In this document: positions 1-64,000 of the stretch, in pieces
Layout of the letters: the number at the start of each line of letters is the position of its first letter
Numbering within the stretch: the first letter of the stretch is position 1
NCBI GenBank assembly: GCA_907163375.1
Contig: CAJQUW010016163.1
Coordinates: forward strand, 1 to 64,000
From: Prostheceraeus crozeri
Taxonomy: Eukaryota; Platyhelminthes; Polycladida; Euryleptidae
Direction: 5' to 3'
DNA: 64,000 nt
The notes under the pieces: generated by a model
What the model was told of the DNA's origin: nothing
The model's database searches: none
Seen by the model: only the letters and a program-made list of their open reading frames with translations
Position numbers and translations under genes: made by a program

Positions 1-159
1 TGGCTCCTGAAATGAAAGAAGTAAGAGTTGGAAAGATGGCATGATGATATATCTCAGTCATTATACTCACGAATACTTGTATGGCTTTGAAACAAGCTAT
101 GTGGATGTCGTCGGTGTGTTGAATAATTTACATGGTAGCAACGGACATCCGCACAGCTG

Positions 160-1040
160 CTAGCACTCTGAGTGTCGTCGTTGCTTATATTTAGATTCTA
201 ATGGTTTGTCAGGGACGACACCTGCGATGGGGATTGTGCATATTGTGAGAGATTTCACCTTCTCACACTCCTTCAACGCGCCAACATCATTCTTCAACAA
301 ACTCACATCCTCAAGCGCCGCTTCCTTCAGCATTGCGCTCCTCACTTCGCTCTCGATCACATTCTCAAACTTCATCACCGCCTCTTCCTGTCAACTTTCT
401 CTCCTTCACCATACTCTCTTTTGCAGCCGCACACTCCCTTAACTTTTGAGTCAACTCTCAGCATTCAACTTCAAACTATCCGCTCAGCAGTCACTCTTTC
501 AGCGTACTCTTCAGCGATCTCACTCTTCTTCTAACTTTGTACACTCATGCCTCACATTCGTATAAGCACGAACATCATCCCTCGACAGACAACTTCACAC
601 GGAACAGTCGACTCTCAATTTCTCAACGCACTCGGTGAGGTCTAGGCGTTGATTGTGCCAACACCTCGGGTACTGGACAATCGCCCTCACAGCTTTCTCA
701 CGCTCACGCTCAGCAGCAGCAACACTCTGAATCATCATTTCATACATTCATATCCGATGAAATCCAACTCACCGACATAACTCTACTCTTTTTGGAAGTA
801 CTCGCATCAAATCTACATCACTCACAACACGCTTTTCAACATTTACCACCTCTACTGGTGGCAAACGAGCACACATTCCTCTCATACAGCATTCCCTGCT
901 CACCACACATCATCTTCTTCATCAAAAACTTCGAAATTTTCTGAATATCAACACTTCGAGTGCAACTCACTGAAGGCATCATTCCTTTCATCACACCTCA
1001 CATTACACCACACACAAAACCACACTTAACCGCAACACTA
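160..1040 (-). pseudogene. Possible decayed coiled-coil coding stretch
   Basis: The plus strand is strongly pyrimidine-rich from about 260 to 1040, so the minus strand is rich in GAG, AAG and GTG codons. Reading the minus strand gives short open pieces with Glu/Lys/Leu runs, such as ECEKVKS, KLEEE and RSLKSTLKE, in different frames. The longest open piece is 72 residues at 160-378. This looks like a frame-broken coiled-coil protein, but I recognise no family. Biased composition alone could produce the same picture. Confidence 0.2.
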
Positions 1041-2570
1041 TGCCGCAGCATTCTTTTATGTGTAAGGATGAAAATTTCCACCCCTAAACACATCCCCACA
1101 ACTGCATTTAAAAAATTGTAGGCGTTTATTCACGTCTTTGGTCATTTTTCACTGCAAAGAAAATGAGAAAGTTTGATATCAAACCTGAGCAGAGCGCAAC
1201 GTATAGAAATAAAATGTCAGTAAATGTGAAGATTATGTTTTCAAAGTCATACTGTAAATGCTATCATTACTTGAGGATAGACACAGTTAAGCTGATGAAT
1301 CCGTTACAGTATTACTCAGAGGGGATCTTATCCCAACTCCAAGGCCTCGGCTGAGGAATGATAGATTTGAGTTGTAGTGAGTGGCACTCCGATTCCCGTC
1401 GCAGCACGAAGGCCTTGTAACTCGATCCACTAGGGAAGTGAGAGATCTTCCCCGATACGCCGCTATTTACAGCTGAAGACATCCATTTGTCACTCCGCCC
1501 CGAAGTTGGATAACAGGAACGCCGAGCTCAAAGGTAGTGAACAGTAGCTGGATCTCAACCCTCAAAGCTGCCTTAGACTTCAGTTAAATTTGAAAATCTG
1601 AATAGCAGATTTTGAACTTCCGCATACTTGAAAACCTTGAGGAAACATGCCCAAGTTATAGTTGCTCTTGATTCAGCTGATAAGCAACGCCGTAGGAGAG
1701 CTTGATTCACCAGCGTTTTTTGCAATGGAGATGTTTTAGAGGCCACGGCCATGACAAGATTAGCTATTGACTCAACCGATTGGGCGTTCAAAGTTGCTAC
1801 TCGGCTTGAGAAAGAAGCTGTGTCAAATGGCCCAACAATGAGACATGAGTTTTTTGTTCCCGCGCAGCGGTTACGGTCTAACACTATGACACACTTCCCT
1901 TGCCACACGGTTATCACTACGAGCTATCGTCCGCCGTCCCGAAGGAACACCCTGTCAGTGGAATATATTACAGCAAAACAACTCTCGTGTGTTCTTGCTT
2001 CGCTTTCAAGTGGGTGAGCAAGCTCGTTATACCATGAGAAGGACTCACGCTCAGATCATCATTTTAAAAAAATGGCTTTCATATTGACATCAGCGAGGGT
2101 CGAAAAACCCCAGAAAACTCCTCCCAAAATTCTTCGTTGAGTGAATTTAAATTTTTATGCAACTCCCCCCCCCCATTTTAGCCACGTACTTGATGAAAAT
2201 TTTATAAAGTAGGTCCATCACTTAGGGCAGGTCAATAGGTACCGAACACCCTTTTTTGAATCAAGTCAATTCGTGAAAGCTTGTAGAAGCAAAGTTTACA
2301 AGCTTTAAAGATTTTGGAGTCCAATTTATGGCCTTGGAGCGAAAGGCCATCTCCTGCGTGAAGCCTCTAAGAGCTGACCGCCTTACCTGATATCACCATG
2401 AAATTTTCGTAATCGGTTTCTTACAGAAACTTGGAATTTGGAATTCCAAGCTAGCGATCGGAGCTCGAGAGACGACCTACCTCTGACAATCGTTCTCCTC
2501 TAAATGACAAGTCTCCGTCGGTTCCCAGCTTATATAGTGTGTGGCGATCAGCTGATGACGTAATACCCAT
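1041..2570. other. No convincing gene; flank of the RAG1-like element
   Basis: Short open frames at 1573-1917 (minus) and 1751-2017 (plus) have no recognisable motifs. A C-run lies near 2165. A TATATA-type motif sits near 2531 and would point leftward, resembling the TATA box near 7095. I see no gene that it would serve. Confidence 0.3.
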
Positions 2571-2577
2571 CACGGTG
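2571..2577 (+). other. RSS-heptamer-like end, CACGGTG
   Basis: The terminal seven bases CACGGTG differ from the V(D)J heptamer CACAGTG by one transition, and keep the CAC that is critical in RAG cleavage. The mirrored copy is at 5764-5770. A spacer of about 12 bases is followed by gttttggat, which is only weakly AT-rich and does not match the nonamer ACAAAAACC. I therefore do not call a full RSS. Confidence 0.55.
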
Positions 2578-3006
2578 CGTCTGAATGAGGTTTTGGATTA
2601 AAAAAATATATCATCGCCGAAACCAAATTTTTTGACCTTAGTGACCCTCTAGGAATGGGAAATGAGCAAAAAGAAAATCTTTTAAAGCACAGATTTTTAT
2701 CTACGGCCTATTTTCAAAATGGCAGCCATTTTTTCGTAAAAATCGCATGTCTAATACATTTATTAGGACTTAAGGCATGCTACGTCACATGAATTAGCAT
2801 TTTCTGATCACAGCAGAGTAATTCATGCAATAGTTAAAATCATAGAAGGGTGCCATACAGTTGAACTACTGTTTATAAGTAGTGTGTCGTGTCTTGTACA
2901 GTATTTCTTAACTTCAGAATATAATGTCGATAAAAAATGTTTTATTTGCTACTTTCGTTTGAAGGTGAATTTATCCCGGTCAGACAAAGCAAAAAGTCAC
3001 AAATTT
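2571..3006 (+). repeat. Left terminal inverted repeat of RAG1-like element
   Basis: This stretch is the reverse complement of 5336-5770, with about eight substitutions and two single-base length changes in A-runs. The outermost bases are CACGGTGCGTCTGAATGAGG. The inner edge lies at the segment reading gacaaagcaaaaag. Near-identical repeats on such a frame-broken gene point either to a recent non-autonomous insertion or to repeat homogenisation. Confidence 0.9.
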
Positions 3007-3249
3007 TACTGAAATACACTGAACAAAACAAAGCTCGTGTTCAGGGTTGAGTAGCTTTCTATGTTCTAACAAAATAGACATTCGCATAAATTCAAATATT
3101 AGCTTGCACATTTCTATGGTACATATGACGCAGCATGTTGTTCATGTTGCAATGTATTTGAATGGGTACTGAGAGCTATGAATTGATTTTTGCAACATCC
3201 AAGCTTAAATCAGACGTGAAGTGTCGAAATTCATTAGTACACCAGTAAG
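3007..3249 (+). other. Non-coding leader between TIR and RAG1-like gene
   Basis: About 240 bp of AT-rich sequence separates the inner edge of the left inverted repeat from the first ATG. No open frame or clear core promoter motif is visible. Transcription of the transposase would have to start here or inside the repeat. Confidence 0.4.
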
Positions 3250-5270
3250 ATGGCTGCGGCAGGTGATGAAACTGCGATAGACGCCGTTGACAGAAGTCAC
3301 AATGAAAATAGAAAACACGTTTGCGCCGTTTGCTATCGCAAGGGATCTCGGAAGCTTTCTGCTACGGATGTCAGGAGTATTCAGGACTTCGTCATTGATG
3401 GCTACGATCGAGAAAATCCTAACTTTCCGGAGGCATTGTGCAATGGATGTTATTTGCTACTTTCCAAAATGCGGAACGGACATGAAGTGAGCTTACCCCT
3501 GTCTGATGATTATGATCCTCGTCGGCCAATTATCCTTCGTTCACCATCTGCGTGTTCTTGCCGAATTTGTTGTGTTGCTCGAGTTGACAACCAGGACGCC
3601 GTAAGGATGAAGAAATCTCCTGGTCGTCCATCGAACAAGGAAACCATTACAGCAGCATCGAGTTTCAAGGTATGTGTTCCTTGCTTCTCGAAACTTTATC
3701 GAGGATGTTCTCATACAAGAGAATCTTGTCTATCAAAGCGCCAAAAGATATCCAACATTGACCATCTGTTGAACTCCTCCAGCAAAGTGACAGAACAACG
3801 AGTTGCTAGCCGAATCATCGACGACGTGGGAACATCTCTTTCAACATTAAGTTGTAAGACCAAGAATACAATGACTTTGAAATCGCCTACTCAGTTGTCG
3901 GCGGTCGATCTTTCTCACATTCAAACTGATTTGAGTTTGAGTGATAGGCAAATGTCTAAGTTTAGTAAGAATATTCGTTATGCCACCGAGTCTCGAACTG
4001 TTATTGAACCCGGGCTAAAGTCCAAACTATCCAGAGCCACCCAAGAGTTTGATGAACTGTTTGCTGTGGAGGAATTGGATTTCCTCTGCCTTGCAAAAGA
4101 TGAAGTGAGCGATAGATGTTCCAGATCTGCAGTTTTCTGCAAAGATGTTGATGAACTAATTGATCGAATTATGACCAAGAGGAACTTGAGTAGATATGAT
4201 TTGCTCATTCGCATTGGTATTGATGGAGGTGAGGGGGGGTTCTCAAGATCGGTCTATCAGTCTTTGAATTAGATGAGCAAGGTCCGACTTCTCAATCCCG
4301 CCGTTACCTGTCTTCAGGATTAAGTTGCACGTTCAAAGACTCCGGTGTCAAGCGTTGTATGATAGTAGCATTAGTACCAGATGTTCAGGAAAATTACAAC
4401 AATGTCAAATTGTTGTGGAACAAAGCAGGATTGAATGCTATGCGGCACAAATTTTCCATTGCATGTGATTTTGTGCAACATGCTTTTAGGGCTCATGCCA
4501 CATGGAAGCAAGCATCCATGTAGCTGGTGCACTGCGGAAAAAGGCAGAGTAGGAGTTATAGGTGCTCCGCGGACAATGGCTTCTCTGAGTGATCAGTTCT
4601 GGAAATATCTTGAGTCCGGTAGACTAGGGACAAACGAAGTGCAATGAAATTTACTAATGTCATTCATCCGTCCATAGTGCACACATCAGATTCTTCCACT
4701 CCCATTATTGAAAGCATCCCCCTCCAGAGCTTCATCTGCTGTCTGGACCCACAGCTACACTTTTTTGTGGTCTTGAGAAGGAATGGAGTAGTGCAGAATT
4801 GTGGCTACGTAAATGCAATGTAGTGCCTAAGGCAATGCACGGAGGCACCTTCACTGGAAACAGTGGCAGGAGTCTCTTGCGCAATGTCGATTTACTTGAG
4901 GCGATGTGTCCAAATAATTCCAGTGTCTTGAAATTTGTGACGGCCTTTCGTTGCTTCAATGATGTTGTGACTTCTTGCTTTGGAGCTTCCCTGCAGCCAC
5001 AATTCAGGAGATACATCAGTGAGTTTCAGGCGGCATATGAACAGCTGCCTCTGAATGTGACTCCCAAGATCCACGCTATCATATTCCATGTACCAGAATT
5101 CTGTGAGTACACACGAAGAGGACTCGGCCAATACAGTGAGCAATGTATTGAGTCTCTACATCACAGTTTTGCAGACACATGGAAAAGCTTCAAAATTTTT
5201 TGAAAATCATCTCCAGTTTTCTGATCGATTGTTGCGATTTGTTTGTGTTTATAATTCCAGATATATTTGA
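3250..5270 (+). pseudogene. RAG1-like transposase, frameshifted
   Basis: RAG1-type proteins are RNase-H-fold DDE recombinases that nick and hairpin DNA at heptamer ends. The first frame (3250-4272) has paired cysteines at residues 25/28, 64/67, 102-108 and 142/145. Their spacing and context resemble the RAG1 N-terminal zinc-binding region. An SPGRPS motif (residues 123-128) resembles the GRP minor-groove motif. The first catalytic Asp is in IGIDGG (codon 4222). After frame shifts come the second Asp in IACD (codon 4467), CSWC (4519-4530), PPELHLLSGP near 4721, GGTFTGN, FHVPEF with HxxxxH, and the Glu in CIES (codon 5150). In RAG1, CxxC, HxxxxHVPE and SEGNE occupy the same order. Shifts occur at a G7 run (4233-4239), near 4470, 4620-4655 and 4720, and in a T6 run near 5200. 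The last frame ends at 5270. Confidence 0.82.
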
Positions 5271-5335
5271 TGAATTATTTTTTATGATGCTTGTCCTGTT
5301 CGTGTTTTCTGAATGAATACATGTTTATTTCATCA

Positions 5336-5770
5336 AATTTGTGATTTTTTGCTTTGTCTTACCGGGATAAATTCACCTTCAAACGAAAGTAGCAAATAAA
5401 ACATTTTTTTATCGACATTATATTCTGAAGTTAAGAAATACTGTACAAGACACGACACACTACTTATAAACAGTAGTTCAACTGTATGGCACCCTTCTAT
5501 GATTTTAACTATTGCATGAATTACTCTGCTGTGATCAGAAAATGCTAATTCATGTGACGTAGCATGCCTTAAGTCCTAATAAATGTATTCGACATGCGAT
5601 TTTTGCGAAAAAATGGCTGCCATTTTGAAAATAGCCCGTAGATAAAAATCTGTGCTTTAAAAGATTTTCTTTTTGCTCATTTCTCATTCCTAGAGGGTCA
5701 CTAAGCTCAAAAAATTTGGTTTCGGCGATGATATATTTTTTAATCCAACACCTCATTCAGACGCACCGTG
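5336..5770 (-). repeat. Right terminal inverted repeat of RAG1-like element
   Basis: This is the mirror of 2571-3006. It starts about 65 bp after the end of the RAG1-like reading frame and ends with CACCGTG on the plus strand (5764-5770). Its outer edge cuts into the C-terminal end of the Polinton-like frame on the minus strand: the motif CELCSF is host to the junction, and the residues that follow are encoded by the repeat. Confidence 0.9.
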
Positions 5771-7056
5771 AAACTACATAACTCGCATGTTTCAAAACGT
5801 TTCACTTGTGTTTGGTTCATGTTCCGATACCACATGCGAGAACATTTCTGAAAATCCGTCACGGGAAGAAAATGTCCAGACTGATCCTCCATATCGTACC
5901 GCGTCACCATCACCAGATGAACGATGCGTGTGTTCTCCTTCACAGCTTGACGGACCGGGTATAATTGGCCCACAAATCCTTTACTGTCATGTACGTGGAT
6001 ACGAACAATGACATTGTTCTTCTTTTCGAACTCCTGAATATCCCGTGTATTCATCAACCCCTCTGACGTCATCATGGAAAAGTCTAGATGATAATACTGG
6101 TTCAAATTCAACTTGCGGACTTCAGGAAGTCGATTCTGATAAATGTCATAGGATGTCTTGGTGCGGGAATCAACACGTTCACGACGTCGAGGAATGCGAT
6201 TGTCTTGGTAGGCAAGTGCATAGAGGACACTGTCTTGAAAACAATGTGATGTATGCGTGTTGCGCTCAAACACACATATGCCTTTGCAGAGCTTGATATC
6301 TCGGTGGATAGGAATCGGTGCGCCCATGCGAAAATTAGGGAAGGAACTTGTTTGAACCAGTAACTCCAACACTTCCTTCACCGCAAATCCTGATCCGTCT
6401 TCTCGATAGTCTTCAATAAATTCTTCAAACTTTGACACAATGTCACCGAACCATGTATCAAAGTTACGTGCTTGGACGCCTTCGTGAATGTATGAGGGTG
6501 TGGTGATGTCTCTCACTTCCTCTTCGCCCGTCGACATATCCATCTTGGCAAACCTGAGTCTCATACTCACAAACACTTTCACATCCTCGTGGGGGTGTTG
6601 TTGCACATGACACGATACAAGTCCGCATACATTGAATTCAAATATGTTTTCCATTCATTCGTGGCTTGAGGAGGGGTAAATCGATAATTATATCCGCGAC
6701 CGTCCATGATACGTTCTTCTTCCACAGCTGCACCACCCTCTTGCATGAACTCAAACAGCTAGGGACAGAAATGTTCATCCCATCCTTCCGCTTCAGCATT
6801 CACCACTGCATCACAGTAGCGACACCGTCCCACACACGCATGCTTATGGTACGCCTCCACGTCGAAACTTCCGTCGCAATCCAAACACAGCAAGTCATTG
6901 TCATCGCCATAATTAAACGCGCGGCAATCGTGCTCGTCTCCATACCATTTACAGCATGTCCAACAATAGTTGCGACCTGTCTCCATGGGCTCCATGGGCA
7001 ATACAGTCTTGAAACCGAGAGAAGGACTGACGGCAGAATTCACACGCGTACTGCAT
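5771..7056 (-). pseudogene. Polinton/adintovirus-like gene remnant (zinc fingers plus PolB-type N-terminal region)
   Basis: The minus strand from an ATG at 7056 begins with a C2H2-like finger (CEFC...HGAH). In another frame it continues with a cysteine-rich region (YCWTCCKWYGDEHDC, LCLDCD, CRYCD), reaches an in-frame TAG near 6757, then runs on to a long open stretch (5771-6654). That stretch holds YREDGSGFAVKEVL, a HCFQDSVLYAL block, IQEFEKKNNVIVRIHV and QLYPVR. These blocks match the region preceding type-B DNA polymerase in Polinton/adintovirus-like proteins. At least two frameshifts (near 6990 and 6605), one stop, and truncation by the RAG1-like element after CELCSF make it a fossil. The polymerase domain is absent. 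It could instead be a related large-DNA-virus relic. Confidence 0.42.
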
Positions 7057-7092
7057 GGTTAGAATGAGAATGATTTTTTCTGACAGCGCCTT

Positions 7093-7101
7093 CCTTATAT
7101 A
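7093..7101 (-). promoter_or_regulatory. TATA box upstream of the Polinton-like gene
   Basis: TATATAAGG on the minus strand lies 37-45 bp upstream of the ATG at 7056, within a locally GC-rich stretch. The placement suits a compact promoter with a very short leader. Confidence 0.45.
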
Positions 7102-7177
7102 CCCTGCTGTGACTCATCACACGTGCTCGGCGCCGCGTGCTCCGATTGGTGCTCCGTGCTCTTAACCCAAGTGCGCC

Positions 7178-7248
7178 GATGCGTGGGCGTGTGCTCCGTT
7201 TCCTGTCCTCTTCGCAACCCGTGCTCTGATGCGTGGGCGTGTGCTCCG
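7178..7248. repeat. Two 21-bp direct repeats exactly 50 bp apart
   Basis: A 21-bp block beginning gatgcgtgggcgtgtgctcc occurs at 7178-7198 and 7228-7248. Related short copies of gtgctccg occur between 7130 and 7245. The block is GC-rich against an AT-rich background and lies 80-150 bp upstream of the TATA box at 7093, where enhancer-type repeats would sit. Confidence 0.6.
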
Positions 7249-7348
7249 ATGACAGAGCAGGTCATGTACTTTAGTGCAAATGGTGGTGAAAGGGGCCAGA
7301 CTTTGCTACTGTCATGCATCACATAGAAATTATAAAAATGAACGGTAG

Positions 7349-7968
7349 TTATGGGTTATCTACCCCCCCCCTAGGTTTTCAAATTTGTCTAAAATCTGCA
7401 AAATGAATCAATCGTCACCAAACTTCAGGTAGACGTTTTTGATTATATTTTCTACCCACATACAAAAATTTATGCAGATCGGACAAGTACTTTTGCATTA
7501 GACACGATAACGTGAAGCGTAGCGATGTCAACAGCATGATCTGACTTCGTCTGTTCGACGCATTATTGTTACTCGTGCGTTCACTCGTGCGTTCATTGTT
7601 CTCTCTCCCTCTTCATCCACTACCAATTGCTAATTGAAATTTTCCACGGCCACTACCTTGCCGCACCTTTATTAAGTTGAAAATGTTAGTGCAAGGGATA
7701 TGGCTTGGAGTTGTCGGGAAATGACTTTGTTAACTTCAAGTGCTTTCTGCTCAGACGATGAGGTCAGAGGAAGTCAGATCAAGCTGCAGCAACGCCTCAC
7801 TTCAAATTATCGCCCCTAATTCAGAAAGTACTTGTCCAATTTGCACAAGTTTCGGTATGTGGGTAGATAATATCCTCACTCACGTGCACTTATAGTTTTG
7901 TAACGATTGATTCATTTCTACTGATCTTACACAAATTTGAAAACCTGGGGGGGGGAGATAACCCATAA
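7349..7968. mobile_element. 620-bp MITE with long imperfect inverted repeats
   Basis: Both ends read TTATGGGTTATCT followed by a C-run on the inward strand. The mirrored similarity continues for about 150 bp (7349-7500 against 7820-7968) through aggttttcaaattt and the segment around acaagtactttt. The interior holds no open frame. There is no transposase and the target duplication is not clear. Confidence 0.7.
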
Positions 7969-9199
7969 GAACCAAATGCACATCCATTTCATCGGTAAAA
8001 ATCTCAAGTTCGATGGACAGTTTCATCTCTAATTTGGTCGTCGTCCATTTAGTTTTCTTAGAGCATTCGTTTTTTGCAAGAGAAAATTATTACCAAAGTA
8101 ATTTTACCCGATTAGCGTCCCTTTTCAAGCATGGTGCAGCCTCCTTACTCAAGGCAGAATAGAGCTGTCTGATTTTGCGCTGTTCCTTCAACATAGTGCA
8201 TCAGATTTTCTACTTTATCTATTTCTTTGAAATGTTCAAAACATACAACATCGTGACTTGTCGGTTTAAAATGAACTCATCCAATGCTATTACAAGATAA
8301 TTTTTCTGTCTTATGTCTTTCTGAAAGCTGTAGAAGGCAAGCTCTGTAGGATCGTCCGTTTTGTTTGTACACTTGCGTTCGCAGAAGTGTTCCATTTTGT
8401 CGATTTTTTGTGTTCAGAATGGTTCAGAAACACAAACAAATGACTTCCTTTTCACTATCTCCGTGTACGTTGATAGTCTTTCGCATAGCTGATTCGTCAC
8501 GAAGCAGCTAGCAGTGGCGTATCAGATCACTGGCAGATCTGACGTCATCACGTTTCCTTAAGCAGATGATTGCGATTGAATGAGGCATCAAAATGCGTAT
8601 AAGTAAGCAAGATTGACTAGGCATACATTAAAGTAGCCATTGAGACAAGTTTGCAAAATTAAACCGAACTACACCTTTAACATCAGCAAGAGCAGAGGGC
8701 TGTATGAACCGGGAAGAATATCACGCAGAAAGTTATTCAAAAGTTTATTTGTTAGATAGACCTATGGTTCGTCACTTTGAAATTTTATATTACGATTGTC
8801 AATACTCGGAAGAAACTTTAAGAGAAATCGACAATACTATCTTGCATGTTTGCTCTTCAGAAAAGCTGTACTTCTAATCAGTCGCTGATGGTTGGAGAAA
8901 AACCCTGGAACCTCTTTCGTTTCCTCAGAAACACTGTTTGGAAACACAGCGTGGATGAAATTCTCTTCAGGACCTGCTGCTTGCTTCGCGACTTTTTAGC
9001 TTATCTTGATTTTCTCCTCAAGTCTCGTCAGTTCGGGATTCGTAAAATGTGATAAAGGCTTCTATAGGTAAAGTATCCTATGCAAACAAACATGAGAGGA
9101 GAGCCAACGTGTAAGACAAAATTTCAGGATTTCTTTCGTCTCATCACTAAAAAGAATCTGAAATTCATTAAATTCTCGTTTTCTCTTGCTACTATGTTG
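7969..9199. other. No gene recognised
   Basis: AT-rich sequence with only short random frames, for example 8846-9052. Part of it may be the eroded 3' portion of the hAT fossil that follows, but I cannot show this. Confidence 0.3.
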
Positions 9200-9895
9200 G
9201 AAAAAATAGTAAATGTCTATCAAAATGCCCTATCGAAACCGGTAATTCACCACAAGTTTTTTTCGCCATCAAGTATCAAAGGTGGCAAACATATGGAGAG
9301 AGAAGAATATGATCATTTTAACTCTGAAGATGGGAAATTACCCCTCCTTTAGATCCAATCATGACGTTAGCGTTATCAGATGAGAATGAGATACAGTTTT
9401 CAAAATGTATTGACAAATCATCGAGTTTAGTTTTCAACACAGAATATATATCTTCTGAAGAAGAACCACTTCCTTCGTAAATTCCCATTGCAGTCATTAA
9501 CACCTATGAAAAATTATTTCGTTTAATGAAAATTAATTGAAGAAATTAACAAGTAATAATATTCGCATCAATTCATTGCTTTTCAAATACGTGTTTTCGT
9601 TGGACTGTTGTGCATAAATATATGGAGGGCAAAAAAAAGGTTGTGTATTGCTTCGGCGTCAGCTTTTTTGAAATTCTTGGATATAAAAACTATGTGTTTC
9701 CACATGTACCGCAAACTTCATGTAGGTTTTTATATCTTAAGATTGCGCGCACAGCGCAAAATTTTTTGAAAATATGTGTTCCAATACTGTTGAAAGCTCA
9801 TTTTAGAATAAGAATCTCGATATCTGGGACAATTTTACACTTTTCCGGGACATCCGGGACAGCTCCAGAATCCGGGACAGTTGGCAGGCCTGGTT
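9200..9895 (-). pseudogene. hAT transposon fossil (DUF4371-like transposase)
   Basis: The minus strand at 9318-9503 encodes FSSDNANVMIGSKGGVISHL, the catalytic-Asp block of DUF4371/ZNF862-type hAT transposases. In the same frame beyond a stop comes DHILLSPYVCHL, matching the hAT CHxxHL motif. The 5' end of the element is visible at 9882-9895 as CAGGCCTGCCAAC on the minus strand, followed by repeated GTCCCGGA motifs typical of hAT subterminal repeats. Several stops break the frame. Confidence 0.6.
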
Positions 9896-9896
9896 T

Positions 9897-11061
9897 ACGT
9901 GAATAGTTGAAGTCATTTAGTGCCTCCAGCAAAGCTATGGAAAGAAGGCGAAACTTTCTGCATGAGCAGTTACATTCAACAACGTGTCTGAAGCAAGGAG
10001 AAGCAACACGGTTGAATTTCATGAGAAAGCCCCACCTCCGCCGACAGTCGATCGCTGGATGGAGAAATTCCTCACGTATGGAGATATCATCAATAAGCGT
10101 GAAGATGGAAGAGGTCGTCCAGTGACGGCTACAGGAAACGATATCTTTTTCTTCCATCAAACCAATGATTGAAGACGATCCGAACGCTTCTACGTGTCGT
10201 TTTAGTAACACGCTGGGAGTTTCTCAAAGTAGCGTCGTTCTACGTCTTCATAAGAAAAATTATCATCCCTATAAGTCAACCTTAATCCAAGAACTATCTG
10301 ATGACGATAACGACCGACGTCTCGAATTTTGTCATTGGATTTCTCAACAACGTGACCATCCTCAACTTCATCTCCGAATAGTGTTTTCCGACCAAGCTAT
10401 ATTCCATGTGAGCGGGACAGTGAATAAGTATAATCTGCATTACTGGAGCAATGAGAACCTTAAAGTTCTCTTCGAAAAGCTTCATGACCGGAGATCCATC
10501 ACTGTATGGTCCATGATAGACCATACTGGAGTGCTGACTGCTGAGTTACATTAGTGAGCAAACGATGAACAGCGACCGGTACTGCAATGTTCTGAAGCAA
10601 CATGTTATTCCTTTCTTATGACGAAACGAAAACCAGAACAGATACTATCAACAGGACGAAGCCTCTCCCTAGTATAGCAACGCATCGTCGAAGAATCCTC
10701 GACGAAAATCTGACGGGTCAGCGGATTGGTCGAAGAGGAGTATATGTGCAGGGGAGTGTTAAGAGACCGAGTATATGTGCGACTGCCACGAAATACGAGG
10801 GAACTGACAGTCTACAGTCGAGAGGAAATGAATACTTTTACATATTTTTTACATACTGCCTGTCGGAAGGCCCATGACTAATTAGCTCGGCTATGCTCTC
10901 TTTGCTTTCAGCAGGAAGGTGCTCAATTTAAGTCGCTGTTGTAAGCACGACTTGTAAGTAGCAGCTTTGCCCATGTCTATAACCGTTTGTTGTTGCAATT
11001 ATATTGTAACTTATGATGGATATCCCATTAAAAGCAAACAACGTTTTTTTTACTCGCCCTG
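9897..11061 (+). mobile_element. Decayed Tc3-like element
   Basis: The right end carries the terminal motif read inward as CAGGGCGAGTAAAAAA, with TA immediately outside (11062-11063). The matching left terminus is missing: sequence runs directly from the hAT end at 9895 into transposase-like coding sequence. The element is therefore 5' truncated. Confidence 0.6.
9984..10877 (+). pseudogene. Tc3-like transposase with internal deletion
   Basis: The N-terminal helix-turn-helix part (VDRWMEKFLTYGDI, RGRPVTATG) lies in one frame. It shifts near 10140 into a second frame (10165-10554) with EDDPNAST, HPYKSTLIQEL, the first catalytic Asp block (IVFSDQAIFHVSG) and ITVWSMI. A third stretch reads RRILDEN and RIGRRG, and then jumps straight to VYVQGSV. 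The WPPRSPDLTPxDFFLW segment, carrying the third catalytic Asp, is deleted. Confidence 0.65.
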
Positions 11062-11068
11062 TATATCA

Positions 11069-11290
11069 ACAAACACAGATCATCAGAAATTCCTGCTAAT
11101 GAAATTGCATGCGATTTAGCCAAAATTCATTCCTCTTTTGATTCAACAAGCCATGACCTATTTTCTGCCAACATAGAAAGGTGGCCCTTACAATCATCTG
11201 ATGAAGACATAGCAAAGATGCTGCTGAAGATCCCAAAAAACAAAGCATGGGGACACGACAATATGACAACAAAAATGCTGCAACTCTTGA
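11069..11290 (+). pseudogene. LINE reverse transcriptase fragment (fingers region)
   Basis: An uninterrupted reading of about 74 codons ends in SDEDIAKMLLKIPKNKAWGH, the non-LTR RT finger motif (usually ..K.PG.D.I). It begins immediately after the Tc3-like element end and loses its frame near 11290. Sequence to about 11700 contains weak RT-tail-like pieces. Confidence 0.45.
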
Positions 11291-12399
11291 CTGGAAGAAA
11301 GGAATAGTTGTCTCAATCAGGAAGAAGACGACTACCTCTCTCTCACACATGTCGAAGTTGTAGAAAAGCAAGCGAGTCAACAATTACATGCTCAAAAAAG
11401 TAATTAAACCGCATTTTATACTTGAAGGGTTGCATCGAATTTACAATGCCACGATTCGATAATTGTCAGAGTATTGCTGTCAGATTTTTGTGAAATTGAA
11501 TAAGAAACTGAAAAGTAGATTGGCAATACAGCACATCGAATGATCTATGGCGACCCAAATTCCAAGCCTATTGCTGCAGAATTGAAGGGCGAGGAACTAA
11601 TATCACGATGAAGCTTATCCATAATATCGAGAAAAATGACAATCACTTAAGAATTGTCGCCGAACCATTTGTCCTGGTGCCTGCGTCTGTACATTGCTGA
11701 ACGTTTCAGCATAAGAACTCATTTTGATATCATTTTAGCAGTTGACAATAATTTGAAGAAGCATTGCTTTGTGACTTATGCGCGATTTAAAATTCTAATG
11801 CATGCAATTTTCGATATGCATTTTCGAAAAATATTTGGTTATTATTATATACTGTTTAAGACAGATTTTGGAATTTATTTGGTAAGATAAAGCTTTTTTA
11901 GATTGCAAATAATAATTGAGAAGACGGCTTTGCTTCCATTGCGGCAAATGCTCATTATGCACAATTTGACACAGCAGTTGCAATTGCATGATCCAGGGAA
12001 ACAGCTCACATGTTTTAAAGCAGGCCTATGTAAGCCTACCTCATTAATCTGATTTGACCTACACTGGCTGTGAGTGGCAATTGCTTTTACAGCTCAAATT
12101 TCGACAGCAATATAGGTCTCAGGTGCTGATGAGAACGTTCCTGTGTTTTACCTGGGAAAGTTTCGACAAAGTTTCAAGGCCGTTTTGTAAACTTTTCCTT
12201 GAAGCTAAGCCTTGAATATAGGCCTTTTTACTTTTACCGGAGATGTGTACAGCGTAAACATTAACTTAGCATGTGTTCCATATTAATAACATATGGTCAT
12301 GTGCCGAAAACGTCGCCTTAAACGTACTTGCTGTGTGCAACTTCTACATGCTAGAAGTCGTAAAATACCACAACTTAGATCTGGAGGATATATCTGGGG

Positions 12400-12800
12400 G
12401 AGAAAGACTGTCAACTAAGACAATGCTCAGTCTGGATTACTTCAACCAAGCAACAACAGTTGACAGCGAATACTCAGGTCAACTCCCAAGTCCTCATCGC
12501 CCACTACCACCAATTGGGCACAACAGCTTCACGTGCACTCTAGGAATGCATATCCTCAATCTGGTCACCAATAATCTCACAAACAAACATTGACAAACTT
12601 CAAGCAATGTAGAGCACAGCGCTCAAGATCGCCACAGGATGCACACATGGCACAAACACACAATACCTCCATGATAAAACAAACGTCCTCCCGATTGCTG
12701 AACACCTCACGCTACAAGCAAAAAAGGTTTTAAATAAAGAAAACCCCAACGTGATCTACTTCATCTCCTCACGCAACAATCAGAGGTCCATGCATTAGAG
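12400..12800 (+). pseudogene. LINE ORF2 C-terminal fragment
   Basis: Pieces in shifting frames read THGTNTQYLHD, TNVLPIAEHLTLQA and NVIYFISSRNNQRSMH, the tail region of jockey/RTE-group ORF2 proteins after the RT thumb. Frameshifts and stops are frequent. It lies just downstream, in gene direction, of the fibulin exon ending at 12830. Confidence 0.45.
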
Positions 12801-12829
12801 CTAGGGTCAGTGACATGCATCTCACTCAC

Positions 12830-12970
12830 CCATACATTCCTGTGTTTCGTCGTCTAAGAAATAGCCAAAACCACAACCGATAATTCGAACGCATTTGAAG
12901 GTTCCATCTTTATTCGTGCATCTCTGACCGGCGTGACAATTGTGGAGGTTGTGAGCGCATTCATCAATAT
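12830..12970 (-). CDS. Fibulin-like exon: calcium-binding EGF domain
   Basis: The 141-bp exon is phase 1 at both ends: acceptor ctag before 12970, donor GTGAGT after 12830. With the preceding G it starts DIDECAHNLHNC, then CTNKDGTFKC and GCGFGYFLDD. Asp-Ile-Asp-Glu at the start and the Asn within CTNKDG are calcium-ligand positions of cbEGF domains. The CGxGY motif before the last cysteine is typical of fibulin EGF repeats. Phase-1 symmetric exons encoding one EGF each are characteristic of fibulin genes. Confidence 0.8.
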
Positions 12971-13365
12971 CTAGAAATCAAAACATGTGAATAAAGTTAG
13001 ACGTTTACTCCTCTAACTCATATTTATCCTGACTTCCATAATTTCCATGTACAAGTCACTCTTTCCGATTGACTAAAAAATAATAAGTTTTCAGTAATAA
13101 GCAATTTATACATGAACTCTGGCACTGATAAATCAGCAACAAGTCTACATTTGGCTACATTTGATAAATATCAGATTAGTTCTAAGATTCAAAGATAGAT
13201 AAGACCCATCTGTAAGATATGATTGCAATTAGCAATAGGGTAACTAAAGGGCATACTTTAACTTGCATTCTTTTATATTTTACACGGTGGCATCGCATGG
13301 TGCTCTCTTCGAAGCCTAAGCTGTATAATGAAGCTATGATAAATTGATTTAAATATTCAGCTTAC

Positions 13366-13497
13366 CTACACACCTTCCTGTGACTCCATGTTTTCTGTAC
13401 CCAGTCTGACAGATGCACCGATAGCTACCAGGTCTATTCACGCATGCGTATTGTTTTCCAGAGCAGATAGTTTCGTTTTCTGCACATTCATTGATAT
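13366..13497 (-). CDS. Fibulin-like exon: calcium-binding EGF domain
   Basis: The 132-bp exon is phase 1 at both ends, with acceptor cttccag and donor GTAAGC. It encodes DINECAENETICSGKQYACV, then NRPGSYRCICQTGY and GRCV: six cysteines in EGF spacing plus the calcium-binding DINE and Asn-aromatic positions. Only 395 bp of intron separates it from the next EGF exon. A Tigger deletion derivative begins 64 bp upstream of the acceptor, in the 12.9-kb intron. Confidence 0.85.
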
Positions 13498-13560
13498 CTG
13501 GAAGTAAACGGGTGCAATCTATTGCTTGCGATGAGAGATTTTTCATTAAAAAACCAATTA

Positions 13561-14278
13561 CCGTAAAACCTCTAGTTGAACGTCACCTCTAATTTAGCGA
13601 CACTTTGATGATCCTACATCAATTACATGACTGAAATAATCTTCTGCAAAACGTGTAAAACAGGAAAATAGTTTGTAGAATGCTATGGAGCTATTTTTAG
13701 AGGCTGGGAAGTGCCATTCAATGGAGTTGCATCGTATTTATGCAATATCGTATATGATCATCAAGTCATTCAAAGGATGCGGACTGACTAACGCTCTCGA
13801 CGGCTCGGAGGATTGCCAGATCCATTGTTTCAAGCCAGACTCGGACGGTCCAATTCAGACTGGTTTGCAACTTCTCCGGCAAGCCCCAGCCAATGCTGGT
13901 GTCGAACGTGGAATCAATCAGAACTTTGACGATGATGCTGAAGGTGATGCGAATGACGAGGACAGCTACAACAGCGACGTGTCACTTGATTTTCACTAGT
14001 GAGTTTGTGATTTCTAACCAGTGATTACCGGTAACCTGTGTTTGTTAACTTTTGTCAAATAGACATATGCAGAGTTCTTATGCTACATGTTTTCGCTTTT
14101 CATCTATAAAATTTACAGATTTTAGATAAAAATTACTGAAAATTTCATCTCTAAATTCTGATCAGCTAGTCGAAAAGAGAACGGCACCCTCTAATTGAAC
14201 GGCACCTCTAATTAAACGGCAGTGCGGGGAAAGGTTTGAAAAATAGAGCGGCATGCCGTTCAAATATATTTTTTACGG
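13561..14278. mobile_element. Tigger/pogo deletion derivative (718 bp)
   Basis: The ends read CCGTAAAA inward on both strands with flanking TA (13559-13560 and 14279-14280). Subterminal repeats TCTAATTxAACG recur at both ends. Inside, the plus-strand frame 13685-13999 keeps only the acidic tail of a Tigger-type transposase (IKSFKGCGLTNALDGSED, then a run of Asp/Glu). The catalytic domain is gone. Confidence 0.7.
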
Positions 14279-14819
14279 TATATTGAAAATGTTGTTTGGA
14301 TGTTGATTCGTGCATCCTGATATGCAAAGGATATGGTAAGCATCACAGAATAAAAATATCGGTTTGAATGTTTGCATATTAAATTGGGTTTCAATTGAAG
14401 CTGGGCATAACAGCATCCCCTACATGTGCTCATGTGACTGATCGGATAAAGCAGTTATCGCATCGCGACGGTGAACGAAAGGGCATTAGGTTACCGGAAT
14501 ATTAATTCGATGTGACCTTGGCAACTCGAAACGGTGATTATAGACCAAAAATTAAGTAATTACAGGAACTTCTTCTCAAGGTCTCTTCGATTTTTAGTCG
14601 GTAAGACCTCGCTTAATTTAGGAAAACCTGTAATTCCAAGTTTCAAAACAAATTAGGAAAATGTTATCGCGTGCAAAATTTGGAAGACTTGGAAGACTTA
14701 GCTTCATCCAAAACATTTTGATAAAAATCAAGTTCTATATTCCTTTGCTTTACTGCATGGTCATGCAAAAGTAAGTTTGAAATATCGCAAAGTACATGAA
14801 AACAGTAAATATTTTAATA

Positions 14820-15563
14820 GTCCGGGAGCTAGCGTGAAGTTGTGCAGGGAACGAGGTAGTACATAAACCTTTCACATAGCATAGTACACCTCTAACCTAC
14901 TGCAAAACTTCGCGTCTGCCGGATCAGATCATTTGCTTTTCAGAAATAGAGAGGATAACACAATCCTAAGTATTTCCAGTGGTAAAATTGTGACATTTAA
15001 GGTGTTGACTCCATTTTTTCGAATTTTTGCTCATAAAAGTTACACAAATTGGTATTTTGCTGAACTGGTTGTTATAGAAATCTTCTACAGATCATGGTCT
15101 TTCAAATGAGCTGTCATTCAGTGACAGAGGATGAAGTAAAATGTACAAACAGACACTTTTCGTTGGTGTAACTGCAAATTTTAACATAGAAATTTCAGGA
15201 AAATTGTTGATATACTTTAACGAAAAGTGTCTGTTTGTACACTTTACTTCATCCTCTGTCACTGAATGACAGCTCATTTGAAAGACCATGATCTGTAGAA
15301 GATTTCTATAACAACCAGTTCAGCAAAATACCAATTTGTGTAACTTTTATGAGCAAAAATTCGAAAAAATGGAGTCAACACCTTAAATGTCACAATTTTA
15401 CCACTGGAAATACATAGGATTGTGTTATCCTCTCTATTTCTGAAAAGCAAATGATCTGATCCGGCAGACGCGAAGTTTTGCAGTAGGTTAGAGGTGTACT
15501 ATGCTATGTGAAAGGTTTATGTGCTACCTCGTTCCCTGCACAACTTCACGCTAGCTCCCGGAC
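14820..15563. mobile_element. 744-bp foldback MITE, copy 1
   Basis: This is an almost complete palindrome. The arms (about 14820-15163 and 15221-15563) are reverse complements with few mismatches, separated by a unique centre of about 54 bp. The ends are GTCCGGGAGCTAGCG inward, with TA outside. There is no transposase. The short open frames inside are by-products of the palindrome. A second copy of identical length is at 62514-63257. Confidence 0.9.
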
Positions 15564-15567
15564 TATA

Positions 15568-16480
15568 ATGTTGATGTCTAAATTGCTTTTCCTGTTCTCC
15601 AACAATCTTTAACATACTTTGTCTTTAACTGTCCACTGATCAATGAAAGCCTGATTCATAGCACCGTGATGATTCATGAAAATATTTTCCGGTTGCAGTC
15701 ATAAGCGAGTTCTTTCTCTTAGTGTCGGGCATAGAAATGAGAAAAGCCTTCATTTGTTTTTCCAGGAAGAGTAAGTTTTCAAATACATGCGTAATCCAGA
15801 TGAATGGTGATGGCTTGTGTAAGGAAATGACATATCATCAGAGAGCATTGATATCTTCGGTCGTTTTAGATGAAACATCTCCCATTGCTGGACGTCATCA
15901 TTCCTCCTTTATGTCATAGTTCAATAATAATCCGTTATGATTTTTTGAACATTATTTTGCTTTATTAATTCAACAGCGTAAAAGTCTGATCAATCCAGAG
16001 CTCTGATAAAATCAACACTCGGTTGAGAAAATGGAAACACGGTACCAATAAACCTTTATATAACAAATATAAGTTACATGTACATACTGTCCGCGCAAAA
16101 TTTAAAAAACGAATCATTAATAGGATTCTTAATCCAGCTGGAATTATAGCTTAAAGCTATATGATATTATAAAATAGGTGTAATGTGGACCATTATTAAC
16201 TTACCATTATTACTTCAGTAAACTGAACAAGTCAAAAACTCTTCACAGCACGTAATAGTCCATGTGTATTTTATCGATATATTATATGTATATTGTATAT
16301 ATTTGATGTAGTGGATGTATATATCAATTACATTGATGATATCAGAGGACAATCTATAGATATCTGCAGATAATCTGTAAGAATCGGATCTTAATTAAAC
16401 TATATAGTGTATTACGAATTCCATAAAATCTGTCAATGTTTCTTCAATTCTTGCTCAATTAAAGAACATGCGATGTCTAT
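15568..16480. other. No gene recognised
   Basis: AT-rich intronic sequence with a TATATA/TGTA-rich low-complexity patch near 16265-16330. No coding motif was found on either strand. Confidence 0.35.
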
Positions 16481-16677
16481 CTTACTCGCCAATTCATTAC
16501 ACATGAGGAGAGGAGAAGCGTTGTTTGTCCTTCTAGTAAGTATTTTTAAAATTTTTAGACATTTTAGGATATACAAATTTTCTTTTAAATCATACTTTGT
16601 ACCTATTGAAAAGTAACTAGTCATTAGCTTGTTTTTTTTTACTTTGTTACCTTGACGCACTTTGCTACGCTGAATTG
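16481..16677 (+). repeat. Dispersed repeat, copy 1 of 4
   Basis: This 197-bp block starts cttactcgccaattcattac, contains gtccttctagtaagtattt, and ends ttgctacgctgaattg. It recurs at 41976-42171 and 42691-42886 (plus) and, as a shorter form, at 28348-28508 (minus). The ctagtaagta segment resembles a splice donor. I see no inverted ends. Confidence 0.75.
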
Positions 16678-16919
16678 CTTATTTCTTTGCCTTTTTTCAA
16701 AGTGTAACACTTCAGTGCATTTGACTTTGAAAGCAAGTGAAATGATCGCACTTTCTCTGCTTCGAGAGCAAGAGAGTGCGCCTCTTCTGAGAGATGGTCC
16801 TGTTCTTTTGAGAGTCATCTGCTCTTCTGTTGAAGATCGAACAATTTTTCCTGAGAAAAATAAATTCACAATAATGCAACATTAAATAATGCCTTGCTTT
16901 ATTGATATCTACTCGATTG

Positions 16920-18580
16920 TCTTTTAGAAGCCTATCTTGCTCTGGTATACGTCCAGTGACGAGTTGTATACGTCGTATGAACATTCACTCGACAACGCTG
17001 CTCTTGACTGCCGATACATTCTCCTTAGATGGTCATCAAACGGAACCTCCAATTCATCTCCGCATGTTGACACCACATCATGCACCTGAGATGAAATGAT
17101 ATTAGAAATGAAATGTCTCTTAATTCTCTCAGTCATTTGCTTACCTGGCGAATAGCCATAATCGCCTTTTCTGAACCATCTTTTTGTTGATGGAAAAGCC
17201 TCTCTCAATAGAAGCTTGAGGGTTAGAAAAAATTGATTGTAGTGAGCAAGGAAGAGTTTTTATCTAATATCTTAACAAGGAAATCATCTAATGGTGTTTT
17301 ATCAGCATCATGCGACCTCAGAATCGAATGGTTGCCTTCTGGATGGCGATATACAGACAGCACTTTGTCGCAAAGCTCATCATTTAAATAGCCGAAACTA
17401 TTGGTTTTCCGCATTGAGTAACCGAAACGGAATGCGCTTTCAGCAGGATCAGTCACAATGTATGTCAGCCATTTCACATAATCGTACCTTAACGGAATTA
17501 GTGGTCTCCGTGGCACAGTGGTTAAGTGCTTGGCCTAGCGATCTATCTGTCCAGAGGTCGAGCCTCGAAAGTCTCATCGGAAATCTGCAGGAAGGGCATC
17601 CGGACTAAAAGATCACAATGCTCCAGAAAAGTCTGACTATGTCAGCACCGTCCAAGCCCCTAGTCTGGGGAAGCAGTAGCGTTGAAGTTTCAACGGACTG
17701 TCTCTTTGAGGCTGTAACAAGAGCCTTTCTTGCCGAAGTTTTGAATTCCACAAACTTGCCTTCTTGGTGGACATGCGAATCTAGCTCTTTTGAGGTGGAG
17801 AAACCAAAATCCACATCATCAATTGGGCGATAATTGCTGGCATTTTTTACATCATCCGGAGATATTGTTTCCAGTTCCAGGTCAACATTAGACATGAATC
17901 GAACTAGCAATGATGTAAGAAGCGACTTGAAATCCGATGAAAGAAACATAGGAAGGAAAGAAATGGAGCATCAGTTGATATTTAACCAAGAACCAATGAA
18001 ATTGATTAGCAACCGATTGCATGAAATAAAGCTGACTCAGAAAGAATGACTCTTCTTTAGTAGCCTTTATGATGGTCCTGAAACTTTTTGTGGAAGGCTA
18101 CATAGATGCGTTTTCTTCAAATTTAACATGTTCAACATACTTCTTACATGTGGCCACATTTCCACACATCGCTTCAGAACTGTAGTATTTTTAAACCGAT
18201 CGATGTGAGCATGCGTATTTGTTTGAACCAGTGATATCTGAAGAATCTTCTCGCCTTGCATGAGCCTCGTGTGAGTGTCAAAAGATAAAACAATTGAAGT
18301 TTTACATCAAATTCACTTTCCTTCATGTCATGCTGATAAGCATTGTGCACAGAATGCAAAATGCAAGTTCCTGTGTTAGTGAGAGTAACATAGAATTCAT
18401 TCATGGTCGTATCAATTAATTGAGTTATCATCCTGAGAAATAATGAAACCTCTATGGTCTCAAAACAGTATGATGAAGTTACTTAAGCCAAACAACAACT
18501 AATATCAAAATCACTTTCATTTTTGAAGGTTTTTCCAGATCAGCTTCGAATTTTCCAGGTTTTCCAGGTCGCGCGGACAC
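16920..18580 (-). pseudogene. hAT transposase fossil (DUF4371/ZNF862-like), split by a SINE
   Basis: Pieces in order on the minus strand: TCILHSVHNAYQ (18174-18431) corresponds to the hAT LHxxH block; SNYRPIDDVDFGF and KFVEFKTSARKALV (17690-17949) match the central region; YIVTDPAESAFRFGYSM (17223-17500) follows; and KGDYGYSPGKQMTERIKRH (16924-17208) sits at the C-terminal dimerisation region. The 5' terminus near 18500-18575 shows repeated CCTGGAAAA motifs typical of this hAT group. A tRNA-type SINE splits it at about 17501-17690. Several frame breaks show it is dead. Confidence 0.6.
17501..17690 (+). mobile_element. tRNA-derived SINE
   Basis: An A-box-like stretch (TGGCACAGTGGTTAAGTGC) is followed about 40 bp later by a B-box-like GGTCGAGCCTC (17556-17566). 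Then comes a conserved-looking tail with GGAAGGGCATCCGG, a motif I associate with invertebrate tRNA SINEs. It interrupts the hAT fossil, whose coding matches resume on both sides. The exact 3' end is uncertain. Confidence 0.6.
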
Positions 18581-20147
18581 TATACATGTAGCTATCTATT
18601 AACTATCTTTCACATTGGCGCAAAGCTGTGTGAACGTGTATACGAGCATATAGAATATGAACGTTAATCAAATTATGAAAGCACATCTGCGCATTGAATA
18701 GGATTCCCATTCTTGTGATTTCTGTACTTTGAGTTATATGATGTCCACATAGCCGTGAGCATCTACTGTTTCCTCAATCAATATGTCAACGAGCATAATG
18801 ATGTATTAATCAATTCCAACCCCTTTACAAGATACTAGCAAATCGGCATACATGCAGTGCAGCCCGTGTAGGCTATATGAGGGTGTGATTGCTACCGGGA
18901 CACGTGCATTACAGTAGAATCCACTTATAACGGACTCGGTTATAACGAACTCTCGGATATAACGTACTCCTCTTGCAGGCACGGACAAAAATTCCTATTA
19001 TGTCTATATAAAATGCCTCGGTTATAACGTACTCGGATATAACGTACTACTCGGATATAGCGAACTCTTTTCAAGGGTCCACAGAGCAAATTTTGATTTT
19101 TTACAACGTACTTAGGGATGAAAGTACTTAAGTATTCTAAATCATCGAAACGAAGCTGATACGATTCTACAATAACTTGCTGCGTTTGATGATGGCAGCA
19201 ACAGCTCTTGTCATTGGCTCGGAGGAGGACAACTTTTGAGTGTCGAATCCGTTCAATGAGCAATCGATAGAAGTTAGGGTTTTCAAAATCCCGACGTTTC
19301 CTGATCCCGGGATCCCGGAATTGATCCCGATTTCTTTTGCGATCCCGGGATTTACAAGCTCAATGGATTTGTTGTAAAGCACAGGGTCATATACCGGGTG
19401 TACCTATAGGCTTGTGCAGGCTGAGTCATGGAGGTCTCTCAGAGGAGTTCTGAAATGTTTGAACTGTTTAATCAGCTTAGAACTTTATTGTGAGATAGAC
19501 ACGTGCCTGAACTTCTATGACTTGGCAATGAGTTTATGTTTCAGTTTTTATATGCGGGGTATACTAAAATAGAAATAGAAATATATTTTCCACCAATACA
19601 AAATCTGTACATGGATCGTTACATTTACATATACTCGTAGATAAATACAGATATATACATTTATTACTTTTACAAAATACTAAATATGATACAAATACAG
19701 ATAAATGTAGAGGTGGGCGGGGCCAGAGCACTGTGGGACAGTAGGAACCTAGCCCCGCTAACAAAAGTTCAGATTAAAAATTACTCACACATCAAAATCA
19801 TTTACATTATACATATAAAGATATATCCTAGATACTCTCACACAAGGTATGTACAGCCAAACAACAGGTCAGTGATCGTCATACAAGATACATACATGAA
19901 AGTCCACATACACATATACATGTACTTACAAATCACATACTTGGGCTATTATATGTCAATGTCCGGGATACAATATCAGGGTTGGAATAGCATTTGATAT
20001 TTTCCATCCGCACACTATCATCTCTCTTAGTTACCTCAGATATTGCAACTTTCGTTTCTGTTAGTATTTGCTGACTAGTATTTGTTTAAGCTTTTTTTGG
20101 AACTTATCATATTCTCTTATTTCTTTAATGTTACGAGGAAGTAAATT

Positions 20148-21439
20148 CTATTCAATCGCTGAGGCAAAGTCAATACTACGTTGCCCTAAGCTTGTCCTAT
20201 GAAATGGTATCCGGAGGTTAACTTTATTTCTTAATGAGCTGCCACTCTGGGGTTTGTGGATGTTTGTGTGACTTCGTTTTCCTTGGTGAAAGATAAGAAT
20301 GCAAAAGTTTAATATACAATGTATATTGGCAAAATATATCTTTAATAGACATTCTAGTGGAAGGCATCGTCTTAAGTTGTAAAATATAGGTAAGAATTTT
20401 CTTAATTTGGTATTAAGTATCGTATTTGCATGTGAAGTGAAACTCAAATTCATGTCTATATGTACAGCCAATAGTTTTAAGCAATTTACTCTATTAATCT
20501 TTGTTTGGTTTTGGTACAAATCCTGGTCTATTTCTTTAGAGCGATGGGGATGAATTATCATATATTCCGTCTTGTTATCATTAAGACGGATGCCATTTGC
20601 CTTACTGAATTTTTCCAGTGAGTCTAATCTGCTTTTTGCCGTGGAAAAGAGACTTTCTAGGCTTCTGCTCTTAAGTATAAGAGTGGTGTCATCAGCAAAT
20701 ATATTCAATTCGTCTTTGGGGAAAATGTTATGCATATCATTAATGTAGATAAGAAATAGAAGAGGACCTAAAGTTGAACCTTCAGGTACTCCTGTTTTGG
20801 TATATAATGCTTCAGAGAGAACACCATTTACTACAGTCTGATGACTTCTGCTGTTTAAATACGACTTGAACCAGTCTAAGGTAAATCCCCTTATTCCTAT
20901 ATGCTCTAACTTCTCTATTAGTATGTCATGTCTTATTATTTCAAAGGCCTTCCGAAAATCTGCTGATAATAACATTATAAATTCTTTAGCTTCTACTGCT
21001 GTATATATTCTATTCATGACGGAGAGTAGTGATAGCTCTGTTGAGTGATGTTCTCTGAAACCGAATTGATTTGGACTGAGAAACTCTATTTTATCTAAAT
21101 AACTGTATAATTTGGAGTGTATAACCTTTTCGAGAATCTTGTCTACGTAGCTAAGTAAAGAGATTGGTCTGTAATTGTTTATGTCCAATCTTGATCCTTT
21201 TTTATAGACTGGTATAATTTTGGAGGTTTTTAAAGTAGTTGGCATGTTACCATCACGTACTATTTTGTTTAAAATGTAAGTAAGTCTATCGATCACATGG
21301 TCCGGACATAGTTTAAAGATTTTCAATGGTATTTTGTCATTTGTAGCTTTTTTATCATTCATTTTAATTAGTATGTCTTTTATTTCTTTTGACTCTATTT
21401 CTCTGAAGAGAAAAGGACTTGTCTATGCGCTTTCCCAAA
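20148..21439 (-). pseudogene. LINE ORF2, reverse transcriptase half
   Basis: RT motifs in order: MNDKKATNDKIPLKIF (finger), NNYRPISLLSYVDKILEKVI, NQFGFREHHST, LLSADFRKAFE (motif A, with Ser for the usual catalytic-region hydrophobic), TGVPEGSTLGPLLFLIYIND (motif B) and LNIFADDTTLIL (FADD motif C). The thumb and tail follow. It is joined to the endonuclease half across the pogo insertion at the TA target. Removing the insertion restores the sequence to within one base of a continuous frame, implying a single-nucleotide loss near 21410. Confidence 0.8.
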
Positions 21440-21441
21440 TA

Positions 21442-23664
21442 CCGTAAGATGGGGTAACTCTGCCATAGTTTTTGATCGTATGATGCTCATATTCTTTCCT
21501 GTTGCATACTTATTTTATTTAAGAGTGACGCTTAGACCAATTGTGTCGTCCACTTTGCGAATTAAACACTCATAATTAATTCTGGATAGCTATTCAAGCA
21601 CATATTTAGGTCATAAAATAGGCTAGTGACTTCTCAGAATATGGGGTAACTCTGCCACTACATTTAAATAATTTATAAAATACAATTAAATGTCTTTTTA
21701 CTGATAACTATAATTGATCAATGTGTCTATGAAGTTTCACAAAGTCCCTTAGAAATGTAAGTTGATGAGTTTTGTTGCAAACGGTTATATTATTTGGTTG
21801 AATTGTCTATAATAATGAGACAAAGAAGAACATAGGCCTATTCCAAAGCAATTCTGTATTAGTACAAATTCAATCAAAATAATTGTTCAATTTTCGAGTA
21901 CAAAAATTCCGCTCTATTTGCAGCTACCGCAAACAAAATAAACGTCATAACTGTAACAATTTCCACAGTACCATTTCAAACATTCAAGACACTGCACCCA
22001 ATCCGGTCCTTCAAAACATCTCCACAAAACGAAGCAATGGGCACATGAAGAGCCATCATCATCATCGAATTCGTCATAAAATGAGTCGTGTCGACTAGAA
22101 GTTGGTTCATCTCGCACTCCGGATGAAGTCGCTCCTTCATTTACTGAAATGGTTGTTGTAATATCCTTACCTGGTTGTATCTTCCTTCCACGCTTGATTT
22201 TAGGCTTCTCAGTCGTTCCCCAACCTCGATTTTCTTTCAATAGGTCAAGAACACTTTCATTGAGCACCTTCACCATTTCACTGGATTCAGTCTGACCGGG
22301 AAGTCTGCTCAACACCGCACGTTCATCAAATGGTACGAGACCAGTTGCTCTGAATGCTGATTGAAGATTCTTCTGTGCGTTGATTGTGGATTGCGACCAC
22401 AACCTATGGAGAAGTGTAGGAAAATGTTCTTTGGGAATACTGCCGATTCTGCGACTCTCAATGCGCCATTGGTCCAAAATTCGTCGCCAAATTGCTTTGA
22501 ACGGCCGAAACCATCCCACATCCAAAGGTTGAGTAAGATGCGTACTATTGGGAGGAAGTGAAGCAAAGTACACATTATGTTCTTTTGTGAGTTCAATAAC
22601 GTCGGGCGAAAAATGACAGGCTAAATTGTCGCCTATCAGAACTTTGACTTTTCCATCTAGAGAAGGTCTCTTCTTCACGAATTCTAGGAAGCCACATTTG
22701 AACCAACGAGCGAATGTCCTTGAATCAAACCAGCCGCATTGCGTGGAATCATATAGGGTATCTGAAGGACCTCCGCTGCACCAGTTCTCATAAATATTTG
22801 TCGCGCGATAAACGACCATTGGTGGAAGCAACGTTCCATCTGCACAACCATAAACCATTATAGAGACCGATGTATTGGAGTGTTCTTTCACGCGCTCTAC
22901 ACGGCGAGTTCCTCTCCTTACGAGTACCTTCTTTGACCCAGGATCATCAGAAAGGTTAGTCTCGTCGTAGTTGAATATCTGACTTGGCATTATGTTCTCC
23001 ATAACATTAGATAAATTCGAAAAATACTCTTTGATCTCCTCTGGATCGACTCGAGAGCGGGCTCTTTTGATGTTACTGGCTCTCCGAAATACAATGCTAT
23101 GACGAGTCATGAATGACCGAACCCAGTCTATACCTGGTAGATTGTTCTGGAATCTTGATTCCACTCTTCCAGACTTGTCTAAGAAAGATTTGACGATAAT
23201 TCTCAAGTCGATGACAGATAGGGGATAACCCCAATCAGCGATTTGTTGGATGGTTTCTACCAGCAACTTCTCTTCGACAACATCTAAAACCGATGGTCGA
23301 CCCACCTTAGATTGGTGTCTTCCATCTAACCGGGAACCTAATGTTCGCCTCGGAACATTGTTATCTGCTGCGGACTGCTGTATGCTTTTTGAGCGATCTT
23401 CCACCTCTTGCATAGCTTTGCTCATTTGTTCGTCACTCCACGGTCGATATGGACGACCACCATCTTTTCGTACGTAGTTACGCGGCATGATCGATGAAAT
23501 GACTGTTCACAGTTAGGGAACATCATCGATAGTAGACGAGTGAAAGTTGAGAGTTGAACATCCAATCAGAGATCAGCAGTCAACAACAATAGTGACAGTG
23601 CTGTTGAGAGTTACAATAAAGTGGCAGTGTTACCCCATTGTGGCAGAGTTACCCCATTTTACGG
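21442..23664. mobile_element. Pogo-superfamily element (level 4, innermost), apparently complete
   Basis: The ends CCGTAAGATGGGGTAACTCT and its near-mirror (CCGTAAAATGGGGTAACTCT) are flanked by TA (21440-21441 and 23665-23666). The 2,223-bp element holds one long intact minus-strand gene. The near-perfect ends and open frame make it the youngest layer of the stack. Confidence 0.9.
21914..23488 (-). CDS. Pogo-type DDE transposase with C-terminal PHD-like zinc module
   Basis: An intact 524-residue protein that would bind the element ends and carry out cut-and-paste at TA. Residues about 10-55 form a Psq-like helix-turn-helix (RPWSDEQMSKAMQEV, RTLGSRL). A CENP-B-type second DNA-binding region follows. 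The catalytic Asps are in IFNYDETNLSD, VLIGDNLACHF and LTQPLDVGWF, with 35 residues between the second and third. The C-terminus (residues about 475-524) is Cys-rich: CAHC, WVQCLECLKWYCGNCY, CGSC, resembling the PHD-like finger of jerky/pogo-derived transposases. No inactivating lesion is visible. Confidence 0.88.
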   Translation of the reverse strand: MPRNYVRKDGGRPYRPWSDEQMSKAMQEVEDRSKSIQQSAADNNVPRRTLGSRLDGRHQSKVGRPSVLDVVEEKLLVETIQQIADWGYPLSVIDLRIIVKSFLDKSGRVESRFQNNLPGIDWVRSFMTRHSIVFRRASNIKRARSRVDPEEIKEYFSNLSNVMENIMPSQIFNYDETNLSDDPGSKKVLVRRGTRRVERVKEHSNTSVSIMVYGCADGTLLPPMVVYRATNIYENWCSGGPSDTLYDSTQCGWFDSRTFARWFKCGFLEFVKKRPSLDGKVKVLIGDNLACHFSPDVIELTKEHNVYFASLPPNSTHLTQPLDVGWFRPFKAIWRRILDQWRIESRRIGSIPKEHFPTLLHRLWSQSTINAQKNLQSAFRATGLVPFDERAVLSRLPGQTESSEMVKVLNESVLDLLKENRGWGTTEKPKIKRGRKIQPGKDITTTISVNEGATSSGVRDEPTSSRHDSFYDEFDDDDGSSCAHCFVLWRCFEGPDWVQCLECLKWYCGNCYSYDVYFVCGSCK

Positions 23665-23665
23665 T

Positions 23666-24775
23666 ATTCTGCGAAATCGTTTCTTTTGCTAGGTTGAGTT
23701 CCATACAGTTTCCCAACTTCGTTAAAATGGGAATTAAAAGAGTTACAAATTCTAGTCGTGTTGGTTCTCATTTCGTCGTTATTTAGTATTCGAATCATTG
23801 GTCTGTCTGACGACTTTCCTAATAGTTTATTAATAAATTTCCAGGAAGCTCTGGAGTCACTTTTGCAGTTCTCAATTATATTTCTGTTAAACTCATCTTT
23901 TTTCTGTTGAATAAGTGCTTTATAATACTTATTGTATTTATGATACCGTTCTTTATCGGAGCAGTTTTGACTGGCCTTTTGACTGGCCACTTTGTACAAT
24001 TTTTGCTTCTTATGTAGTGCTTTTGTGCAGGCACTGTCAAACCAGGTCTTACTGTTTGCTTTCTTCTTCGATAAGCGTATTAACGGGAAAGCTTCCTCAA
24101 AAGCTTCATGAATTTGCTTTTGGAAATCTTCATATAAGTTTAGAGAACTTGTGTCAGCGTGTCGGTTATCGAGAAAAATGCAAGAATTTAGTATCTCAAT
24201 GAATTTCAGTTGGTTGGACTCATTATATATCCTTATTAAGGGCCTTTCGTTTTCATACAAGTTCGCTTTCAACCTATTTAAATGTATAAAAACATATTGG
24301 AGTCTATGGTCAGTGATATTTAAGTCGACATTGCCGGAGAACACTTTATTTCCAACAATATTTCTATAGTTAATGAAAATTTGGTCAATCAAACTAGTGG
24401 TTCCCGTAGTTGAGCTCCTGGTATATGAATTGATTGTAGGATACAATGCATATTCTAATAATGAGTCATAAAAATCTTCTACATTCGTATCATTATCATA
24501 TTTCATTCTACACAAGTTCATATCACCCAACACTGCAAAAACATTTGTGGTATTATGGTTTCTTAGCCATGTATTCATGTTTTCTATGAAGTTCTTTGCA
24601 TTCTCGGATGGTGATCTATAAATTCCTATTATAGTTTGACATTTTAGTTTGGCGTAATGGAATGTGATACTAACTAACTGAATCTGCTCCTGGTATAAAA
24701 TCGCAACCACTGTCTATTAGCGAGATAGTTTCTTTACGATAGAATAATACTACTCCTCCCGACTAAATATGTACT
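23666..24775 (-). pseudogene. LINE ORF2, endonuclease half
   Basis: APE-type endonuclease blocks: IGIYRSPSENAKNFI, FAVLGDMNLCRMKYD (the GDxN catalytic block), TTSLIDQIFIN and NITDHRLQYVF (terminal SDH-like motif). The upstream block SGGVVLFYRKET lies in a shifted frame near 24720-24775, and the N-terminal catalytic Asn/Glu blocks are missing. The downstream linker (residues 200-353 of the open piece) ends at the TA into which the pogo element inserted. Confidence 0.75.
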
Positions 24776-25377
24776 TGTAGGCCTATTGGATCATGCAGAA
24801 TGATCTCATTAATGATAACAATCATAACATTGATGAAGCTAATATGTGGTTTTCTCATTTTCATGTACGATTCATTTTTGCGAGTACGTTATAATATTTG
24901 TGTGATTGGACGCCTACACACTGATATGATGAACTCCAGGAAGGACACACACGCTCTCTCGCGTGAGACAGTTAGTATCACCCTTGGGAGACGACAAGCA
25001 TGCCTAGCTAAAGAACAATATCAATCGTCTTGGCTCAAGATGAAACTGATACAGCTGAGCAAAGCTTAAAATTCTTATAGGCATCCTACTGATTATGAGA
25101 TGGTGGCGAATCCCGGTTACCTAATCCCGGGATTCAGAATCCCGTAAATCCTCATCGATCCCGAGATCCCGGGATTGGAAACCTTAATAGAAGTGAACTG
25201 GAATTAAGACATTGTCTGTGATGGTGTCTTCTTAACGCGTCACTGCGCTGTTTACATTGTTGTTTTTAGTCATTCAGATTTTTAGATTCAAGTTCAGAAT
25301 ATTGCATATTTTTTCTTGCACAATAGAGAATTGTTAAGACACTATGCTGTTTTCTCGAGTAGGCATGATCATACATG

Positions 25378-25446
25378 TAGGGCCAGGGCATACATATAAA
25401 TGTACATTACATATAAATGTACATTACATGTACATGTACATGTATT
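25378..25446. repeat. Low-complexity ACATGT/ATGTAC repeat
   Basis: Two copies of acatataaatgtacatt are followed by repeated acatgt units. A simple repeat in the host-side sequence within the outer Tigger-type element's right arm. Confidence 0.6.
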
Positions 25447-26109
25447 TATGGTGATGCATAGTGAGAATTAGCTGGTCATGATGGATAGAACCTTACTATT
25501 GAAATTGACAACTTAATTTGGTGCAGAAGTAGGCTTCAATACTTCTTATACAGCTTGCTCTTGCACACCTCGGATATAACGTACCAATTTTTTAGGTCCC
25601 TTGAAGTACGTTATAAGTGGGTTCTACTGTAATTGCAAGAATGTGGATATCAAAATTAATCGGGCATAAATATTTTCATACATAGATATATGTTTACAAT
25701 GCGGATATATGCTACCATAGAGGTCTGCTGTTTCTTGACAGCAAGCATGATTCGTGTAGATCTTGCGCTCTACGAATATTATGCTGTGATTTGTAAAGTA
25801 GCCTAAAAATAAATATAGTTATGGAATATTGGATATGAATGATCTGTTAATGTATGTTATAGATTTTAAAGGTATATCAAAATATTGTATGCCAAGCCAC
25901 AAGTTCTGCGTGGCTCTTTCTTACAACAGTGATACGCAAAATGCAGTACGCGTTTGCCATTCAGTGTTGTTTGAAAGCAACGCGCATTGATTCATTACTT
26001 TAATGGTTAATCAGTATTCTTTGCTTCTTTACCTCAATTCTCATTTCACATGCGAATGAAGGAAAATTTTGCTGAAGTCGTGACTTAGGAAATAAAGTCA
26101 TAAAGGTAC

Positions 26110-26362
26110 GCGATTAACCTTTTTTCACGCATTTGGCGATTTTCATAAAGCTGTCGGCCTACAAGTGGTCGCTGGGGTAAAAATTCAAAATATGAATGTC
26201 TGAAATCGGTCGTTACAGAGGAGTGGTCGCCATGAGGAGGCGGTCGCTGCTGGGGAATCAGTGCATTGAAAAATCGTCCAGAGTATGGGAAAATGGTCGT
26301 TGCAGGAGAGTGGCTGCTGTAGGAGGAGGGAAGGGTGGTCGATAGCGGGGAATACTGTATTT
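26110..26362. repeat. GGTCGCTG-rich transposon end
   Basis: Degenerate units such as gtggtcgctg, gaggcggtcgctg and atggtcgttg recur through this segment, which ends ggggaatactgta. That is the inverted form of CAGTATTCCCC-type Tc1/mariner ends. No second end was found. The 93-residue open frame here is a by-product. It lies 29 bp downstream (in gene direction) of the fibulin exon donor. Confidence 0.4.
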
Positions 26363-26390
26363 CCATTGTATTAAAGAAAATTCAGCTCAC

Positions 26391-26693
26391 CTTCGCATCG
26401 AAGAGTCAGTCGATTATGTCGATATCCCTTTTCACAATCAGGCAGAGCTTCATTATATTCCATACAATGCTCCACTGTTGTATTATAATAGTACAGTTGA
26501 GGACATGATATGATAATTTTTTCGCAGACTTTCGTTTTCTGATTCCAGCTGAATTGTGGCTCGCAAACAAGTGGTTTGGCAGTTGTCAGGGGTTCGGATG
26601 TTGAATTTGCTTCGACTGTTGCTGTTGCAATATTCGTCATTATAGCAGTAGATGTAGAATCATTTAGAAACAAGTCTGAGGCCTCGGGATTAA
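26391..26693 (-). CDS. Fibulin-like exon: Thr/Ser-rich linker plus Cys-rich EGF-type region
   Basis: The 303-bp exon is phase 1 in and out, with acceptor tttttag and donor GTGAGC. It begins FNPEASDLFLNDSTSTA, a Thr/Ser-rich stretch with several N-glycosylation sequons, then VCEPQFSWNQKTKVCEK, CPQLYYYNTTVEHC and DCEKGYRHNRLTLRCEG. Its last split codon joins the next exon's AT to make the Asp of DINEC, exactly as fibulin EGF modules are chained. This fits the region between the anaphylatoxin modules and the first calcium-binding EGF. Confidence 0.72.
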
Positions 26694-28006
26694 CTAAAAA
26701 ACAAAATCGTTGTATGTCATCATTTTAAAGGGGTTTTATTGCGTGTTATCACACCGAGTGACTAATCGACTTAATGCAGGTTTAAGCTCTCAGTATACAA
26801 TCATAACGTAAAATATAAGTCTGAACGATTGACATCACCATGATGCAAGAAAAATACCATCACAATCGAAATGCAAATGTTGCGGATTTTCTCTTGAAAA
26901 TGGCAAATCTGTTGTTCTTTCGGATTGGATTCCTGAATTTCCAACAAAGGTATGCATTAGTTTACCTATGTGTCTTTCTACCATCTTTAAAAATTTTAGC
27001 CATGTAAAAAGTCGTCAAATTTTGAATGTTATTTTACCAGCGGTTCTGTACTGGACCTTTTACATTTTGCTCCATGAACAATGATATCGCTGTGTTGTAC
27101 TGCAATGCATCTGTGATGTTAAGTGCATGTACATGTGTGATCCGCAAATTTGAATATCTAAGAAAGATGCAATTTTACAAAGATCAGAAATGTTTTAATG
27201 CAGCTATGTCGGCAAGCTTAGGCTAGTGAATCGGAAATGTTTAACCAATTGCCTTTCACTCACAGACCTCAAATATTAAGAAACGTTGTCTTGATTGCAT
27301 CGCGATTAATGGATGGACAACCTCACACCATCGACATGAAATCAAGGAAAATAAGAGACTGTCACATGCAAGGTATATACAGTATTAGGAAGTGAGTATT
27401 GCTGCTGAATAAAACAGCCCAATGTCACGGTACACTGTTACCGCAAAATGTTGCCAGTGTACCTATACCTTTCATCTGTATATATAAGCCGAGGGGTGAA
27501 AAAGTTTTCTATATTATATCTAATGTTAAACGAAATATCTACATTTCCAACATGTAGACTCCTTATTCAAGTAAAAGTTTGTTGGAAAATAATTTGAAAT
27601 GGATATCCATGGCATATAACAGAGGAAACAAAGAAAACTATGATAAATCTAATTCTAAAATTGCATTGAAAACTTTGCTTTTTGTACAATACGTGAGATA
27701 ACGGTTGTTAAATGTTATTTTAGGACACTGAGTTCTCACGAACATAACTCATCCTTGGATCTTCTTTTTAATAACACAAAACTAAAGCAAATAATATTAT
27801 GATATTCATAACATACATTTCATGAAAAACTACACATTCGGTCAAAGAAGTTAAAAGTCAAAATAAGATTTCATTGACTTAAATGCTCAAAATTCTTTCC
27901 ATGAGCTTCAACACATTGCTCACATCTTTCCAGAACACTGCGGCAAATTCTCTGACATGAGTCTTTATTTCCATCAATGTCTGAGAAACCTGGATTAAGT
28001 AGGCTC

Positions 28007-29090
28007 TCAACTGAGGTTCACAGGTTGGTCGCTGGCCATAAACATGACCATCTCCCAAACACTGAAGTCCATGGGGATGAGATCAGGAGAACGAGGAGGC
28101 CACTCTATGGGACCTGATCGACCGATCCACTTCATCGGGAAGACTTCATCAAGATAGCCTCTCACCGCAGCGGAATAGTGTATGGGAGTGCCATCCTGTT
28201 GGAAAAAGTTGGTGAAAGTCTTCTCTTTCCTGTAAAGTGGGCAAAATGACACTTCGTAATTTTTCCAAGTACGTTTCACCAGCTACAGAGTTGTTGAAAA
28301 ACACAGGTCCAATTACAAACTGTTAGGCCTGGCGGGTTCAATTGCTTTTCAACGTAGCAAAGTGCGTCAAGGTAACAAAAATAAAAATAAAAAAAACAAG
28401 CTAATGACTAGTTAATTTTCAATAGGTACAAAATATGATTTAAAAGAAAATTTTTATATCCTAAAATGTCTAAAAATTTAAAAAATGCTTACTAGAAGGA
28501 CAAACAACCTTCTTTTGTGATAGTGAAGTGTGGGCTCTATGAAGACCAATAAACACAGTTATGTCTGTGCAGTTGCCCATTCGGCTTGAATTGAGATTCA
28601 TCTGACCAAATAATCCTGTTCAAAATATGAGGATAATCATGGTCTTACTGATGAAAATCTCTGCAAAATGAAGATGGCGATCGTAGTCATCTCCCCAAAG
28701 TTCGTGAATAAGACGGGGAATGTAGGGGTGCTTGTCTAGTTCCTTTAAAATATTCATCAGTGATCCTCGTGACAATCCAGACTACCAGTCAGACGCACTA
28801 CAGTCACCAGACTACCGTCTAGTGGACTTCCTTGGACTGATTTCGTACGCCTGAGCAACCAAAAACCTGTTGTCTAATATAGTTGCTGAGACTGGTCTTC
28901 CCGATCTTAGTGCGTCTTGAACTGAGCCTGTTTCTGCTAATGTTGCAATTTCTGTTTCTTATCTCGAATTCTGTATATGGTAACACTAGTTGGAAGTGGT
29001 GTTGGAAAGGTCTTCTTCCATTCTTCGATCACTGTACTTCCGCTTTCATGTTTACAACAATAATTAATCAAAATTAATTTTCGTTCGTCA
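28007..29090 (-). pseudogene. DD41D-type Tc transposase, interrupted
   Basis: The upstream half includes RIIWSDESQFKPNGQLHRHN and CVYWSS (around 28560-28620), the first catalytic Asp block. The downstream half (28007-28340) reads FFQQDGTPIHYS, PMKWIGRSGPIEWPPRSPDL and PMDFSVWEM, with 41 residues between the second and third catalytic Asps, matching the VS/rosa (DD41D) type. Stops, frameshifts and the 161-bp inserted repeat inactivate it. Confidence 0.7.
28348..28508 (-). repeat. Dispersed repeat, copy 2 of 4 (short form)
   Basis: The reverse complement of the block at 16481-16677, lacking its first 35 bases. It sits between the two halves of the DD41D-type transposase, so it must have inserted after that element did. 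Confidence 0.75.
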
Positions 29091-29854
29091 GATGACAGCT
29101 TCCGAGACATTACGTGACAATAAAAAGTTTGAACTGATTTTGGTCATGCATTGATAAGCTTAGCTTCAGAAAAAATCAATGATTCTTAACATTGATATCT
29201 AATCATACGTGTCTAACTGAGCATAGATAGTCCATGAACTGCTAGATTACTCGACTAGATATCTAACTGTTCAGGCTGACGCGGATCATGTTAGAAATGT
29301 AGATATTTCGTTTAACATTAGGTATATACAAACTTTTTGACCACTTTGTATGTATAGTTCGGTTCACCTGGTCTACTTCCGAAGGTCAAACACAAGTAAG
29401 CAATAATTCCACAAGTTCAAGAGGAGTGACACTGCTCCGTTCCTTTCTTTGAATAGCATATTGCTGCTGTTTTTACTCAAAATAGATTCAAGAATTAGTG
29501 GATCTTTAAATGGAACCTTAAGACTTAGGATGGTGACAATCCACTGAGACTAATGTAGGGACAGAGCATCTTTTGAGATGCTAGCTAGGGCGTGCAGCCA
29601 GGTAGTGACTAGAAGCGCTGCATCTAGATGGCTCCGATGTACGCATAGAGCAATGGTCACAATAATACATGTGAATTATATAGGATTCGAAATCTGTCTC
29701 TATTGGATCCTTGTTCTCGATGTCATTTTGAATTTTCTCTCAGTTTTAAAAGCTAGCTAAAATATCAAGGGATCACAATTAAAATTGAAGAAATTTAAGA
29801 GCTTCTTTATTTAAAGAGCACTTATCAACTCGGTTATCTGACTTTCATACTTAC

Positions 29855-29978
29855 ATTCAGTTGTGACGTTGTCAGTCACATTGCTGCGACAGGTTTGGAA
29901 AGCCATTTGACACCACTGATTTCCTAGCAATCGCTTATCTATTTCTTCTTCATTGAGTTGACAACACATGCAGCATTG
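29855..29978 (-). CDS. Fibulin-like exon: anaphylatoxin-like module
   Basis: The 124-bp exon has acceptor atttctag, starts in phase 0, and ends with donor GTAAGT in phase 1. It encodes QCCMCCQLNEEEIDKRLLGN, then QWCQMAFQTCRSNVT. The CCxCC motif followed by Cys-x9-Cys-x6-Cys spacing matches the last anaphylatoxin-like repeat of fibulin-1 (which reads QCCxCC...C...C...C). The final CC doublet of the module is reduced to a single Cys here. Two NxT sequons follow. Confidence 0.78.
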
Positions 29979-31900
29979 CTAGAAATAAGGAAAAGAGATT
30001 TTTTAGAAAAGGATACATTATATGACTTAGTTATGAGGCCAGAGCTTTATGTTCCACTCAAAATTTCTAATTTTACAATGTACAAAATAGTTAATCATAC
30101 TTTAACTGGTGGTGGTGGGGGGGGGGCTAGGGCCCTTCCACATTTTTGACATTGTTCCAAAACCTATTTTTTACATACTCATTCATCTACAAATACATCT
30201 ATGTAATTATTGTACAAATGATAGCGATATTCTTTAAACCCTACTCATAATAGATTTGCAAGTAATATCGTCAGGTTTATGCTACAAATAGTGGATCCTA
30301 AGTGAAAAATGGACAGACTACCATGCCTCACAATGTATTTGATGCATTCATTCATTTGGATTAGTAGTTACTTCACTTTTCTGCACGTTTTATAACTAAG
30401 ATGCAAGCAGACGATACACAATTTACATGCATTTTCAGAAATCTGTTTATTTTGAGCAATATTCAGCGCCACTAAGCTAGCCCAATGATATCAAACATTT
30501 TACCACAATATTGGCTCAAGAAGCTTCATGCGATAACTGATGAAAACGTATCGCTTATCAAAGCAATCTACCTTCCAATATCCAAATGATAATTGCAAAA
30601 CATCAACTTTTTGAAAAAAGTGGATTTCAAACTTTGAACTGCTATTTATAGTAACAAGATGACCGAACTAGTAAAAACTGATATCATTGGAAAGAGCAGA
30701 AGCCAGTTGTTTGACACAGTAACTTCGGCAGCGATTGAATCGTCAGAATCATCAGACTTCAAAATAGTCCAGGTAAAACAGGGTCAATACAACATCGCGG
30801 TCAATACAACTGGTATAGGAATCTATATCCATTATTGTACCTTGCATAGTGTCATGAACAAAATTTCATTTAATGGAGGGATTCCGTCATTGACATGCTA
30901 GCTGTTTTCAATGTTGGGAGATAAAATGGTATCCAAATATCTTGAAGCAATTCGGGAATCAATGCTCACACTGACAAACGCCTTTTGGAAGATCGCAAAT
31001 ATGAAGGAGAACTCCATTAGAAAGTAAATGAATATCGCTACCCATTTTTTGCAATAAAGTAGCGTTTTTAAGGCATTCCAATTACACGAATGGTGCGCGT
31101 CAAATTTAATTCAGAGCAGAGTCGTATTTAGGGGGCGTGTGGTGCCTGTGCCCCTTAACTTTCAAGCAGTAAGTAAGTTATACCTGCTGGCCACCTGACT
31201 TGATTGAGAACAGCTAAAAGTTATAAATTTAAATTTGAAGAATTGTGGAAATGAATAATAACGTGCTTACATATTTTTGTTAATTATGTTTATGTAAAGT
31301 CATCACTCTTAAGTGTATGAAGGCCGGGAAGAAGCGAAAGGAGTTGGGCCAGCAGCCGGTTTCTAAAGACGACGACACTTATGGATTTACTTTGCAGGAG
31401 TTAAGTTGCTGATGCCACTGTTGCTGCTAATGCTGCTGCAGTGGACTTCGACCGTGCAAATACCGATAAAACGTGAAAATGTATGACAGCCATTTTTCGA
31501 ATAATGCATGTGCGCATACGTTATTACATCTGTTGGATAAATAACATACATGTTCTTACTGTATCGCTACACGACGGCAAATCACTTACTATATTTTTAG
31601 ATGAACTACGATTTGATAAAAAGTAAGGCTTCGGCTTTAATTTTTTGCCGTGCGTGTAACTAAATCCTTAAAAACACTGCAATGAGGCTACCGAGACCAA
31701 AAAGTTGCCAGGAGGTTTAAATAGGGTAATGGCAAAACTCACAGAATTCTGGAATTCCCGAAAATCGCATGACTGATTCAATGAATTAGATGGTGGGAAG
31801 GCACAGCAATTATCGGGGTACTTTAATATGGACAATTATTGGACGAAAGTCGGTATGCATCATAGGATGTACGGATTTTAATTGCAATTAAGCAATTCAA
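29979..31900. other. Intron; transposon-end scraps only
   Basis: No gene on the plus strand. A G-run (about 30113-30125) and a segment around 31125-31160 reading tatttagggggcgtgtggtg look like fragments of TE ends. The frame at 30659-30901 has no recognisable motif. Confidence 0.35.
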
Positions 31901-31907
31901 GTCTTAC

Positions 31908-32173
31908 TTTAGATATTCTGTCGGAACTTTCCATTTCCAAACAGCTTGACTCGTTAGCTGCGAATTCAATTCCATTATTGCAAAATTCTTTTTGAATGGA
32001 TTGAAAGCAACAAATAGTAAATGAATATTGACAGACCATTGAGGTATTTTGCGGCGGATCGAAACAAAGTGACTCTGCATCATCGTACGTTTGGTGATTT
32101 TCAGCTGCTCGTTTCCCCGATTTACAGCACAATTCAGAAATGTCGTCGCTCTTGCGAACGAGACATTGGCAAA
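31908..32173 (-). CDS. Fibulin-like exon: anaphylatoxin-like modules
   Basis: The 266-bp exon has acceptor tctgtttcag, phase 1 in, phase 0 out, and donor GTAAGA. It encodes CQCLVRKSDDISELCCKSGK, then RAAENHQTYDDAESLC, SMVCQYSFTICCFQSI and EFCNNGIEFAANESSC. The CC...C...C...FxxCC pattern with a CxxGxxxA start is that of complement-anaphylatoxin-like domains at the fibulin-1/2 N-terminus. Two modules are started; the second is completed by the next exon. Confidence 0.78.
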
Positions 32174-32539
32174 CTGAAACAGAACATTCAATTGAGATGT
32201 TAAGGCACATACTTGTGAAACAACATGAACAGTTGCGGTGACCGAGATAATCAGACAATAATAGGAAAGATTAACACTGACAGTTATAATATCTATCGTT
32301 TATTTCCAAGAAGCCCCAGTGCTGGTAATTGTAATGCCGATATAGAAATACGTCAGTTACAAAAATCAATAAGTCGATAACAAATGAAAAAAATAACTTA
32401 ACACTGTTATCAATATAATCCTCGGTTAAATATGCGTGTCATTGTAACTAAAAATCAATTTTGTCTAATCTTTGACGAACATTCTGGCATTCGAAGAGAT
32501 CGAGAGAAGGGATTAATGTCAGGAGCAAGATGATTGAGA

Positions 32540-32870
32540 GGATGAGCACGATCACTAATCAACGATTTGAATAATTTTGCAACAGCTCAAGGCGACGATA
32601 TCCGAGTGGGAAAAAATGGATACATTGGCAATCTGAAGAACCACAGATAATTCGGTGACCTCTATTTTGTACAGTTTCCATCCGACGAGAGGAAGCCGAG
32701 CTGTTGTTGAAGAGTACTGGTGATGCGCACTTGAGGATACTCCGTACTGAGGAAATATATACAGTGACAAGGTCGTCTTTGGATAGAAACGGTTTTAGCC
32801 GTCTTAGAACCGAAAGTCGAGAAGATGCCTTCTTAGGAACTGCATCCATATGCGAGCCCCAATCTAAAGT
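32540..32870 (-). pseudogene. LINE ORF2 C-terminal fragment
   Basis: RT thumb/tail motifs: RLSVLRRLKPFLSKDDLVTV, YISSVRSILKCASPV and RRMETVQNRGHRIICG, then the YRRLELLQ box. This is the end of a jockey/CR1-group ORF2. It is open for about 96 residues and then ends. No upstream RT catalytic region is present. Confidence 0.6.
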
Positions 32871-34197
32871 TTCGTCAAGAATTGCCCCGACAAATGTACT
32901 TCAATGTAGATTTTACAGGAATTCCAGGAATAAAAAACTTTGAAAAGTCATGATATCGTGATTTGTAAATGAAAATTTGGTCTTTGTTAAGGGTTTGCAA
33001 TTCTAGAGTTGAAGATTATTTTGATAAAAATGCTTATTTCTAATCAAGAAATTTTGATAAAAACGCTGGCTTCATCCACTTTCCTATAAGCCGATGTCAG
33101 GATCCGTTTTCATACTGAATGAATAAAAATCCGAAATAATGCATATCATCCGTACTCACGTTGAATTCTCATCGACGGTGCCAAAAATAAATGTTCTCCC
33201 ACAAGTTGCCCTAGGCAAGTATATACGAGTACATAACTTTCACGCAGGTTTATATTTTCATCAGGTGACTAACAATGTACTGATCATTTGTGTCGATTAA
33301 CATCAGTCGCTAAAATCAATGCTAAACAGATGATAAAACCAACATAAATTTAGTCATGCGTTTTCGTCAATCATCTAATGAGACTTCGAGTGAACCAAAT
33401 ATGTTTAGAAAGTTTTAAAACTTGAGGTGAGATGTCACTTTTAGGTATCAGTTATATTTTAGCACAGTCAATCTATAAGGTGAAGGCCATACGCTAAAAT
33501 GAAAATGATAAATGCCAGTAATTAAATCAAAATAAAGTTTTATCATCCATAAATTCCATTACACGTTTAAAATGCAATAAACAAGTCTTTTGCAGACATA
33601 CTGCTTGTAGTGTGTAGAGCAGGGGTTCCCAAACAACGAACCGCGGCATCATCTTCACGGACCGCTATGATCTCGTGATGAACACACTACATATGATCTC
33701 CTCTAAGCTTATTCTGCTATCGATCTGGCCTAATCTGTTTTTTAAGGATGTAAGTCACAGATTCCATTTGAACCAGACTTGAGTTCTATTTCTTCGAAGC
33801 ACAACCAGCTTCATGCATCGCATCAATTCGTTCTTGATGGATCCCTTTTTGCAGGTGGCGCACGTAAACCGCCGGATTTTAAACTTTTATTACTCCTCAA
33901 ATATTCATCCGATCGTCATGAAATTTCGACTCATACTAGTTTGGAGTATAGGATTTATGATGATTATACCTGTTGTACTGAGCATTGTCAGAAAATTCTG
34001 ATTCTATTGACCGAATGACATGTACTCATTTTGTTGACATCGAAAATCTAGATCAAGTTAATTAACTTAACATGAATCGTATTCTGCACAACGAATTGTG
34101 CGCAGTCTTGAAGTGAATATTGTTCAGTTACTTCCATGTCATATAAAATACCATTCGACGATTAAATCACTATCTGAAAAGAATCGAACATAGAAGA

Positions 34198-35253
34198 ATG
34201 GATGATTATTCGGTTGCAGAAAGAGTAAAATGCGCGGCTTGGTACGAATGGCTCAAGAGTCCAGTGGAGGTACAAAGGCTTTGTCATTCAGAGTATGGCA
34301 AGAACGCGAGAGCACCGGATGCCCGTACCATAAAGCGGTGGCACACAAACCTGTTGACCAGTGGTAGTGTGATGACTGTCAAGCGGGACCGGTCATCTTC
34401 TGAACGAACGGAGCAGAATGTGGAACGAGTTGTGCAGCACTTCGAGGAGGACCCAAACACATCTACCCGTCGTGCATCTAATGCTCTTCAAGTCAGTCGC
34501 CGCACTATCCAGTGCATCCTCCATGACTATGGATGGCATCCGTACAAGGTCCAGGTGGTGCAGCGATTACACGAAGAAAATCTGGAAAACCGAATTGAGT
34601 TCGCAGAACAGGAGCTACAGCGCATCCAAGCCAACCCGAGCCATTTAGTGGAACTAACCTGGTCCGATGAAGCTCACTACCATCTGGATGGTGGTGTGAA
34701 TCATCACAATTGTCGTTATTGGGCCAACCAGAACCCTCACTGGATCAAGCAAGAGTCTATGCACTCGCCACGCACCACCGTCTGGGCGGCAATCAGCCAA
34801 TCAGGTATCTACGGACCGTTCTTCTTCGACACCTCCGTCAACAAAAATCGGTATCTCAAGATGCTACAGGAGGAATTTTGGCCAGCGGTGCAGTCGGACA
34901 GAAGAGGCAGGAGCATCATATTCATGCAGGATGGTGCACCTCCACACTGGGGACTTCCTGTGCGTGAGTGGTTGAACAAGAAGATGCCTAACAGATGGAT
35001 GGGACGTGGATCTCCTAACATGCCCTGGCCACCGCGTTCACCTGACCTGACGCCTTGCGATTTCTTCTTGTGGGGCTTTGTCAAGTCCAAGGTTTACCAT
35101 ACACGGTCAACATCCATGCAAGATCTGAAGGACCGTATCATACAAGCATTTCAAGAAGTGACAACTGAGATGTGTCGAGAAACTGCTCTGGCCTACCAAA
35201 AGCGACTCGAATCCGTCCTCGAGAATGGAGGAGAACACGTTGAAGTTCGATGA
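34198..35253 (+). CDS. Tc/mariner-group transposase, intact (351 aa)
   Basis: A complete frame from ATG to TGA. The N-terminal helix-turn-helix region includes VAERVKCAAWYEWLKSP and ARTIKRWHTN. A second helix-turn-helix is STRRASNALQVSRRTIQ. The catalytic Asps are in LTWSDEAHYH, IFMQDGAPPHWG and LTPCDFFLWG. There are 42 residues between the second and third catalytic Asp, one more than in the VS/rosa DD41D group it otherwise resembles; the extra residue lies in GSPNMPWPPRSPDL. No premature stop. It would act on its own inverted repeats. Confidence 0.9.
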   Translation: MDDYSVAERVKCAAWYEWLKSPVEVQRLCHSEYGKNARAPDARTIKRWHTNLLTSGSVMTVKRDRSSSERTEQNVERVVQHFEEDPNTSTRRASNALQVSRRTIQCILHDYGWHPYKVQVVQRLHEENLENRIEFAEQELQRIQANPSHLVELTWSDEAHYHLDGGVNHHNCRYWANQNPHWIKQESMHSPRTTVWAAISQSGIYGPFFFDTSVNKNRYLKMLQEEFWPAVQSDRRGRSIIFMQDGAPPHWGLPVREWLNKKMPNRWMGRGSPNMPWPPRSPDLTPCDFFLWGFVKSKVYHTRSTSMQDLKDRIIQAFQEVTTEMCRETALAYQKRLESVLENGGEHVEVR

Positions 35254-35428
35254 CTATTAACACTTTTTTCTTATGTTTTTCATATAATAAATGTTTTCTA
35301 TGACATTTACCTTAATTTGTTTTGGTCACTATTGATAAAGACGTGGGGGAAATAAAGGGAAAAGTTTATCATTAAATTTTACATGTTAAGATACATTGTT
35401 GGTATGTCAATTTTACTACATGTCATTC

Positions 35429-35650
35429 GTTTATAAATAAATAAGGCCACTAAATTCATTTGATAAAATTAAAAACTGAAATTTATATATTTCATTCATA
35501 GATTTATTACTGTAGAATTATATGATTTCAGATTTTGTATTTTATAGTTAGTCCATGTTTGCACTTGAATAAGAGTGGACGAAATGCATTGTGCAAGAAT
35601 TAGTTTTTAATTTTATCAAATGAATTTAGTGGCCTTATTTATTTATAAAC
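35429..35650. mobile_element. 222-bp palindromic MITE inside the Tc-type element
   Basis: Inverted arms of about 49 bp start GTTTATAAATAAATAAGGCC at both ends (35429-35477 and 35602-35650). The centre is unique and AT-rich. It is inserted between the transposase stop and the right inverted repeat. Confidence 0.75.
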
Positions 35651-36498
35651 TGAGTAAAGGGAAATCATTTTTTAAACATGTCATTCGGTCAATAAAATCA
35701 GAATTTTCTGACAATTCTCAGTACAACAGGTATAATCATCATAAATCCTATACTCCAAACTAGTATGAGTCGAAATTTCATGACGATCGGATGAATATTT
35801 GAGGAGTAATAAAAGTTTAAAATCCGGCGGTTTACGTGCGCCACCCTGTATATAGCTTCTCTCATATCAGTATTTTTCCTATTCAAAATATTGGAAGTTG
35901 TAATTTTGCCTGATAGAGCATTGAAATTTTTTAGTATGATTTCGTAAGTTTTTAGACTATGCCGTCGCTTTCATATAAAAATTACTTTTGAAATATCATC
36001 GCAATTAAAAGTCAGCACCAAGAGTAGGCAGAAAGATCAGTACAAAAAAGAAGTTATCAATAAATATTTTGAAATCAAACATGCAGTATATGTTGTGAGT
36101 GAATCAATGGTTAAAATTTGTAAGCAAAGTTGACTTAAGTTTTAAGATTTGAGATTAAATAAAATAATGGTCAAAGAGAACTTTAAATTGCTACGAGCAA
36201 AATCACGATTTGTTGTAATATCTAGATTACATTTTTGCAATTACTTGCGTTTTTCGTCCATTTTCATGCTTATTATGCGTTAAGTTAGACGGACCCCAGT
36301 ACTCATCAAAAATTTTTATCCGGTCCCCTACAAAGGTAGTTTGGGAACCCATGCTGTAGAGAATTTGAAGGCAGTGGTAAAAATGTATGTTATACATAAC
36401 CAGAACAATTTCGTTCAAAATATAATCAACGCATCTGAATTTCATTTATAAGCATTAAAAACTATTAAAATAAAATAAAGCAATCAATTCACAACATG

Positions 36499-36528
36499 TT
36501 TCTGCATTTTTTCTAATGCCTTCATCAG
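36499..36528 (-). ncRNA. Hammerhead-ribozyme-like core of a Penelope-like element
   Basis: The minus strand reads CTGATGA, then a hairpin whose stem pairs GCATT with AATGC, then GAAAC. This is the CUGANGA-stem II-GAAA core of hammerhead ribozymes, known from terminal repeats of Penelope-like elements. It lies 180 bp downstream of the GIY-YIG frame. Stems I and III and the cleavage site could not be established by eye. Confidence 0.35.
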
Positions 36529-36710
36529 GTGCTAACAGGATTATCATAAAATCAAGCTTTTTAATAAAATGACAAGATGATAATGAGTAAAATTTACAAG
36601 GGATGGCATGGAATGATGTGACAATAGGACAATTAACAATAAAATCAGATGATGAAATGACAAAGTTACAAAGACTGCTATGTACATGATGACGTGACCA
36701 AGCGAGCTAT

Positions 36711-37020
36711 TTACAAATTCAATGCCAGTGGATTAGAACCTCGATAATTCATGAGTACATCAGTACTGGTACTCTTAATAAGAATTGATTCCAAAAGACG
36801 AGGGTTATTATTAAGCGCATAGATAATCGTAAAGCCGTCTTTCTTTGGTGGATGGACGTGCATGCTGACTTCTGTCGGAGTAGGATGCGCTTTGAGATGT
36901 TCATTAATGCGAGTAATGAAATGACGAATGGAACTGCCAATGTAACATTTATCACAATGTTCACAACTATATTTGTATACAATATTTGAGTTCAATTCGT
37001 CAGTTATTTTATCTTTGTTG
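36711..37020 (-). pseudogene. Penelope-like element, GIY-YIG endonuclease fragment
   Basis: The frame reads NSNIVYKYSCEHCDKCYIGS, then RHFITRINEHLKAH and a long-spaced tail ending LLESILIK and YRGSNPLALNL. VYKYxCxxCxxxYIG plus RINEH is the GIY-YIG endonuclease signature at the C-terminus of Penelope-like retroelements, preceded by their CxxC zinc motif. The reverse transcriptase part is missing; upstream sequence to 37200 gives only broken pieces. Confidence 0.75.
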
Positions 37021-39650
37021 GGAAAAATTGAGAAGTTTTCAGGGTTGTAAAAATAAGCCTCACACGTACAGTCTCAGGTAGAAATTTATTCATGTCTCTG
37101 ATGTGGCGATCTAGATTACTTTCTTTGTCAGCAATGAAAAGGAAACTCCAATTCACGGCTGTAGTATCACTTTCATTTTCATTTTAGTCGCTTGAACTTT
37201 GATCTCTGTAATTTTCTTCGACTTTTGCCTGGACGCTATCAATGACTCCGTCGGAGAAACTATATATTTACCTCAGTACCATGGTAGGTAAATGCTAGGT
37301 AGTTGTAGGACAAAATTGCATCAACATTTCTGTATAATTGTATTTTTTGGATATATGAACGCATAACGTCTTTATTCATAATTTACTTTTCAAGCATGAA
37401 GAAGAAAAGAACATGATAAGCAAGAGATAATCACTAAGCTTTCAATACAAATAGTTCATTACGAAGTTCATAAAAAATAATTCATTACGAACAGAAAATA
37501 GAAATCATTCTTCGACTAAGTTAAGCGTACATAAAGTAATGTCGACCTTTCGATTTCGCTTCGAACACTAAGCATTTTGTAACAGAGATGAACGTTGGAT
37601 TGGTCTGCATTAGATTGTCTAGTACTTCCAATGCTGCGAAAGTAAGCACAAAAAGTGCATGACGCACATACAAGACACCCTGCACATACATGGCACTCAT
37701 TATATTCACATCTTAACATTCCTCTTCTTCAAAACTCTCAGTTCGAGGTCTGACGAAGGTCCTGACACTTAACTGTCTCTAAAAACGTCTTATAACAAGT
37801 CTAGCCGGCTCGGTGGGGGTGTGTTCACCGTCCATTGTTTGCACTTTGAAATCAACACTGCACATTTGGCAAACACTATGCAAGATTTTTTTGTTGGAAA
37901 TGGTCACGTTTTTAGTTATTGCCATAATCTGTAATACATTTCACTGAGCATTACAGATTACCTCAGATGGAAAGAATTAACAATTTCAAAACATTCATGC
38001 TATCATCCTAAAAATTTCAATAAGAAAAGTAAAAATAGAAATTGCATGACTGTTTTAAAATTCATATTGTTAATTCTTTCCGTCTGGTGATGTTCCACAG
38101 TTAAGCAGCGAAATATATTACGGACAAAGACATGAATTAGGACAACATTTTTTTGTTAGCAAATAAACACCTGACCATTTCCAACGAAGCATTCAATGAC
38201 TTTTCAAGGCCCACCTACTATCGCACAAACACTATAGATCTTATTCGATCAACATAGCAGTCGTTTTTCGATAGGTGAATTATTATAAAATGCATAAATA
38301 CGTAATTATTTTCCATGGAAAACTGCACTTTTATCAAAACGTATTTTTCCATTCATCAGCACAGAAATTTCAGCAAGCTAATCGATTCTCAAGAGCCATT
38401 TACTAACTAACAAATTATATGATTTCTATAGGCCATATTTTAATTACTTCCAATTATTTTCTGCAGGTAAATAGTAGTAGTAGTGCTTTATTTGATAAGG
38501 AATGAAAATCAAGCGTTACAATTTCAGTTGTTCACACACAAAGGAAAATCAACGGTTAGATTACCGTATACATCGTAAATACATGTATGCTCCAAATCAA
38601 CTATTCCAAAGCACTTGAAAGATGCATACTTTATCTATTGTTCAACATTTTATGCGAGGAAAAATCAGATGACTAGACCCACTTCGTGACTACATGCATA
38701 TAACATCACTCATGGACAACATAGCTTTTTCTTAACTCCCTTCATTCAGACAGTCACATCAGCTTACTTACGCAGAAGACCTGAAAGGTAATACGTTTTT
38801 TAGATAACTTCATCGATTGAAATATTGCTCTTATTTATGCGAGCACCTATGAGTATATTTACCCATTATTTGCAAGATTTTAATGGATAACGAACCCACC
38901 GGTAATGTCCAGCACCGTTCGGCCGATCGCTCATTAACGGTCTGAAAAAGTACGGTCTGTTTTTATAAATGAATTTGGTACTATACGATTATAATCATAG
39001 CACCAACAGAGACCTGGAAAGCACAGGAGAAGATTGGAGAGCATGGAAGGAGAAGGACAGAATGAAATGGCAGCAAATTGTCAAGGACACGGCAAAGGGT
39101 GAGGTGGAGAAGGCATGAAATGACTAAGCTCTTGTACTACATAAGCTTGTCGTATGTATGTACAGATATCGGCAAAAGTTTGCAAATCAAACTGCATGTA
39201 CTTCAAAAGGTCTCAGGCAGTCTACCGTTTATTTTCAGTGTAGGACAAGATGCGACAACAGCGAGAAAAGGAATGTGATCTTTTCCGCTAATACCCCGCC
39301 AAATATTAGACAAGCGCAACTTTTCATAGTCTGATTTCTGATCTGCTTCGTGTCCTATAAAAACCAATTAGGCCTACGTAAGAACTGTAAACCACTCTAC
39401 CGAGTGGTCACTGTAAGACTCAACTCGCACGATGATGAACCACGTGACTGTGTGTCATACGTGGGATTGTATCATTCGAATCGAAAGGCTTGTTTGATCG
39501 TGATGACTGTTTCGGTTAATTTGCCTCGCCTGCTGGTTTTTACTCTATCGTCTTCTGAAAGTGATTTTTTTACAGAATTTTTACCCCTGGCACAGCTATG
39601 AGCCATGAACGAAGCTAGGGGTTACTCAATGAAAAAGCAGTAAATTATAT
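37021..39650. other. No gene; one inverted-repeat structure and a possible LINE tail
   Basis: 37893-38188 shows mirrored ends (gttggaaatggtca) and inner mirrored blocks (ggaaagaattaacaat), probably a degraded MITE. A segment at 38998-39115 on the plus strand reads WKEKDRMKWQQIV in an RTE-tail-like context but is too short to be sure. Otherwise AT-rich intron. Confidence 0.35.
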
Positions 39651-39659
39651 TACTTTCAA

Positions 39660-40310
39660 TAAATAAAAGAAAAAGCAGACCTCCTAATCTGATTAAGCTG
39701 TCCCCATCAAAAACCTGTTCGCACGCCTCTTGAAAGTATCAAGATTGTATTGGTCAGGGAAGCTGATTCCAAGGCTGTGCCGTGCGAACAAAGAAGCTTT
39801 TTGTGCACGTTCTGAGCTCACATGATAGCCTGTGAGTGCATTAGCTCGACGTGTGCTTCTGCAGAAGATCTTAGGTTTGGGTACGCAATCATCTGCAGCA
39901 GAGCTGTTTCTACCGAAATAGCATCAGTAGAAGAGACTGAGTGAAGCAGCAACCCGTCTGACGGAGAGCGGCTGCAACTTGTTAGCAAGTTTTTCACACA
40001 TTGAGATTCTTGACACGTTTCTCAACCCGTTCAAGGAGGTTGAGATGTGTTTGTGGGCGCCGGCCCACAGATGACAACAAAACTCTATCAGAGGACGAAT
40101 AGTGGACTTGTAAAGATAGCAGACAGTCTGTGGTGGAAGATAGCTGCTGGAATGATAAACACTACCAATTCGTTGAGCTGTCTGCTTGCTGATGGACTGG
40201 ATGTACGGTTTCCATGACAAGTCTTTCGTAACCGCCAATCCAACGAAGGAGATGAAATCTTGTTCTGAACTTTCGCGGAGACAAGGGTATCCTTCATCAC
40301 ACTTCATTTT
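39660..40310 (-). pseudogene. LINE ORF2 C-terminal fragment
   Basis: The minus-strand frame has FVGLAVTKDLSWKPYIQSIS (thumb), VCYLYKSTIRPLIEFCCHLW, ANKLQPLSVRRVAASLSLFY, then after a break SSERAQKASLFARHSLGISF and NLDTFKRRANRFL. This is the conserved ending of CR1/jockey-group ORF2. It extends to about 39690, where the 3' end probably lies near the AATAAA-rich stretch at 39655. Confidence 0.65.
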
Positions 40311-40569
40311 GTTCTTCTGCTACATGTAAAACACTGAAGTTACTTTTAATTGCATTATTGCAGTTTTTGTGAGTGGTGGGGCATAATATTTTGATTTCGA
40401 GAAAACTCATTAGTGGCGGGAGTCTAACAGAAAAGATCCGAAAAATGCTATCCCTGCGCAATGGAAGCCACACACACACAGGAATAAAACGCAGCAAAAT
40501 GTGTTGTCTCTTAATCTCCTAAGCACACCATCATCATTTTTCAGTTTAAATATTCACAGACGGGAAAGA

Positions 40570-40655
40570 CTGGGCGTCTTGTTGGATTTGAACCACCGAC
40601 CTCTGTCATTCTAGGTCAACGCTCTACCAAGAACTACCGATGAGCGATGCACATT
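40570..40655 (-). other. tRNA-like sequence (pol III A/B boxes)
   Basis: The minus strand contains TTGGTAGAGCGTTGACC, an A-box-like element, and GGTGGTTCAAATCC, a good B box, with GACGCCC at the 3' acceptor position. The expected 5' GGGCGTC partner is absent and the anticodon loop is too long for a normal tRNA. It is best read as a tRNA pseudogene or SINE head. Confidence 0.45.
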
Positions 40656-41648
40656 GACATACATGCAAGTCCTGAATTGAAGAATCTACGTAATTCAATT
40701 AGTTGGCTTCATCTCCCAAGACAACATAGCATTAACCGTCAAGTCAAACTACTAATTCCAAAATATCAGAAATCCAAAGCCAACTTAATATTTTGAAGCA
40801 GGGACTTAGTCCACAAAGCAAACAACGATAGCTGCTACGATGATTTCACTGACGGAACATAAATGTGCGTCTTGGTGGATATAAATTGATTAGAAAATTC
40901 ATGTAATATTCATTTATATAGGCATCATATTCGAATTTGAGTGATATCGGCCGTCTATTCAACCAATTCATTGGATATTTTCTATTGAGCTGTTTGCATT
41001 GATTACAAATCAATCTGATTTCCAACTGATCTCATGGAAAATCCTCTTTCAAGCACAGACTTAAAATCAATTTCAGTAAACTACATGTAGCCATCCTCAG
41101 TGAGCTGAAATTTAATTTCCACATCATGTCAACGAATGTCACGTGAAGGAAATTGGCAGAAATGAACTGTAAATCTTCTCGATCACGGTCAAGGGTTATC
41201 AGTCATCTGCTCGCTAATGGTCAACCTCAAATCTAATGATTTATAGCTATAACACATGAACTAATGTGAATGTCCTGAAATTGGGTACATTGGATCATGT
41301 GCTCGAATATTAAACATAAATAATATCATAAATAATTCAATAAACGGGAAATTAAACAGGAATTAAAGATGATCATGCAAGGTTTACACATGAAAACACG
41401 AAATTTGAAAGGAAAAATCCATAATGTTAAATCTAGACAATTGTCGATTTCTCATTTGACGTCAATTTGTAAGCGCACTTATATCGCTCGATGAATGCCG
41501 ATTACTTTAAAGCAGGGATGCGGAGTCCTATCATTTTGATAGGACTCCGACTCCGACTCAGGGTGTCAAGTATATGAAGCCTTTTTTGAAAAATTAGCTG
41601 GTAACCTACATCACAGATCATTATAGGCTTACCTGAACCTATCTTTAG

Positions 41649-42170
41649 CCCGCGCTTGGTCGGGTTTGAGCGTCCAGGATTAAGCGGTCGAAACGCGATC
41701 GTCCTGACCAAGTTCCTGCTGATGACCTCATTAAAAATAGTCAAATAATTTGTATACATATTTTGTACAATTCTATTTCACGTTTTAGCTTAAGGAACTA
41801 ATATTAATTCTCTTACACACTTGATAGATTTTAGATAGCGTAATCCCGCTGTGTTATTAGCTAGATCTGGTATTTTGATTGGAAACAGACCTGTCCTCTT
41901 ATCATCTGAATGGGCAGACTGTTAAATAGGATCCTTTCAATATATAAGTGATAAACATAATTTTGAACAGAACGACTTACTTGCCAATTCATTACACATG
42001 AGGAGAGGAGAAGCGTTGTTTGTCCTTCTAGTAAGTATTTTTAAAATTTTTAGACTTTTTAGGATATAAAAATTTTCTTTTAAATCATACTTTGTACCTA
42101 TTGAAAATTAACTAGTCATTAGCTTGTTTTTTTAACTTTGTTACCTTGACGCACTTTGCTACGTTGAATT
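41649..42170 (+). repeat. Internal ~522-bp repeat, copy A
   Basis: Starts ccgcgcttggtcgggtttga and ends gctacgttgaatt. Copy B at 42365-42885 is nearly identical. A 194-bp unique spacer lies between them. Each copy ends with the dispersed repeat seen also at 16481 and 28348. Confidence 0.9.
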
Positions 42171-42171
42171 G
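41976..42171 (+). repeat. Dispersed repeat, copy 3 of 4
   Basis: Shares the full 196-bp block with 16481-16677 and forms the 3' part of the 522-bp copy A. It differs from copy 4 at a few bases, such as cttgcc for ctcgcc near its start. Confidence 0.75.
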
Positions 42172-42364
42172 TTTTTGCAGCACGTCTTGAGTTGAAGGTG
42201 GATTATGTCCCCGCCTCTTGACCTCTACTGGCTGGACTCTGTCCTTCTTTCAAATGCCTGAGGTACATTTCAGTCAATAGTGACTCTATTTTTTTTTTGA
42301 TAGATGCTAATCTTTCTCTATTATAAATTTAATTTTTGAGGCTGTGCATCTTAAATGTACAGGA

Positions 42365-42885
42365 CCGCGCTTGGTCGGGTTTGAGCGTCCAGGATTAAGC
42401 GGTCGAAACGCGATCGTCCTGACCAAGTTCCTGCTGATGACCTCATTAAAAATAGTCAAATAATTTGTATACATATTTTGTACAATTCTATTTCACGTTT
42501 TAGCTTAAGGAACTAATATTAATTCTCTTACACACTTGATAGATTTTAGATAGCGTAATCCCGCTGTGTTATTAGCTAGATCTGGTATTTTGATTGGAAA
42601 CAGACCTGTCCTCTTATCATCTGAATGGGCAGACTGTTAAATAGGATCCTTTCAATATATAAGTGATAAACATAATTTTGAACAGAACGACTTACTCGCC
42701 AATTCATTACACATGAGGAGAGGAGAAGCGTTGTTTGTCCTTCTAGTAAGTATTTTTAAAATTTTTAGACATTTTAGGATATAAAAATTTTCTTTTAAAT
42801 CATACTTTGTACCTATTGAAAATTAACTAGTCATTAGCTTGTTTTTTTAACTTTGTTACCTTGACGCACTTTGCTACGTTGAATT
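42365..42885 (+). repeat. Internal ~522-bp repeat, copy B
   Basis: Near-identical to 41649-42170, offset about 716 bp. The two do not have TG...CA termini and no primer-binding or polypurine tract separates them, so they do not behave as LTRs. Confidence 0.9.
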
Positions 42886-42886
42886 A
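42691..42886 (+). repeat. Dispersed repeat, copy 4 of 4
   Basis: The 3' part of copy B. Apart from single-base differences it equals copy 3. Confidence 0.75.
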
Positions 42887-43520
42887 GTGATCATTGCTGT
42901 ATCAATTATCAATCATTTTCGATGAAAGTTTATCAAATGTCGCTTGGTTGGATGCATGCGTCAAATCTCAAAGTTGGATGCATGCGACTCTTCTCCTCCC
43001 ATCTTGTTGATGTGTCCTTCACACGGCTTTCTTCAGCCTCTATCAGGCAGGAAATCCCCATCCTTCTCCAAAAAATATAAGTGCACTTTCGATTTTAATA
43101 TGCGCTTTAGAGGAGCTATCACACACGATGAAAGTGAGGGTAAGAGGTAATGTTCTCAAACAAACTAGTATTTCATTTTTGTCTCTGATGTGACCTTTGG
43201 TGCGTAAGTGTGATCGAGGCTAGGAAGGCTTGTCTTCTCTACTAAATCACCGAGTGAAAAGACAATCATTTTTTCACTATCGTTCATTCCCTCAACTATT
43301 ACGAGCTTTGCATGCACTGCTGTCTTGACTGTACTTTTGTTTGATGAAGAAAATTGACATCAAGACATTGACAGCTATGCACGAGAATAAATAATTTGTT
43401 TGTATTTTATTTCGGGTCTAGTTATAGGCCGTAGTCTGGAGTCCTATCATTTGATAGGACTCCAACTCCAGCAAAAATGATAGGACTCCGGAACTCCGAC
43501 TCCGCATCCCTGCTTTAAAG

Positions 43521-46080
43521 TAATTCAGTATTTTACACTCAGCATTTTATATTCAGAAATTCATACCCTAAATTCATTTTGAAGGTATTAGCTGAAACTA
43601 GTTGAGAACAATTAACACAAGCAATAACGTTTACATAGCATTTTAAATTCCCCAGTAGCACACCTTGCATTTTTGTAATATGATTTTATAAGAAGGAATT
43701 CAGCAATAAAAATGTACCCACAACAGCCATCAAACGGTTTGGTTAATATAAGCGATCCCATTTCTTGGAGCTTCTACCCGGGTTGGCAACCAAAATCGAT
43801 CTAAATAGTGAGAAATATTTGCAAGAAAAAGTGACTAACTAGCGACGATTGATCAAATATTGACAAATAAGGCCAGCTGTAATTCGAGTATTCTAAAGTA
43901 CAGTATAGCTACCGTATTGCAATAGAAAATTGTCATACTAATCATTGGAATTAAAAATCATCCTAACTAAATTCATATATGAAAAAGATTGCTTGTTGAT
44001 CAAGTCAACATTTTCTAGAATGAAAATATAAGGAACTTGGTGTAAGACCGAACTTCAGGAAAAATAGTGACCAAATAGTGAACCGGTCACAGCGACCGGT
44101 CATTTAATGGCTATGATGGGCAATGACATCATTTTATATCATTCTATTTTTTTATAATGAAAATGTACCATTTTTTAGTGAAATGTACGTACAGGCCTAC
44201 GCCGTAATTAGATCTAGTCATACGAATTTTTCGATTTACATTGCTACCACGATGCTTTTAGTGATCTTAGCAATGAAACTAAAATTAGATTGCTTGCAGC
44301 ATCGATGTATTCCAAATAATGGAAGACCGAAGAAAAGCAGTTTAGTCAAACAAAGCTTCTTGTATATCAAAACTTAGGTAGGGCCTATGGCCTATGCATC
44401 AGACATCGCAAGTTTTGATTTAAGCTTTATACACTCGAATTACAAATATGCCTACAATATGCAGTTGGCTAGGCCAACAGAATCTAAAGTACGAAAAAAG
44501 GCTAAAAATATTTAGATTACAGTCAAGACTTCAAAAACATCAAGACAGTTATTAATGAGTTCAATGTTCAATCATTCTCAATCTGTGCGATAGACAGACT
44601 GACTGACAAACAATAGCCTGTTGCTTTTCGCTACATGAATCAACCAGTGGGGAAGGAAACGAAAGAGACTAAATTTGCTTCAATATAAAATGCGAAGAAT
44701 CTATGATTAGAAAACATAATTGAAACAAAAATTTTTGATATCATTTATATCATTTTTCAAAAATAAAGTGATATAAAATGATATCATTTTTCCTCAGAAT
44801 AAAATGATATCATTTTATCATTGCCGATCTTTGCTTAATAGTGACCAGCAGGTAGCCCTGGCTTGAAAATATCTTCAACAAGAGAAGATCTTTCAAAACC
44901 AAGTTTATTGGTCACTCTTTGAGAGTGAAAGATCCAAAGTAAAAGGTAAGTAGGCCTACGATTTTTTTAATTGATCAGCAAGAACCGTCGGCCGTTAGCC
45001 TTCCCGCGATGCCACAGCAAGGTACCAGTTTCTTTCTTCAAAAGGTCGTAGTAACATCTCATAAATAAAATAAATAAGCTTCGCTTGTATTCGGAAGCAC
45101 ATTAGGCGAGAGTGCCATTATTCTGTGTTGTCCAAAATTGCCCACTCTAGTTCCCCTACAAACTCCTACAGTCATCTAGGGGTGGCTACACACGCTGTTT
45201 GGTTTTGTCTCTTTTTTCATTTTTCTGACCACTCTTACGAAGCTAATATGCTTGCTCAATGTTGATTTGTACTAAAAAATGTGTGATGACGATAATCGTA
45301 CATTTTTGCAAATTTGATTGGGTGGGCAATTTTGCTACACAACACTGTAAGTGTCTGACGCTTATCAAGAGACGCTTTATCTCGCTCTCATTCCTTTGTG
45401 TTGGGAGTTAGGCCATCATGCAGAATGTACCTATTTAATCAAAAAGGCCTGTTTGACCCGACCAATAATCGAAAGATCAAACAATCTTTGCACAAACAAC
45501 AAATCAAACAACAACCACTGCGCCGTTGCAAGCTTTACTCAATGTTCATAATAATTTTATTTAAATGAGATAATTTTGTACTGAGTGATTCAAATTATCA
45601 TCGCAAGCTAATAGTTTGCAAATTTAATCGGAATGAACTTGATAAATCATTCTCTTGGTTACATTTCCAAACCTTTGTTGTTCTTATCTAACATGAAGAG
45701 CTTATCCTTAGACGAAGTATTTCATCGTCGTGTAGAAACAATCCAAGTATTGCAAGTAATAAACGTTTTAGTACAAATCTTTTGTAATCTTTTGCGTCTT
45801 TTATAATGTTTGCAGGATTAGTTTTTCATAAATAAAAAAATGCAGTTATGTCCCTAGGAATACCTAGCTGATAATAATATAATGAGAAGTATAGAAAATG
45901 TGTTTTTGAAACCAATACACGAGTTTAAAAAATGTGATTTTCAATGTGAAGTTAAAACTCGCATCTAAACTTGAATGAGCTGATGTGCCTTGAAGAGCAC
46001 TTTCATTTAAGAAACGAGTTGTAGCGAAAACTGTTTATGCCATGACAATGCGTTACGTTTTCTTTAGAATATCGTGAAAA
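43521..46080. other. No gene; probable degraded non-autonomous element
   Basis: Around 43773 the sequence reads cccgggttggcaacc, and near 44856 ggtagccctgg in inverted sense, with agtgaccaaatagtgac-type repeats and many copies of atgatatcatttta between 44720 and 44820. This suggests a hAT-like non-autonomous element of about 1.1 kb, but no matching target duplication is visible. The remainder is plain AT-rich intron. Confidence 0.3.
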
Positions 46081-46084
46081 AGTC

Positions 46085-46345
46085 AAATCCAATTTATGCC
46101 TTTTTTATATTGGCGAAACAAATCGCACTTTTCGCATGCGCATTCCTGAACATTCAAGTTGCCATAATAGTTTACTCTATCAACGCTTTTTTCATCATGA
46201 TATACCTCCAGATGTTTCTTTATGTACTTCTATGATTTTACAGCGAGGATTCGCTAATACCACAGAGAGGAAGATATCGGAGAGAAATTTTATTTGTACT
46301 ATGAAGCGTAACATTAATATGCATTTCAGTTCATCCACTATCTAA
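46085..46345 (+). pseudogene. Penelope-like element, GIY-YIG fragment
   Basis: The plus-strand reading FYIGETNRTFRMRIPEHSS is the YIG half of a GIY-YIG endonuclease with its Arg and Glu-His motif. It is followed by SLCTSMILQRGFANTTERKI and ERNFICTMKRNINMHFSS. The upstream GIY half and RT are not recognisable. A second stretch at 47290-47580 (DSIECALWEEWLI, then ggtctggaaccgaaatgtccg) has the flavour of another Penelope tail. Confidence 0.5.
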
Positions 46346-46895
46346 TTTTTGAGTTTTGTGTTGCCTGTATATATAAACCGCTGCATCTTCTGTTGCCCTT
46401 GCCCGTGTTGAAGTGACATACGAAAATTTGGGAAATTTGACTGAAAAAATATTTATTGACCTAAAGTCCTATTTCTCTGAAAAGCTATCATCAAAAAAGT
46501 AAATGGCGGTTTCGAATTATGCGTTCTAAAAATCATTCTGAATATCGTAGTTTTATGCAAAATTAGCATATCACCTGGCTTGAACAATCTCAACTGTCAT
46601 TTTATATGAATTCATAAAAAATCTGAGAATTTCAAAATTGATATTCAGCAAATATGCTAAAGCAAGAGCTAATTAAATCGATAATTAGTTTCGAATACAA
46701 AAATTCACTGAACTTGACTTCTATCGTGCAATAAACTTGGGCTCCTCTTGACATAAAGACATATTATTTAAAAGTAAAATGACTTCTATGTCTATATTCG
46801 AAGCATTTGAATATATTCCAATTTGAGACTAAAAGAGATTTGGTGATGATAATATAACGACATATCGAAACATGCAGCATGTAACAATAACTTAC

Positions 46896-46941
46896 GCAAC
46901 GCGACATCCAGCAGAACAATGTTGAATATCAGGAGTTTCAT
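46896..46941 (-). CDS. Fibulin-like exon 1: start codon and signal peptide
   Basis: The minus strand from 46941 reads MKLLIFNIVLLDVAL and ends in phase 1 at a consensus donor GTAAGT (from 46895). A short charged start followed by a hydrophobic run is a signal peptide. It joins in frame to the exon at 32173 to give DVALLCQC, placing likely cleavage just before the first mature cysteines. The 14.7-kb first intron is long but typical for a matrix gene. The support is phase, peptide character and donor; no transcript evidence. Confidence 0.6.
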
Positions 46942-46944
46942 TTT

Positions 46945-48265
46945 CTTTCATCAAAATACAAGACTTTGACGCGATTGTGGCAGGTCTCAGTTAATGTATC
47001 AACCATCTAATGATATGTTTATTAAGTCATCAGTTTGGCAAGAATGACCTATGATCAGGATGATTGTGCAACTTATCAGCATGCATGCATGCATCTTATC
47101 TATCGGAAATAGATCAAACGAAGACAATATGAAGTGATTAATCACGGTGTTATCGTCATTATGACTATTTTACTTTGCTGCATGTCGTGGGTCGAGGAAA
47201 TTTGATAAAAATGAAATTTGAATATTCGAATATGTGTCATTTTAATGAATATTGCATTCTACGGAAATGCAGTTTAATAATCTTGATCTACGATTATACT
47301 CGTAGTTGTGCGAGTGTTGATGATTTTACAGTTGATACGAGTATTTTGAAACGTACTCGGGACAGTATTGAATGTGCGTTGTGGGAGGAGTGGTTGATTC
47401 AGCCTCGGTCTACGAACCTGAATCGACCTCACGAATTGCCGCTAATTGACTGACCTGTTTTAAGTTGCAGCGTATAGAGTTTCTTTAATTGTGTATAAAT
47501 ACGTACGCATTTCATCTTATCTTTAATTTCTGTCAATTGCGTTGAAAAAGGGTCTGGAACCGAAATGTCCGCTGATACAAATAAGTTTTTTTGAATTGTT
47601 TGGCATTAAATTAGAGGCAGAGACCACCTATATTTTCATCATCAAAAATACTTGCCGTATGAGGGAAATCTGGACAACCGCAAGAATCGTTGACACGAAG
47701 TCAAGGGGAGTGAATGCTCGATTGTGAACGAAAGAGCACATTGGGACGGAGGACAGGACTTATCTCCAGATGCGCTGGACAAGGATCATCATGGTGAGCA
47801 CTTATCGTACGGATCACTTTAAAATTTTCACATCATTAGATATCTTCACATTTACTCTTCACTTGCAACTTCACACTTGGAAGTGGTTGTAGCATCACTC
47901 GAAACGTCGTGATTTTGACTATAATTTTTTACATTTTTCAATACATGTCTTCTAATTCAGTGTGACACTTTTATTATTTTATGCTGTTACAGAAATTAAC
48001 TGCAAGGACTACTGTATTTACACTGAAGTATAAAACCACCTGAGCGCAGGAACGAGGACATGCTTCAGAGCAAGTACTTCGACTGTAGATTTTGTCTCTT
48101 CAATCATTTTCACAATGCATCCATCTATGTAACCGAATTGCACTTGGTAGAACTTCCTTTACACAAATATTATGCTAGAGTTGTAAAAAAAGCAAACACA
48201 TAGCAAAACAAATTTCCAGTTTCTTCATCAATGCCGGCGCTCTATCTTTCCGGTTCAAGGAGCTT
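46945..48265. other. Upstream of the fibulin-like gene; no clear promoter
   Basis: The expected promoter region of the minus-strand gene. I see no convincing TATA box or CpG-rich patch immediately upstream of 46941. Open frames at 47175-47453 and 47542-47727 are short and otherwise unrecognised. Confidence 0.3.
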
Positions 48266-48269
48266 CAAC

Positions 48270-48900
48270 CGTTAAAAATGCTTAGGAAATGACCTAATAG
48301 CATGCTGGAATATTGGATACACCAAAGCCAAATTATCAAAAAATTCTCCAAATTCAGTGTGAAACTCTCTCTCATAATTCCCAATGCTCATGAATTCCCC
48401 CTGGGATCCGCCGAAATTCTGGAGATCCCGCCGGAAAATGTACACTGACCAATATTTCACATGGTGTCTGATATCATTTGCGCTGATCACCTTGGATCTC
48501 TCTGGGTCGGCACTACGTCTTGGCGCGACTTACTCTGAGGTCCATGCTCTCAAAAACTGCCATGAAGACTGTTCCCAAATATCATGAGATCGTCGTCATA
48601 AAGTGCTTCCCAAAGTAAATCCTATTTTCTGCGCTCGCTAGAAATCACAAACATGTACATATTCACAATGAAAAGGAAGGGACTTAGTGCCGAGCTCTGA
48701 TGCAGACCCACTGATAGCGGATAGCTCGACATTCGCCCTACTCACACATGTACTTCTCACGCCCGTTATAAAGTCCCTGTATCAAATGGATGTATAGCTG
48801 TCTGGTACTTCCCATTTGCGGAGTCGAATTCATATTCGCTTCCTGAGGACCGTATCTTGAACCTTTTCGAGATCGACAAACACATGGAAAGTCAAATTTA
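48270..48900 (-). pseudogene. RTE/BovB-type reverse transcriptase fragment
   Basis: Pieces on the minus strand in shifting frames: GLHQSSALSPFLFIVNMYMF is the RTE motif B (usually GLHQGSALSPFLF). It is followed near 48590 by a decayed DDDLMIF motif C, then by GQCTFSGGISRISADPRGNS-like tail pieces. Many frame breaks. Confidence 0.5.
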
Positions 48901-49249
48901 AATAAGTCTAGCAATTATCATAAAGAGACTCGTAGATTTTCATTAATTTCTAATTGACATAGAATTTCGATGAAAATATTTACAACTATGTTGTCTAGAT
49001 AATCACATTATTTACAAATCTTGTGAAAAAATTGACGAGTTAAGTACGTGATGGTATTGTGCTAATAACCATGTACACATGCAATATGCCTCTTAACTGT
49101 GTGTCGGACATATGCTCAATGTTGGCGCGAATCCGCGAATGCTCAGTCAACATCAACTTAGGTAGACCATGATTTATTTATTTATTTAGTACACCAATAA
49201 GTGCAAGGAGCACCAAGGCAACACAGGAAATACATTCAGGAGGGAACAA

Positions 49250-51967
49250 TTAGAAGTTACAATAAAACATAAAAAGCTTTCGTTTAAACTGTTTCACCGT
49301 TTCACTGTTCACAATATCGTCGGGGAGGCGGTTCCAGTCATCTATAATGCGGTGGGAAAAAGAGGATAGGCGACAATTCAGATTTGTTGGGTGGCGGAAA
49401 ATTTTGTAGTTATGTCCACGGGTTCGGGAAACACTAAAGGTGAAGAAGGAATTAGGATCACTTGGAGTAAGGTGGTTACATATTTTGAACACGGTTGTAA
49501 GGTCCATAATCCGACGACGACATTGTAGTGTTGGGAGTTTCAGAGCTCTCAGTCTTTCTTCGTAGGGTAACGAGGATAGACCACGGATGCTTTTGGTGAA
49601 TCGACGTTGTACACGTTCGATAGCCAGAATGTCTTTATTCAGGGATGGATTCCAGACTGGGATGGCATATTCGAGTTGAGGGCGGACCAGTGTCTTGAAG
49701 AGACGAATAAGCAGATCGGCGTCCCGAGAGACGAATGTCCTGAGGATGGCAGATACAATGCGATTCGCTTTCTGAACACAGGTCAGAATGTGCCGAGAGA
49801 ATTTTAGGTCTTTTGAAATCAGAACTCCAAGGTCTTTGACACACTTGGAATTATTCAGGAAACTTCCATCCAGACGGTAGTCCGAGGCTGGATTGCGAAA
49901 TCCAAAGTGTAGAATGGAGCACTTTTGGGGATTGAGCGATAGCTGCCATTTCTTCGACCAGGTGGTTACAGCGTTGAGGTCAGCTTGCAAAAGTTCTTTG
50001 GCTTTCAGGGGATCAGTGCGCTTGATTTCGGAGTACAATTTTACATCATCAGCATATTTCAATAAAGAAGAGTTTGTCAAGGTGTCATCAATGTCATTAA
50101 TAAAGGCGACAAACAGATCTGGGCCTAAAACGGATCCCTGGGGGACACCAGAAATCATGCTGTAGGGGGAAGAATGCACACCATCCACGACAACACTCTC
50201 AGTTCTATCCTCAAGAAAAGCTTTCAGAAAACATAGAAGTCTCCCTCCAATGCCCAAGGAAGTCAATTTCGAGAGGAGACGAAAGTGAGGGACTGAATTG
50301 AACGCTTTTTCAAAATCGAGATAGATGACGTCAGCCCACTGACCGCGATCCACAACAGATGTTAAATCCTCGAGGAATTCTAAGAGCTGGTGGGTACTAG
50401 ACGAATTGGATCGAAAACCAAATTGAGAGCGCTTGATTATGTCATATTGGTTCCAGAACTGCCACAGGTGATCGCGAACAATCGACTCCATCAATTTGGA
50501 GGCAGTACAAGTCAGGCTGACCGGACGGTAATTCTCTGCCTTCTTGCGACAACCTTTCTTATGTATAGGAGTAACCAGAGCGTGCTTCCAGACTAGCGGG
50601 ATATTCCCCAACTCAAAAAAGATCTGGAAAAGGCGAGCAAGAAGTGGAAGCAGAACAAAAGCACCTTGTTTGTAGCAGATATATTGAATGCCATCAGGGC
50701 CAGGGGAGGAGAAATTCTTCTTATGTGATAGGTGGAAGCGAATTCTATCAGTTGTGAAGACTACATCAGCGAGGCAATGATCAGTTTGTGCATGAACAGC
50801 AGGTATGGGAAGAGACTCAGAGGTGAAAGCAGATTTGTAGGAATCACCAAGAATAGTAGCTGAGTGTAGGGGATCATACACTACTCGGTCTGTGGACGGG
50901 TCGACAAGCGCACCAACGGTGGATCGAACCTTTTGTTTAGATTTTACATAGTTCCAGAATCGCTTAGGATTGTCACTGTTAGCCAAAGATAATTCAAAAT
51001 TGTAAATAGATCTGCGGATTGCTTGTTTCAAGAGGTTAGATGTATGATTGCGCAAACGTCTAGCCTCTTCAGATCTGGTGTCAAGGAAGATACGTTCCGC
51101 CCTTCTGCGCTGTAGTTTTAAAGAACGAATTTCTGGAGAATCCCAAAGAGGTCTGTTACTTCGAAGATAATTTTTGGTTGGAACTGCTGACGATAAAGCA
51201 CCGTGAATAGCGGATTGAAAAGAAGCCCATATCTCATTCACATCTTTGTGCTGGAAGCAACTTTCCCAGTTATTGGAACCGAGAATGGAACGGTACAAGT
51301 CCCAATCAGCTTGCTTAAAATTATAACGAGGAGTCGACTTGGAAGAAATTGGTTTTCTTTCTGCAGAAAAAGCCAGTTCAGCCAAGACCATATTGTGATC
51401 TGAAGAGGCTAGAGGTTCAATTACATCAACGCGAGTAACAAGATCAGGAGTGGAGCAGAATAACAAATCCAATATATGCTCTTCGCGTGTAGGTTCAAAG
51501 ACAGTTTGGTAGAACCCTGACTCAACAGTGCAAACAAGAAAATCTTCTGAGTCTTTGTTGGAAGAAAGTGTCTCCCAGTCAATGTGGGGGAAATTAAAAT
51601 CGCCACTTATTAGCTTAAACTGATGGGGAAGGGAGGAGGCTTCATGGAAGAGCTCGAATAGGACACTGTCATTAGCTACTGATGAATTAGGAGGACGATA
51701 AACCACACCTACAAGAATGGAAGATTTATTCTGAAGATAAACTTCAGCCCAAACACAATCACTGAAGTTCGAGCTGTTAGCGACATCCAAAGCACAAGAC
51801 TGAAGTGAGTCCTTAATGTAAAGGCAAACACCACCACCGCGACTACCACTGCGACGATCAGATCTGAATAATTTAAAGCCTGAAATTTGAAATAAAGCAT
51901 CATTAAAATTTTTATTTGCCCAAGTTTCAGTGACAGAGATAATATCTGGTTGGAGGTCAGAGATATA
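49250..51967 (-). CDS. LINE ORF2: endonuclease C-part plus reverse transcriptase
   Basis: Uninterrupted from the mariner insertion to the stop. Endonuclease blocks: IISVTETWANKNFNDALF, SRGGGVCLYIK, ILVGVVYRPPNSS, LISGDFNFPHIDWE (GDFN), HILDLLFCSTPDL and ASSDHNMVLAEL. RT blocks: KNFSSPGPDGIQYI, AENYRPVSLTCTASKLMES, SQFGFRSNSSST, VIYLDFEKAFNSVPH, SGVPQGSVLGPDLFVAFIND and LLKYADDVKLYSE. The tail ends FYCNF. It joins to 53564-53645 across the mariner in perfect frame via a duplicated TA. No in-frame ATG precedes the SDHNMV motif, so the endonuclease has no start codon of its own. Confidence 0.88.
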   Translation of the reverse strand, partial: YISDLQPDIISVTETWANKNFNDALFQISGFKLFRSDRRSGSRGGGVCLYIKDSLQSCALDVANSSNFSDCVWAEVYLQNKSSILVGVVYRPPNSSVANDSVLFELFHEASSLPHQFKLISGDFNFPHIDWETLSSNKDSEDFLVCTVESGFYQTVFEPTREEHILDLLFCSTPDLVTRVDVIEPLASSDHNMVLAELAFSAERKPISSKSTPRYNFKQADWDLYRSILGSNNWESCFQHKDVNEIWASFQSAIHGALSSAVPTKNYLRSNRPLWDSPEIRSLKLQRRRAERIFLDTRSEEARRLRNHTSNLLKQAIRRSIYNFELSLANSDNPKRFWNYVKSKQKVRSTVGALVDPSTDRVVYDPLHSATILGDSYKSAFTSESLPIPAVHAQTDHCLADVVFTTDRIRFHLSHKKNFSSPGPDGIQYICYKQGAFVLLPLLARLFQIFFELGNIPLVWKHALVTPIHKKGCRKKAENYRPVSLTCTASKLMESIVRDHLWQFWNQYDIIKRSQFGFRSNSSSTHQLLEFLEDLTSVVDRGQWADVIYLDFEKAFNSVPHFRLLSKLTSLGIGGRLLCFLKAFLEDRTESVVVDGVHSSPYSMISGVPQGSVLGPDLFVAFINDIDDTLTNSSLLKYADDVKLYSEIKRTDPLKAKELLQADLNAVTTWSKKWQLSLNPQKCSILHFGFRNPASDYRLDGSFLNNSKCVKDLGVLISKDLKFSRHILTCVQKANRIVSAILRTFVSRDADLLIRLFKTLVRPQLEYAIPVWNPSLNKDILAIERVQRRFTKSIRGLSSLPYEERLRALKLPTLQCRRRIMDLTTVFKICNHLTPSDPNSFFTFSVSRTRGHNYKIFRHPTNLNCRLSSFSHRIIDDWNRLPDDIVNSETVKQFKRKLFMFYCNF

Positions 51968-53563
51968 CGAGGGTCGTTCCGGAAGTAATGCCTCCTAATT
52001 TTTATCAAAAAAAGTAGAAGAGATACGGGTATGACACTTATACCATCAAAACAGGCTTGGTTTTGTGTACCAGAATCATTATTTTCATAGACATAACATC
52101 AATGAACGCCATTATAGAGATAAATGAAAACAATCAATATAAAATGAGACGACGAAAATTTTCACAAAAGATATCTATTTTTCGACATATTCACCACAAA
52201 GTTGAACACACTTTTGCCAACGATGAACAGGGGCCGTTATCCCTTGCTCGTAAAAGGCAGCTCCAACTAAGGCAGTCCACTGCTTTACAGCTCTGATGAC
52301 GGCGTCCTTATCTTCAAAGTGCTGACCTCGCAAACCGTCCTTCAGTGGCCCGAACAAATGAAAGTCCGATGGAGCCAAATCGGGGCTATACGGTGGATGC
52401 GGCAGCACAGTCCAGCCGAACTTCTCGATGCAGTCTCGTGTTCTTATGCTTGTATGGGGTCTGGCGTTGTCGTGCTGTAAACAGAATGTCTTCTTCTTCT
52501 CTGGCCGCTTTCGAGAGATGCGGTCCTTAAGCTTTGTCAACGTCTCGATGTAGCGGTCTGAGTTGACAGTTGTCCCAGGCTCCAAGAAGTCCAATAAGAT
52601 GATGCCCTTGTTGTCCCAGAAGACAGTACACATCACTTTTCCGGCAGATGGCTGCGTCTTAAACTTAACCTTTGATGGTGAGCCGGTATGATGCCATTCC
52701 ATAGACTGCCGTTTCGACTCAGGCTCGTAGTGGTGACACCACGTTTCTGTGATCGTCATCCTTCGATTCTCGCGAATCAGCTGGTCGAGGCGCTCTGCGT
52801 TTTCATCATTGTTGGCAGTGGAAGGTCGTCCTGAACGAGGTTTATCACACACATCTGTGTTGCCGCATCGAAATCGGCGAACCCATCTCCTTACTGAGCT
52901 CACGTCAACCGCTTCGGTTCCATAAACATTGACCAAGCGCCGATGAATGTCAATTGGCGAAACGTTTTCAGCGGTTAGGAATTCAATGACACATGTCTGC
53001 CTTTGATGGACGTCCATGATTAATTTGATAATTTGATTCCAACTACTGCTTAAGAGATACCTTGTCAACAGATTTTTTCGTATCGTGACGCAATTCGAAT
53101 AAACAATGCAATACTGCTTCAATCAATCAATTTGATTTCACCAACCTCATCGGGACGCGCGGCATCCGTGATTTCATCAGCTTTTTCAACGCGCGCGCCT
53201 TAAAATGTGACGGTTACACGACTTCTCGCTTATGGCGTCGATGCGTGAAACACAGACATCAACAATGTCTGGTTATGACAAATGGTTTCAATCTGATCAT
53301 AAAGGACAGAAGCCTTAAAAACAAAGGTGAAAAAACAAAGGTTAAAAACAAAGGTTAAAACAAAGGTGAAAATTTTCGTCGTCTCATTTTATGTTGACTG
53401 TTTTCATTTATCTCTGTAATGGCGTATATTGATGCTAAGTCTATGAAAATGATGATTCTGGTACACAAAACCAAGCTTGTTTTGATGGCATAAGTGTCTT
53501 TTCTGTATCTCTTTTACTTTTTTTGATAAAAATTAGGAGGCATTACTTTCGGAACGACCTTCG
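51968..53563. mobile_element. Mariner-type element with ~195-bp inverted repeats
   Basis: The ends CGAGGGTCGTTCCGGAAGTA and, inverted, CGAAGGTCGTTCCGAAAGTA have TA on both sides (51966-51967, 53564-53565). Inverted similarity extends through gtacacaaaaccaagcttg-type sequence to about 52163 and 53365. A short tandem run of acaaaggttaaaa units lies at about 53319-53372. The gene is on the minus strand. Confidence 0.92.
52175..53017 (-). pseudogene. Mariner transposase with in-frame internal deletion
   Basis: Starting at MDVHQRQTCVIEFL the frame is 280 codons against roughly 345-350 in mariner transposases. The helix-turn-helix region (SPIDIHRRL, SSVRRWVRRF, KPRSGRPS) is present. At residue 91 the text jumps from MTITE to TWCHHYEPESKRQS. 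The roughly 65-70 residues that normally end in GDETW, with the first catalytic Asp, are missing. The later Asps (LQHDNARPH and APSDFHLF, 34 residues between) remain. The deletion is in frame, but the protein cannot form the DD34D site. Its open frame with two of three Asps could bind ends without cutting. Confidence 0.88.
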
Positions 53564-53565
53564 TA

Positions 53566-53645
53566 GGAATGAAAAATGTGAAGCTTGTTGACAATGCTGC
53601 GAGCATTCAAGTTAAGAAACTTAAGTGCAAGGTTAGGGCTCTTCA
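53566..53645 (-). CDS. LINE ORF2, N-terminal segment before the mariner
   Basis: The minus-strand frame reads LKSPNLALKFLNLNARSIVN then KLHIFHSY. LNLNARSIVNK is the first endonuclease block (catalytic Asn). It starts directly after the ORF1 slippery site, in the -1 frame of ORF1. There is no ATG and the frame is closed a few codons upstream, so it is reachable only by frameshift or reinitiation. Confidence 0.8.
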
Positions 53646-54880
53646 GTTTTTTGAATAAGTACGATCAAACCAAGAGGAGTCTCTTTGCCAGCTACCATCA
53701 TCTCTGCGAACGAAGCGCCAAATAACTCCGGAGTCCCGTAGACTAAAACTCTCACAAGAAGAGCCATTGTCGCTCTTGGAAGCTTGTTTATTCAGTTCGA
53801 AGCAGTGCCGACGGAGAGCCTGTCCTGAAGGCGAAAGGCTTGATCGAATGCGAACCTGGCTTGAATCACAAAAAAGGGGAGAAACGGAAGAGAAAGCTGA
53901 TTTGAAAAGTTTCGCGTCGAAAGCAGATTTAAAAATCAGCTTGACCAGTCTATGAGAATTGACTTTCGGCTTGCCAATACGGATAACATCAGTTGGTTCA
54001 GGACATGCCGAGGAAGGAGAACTGTTTCTAATAGACTGAATGATTGAAGATATACCGAAAGACAGATCCTTATCATCAGGAAAATTTGTCAGGATGAGCT
54101 CATTTGGCATGTAGATTCCAGAGTCTGGAGGGACGGACGGGATCGAACCGGTCTGTCTCACGGGAAAGACAGGCATCCGGGAAGTTGAGATAGGCGGAGT
54201 GGGATTCGATACATGATTCGATAGAGCTGGACCTTGAAAAGCACCAGGTGATCGATCAACAGGGACATCTATTGAGGAGAGAGGAGGAAAATTACCGGTG
54301 TAAAACTGGGAGGAAGAAACGGGGGAAGAGGAGCAGGCCAAGGAATGCTGGGAGATTTATCAGCTGTATTCTCGTGGAGGGAAGTAGAGATCATGGCTAT
54401 CTTGGATTCCAGCTTCAATGTCAGAGTCGAAAATGCTTTCTCCAATTCTTGAAATTTCGAAAGCAATGGAGGACTGTCTGAACTGGGAGAAATTTCCTTA
54501 GCATTGGAACTAACACAACTGTGAGAAACATCCTGAGTCTGGCGAACAGGAGGATTAGTTAAATTGGCAACAGTGAACCAATCCTCGTCAAAGCAATACA
54601 CATGCTCATCAGACGGGAAACCGTCCAGTAACTTGGTCTTGATGGAGTCAACTTCTGGAGAGAGACAACAAGATTTACAGAGATAAAGGCCAGGATCGTC
54701 ATTGATAACATAGGAGAGCTGGCGGAAGGAAAGACCCAGACAGAGATAATGAATCCAAGATCGACAGTTGGAACACTCAATCTCTGTTGAGTTGGAAAGC
54801 TGATTACACCAACACGTAGATCTACCAGGGAGAAGATCAGAGGAAGCTTGACTCTTGGAATCTTTAGCCGTTCTAGGCAT
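53643..54880 (-). pseudogene. LINE ORF1: PHD finger plus RRM-like protein, one frameshift
   Basis: The first frame (54880-54269) encodes STCWCNQ, IECSNCRSWIHYLCLG and LYLCKSCC, a C4HC3 PHD finger (residues about 22-75). A predicted coiled coil follows (LSKFQELEKAFSTLTLKLES). The second frame (54341-53643) continues with a Pro/Ser linker, NELILTNFPDDKDLS and RLVKLIFKSAFDAKLFKSA, an RRM-like nucleic-acid-binding core, ending RTYSKN. The two frames overlap at 54269-54341, where a single frameshift separates them. Such ORF1 proteins coat LINE RNA. Confidence 0.75.
53646..53652 (-). promoter_or_regulatory. Candidate -1 ribosomal frameshift site, A AAA AAC followed by TGA
   Basis: In the ORF1 frame the last codons are TAT TCA AAA AAC TGA. 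The heptamer A AAA AAC fits the X XXY YYZ slippery rule in the correct phase, directly before the stop. A -1 slip enters the ORF2 frame at CTG AAG AGC. No downstream stem or pseudoknot could be assessed with confidence. Confidence 0.5.
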
Positions 54881-54960
54881 TATGCGAAGAGGGAAAAAAG
54901 GAATTAACTACAATAAGAAAGGAGTCACACTCAGAGATTTCAGTCACAACAAAGAAAGTA

Positions 54961-55760
54961 TAATAGTAGGCTAAGCCCACACTCAGATCCTGCAGTTACC
55001 GAATTAGCGAAGTAGGATGGATGGGAAAAATATACGCTGGTTCTAAAACAACACACCAAGTTACATGCACACTAACGGCCCCACACTTATGGGGTGGATA
55101 GATGGCATAATACAAAAAACGAACGGTATAGAGTAAACAGTGCAAGAGCTCAACACTAGCTAATTATATGCTATTATCATAGAAGGACTGTGAACTACCA
55201 CACAAAACAACAAAAAGAAAAAAATTAGAGCAGGATTTGAACTCGATGAACGAGGTTGGCAAGTCTAACACGGTACCACTACACTACTGCGCCGCTTTAT
55301 CTTTTTGAAGAAATTTGATATCTATAAACGCGTGTGATCAGCAAAGAAATCGAAGAGGGATGCAATTCTGAAGAGAGAATTACATAGAAATCTGACTTGG
55401 CACAATACGCCAAGCTACAGCACTCTCAACAGCAGAGAAATCGGACAGAGAGATGAATCCAGATTACGAGACAAAGCACACTGCAGCTGCGTGTTGATAG
55501 AAGCACGCCAATGAAACTAAGCTATGGTAATCACTAAACAACGAATCACGTGATTAGATAATGGAGTAATCGAAGGGACTGAAATACAGCGATAACTTTG
55601 GAGCCACTAAATGACAGGGGATACCGATGACACAGAAATGAATAGAATGTGATAAGGAGATGAATGATACCAAAATTAATGAAAAACAATCGCTAACAGC
55701 CTAGAACAGAAACACAAAGACCACAAGGCTAAGAGCGCTCTGAAAACACGTCCGACACCG
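54961..55760. other. LINE 5' flank; includes a tRNA-like segment
   Basis: At 55225-55305 the minus strand reads GTAGTGTAGTGGTACC, then a loop with TTGCCAA in the anticodon position, then GAGTTCAAATCC (B box) and a T-run. Acceptor-stem ends do not pair, so it is a pol III promoter-like relic rather than a working tRNA-Gly. No protein gene is visible. Confidence 0.35.
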
Positions 55761-56890
55761 GTGACGTACAGACTAGTTGTGTAGCCCAATGACTACCCTT
55801 AAAATAAAAGTAAAGGCATGAACCTTGCCTATTCACACTTTTCGACCACCTACGTAAACTAAAATCTTCAAGTTATCTAATCTAGGACTTGAAAGAGTAT
55901 GTAGGCCTACAGAAAAAGAATGCAGTGTGCGTAATTATACCACGGCCATTCCTAGAAATAATCACTTCGATATGCAATTAACTAAAACTCAAGCTGCATC
56001 AGCTTGATATAACAAAAAAGCAAAAGCCAGTACGCCTGTACATTTGAAAGTCAAAATGACACCCTTCTTGACGCTTGACACCAAAGTTTGCTTGACACAT
56101 TAAGCATAACCTAGAACATTGAGGAAGGCAGATTAATTGAAGGTTCCTAAAAATTTACCCTCCTGTCATATTTCGCTTTTACGTCAGAGGTTGTTACTAA
56201 TTTTGTACGAACAGTAGAATGCGATTTCGATGCTTTACGAGTATATAATGACAACACAAGTGGTGGGGTTTGTCATAAATGGTGTACTTTGAGTCCAGAA
56301 CAGCTTGATAAGCATCTTTTTTGGGCACAGGTATACAGCCTTTCAACACTGATCCTGATCACTGAATTTTAATCTTATATTCAGATTGCTTTGTGATTTC
56401 TTTAAGATAGCGTAGTCTCCTCCAGCGAACTATAGTTTGTATTGAATTACATTATGCTCTAAATCGCAAAAGAATTTCGTGTTTGGCATAGGCGGTTTAA
56501 TTGGATTTCGTGTCGATTCATGGAATGGTAGTGCAGTCGCGTTCGTGTTTTTGATGAAAGTCTTCGTGTCGTGTTGAGGGGAAATTTCCGACTGCAGACC
56601 TCTACTGCTTGCACAAGCATGTAGAGCGCGGATTGCATTCTGAAACCACTTAATACTGCATCCGATATTGAGGCACTTCGCGTAAGCAGTACTCAATAAG
56701 TAACTTGCCAATTGATAAATTCATAAAATCTCAACAGAGATCTGTTAAGCGGTGACCCGCTTCACGTCATCTCGAAATCGTGTACGGATGAAAGTTAAAC
56801 CAATATTGGTACGTGGACTAACACATAATGATCAGGTGTTGAGTCTGGTTCTATCATGATTGCATGGGCTTAGATTAAACTAAAATGTAA
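55761..56890. other. No gene recognised
   Basis: AT-rich sequence with short unrelated frames (for example 56430-56711, minus) and no motifs. Confidence 0.35.
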
Positions 56891-56929
56891 TGCTTCTGTA
56901 TGCCAAAAATTGCTTTAATTATGGAACAG

Positions 56930-58316
56930 ATCCACGATGTTTGCGAAATATCATGGTTAAAGTATTTTGATCAGGCCTATGATTTAGTTACTAATGGAGA
57001 AATCAAAAAACAATATTTCGGTTGCGCAACTCAGGCGATTTCTTTTGAAGATGGAGTATATGATGGTTTGAGAAGGAGACCAGAATGGAGAACAGAGTGT
57101 TGATTATAACAGACTGAACCGGCAAGTGAAAGCTGCACTCAAAGAACAGAAAAATAAGACTTTAGAATTAAAGATTGAACAACTGGAAGAAAGCTTTAAG
57201 CACAGCAAGTCCCACGACCTCTTCCGCAATGCCAGAGAGCTTGAGGAAAATGGCCCTACGTGGCAAATTTCGATTTTTTACGCAGGCCGAGTAAATTTAC
57301 GCAGGTAGACTATTACGAATATCTGAAACACTGAAATTACTAAGACACTTATATAGTCGACATAGAATTTCAATGCAATTATTACCTTCACGTCTGGATG
57401 CGATGATTTTATGTATAGACTAATATGTGAAAAAACTGTATCCATACAAAGAATGTGAAAATATAATGTTAGCTATATGAATAAAAGAAAAGCCGTGCTA
57501 TTTACAGGTCGCTCCTAAATTTTCGCCTACTCAGTCCACATCAGAGGACAACATTCTATAATAAATTCTATGTTTTGTTGCCAAAAATAAGATGTTTTGA
57601 GTCTCAATTGGAAATTGCTACAACATGCGAGACATGGGCTTTCCTGAACACTTAACCCTCACCTTAAAACCAATGCTATTGGGGATGACCGACCAGTTAG
57701 AAATTGTGAATTCGAAGACAGATGAATTTAATCTCCCCATCTATTCTGCATCTACTACTCACAGGATATCATGAGAAAGGTGTCACATGGTTTTGAAAGG
57801 GTATCTCCGTTGGTAGACACCATTTAACCAACCTCAGATATGCTGACGACATATGGCTCATAGCGGGCAGTATGATGGAACTGTAGGTAGTGGTGTCCAA
57901 TGGCAGAGTAAGAACTAGCTTACTACTTAATGCAAAGAAAGCGAAAACAAAGAAATTTCGAAGAAGGGATACGAATGGAAATGTTAGTGATATGGTCATC
58001 AAAGACAAAATCAACTGTCAACCTGCTGAAAATGTTGCACAGGTCACTTATCTTGGTGTCATTTTCACAGATATTTATGACAACAGAAAGAAAACTGACA
58101 TTTATTGGACACCAGCTATGATAAAACTCTGCTTAGTAGAGTGGTGCATGGACCAATGGGAAGGTGGCGACCGTAAACCCGCTACCTTGACGATGGGCGG
58201 CATGTTTATATTGGCGGCTACACAGGTAGCTCAAGATAGGATCCGATGGATAACCATGGTCCGGAGGGCCACAGCAGGTCGCGTTCGACCAATCCATCAA
58301 TGAAAAAGTTGGATAA
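56930..58316 (+). pseudogene. RTE-type LINE remnant with internal deletion
   Basis: The linker between endonuclease and RT is recognisable: NRLNRQVKAALKEQKNKTLE, then EESFKHSKSHDLFRNARELE. After a gap, RT motif C appears (NLRYADDIWLIAGSMMEL, near 57831), then LLLNAKKAKTKKFRRRDT, VAQVTYLGVIFTDIYDN, and the RTE tail ending QVAQDRIRWITMVRRATAGR and VRPIHQ. The fingers and palm between 57300 and 57650 are mostly gone. Confidence 0.6.
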
Positions 58317-59560
58317 GCGATTTGCTCTGATCAGTTACCGCATGATAGCGTCAAGAAAATGTTGGAAGTATGTGTGATTGGATTGGGAAATTTAAGCCAT
58401 GCTGAATTCAACTCAGATAGACACTTTTAAAGATGCATGAAAATTACAAATAGTCTGCTAGAATCTCAGCTATATATTGAACTGGAACAAAGCCATAGCT
58501 GCTCATCCAAATAAATGAATGCACAAAACATTCTGTGAGTCATGATAATCTATCCATATTTTGACTTGGCATGCAATAACTGTAGCATGAAACTGACAGT
58601 ATTACATTCACAGAATTAAATATTTTGTTTATCTGCTTCGGTTTGATAGAAGTGTGATTAATACGAAATTGACGGGACATAGAGGAACCTATTAAGTGGG
58701 CAAAAAGGAATTCCTTATACCTTACAGAGATAGGAAAAAAAGTCGTGCGTCGCTTGCGGATTAATGTGAGTTCCAGCAAAGTGCTTCGATTGCCAAAATT
58801 CCTTCAGATTCGAAGAATTCAGATCATTTCGCACAAGTTTTCTCCATAATATTGGCCCTTCCGATCATTATTAAAGAAAGTAGCAGGCGTACGAAAATTA
58901 GTTCACATGATGTTTTCACATTCTCTCATGGGCATTGCTCACTGTATAGTGCATACATTGAATCGAAGCCAGACATCGATGTGTGTTTCGGTGTGTGCGA
59001 AGTGATATCACAGCACGCACGCATATCTCACTGGCTCTGGTGACAGATCATTGTTTGCCGTTTCCAATAGCAAGCGATATACGAATTATCCATTCGAGAA
59101 GGAGCTAATTCTGTGATGTGCCATTTCGATATTAGGGTTACATACAATTCTTCCTTTCTAGGAAACCGAAGCGCGCGCAGATGAATCTAATTCTGTGATT
59201 ACATTATAGATCTATTGCAGGCAGTGTTTACAGGTCATTGTTATTATTCATATAATAATTGCGTACATGTAGATACCTTCCTAGATGAATGAGCATGATA
59301 ACCATAGCTTCATTTTATGGTTTGACAATGGTCTGTAAATCATTGAATTAATCTTACCTAAATTTGCAAGAAATTGACGAAAAGGCTTGATTTTTAAAAA
59401 GTACTGTGCTTTGTATTAAAAATCAAATTTTTCACGTTGCAATCGTCAAAATTTGATAAAATTTGGAGTTTATCAGAAATACTGCAAGTCACGCAAAACT
59501 AGAATCGTGGCCATTATAATTTTGGAGCAATATCAAAAAGTGTCTGGGGCAAAGTAAGTA
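58317..59560. other. No gene recognised
   Basis: AT-rich sequence. The frames at 58540-58779 and 58852-59043 show no family motifs. Confidence 0.35.
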
Positions 59561-60251
59561 TATTAGGATCCCCCTAAGAAAAAAAGCGGGTTAAATCTTA
59601 TTATGTTCTGAGAATAGAAGCAATAAATAAAATCAAGTTCAGTTTCTAAAAAGCTTAGTATGGGCAAATAGCGTAATCAATACCATTGTTTCAAGATGGC
59701 AAGAAGTACGTTGCGGTTAAAAAGAAGACAAGAATCGTAAAAGATTCAATTGACGCAGCGCTTCCATTTTTTACCCACGTCGCACATCGTGGCTAATCGT
59801 CGTGAAAGGTGAACGTGCGATCTTGGCGCTCTCGCGTGATCATCGATTTCTGAGATATTGTGTCACTTTTTCGGCCATTTTGGAAATTCTTTATATGGAA
59901 AGCTGCCTCTCGCCATCGTCTGCATCATCGTGTGTGATTTACGTGGAATTATCGCCGATCTTCGCCGCTGTTGGAGAATATTCCCTCTGTGATTAGTTAT
60001 CAGTGCCTCATTTACTTCTTGTGTGCAGTTGTGAGATCTAATAATTCGCTCCTGATACTGGACATAGCACGTCAGTCAATCTCTGATTCTAAGCACAAGT
60101 TCGATCTGCCACCTGATTTGGTTATTGTCCGATCTGGCGTATTGAGTACAAGTCGGCAATTTCATTGGAAGGTGATTGGTTCGAAGCCCATAAGTGAAAA
60201 CTTTTTTTTTTCTTTCGCATTTTTTGGATCATTATCCAGCCTTGATTCATA

Positions 60252-61013
60252 ATGTCCTCAACCAAGGATATTTTATCTTTGACGGATGAAGAATTGATTG
60301 CAAGAAAGAGTTCTATAACTAAGAGTGATCTTATGCAAGCTTTAATGCAGTTACGTTCATCTTCACGTCCCTCTGACAGTGGAATTGACATTGGTGCATT
60401 TTCGGATCTACTCGAAACGAAACTAAAAGAAACAATTGATCCTCTTTTATTAAAATTGGACAGCTTTGCTGAGGAGAACAATAAACTGAAAGTCAGATTA
60501 CTGAATGTGGAGAACGAACTAAAGGATATCAAAGATTTCAAAGAAGACGTAACGTTAGATCTATTTCAAGAATTGTCTGAACGTTTTCGCAAAGAGAAGA
60601 ACGTTGTGATTTCTGGAATAGAGGAATCAACTACTGGCTCTCAAGATGACAGAATTGCTTTCGATCGGTCAAAGTGTGACGCATTGCTAAAGATTCTGGG
60701 TTCTTCCGTTGATGCTGTTGAAGAAATTCGACGACTTGGTAAGGCTCCATCGTCTGGCTTTCGACTTACGCTGGTCAAGTTCAAGTCCGATGATACCAAA
60801 CGCCTTGTTCTTCGTAATTCGAAAAAGCTCCGTGATCATGCAAACTATAAGAAGATTTACATCAATCATGACAGAACGCGTCGGCAGCAGATGATTGACA
60901 AAGATTTACGTGATCAGCTAAGGCATAGAAGGAGTCAACAGGAAGACGTCGTCATTTACAAAGGGAAAGTTGTGCTTCGTGATGAAATTCAAAATTTTCA
61001 TGCAAGATTTTAA
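60252..61013 (+). CDS. LINE ORF1 protein (coiled coil plus RRM-like), intact
   Basis: 253 residues with no lesion. The N-terminal half is helical (LSLTDEELIARKSSITKSDL). It is followed by a coiled coil with heptad Leu/Val (LLLKLDSFAEENNKLKVRLL). The C-terminal half has a VVISGIEES strand, KILGSSVDAVEEIRRLGK, and FRLTLVKFKSDDTKRLVLRN, resembling the RRM-like/CTD region of LINE ORF1 RNA-binding proteins. It would bind element RNA. The 20-nt gap to ORF2 contains gtagtagtagt. The ATG is the first in the frame. Confidence 0.7.
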   Translation: MSSTKDILSLTDEELIARKSSITKSDLMQALMQLRSSSRPSDSGIDIGAFSDLLETKLKETIDPLLLKLDSFAEENNKLKVRLLNVENELKDIKDFKEDVTLDLFQELSERFRKEKNVVISGIEESTTGSQDDRIAFDRSKCDALLKILGSSVDAVEEIRRLGKAPSSGFRLTLVKFKSDDTKRLVLRNSKKLRDHANYKKIYINHDRTRRQQMIDKDLRDQLRHRRSQQEDVVIYKGKVVLRDEIQNFHARF

Positions 61014-61033
61014 GATCTGTTTGTAGTAGTAGT

Positions 61034-62513
61034 ATGAAGTATTTCCCTAAGTTCATGTTGCTTAATGCTCAATCCCTTCTAAAGAAAATCGACGAATTGC
61101 GTATTATTGTTTCTATGAAGCTGCCCGATATTGTATGTGTTTCCGAAACGTGGCTAAATGACTCGGTTACAAGCTTTTATGTTGATATTGATCATTTCGC
61201 TTCGCTCCGATGCGACCGCCTCTCCCGAAGAGGTGGTGGCTGCATGGTTTATGTTAGAAATACCTTAAATTTTGAGGAATTTGTTCTTCCTGTTGCTATA
61301 CCCTCAGGTATTGAAGTATGTGCTATTGTCATAAAATCCATTAAACTTTTTGTTTTGACTGCATACGTACCACCGAATCTCAATGCGTGTACTCATACCG
61401 AAGTTTTGCTTTTCTTTGTGAACATCATTGACAATTTTATGATTCAATTTCATGACTTCTATGTTATGATCTTAGGTGATCTTAATAACTTAGATACCAG
61501 CTATCTTTGCACAGAACTTCAACTTTCAAATATTGTTAGCAAACCTACTCGCGGTAACAGTGTATTAGACTTTATCCTTGTGTCAGATTTTTTGTCTGAC
61601 ATCTACCTTGCTGACAATGTGTGTTACAATTCGCCTCTTGGCAACTCCGATCATCAGATATTATGCTTGTCTCCAGCTTCTGATCCTCTACAGAACTCTA
61701 ATCCCAGTCCCCGTCTTGTGCCAGTATATGACCTTCGTCCTTCATCCATACTAAAACTTCGAGAAGCTTTTAAATGGTTCTCAACTACTGAAGGTCAGTC
61801 GATACTCAGTACTACCAATGTGGATGAGCAATGTTCTTTATTTCTTGGCTGTCTACACAAATTAGTGGATACTTATGTGCCTCTATCGTATGTTTATCTA
61901 TCTACGACAGACAAAAAGTGGATGACTCCAATTACAAAGAGCATTATTAATTCTAAATGGCAAGCTTACCGTAATCGTAATTGGTCGGTCTACAACAAGC
62001 TAAAAGAAAAAGCCAAAGATGAAATCTTACGTGCAAAACGCATTTGGGCAGACAAGCTAAAACGATCCAGCAAAAGTATTTGGAAAATTTCTGGTGAACT
62101 CATGAAATCCTCTTCTCGCAATACTGCTCTGGTCGAACAATTATCACATTGTGGCGATAAGCATCTTATTATCTCCACCATTCGGGACTCATTCCTCTCA
62201 AATCAAGTGAACATACCTGTTTCTAGAGATTATGAAGAGCTCGCACCATCTCGGATCATGCTTGTTAATGATCCATGGGATTTTGACATTTCTCCGTTAT
62301 TGGTTTATAATATCCTGTCAAACTTAAAGCCTGGGGTTTCAAAATCTCTGGACAATGTTCCCAATTCGGTATACCGTGAATTAGCCGATCTCCTTTCCGT
62401 TTATGTTTGCTCCATTATCAAGAACTCTATTAAATCGCACTGTTTTCCATCTTGCCTCAAAGTCGGTGTCACCATTCCAATACCCAAATCAAGTCCTGCT
62501 AAAATTGGTAATA
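61034..62513 (+). CDS. LINE ORF2, endonuclease and first RT motifs
   Basis: The ATG starts KYFPKFMLLNAQSLLKKIDE. APE endonuclease blocks follow: LPDIVCVSETWLND, SRRGGGCMVYVRN, LTAYVPPN, MILGDLNNLDTSYL, SVLDFILVSDF and LGNSDHQILCLSP. A Lys-rich linker comes next, then the first RT motif, NLKPGVSKSLDNVPNSVY, and LKVGVTIPIPKSSPAKIGN. The frame is clean up to the foldback insertion, which adds a premature stop inside the MITE at 62560. Restoring one TA target makes the join read in frame into NLRPISILP. Confidence 0.85.
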
Positions 62514-63257
62514 GTCCGGGAGCTAGCGTGAAGTTGTGCAGGGAACGAGGTAGTACATAAAACTTTCACATAGCATAGTACACCTCTAACCTACTGCAAA
62601 ACTTCGCGTCTGCCGGATCAGATCATTTGCTTTTCAGAAATAGAGAGGATAACACAATCCTATGTATTTCCAGTGGTAAAATTGTGACATTTAAGGTGTT
62701 GACTCCATTTTTTCGAATTTTTGCTCATAAAAGTTACACAAATTGGTATTTTGTTGAACTGGTTATTATAGAAATCATCTACAGATCATGATCTTTCAAA
62801 TGAGTTATTATTCAGTGACAGAGGATAAAGTAAAGTGTACAAACAGACACTTTTCGCTAAAGTACATTAACAATTTTCCTGAAATTTCTATGTCAAAAAT
62901 TGCAGTTACACCAACGAAAAGTGTCTGTTTGTACACTTTACTTCATCCTCTGTCACTGAATAATGACTCATTTGAAAGATCATGATCTATAGATAATTTC
63001 TTTAATAACCAGTTCAACAAAATACCAATTTGTGTAACTTTTATGAGCAAAAATTCGAAAAAATGGAGTCAACACCTTAAATGTCACAATTTTACCACTG
63101 GAAATACATAGGATTGTGTTATCCTCTCTATTTCTGAAAAGCAAATGATCTGATCCGGCAGACGCGAAGTTTTGCAGTAGGTTAGAGGTATACTATGCTA
63201 TGTGAAAGTTTTGTGTACTACCTCGTTCCCTGCACAACTTCACGCTAGCTCCCGGAC
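62514..63257. mobile_element. 744-bp foldback MITE, copy 2, inserted in LINE ORF2
   Basis: Exactly the same length as copy 1 (14820-15563), with arms highly similar throughout. The unique centre (about 62857-62914) is the reverse complement of copy 1's centre, so the element lies in the opposite orientation. The ends are GTCCGGG inward with TA outside. Confidence 0.92.
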
Positions 63258-64000
63258 TATAACTTGAGACCTATCTCTATTCTACCTACACTGAGTAAGA
63301 TCATGGAGAAGTGCATTTACAACAACTTACGAGATGTATTTATACAAAACTACGATAAACATCAGCATGGTTTTCGCCCTGGTGCCTCTACTGTGACCGC
63401 CATCATATCACTGCATGAATTTGTGTCAAGCAAAATCGACGACCCCGAAGTTCAAGGTATTGCCTTGATAAGCATCGATATCTCAAAGGCCTTTGACTGC
63501 ATTTCCCACAACTCCCTTATAAAGAAATTGATATTGGATGGTCTACCACACGGTTTCGTTTCATGGTTGGAAAGCTACCTGATGAATCGCCATAACTTCG
63601 TTCGTGTCGATGGAGAATACAGTGAGGCATACAGTATACTATCCGGTGTGATTCAGGGATCGACTTTAGGTCCTTATCTATTCTGCATGTATACAAATGA
63701 TTTTTCGCCGTATTATGAAAGTACGCATGTTGTAAAATATGCCGATGACATTTATCTTGCAGTTTTGTTGTCCGACGATACTTCACCCACGAATCCCGTA
63801 CTAATGGAAATCGACAATGCGGACAGATGGTGTGCTTCTAAGGATCTATGCTTGAATAGAAGGAAAACAAGGATTATGTTTTGTGGTCGCAATTTTTCGG
63901 TTGATATTCCGAGCGACATAACTGTTGTGAATAACTTTCAGATTCTGGGTGTGAGTTTTGACCAAAATCTCAGCTTTGCTCCCTACATCAACAAGATCAA
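63258..64000 (+). CDS. LINE ORF2, reverse transcriptase (partial at window edge)
   Basis: Open from the MITE boundary to the last base. RT motifs: NLRPISILPTLSKIMEKCIY, QHGFRPGASTVTAIISLHEF, IALISIDISKAFDCI (motif A Asp), YSILSGVIQGSTLGPYLF (motif B), HVVKYADDIYLAVLL (YADD) and NNFQILGVSFDQNLSF (thumb). All catalytic Asps are intact. The C-terminus is beyond 64000. Confidence 0.88.

Follow-up and report, generated by a model that had tools for sequence, protein, structure and literature searches.

A decayed, probably Chapaev-type DNA transposon with a predicted distant relative of RAG1 in the polyclad Prostheceraeus crozeri

The first 64,000 nucleotides of contig CAJQUW010016163.1 in the assembly of Prostheceraeus crozeri (GCA_907163375.1), the whole stretch analysed and here called the window, contain at positions 2571–5770 an element of 3,200 bp that is bounded by terminal inverted repeats of 436 bp. 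The left repeat (2571–3006, plus strand) starts with CACGGTG and the right one (5335–5770, minus strand) ends with CACCGTG. Aligned to each other, the two are identical at 427 of 437 positions, and the copy has CAC...GTG at both ends. By eye, the terminal CACGGTG differs in one of seven bases from the RSS heptamer CACAGTG. Single-strand folding of the left end gives nothing unusual (z 0.65). Besides this RAG1-like element, the window holds further eukaryotic transposons recognised by domain matches. These are a DDE_1 DNA transposon frame of 530 aa (21914–23506, minus strand), a DNA transposon frame of 368 aa with a Tc1-like helix-turn-helix match (34147–35253, plus strand), a mariner-type Transposase_1 frame of 315 aa (52175–53122, minus strand), and non-LTR retrotransposon frames with reverse transcriptase and/or endonuclease-type domains at 20148–21422 (minus strand), 49250–51994 (minus strand), and 60986–62560 (plus strand).

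Between the inverted repeats, the transposase coding region is broken into five pieces on the plus strand, the reading frame shifting from piece to piece. The first piece (3250–4236) encodes the N-terminal zinc clusters, the start of the core, and the first aspartate, D1, in IGIDGG (codon 4222–4224). The second (4239–4472) contains D2 in IACD (codon 4467–4469), the third (4474–4634) the zinc cysteines of CSWC (4519–4530), and the fourth (4635–4717) is a further stretch of reading frame. The fifth (4718–5203) holds PPELHLL with the LH pair (4730–4735), GGTFTGN (4841–4861), the HxxxxH motif HAIIFH (5072–5089), the catalytic glutamate, which is the second E of SEQCIES (5150–5152), and the stop. 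The order D, D, CxxC, LH, HxxxxH, and E is that of RAG1, and the positions at which the initial annotation had placed these motifs are confirmed. Apart from the transposase pieces, no stop-to-stop frame of at least 100 aa lies wholly between the ends, in agreement with its claim that the element carries no RAG2-like gene. A Pfam scan of the pieces gives only a sub-threshold match to Mating_N (E 0.0061). Because its frame is broken in several places, the gene is dead, and the window copy is unable to act through it.

The window copy is also flanked by different bases on its two sides, CCAT at 2567–2570 and AAAC at 5771–5774, and has no target-site duplication. A 304-aa open frame on the minus strand (5740–6654) terminates just within the right end of the element. 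Pfam finds no significant match for this frame, which presumably corresponds to the N-terminal region of a DNA polymerase B like that of Polintons, and no continuation of it is visible by eye in the left flank. The missing duplication, together with the frame that does not continue on the left, suggests that the copy was rearranged at a flank after insertion.

The element is a member of a repeat family in the 2.05-Gb genome (14,165 contigs), in which a first look gave 378 candidates, 40 of them scored. The top-scoring copies are 93–96% identical across nearly the whole element length. From these 40, 27 distinct copies were read (from 28 loci, as L028 and L003 are one and the same site). CAC and GTG are found at both ends in 20 of the 27, and exact 4-bp target duplications of varied sequence flank 14 of the 27, all of which belong to these 20. 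The flanks of L021 match over 5 bp rather than 4, and those of L016 in three of four bases; L007, L010, and L015, like the window copy, have both ends and no target duplication. The flanks of L007 are mutual reverse complements over the 30 bases compared, which places this copy inside a palindrome, due either to a fold-back rearrangement or to an artefact of the assembly. The search for intact copies that the initial annotation had proposed yields no full-length transposase frame in any of the 27 copies read. The longest frame, in L012, spans 666 codons between stops (the second longest, 473) and could be taken for intact by its length, but the first CxxC and the final E lie outside it.

Related proteins are found outside this genome. 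With the joined reading of the window pieces as query (X at the frame breaks), 43 of the 7,999 candidate proteins scored have E ≤ 0.001, the top one being 66% identical over 100% of the query, and a profile search gives 118 family proteins. Most sources are unlabelled; the organisms named in the labels are Pseudolycoriella hygida, Psylliodes chrysocephalus, Brassicogethes aeneus, and Macrostomum lignano. The transposase of these relatives is about 640–690 aa long. Conservation was counted in the 54 proteins of at least 600 aa among 137 listed (P0004–P0140), with gaps scored as misses. All 54 members have D1, D2, both CxxC cysteines, and the LH pair. The two HxxxxH histidines occur in 50 and 49 members, respectively, and 48 have the glutamate; at these three positions, 3, 3, and 5 of the misses are gaps. 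Since it is conserved across 54 family members, the catalytic and zinc-ligand set read from the window element is, at the level of sequence, beyond chance. Pfam DUF1280 matches 14 of the 43 members (best E 7.1e-5), which hints at a possible kinship between this uncharacterised family and Chapaev-type transposases. In the viral contigs scanned, 20 pattern matches gave 0 confirmed relatives and so no support for carriage by viruses, and a phage collection contains no DNA match to the element.

The kinship of the core with RAG1 is visible at such a distance only by HMM–HMM alignment and fold comparison. Searches of PDB sequences with phmmer, single pieces, and profiles do not find RAG1, although mouse RAG1 as query finds BbRAGL at E 4.6e-74, and even at a cutoff of E 10 no Pfam RAG1 model matches the family members P0004 and P0006. 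The best PDB profile matches are to tropomyosin and were set aside as chance, coiled-coil-like similarity. For the comparison of profiles, RAG1 was represented by 120 of 232 matches found, nearly all of them vertebrate RAG1 by label, a narrow alignment that limits the comparison. Whole-length local hhalign against RAG1 gives three short colinear matches of very low probability, and a clear match emerges only once the cores are excised from the whole proteins. All seven catalytic and zinc positions are then paired (P0004/mouse: D328–D600, D408–D708, C427/C430–C727/C730, H610/H615–H937/H942, E636–E962). The mouse residue numbers, those of the initial annotation among them, are 8 lower than in the RAG1 protein P0141. 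In global mode the core alignment scores 37.7 (E 4.6e-7, probability 87%). None of 60 column shuffles reaches this value, their scores averaging 3.2 and peaking at 11.9, and the reversed profile scores 4.0. In local mode the score is 40.0 (E 3e-4, probability 40%), compared with at most 26.2 for the shuffles and 15.2 for the reversed profile. The HMM–HMM check suggested at the outset thus puts D, D, and E of the family and of RAG1 in equivalent positions.

In the second half of the core, the spacings of RAG1 (P0141) and P0004 are 19 and 19 residues from D2 to CxxC, 68 and 70 from CxxC to LH, 5 and 5 between the histidines, and 20 and 21 from histidine to glutamate. The identical histidine spacing and the one-residue difference before the glutamate, both given in the initial annotation, hold in this comparison. 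The distances D1–D2 (108 in RAG1, 80 in P0004), LH–GN (56 and 41), and GN–H (86 and 72) are unlike. An AlphaFold model of one family member has RAG1, HzTransib, and BbRAGL as its best fold matches, with RAG1 chains at the top of the list, and in this respect the proposed structure prediction also agrees with a RAG1-type core. Judged from aligned profiles and a predicted fold, the transposase is a distant relative of RAG1. The predicted fold of its core and the ordered D, D, E and C2/H2 zinc ligands are common also to Transib and the wider group.

N-terminal to the core, the CxxC clusters are conserved in 49–53 of the 54 members. Three of them can be aligned with those of RAG1, as the initial annotation had supposed, but the match is weak, with a score of 24.2 (probability 4%, E 0.01) where shuffles reach up to 19.1 and the reversed control 19.2. 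The RING finger (ZDD), which in RAG1 follows the N-terminal zinc clusters, is not recognised in the members scanned: at a cutoff of E 10, Pfam detects no RING family in either P0004 or P0006, and among the Pfam families listed (25 of 45) for the 43 members there is one Prok-RING_1 match, at E 0.01. A reading of the RAG1–Chapaev link through the zinc-finger associated domain (ZAD) was not found in the open-licence literature.

Chapaev DNA transposons, of the CMC group, reportedly go back to Kapitonov and Jurka in 2007. Published features of Chapaev elements are target duplications of 3 to 4 bp, termini with CAC/GTG, and the motifs C(2)C, LH, and H(4)H (PMC4079192). Compared by description, the present family agrees with them in its CAC...GTG ends, its 4-bp duplications, and its D-D-E residues accompanied by all three of these motifs, and its N-terminal zinc clusters are a suggestive further likeness. 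By this anatomy, that is, by the published marks of Chapaev, the element is very probably a decayed Chapaev-type cut-and-paste DNA transposon, and it is filed under Chapaev rather than RAGL or Transib because of the 4-bp target duplications and the CAC...GTG ends. Chapaev3 (Merrow, Conan, Garfield) shares the ends and the motifs and has a published N-terminal Chapa domain, but it makes TWA 3-bp duplications between A and T (PMC4079192), unlike the varied 4-bp sequences found here. The same description-based comparison with named Chapaev proteins leaves a slim chance that the family is a separate lineage in the CACTA-Mirage-Chapaev-Transib group, beside rather than inside Chapaev, a group in which ESTA, Plavaka, and Lanisha show that named lineages are still being added (PMC12730594). 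Duplication length, ends, and motifs nevertheless agree with published Chapaev, and the N-terminal zinc clusters would fit the Chapa domain.

According to Kapitonov and Koonin (2015; PMC4411706), Chapaev transposases carry this Chapa domain, which is also found at the N-terminus of RAG1, their core is only distantly related to the cores of other Transibs, and the N-terminal domain and the core are inferred to have been fused in a common ancestor. To equate the N-terminal zinc clusters of the present family with the Chapa domain is suggestive on sequence grounds. RING is present in two Chapaev subgroups (PMC4411706), from which the family differs in that RING is not recognised here. The Chapaev-type copy belongs to an already known kind, and the link between RAG1 and Chapaev is already in print.

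With RAG1 and RAGL (ProtoRAG), the family shares the predicted core fold, the residue order, part of the spacing, and the three alignable N-terminal CxxC clusters. These clusters, which canonical Transib is described as lacking (PMC8355894), and the RAG1 chains that top the fold list would suit a RAG1-only element within RAGL, one that descends from the RAG1L lineage and has either been stripped of a RAG2-like gene or been without one throughout. Such an origin is nonetheless very unlikely, as RAGL duplications are almost always 5 bp, a length also given for RAG and Transib (PMC7204232), and those found here are 4 bp in 14 of 27 copies, with L021 alone at 5 bp. The PDB searches also miss RAG1 despite the ease with which mouse RAG1 finds BbRAGL, no RING is seen in the members scanned, and the RAG1L–RAG2L gene pair of RAGL has no counterpart among the frames of at least 100 aa between the ends of the element. 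Transib, in turn, resembles the element in core fold, motifs, and its single gene, and a Transib element in the narrow sense is a highly improbable reading given duplications of 4 rather than 5 bp and a conserved N-terminal zinc region that is missing from canonical Transib. The N-RAG-TP transposon of Aplysia, described as containing N-terminal-like sequence only (PMC8355894), has a RAG1-like N-terminal zinc region as well; in contrast to it, compared by description, the present transposase has a putative region of this sort and a RAG1-type core within one protein.

A Chapaev-type transposase of this build would bind and pair the two inverted ends through its RAG1/Transib-type core, with the N-terminal zinc clusters probably aiding DNA binding or subunit pairing. 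Conserved residues and the predicted fold point to an RNase-H-like D-D-E site braced by the CxxC/HxxxxH zinc site. The cut would be made next to CAC, and by analogy with RAG1 and Transib, a hairpin on the flank after a nick is the likeliest chemistry. Joining of the ends to the target with a 4-bp stagger would then leave the 4-bp duplications that are seen in sibling copies.

The initial annotation had taken the element for a RAG1-only transposon relevant to the ancestry of V(D)J recombination. Its RAG1-like core stands, its marks are those of Chapaev rather than of RAGL or Transib, and its relevance to RAG1 ancestry, the N-terminal zinc domain included, had been argued in 2015 (PMC4411706). 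The element does not identify the direct ancestor of RAG1. It adds an animal protein family, of 43 proteins in the first search and 118 in the second, whose features agree with the Chapaev branch. The AlphaFold model gives fold-level support for a predicted RAG1/Transib build of such a core. The family thereby bears on whether the N-terminus and the core of RAG1 shared a single transposon from the outset, as proposed by Kapitonov and Koonin, or came together later.
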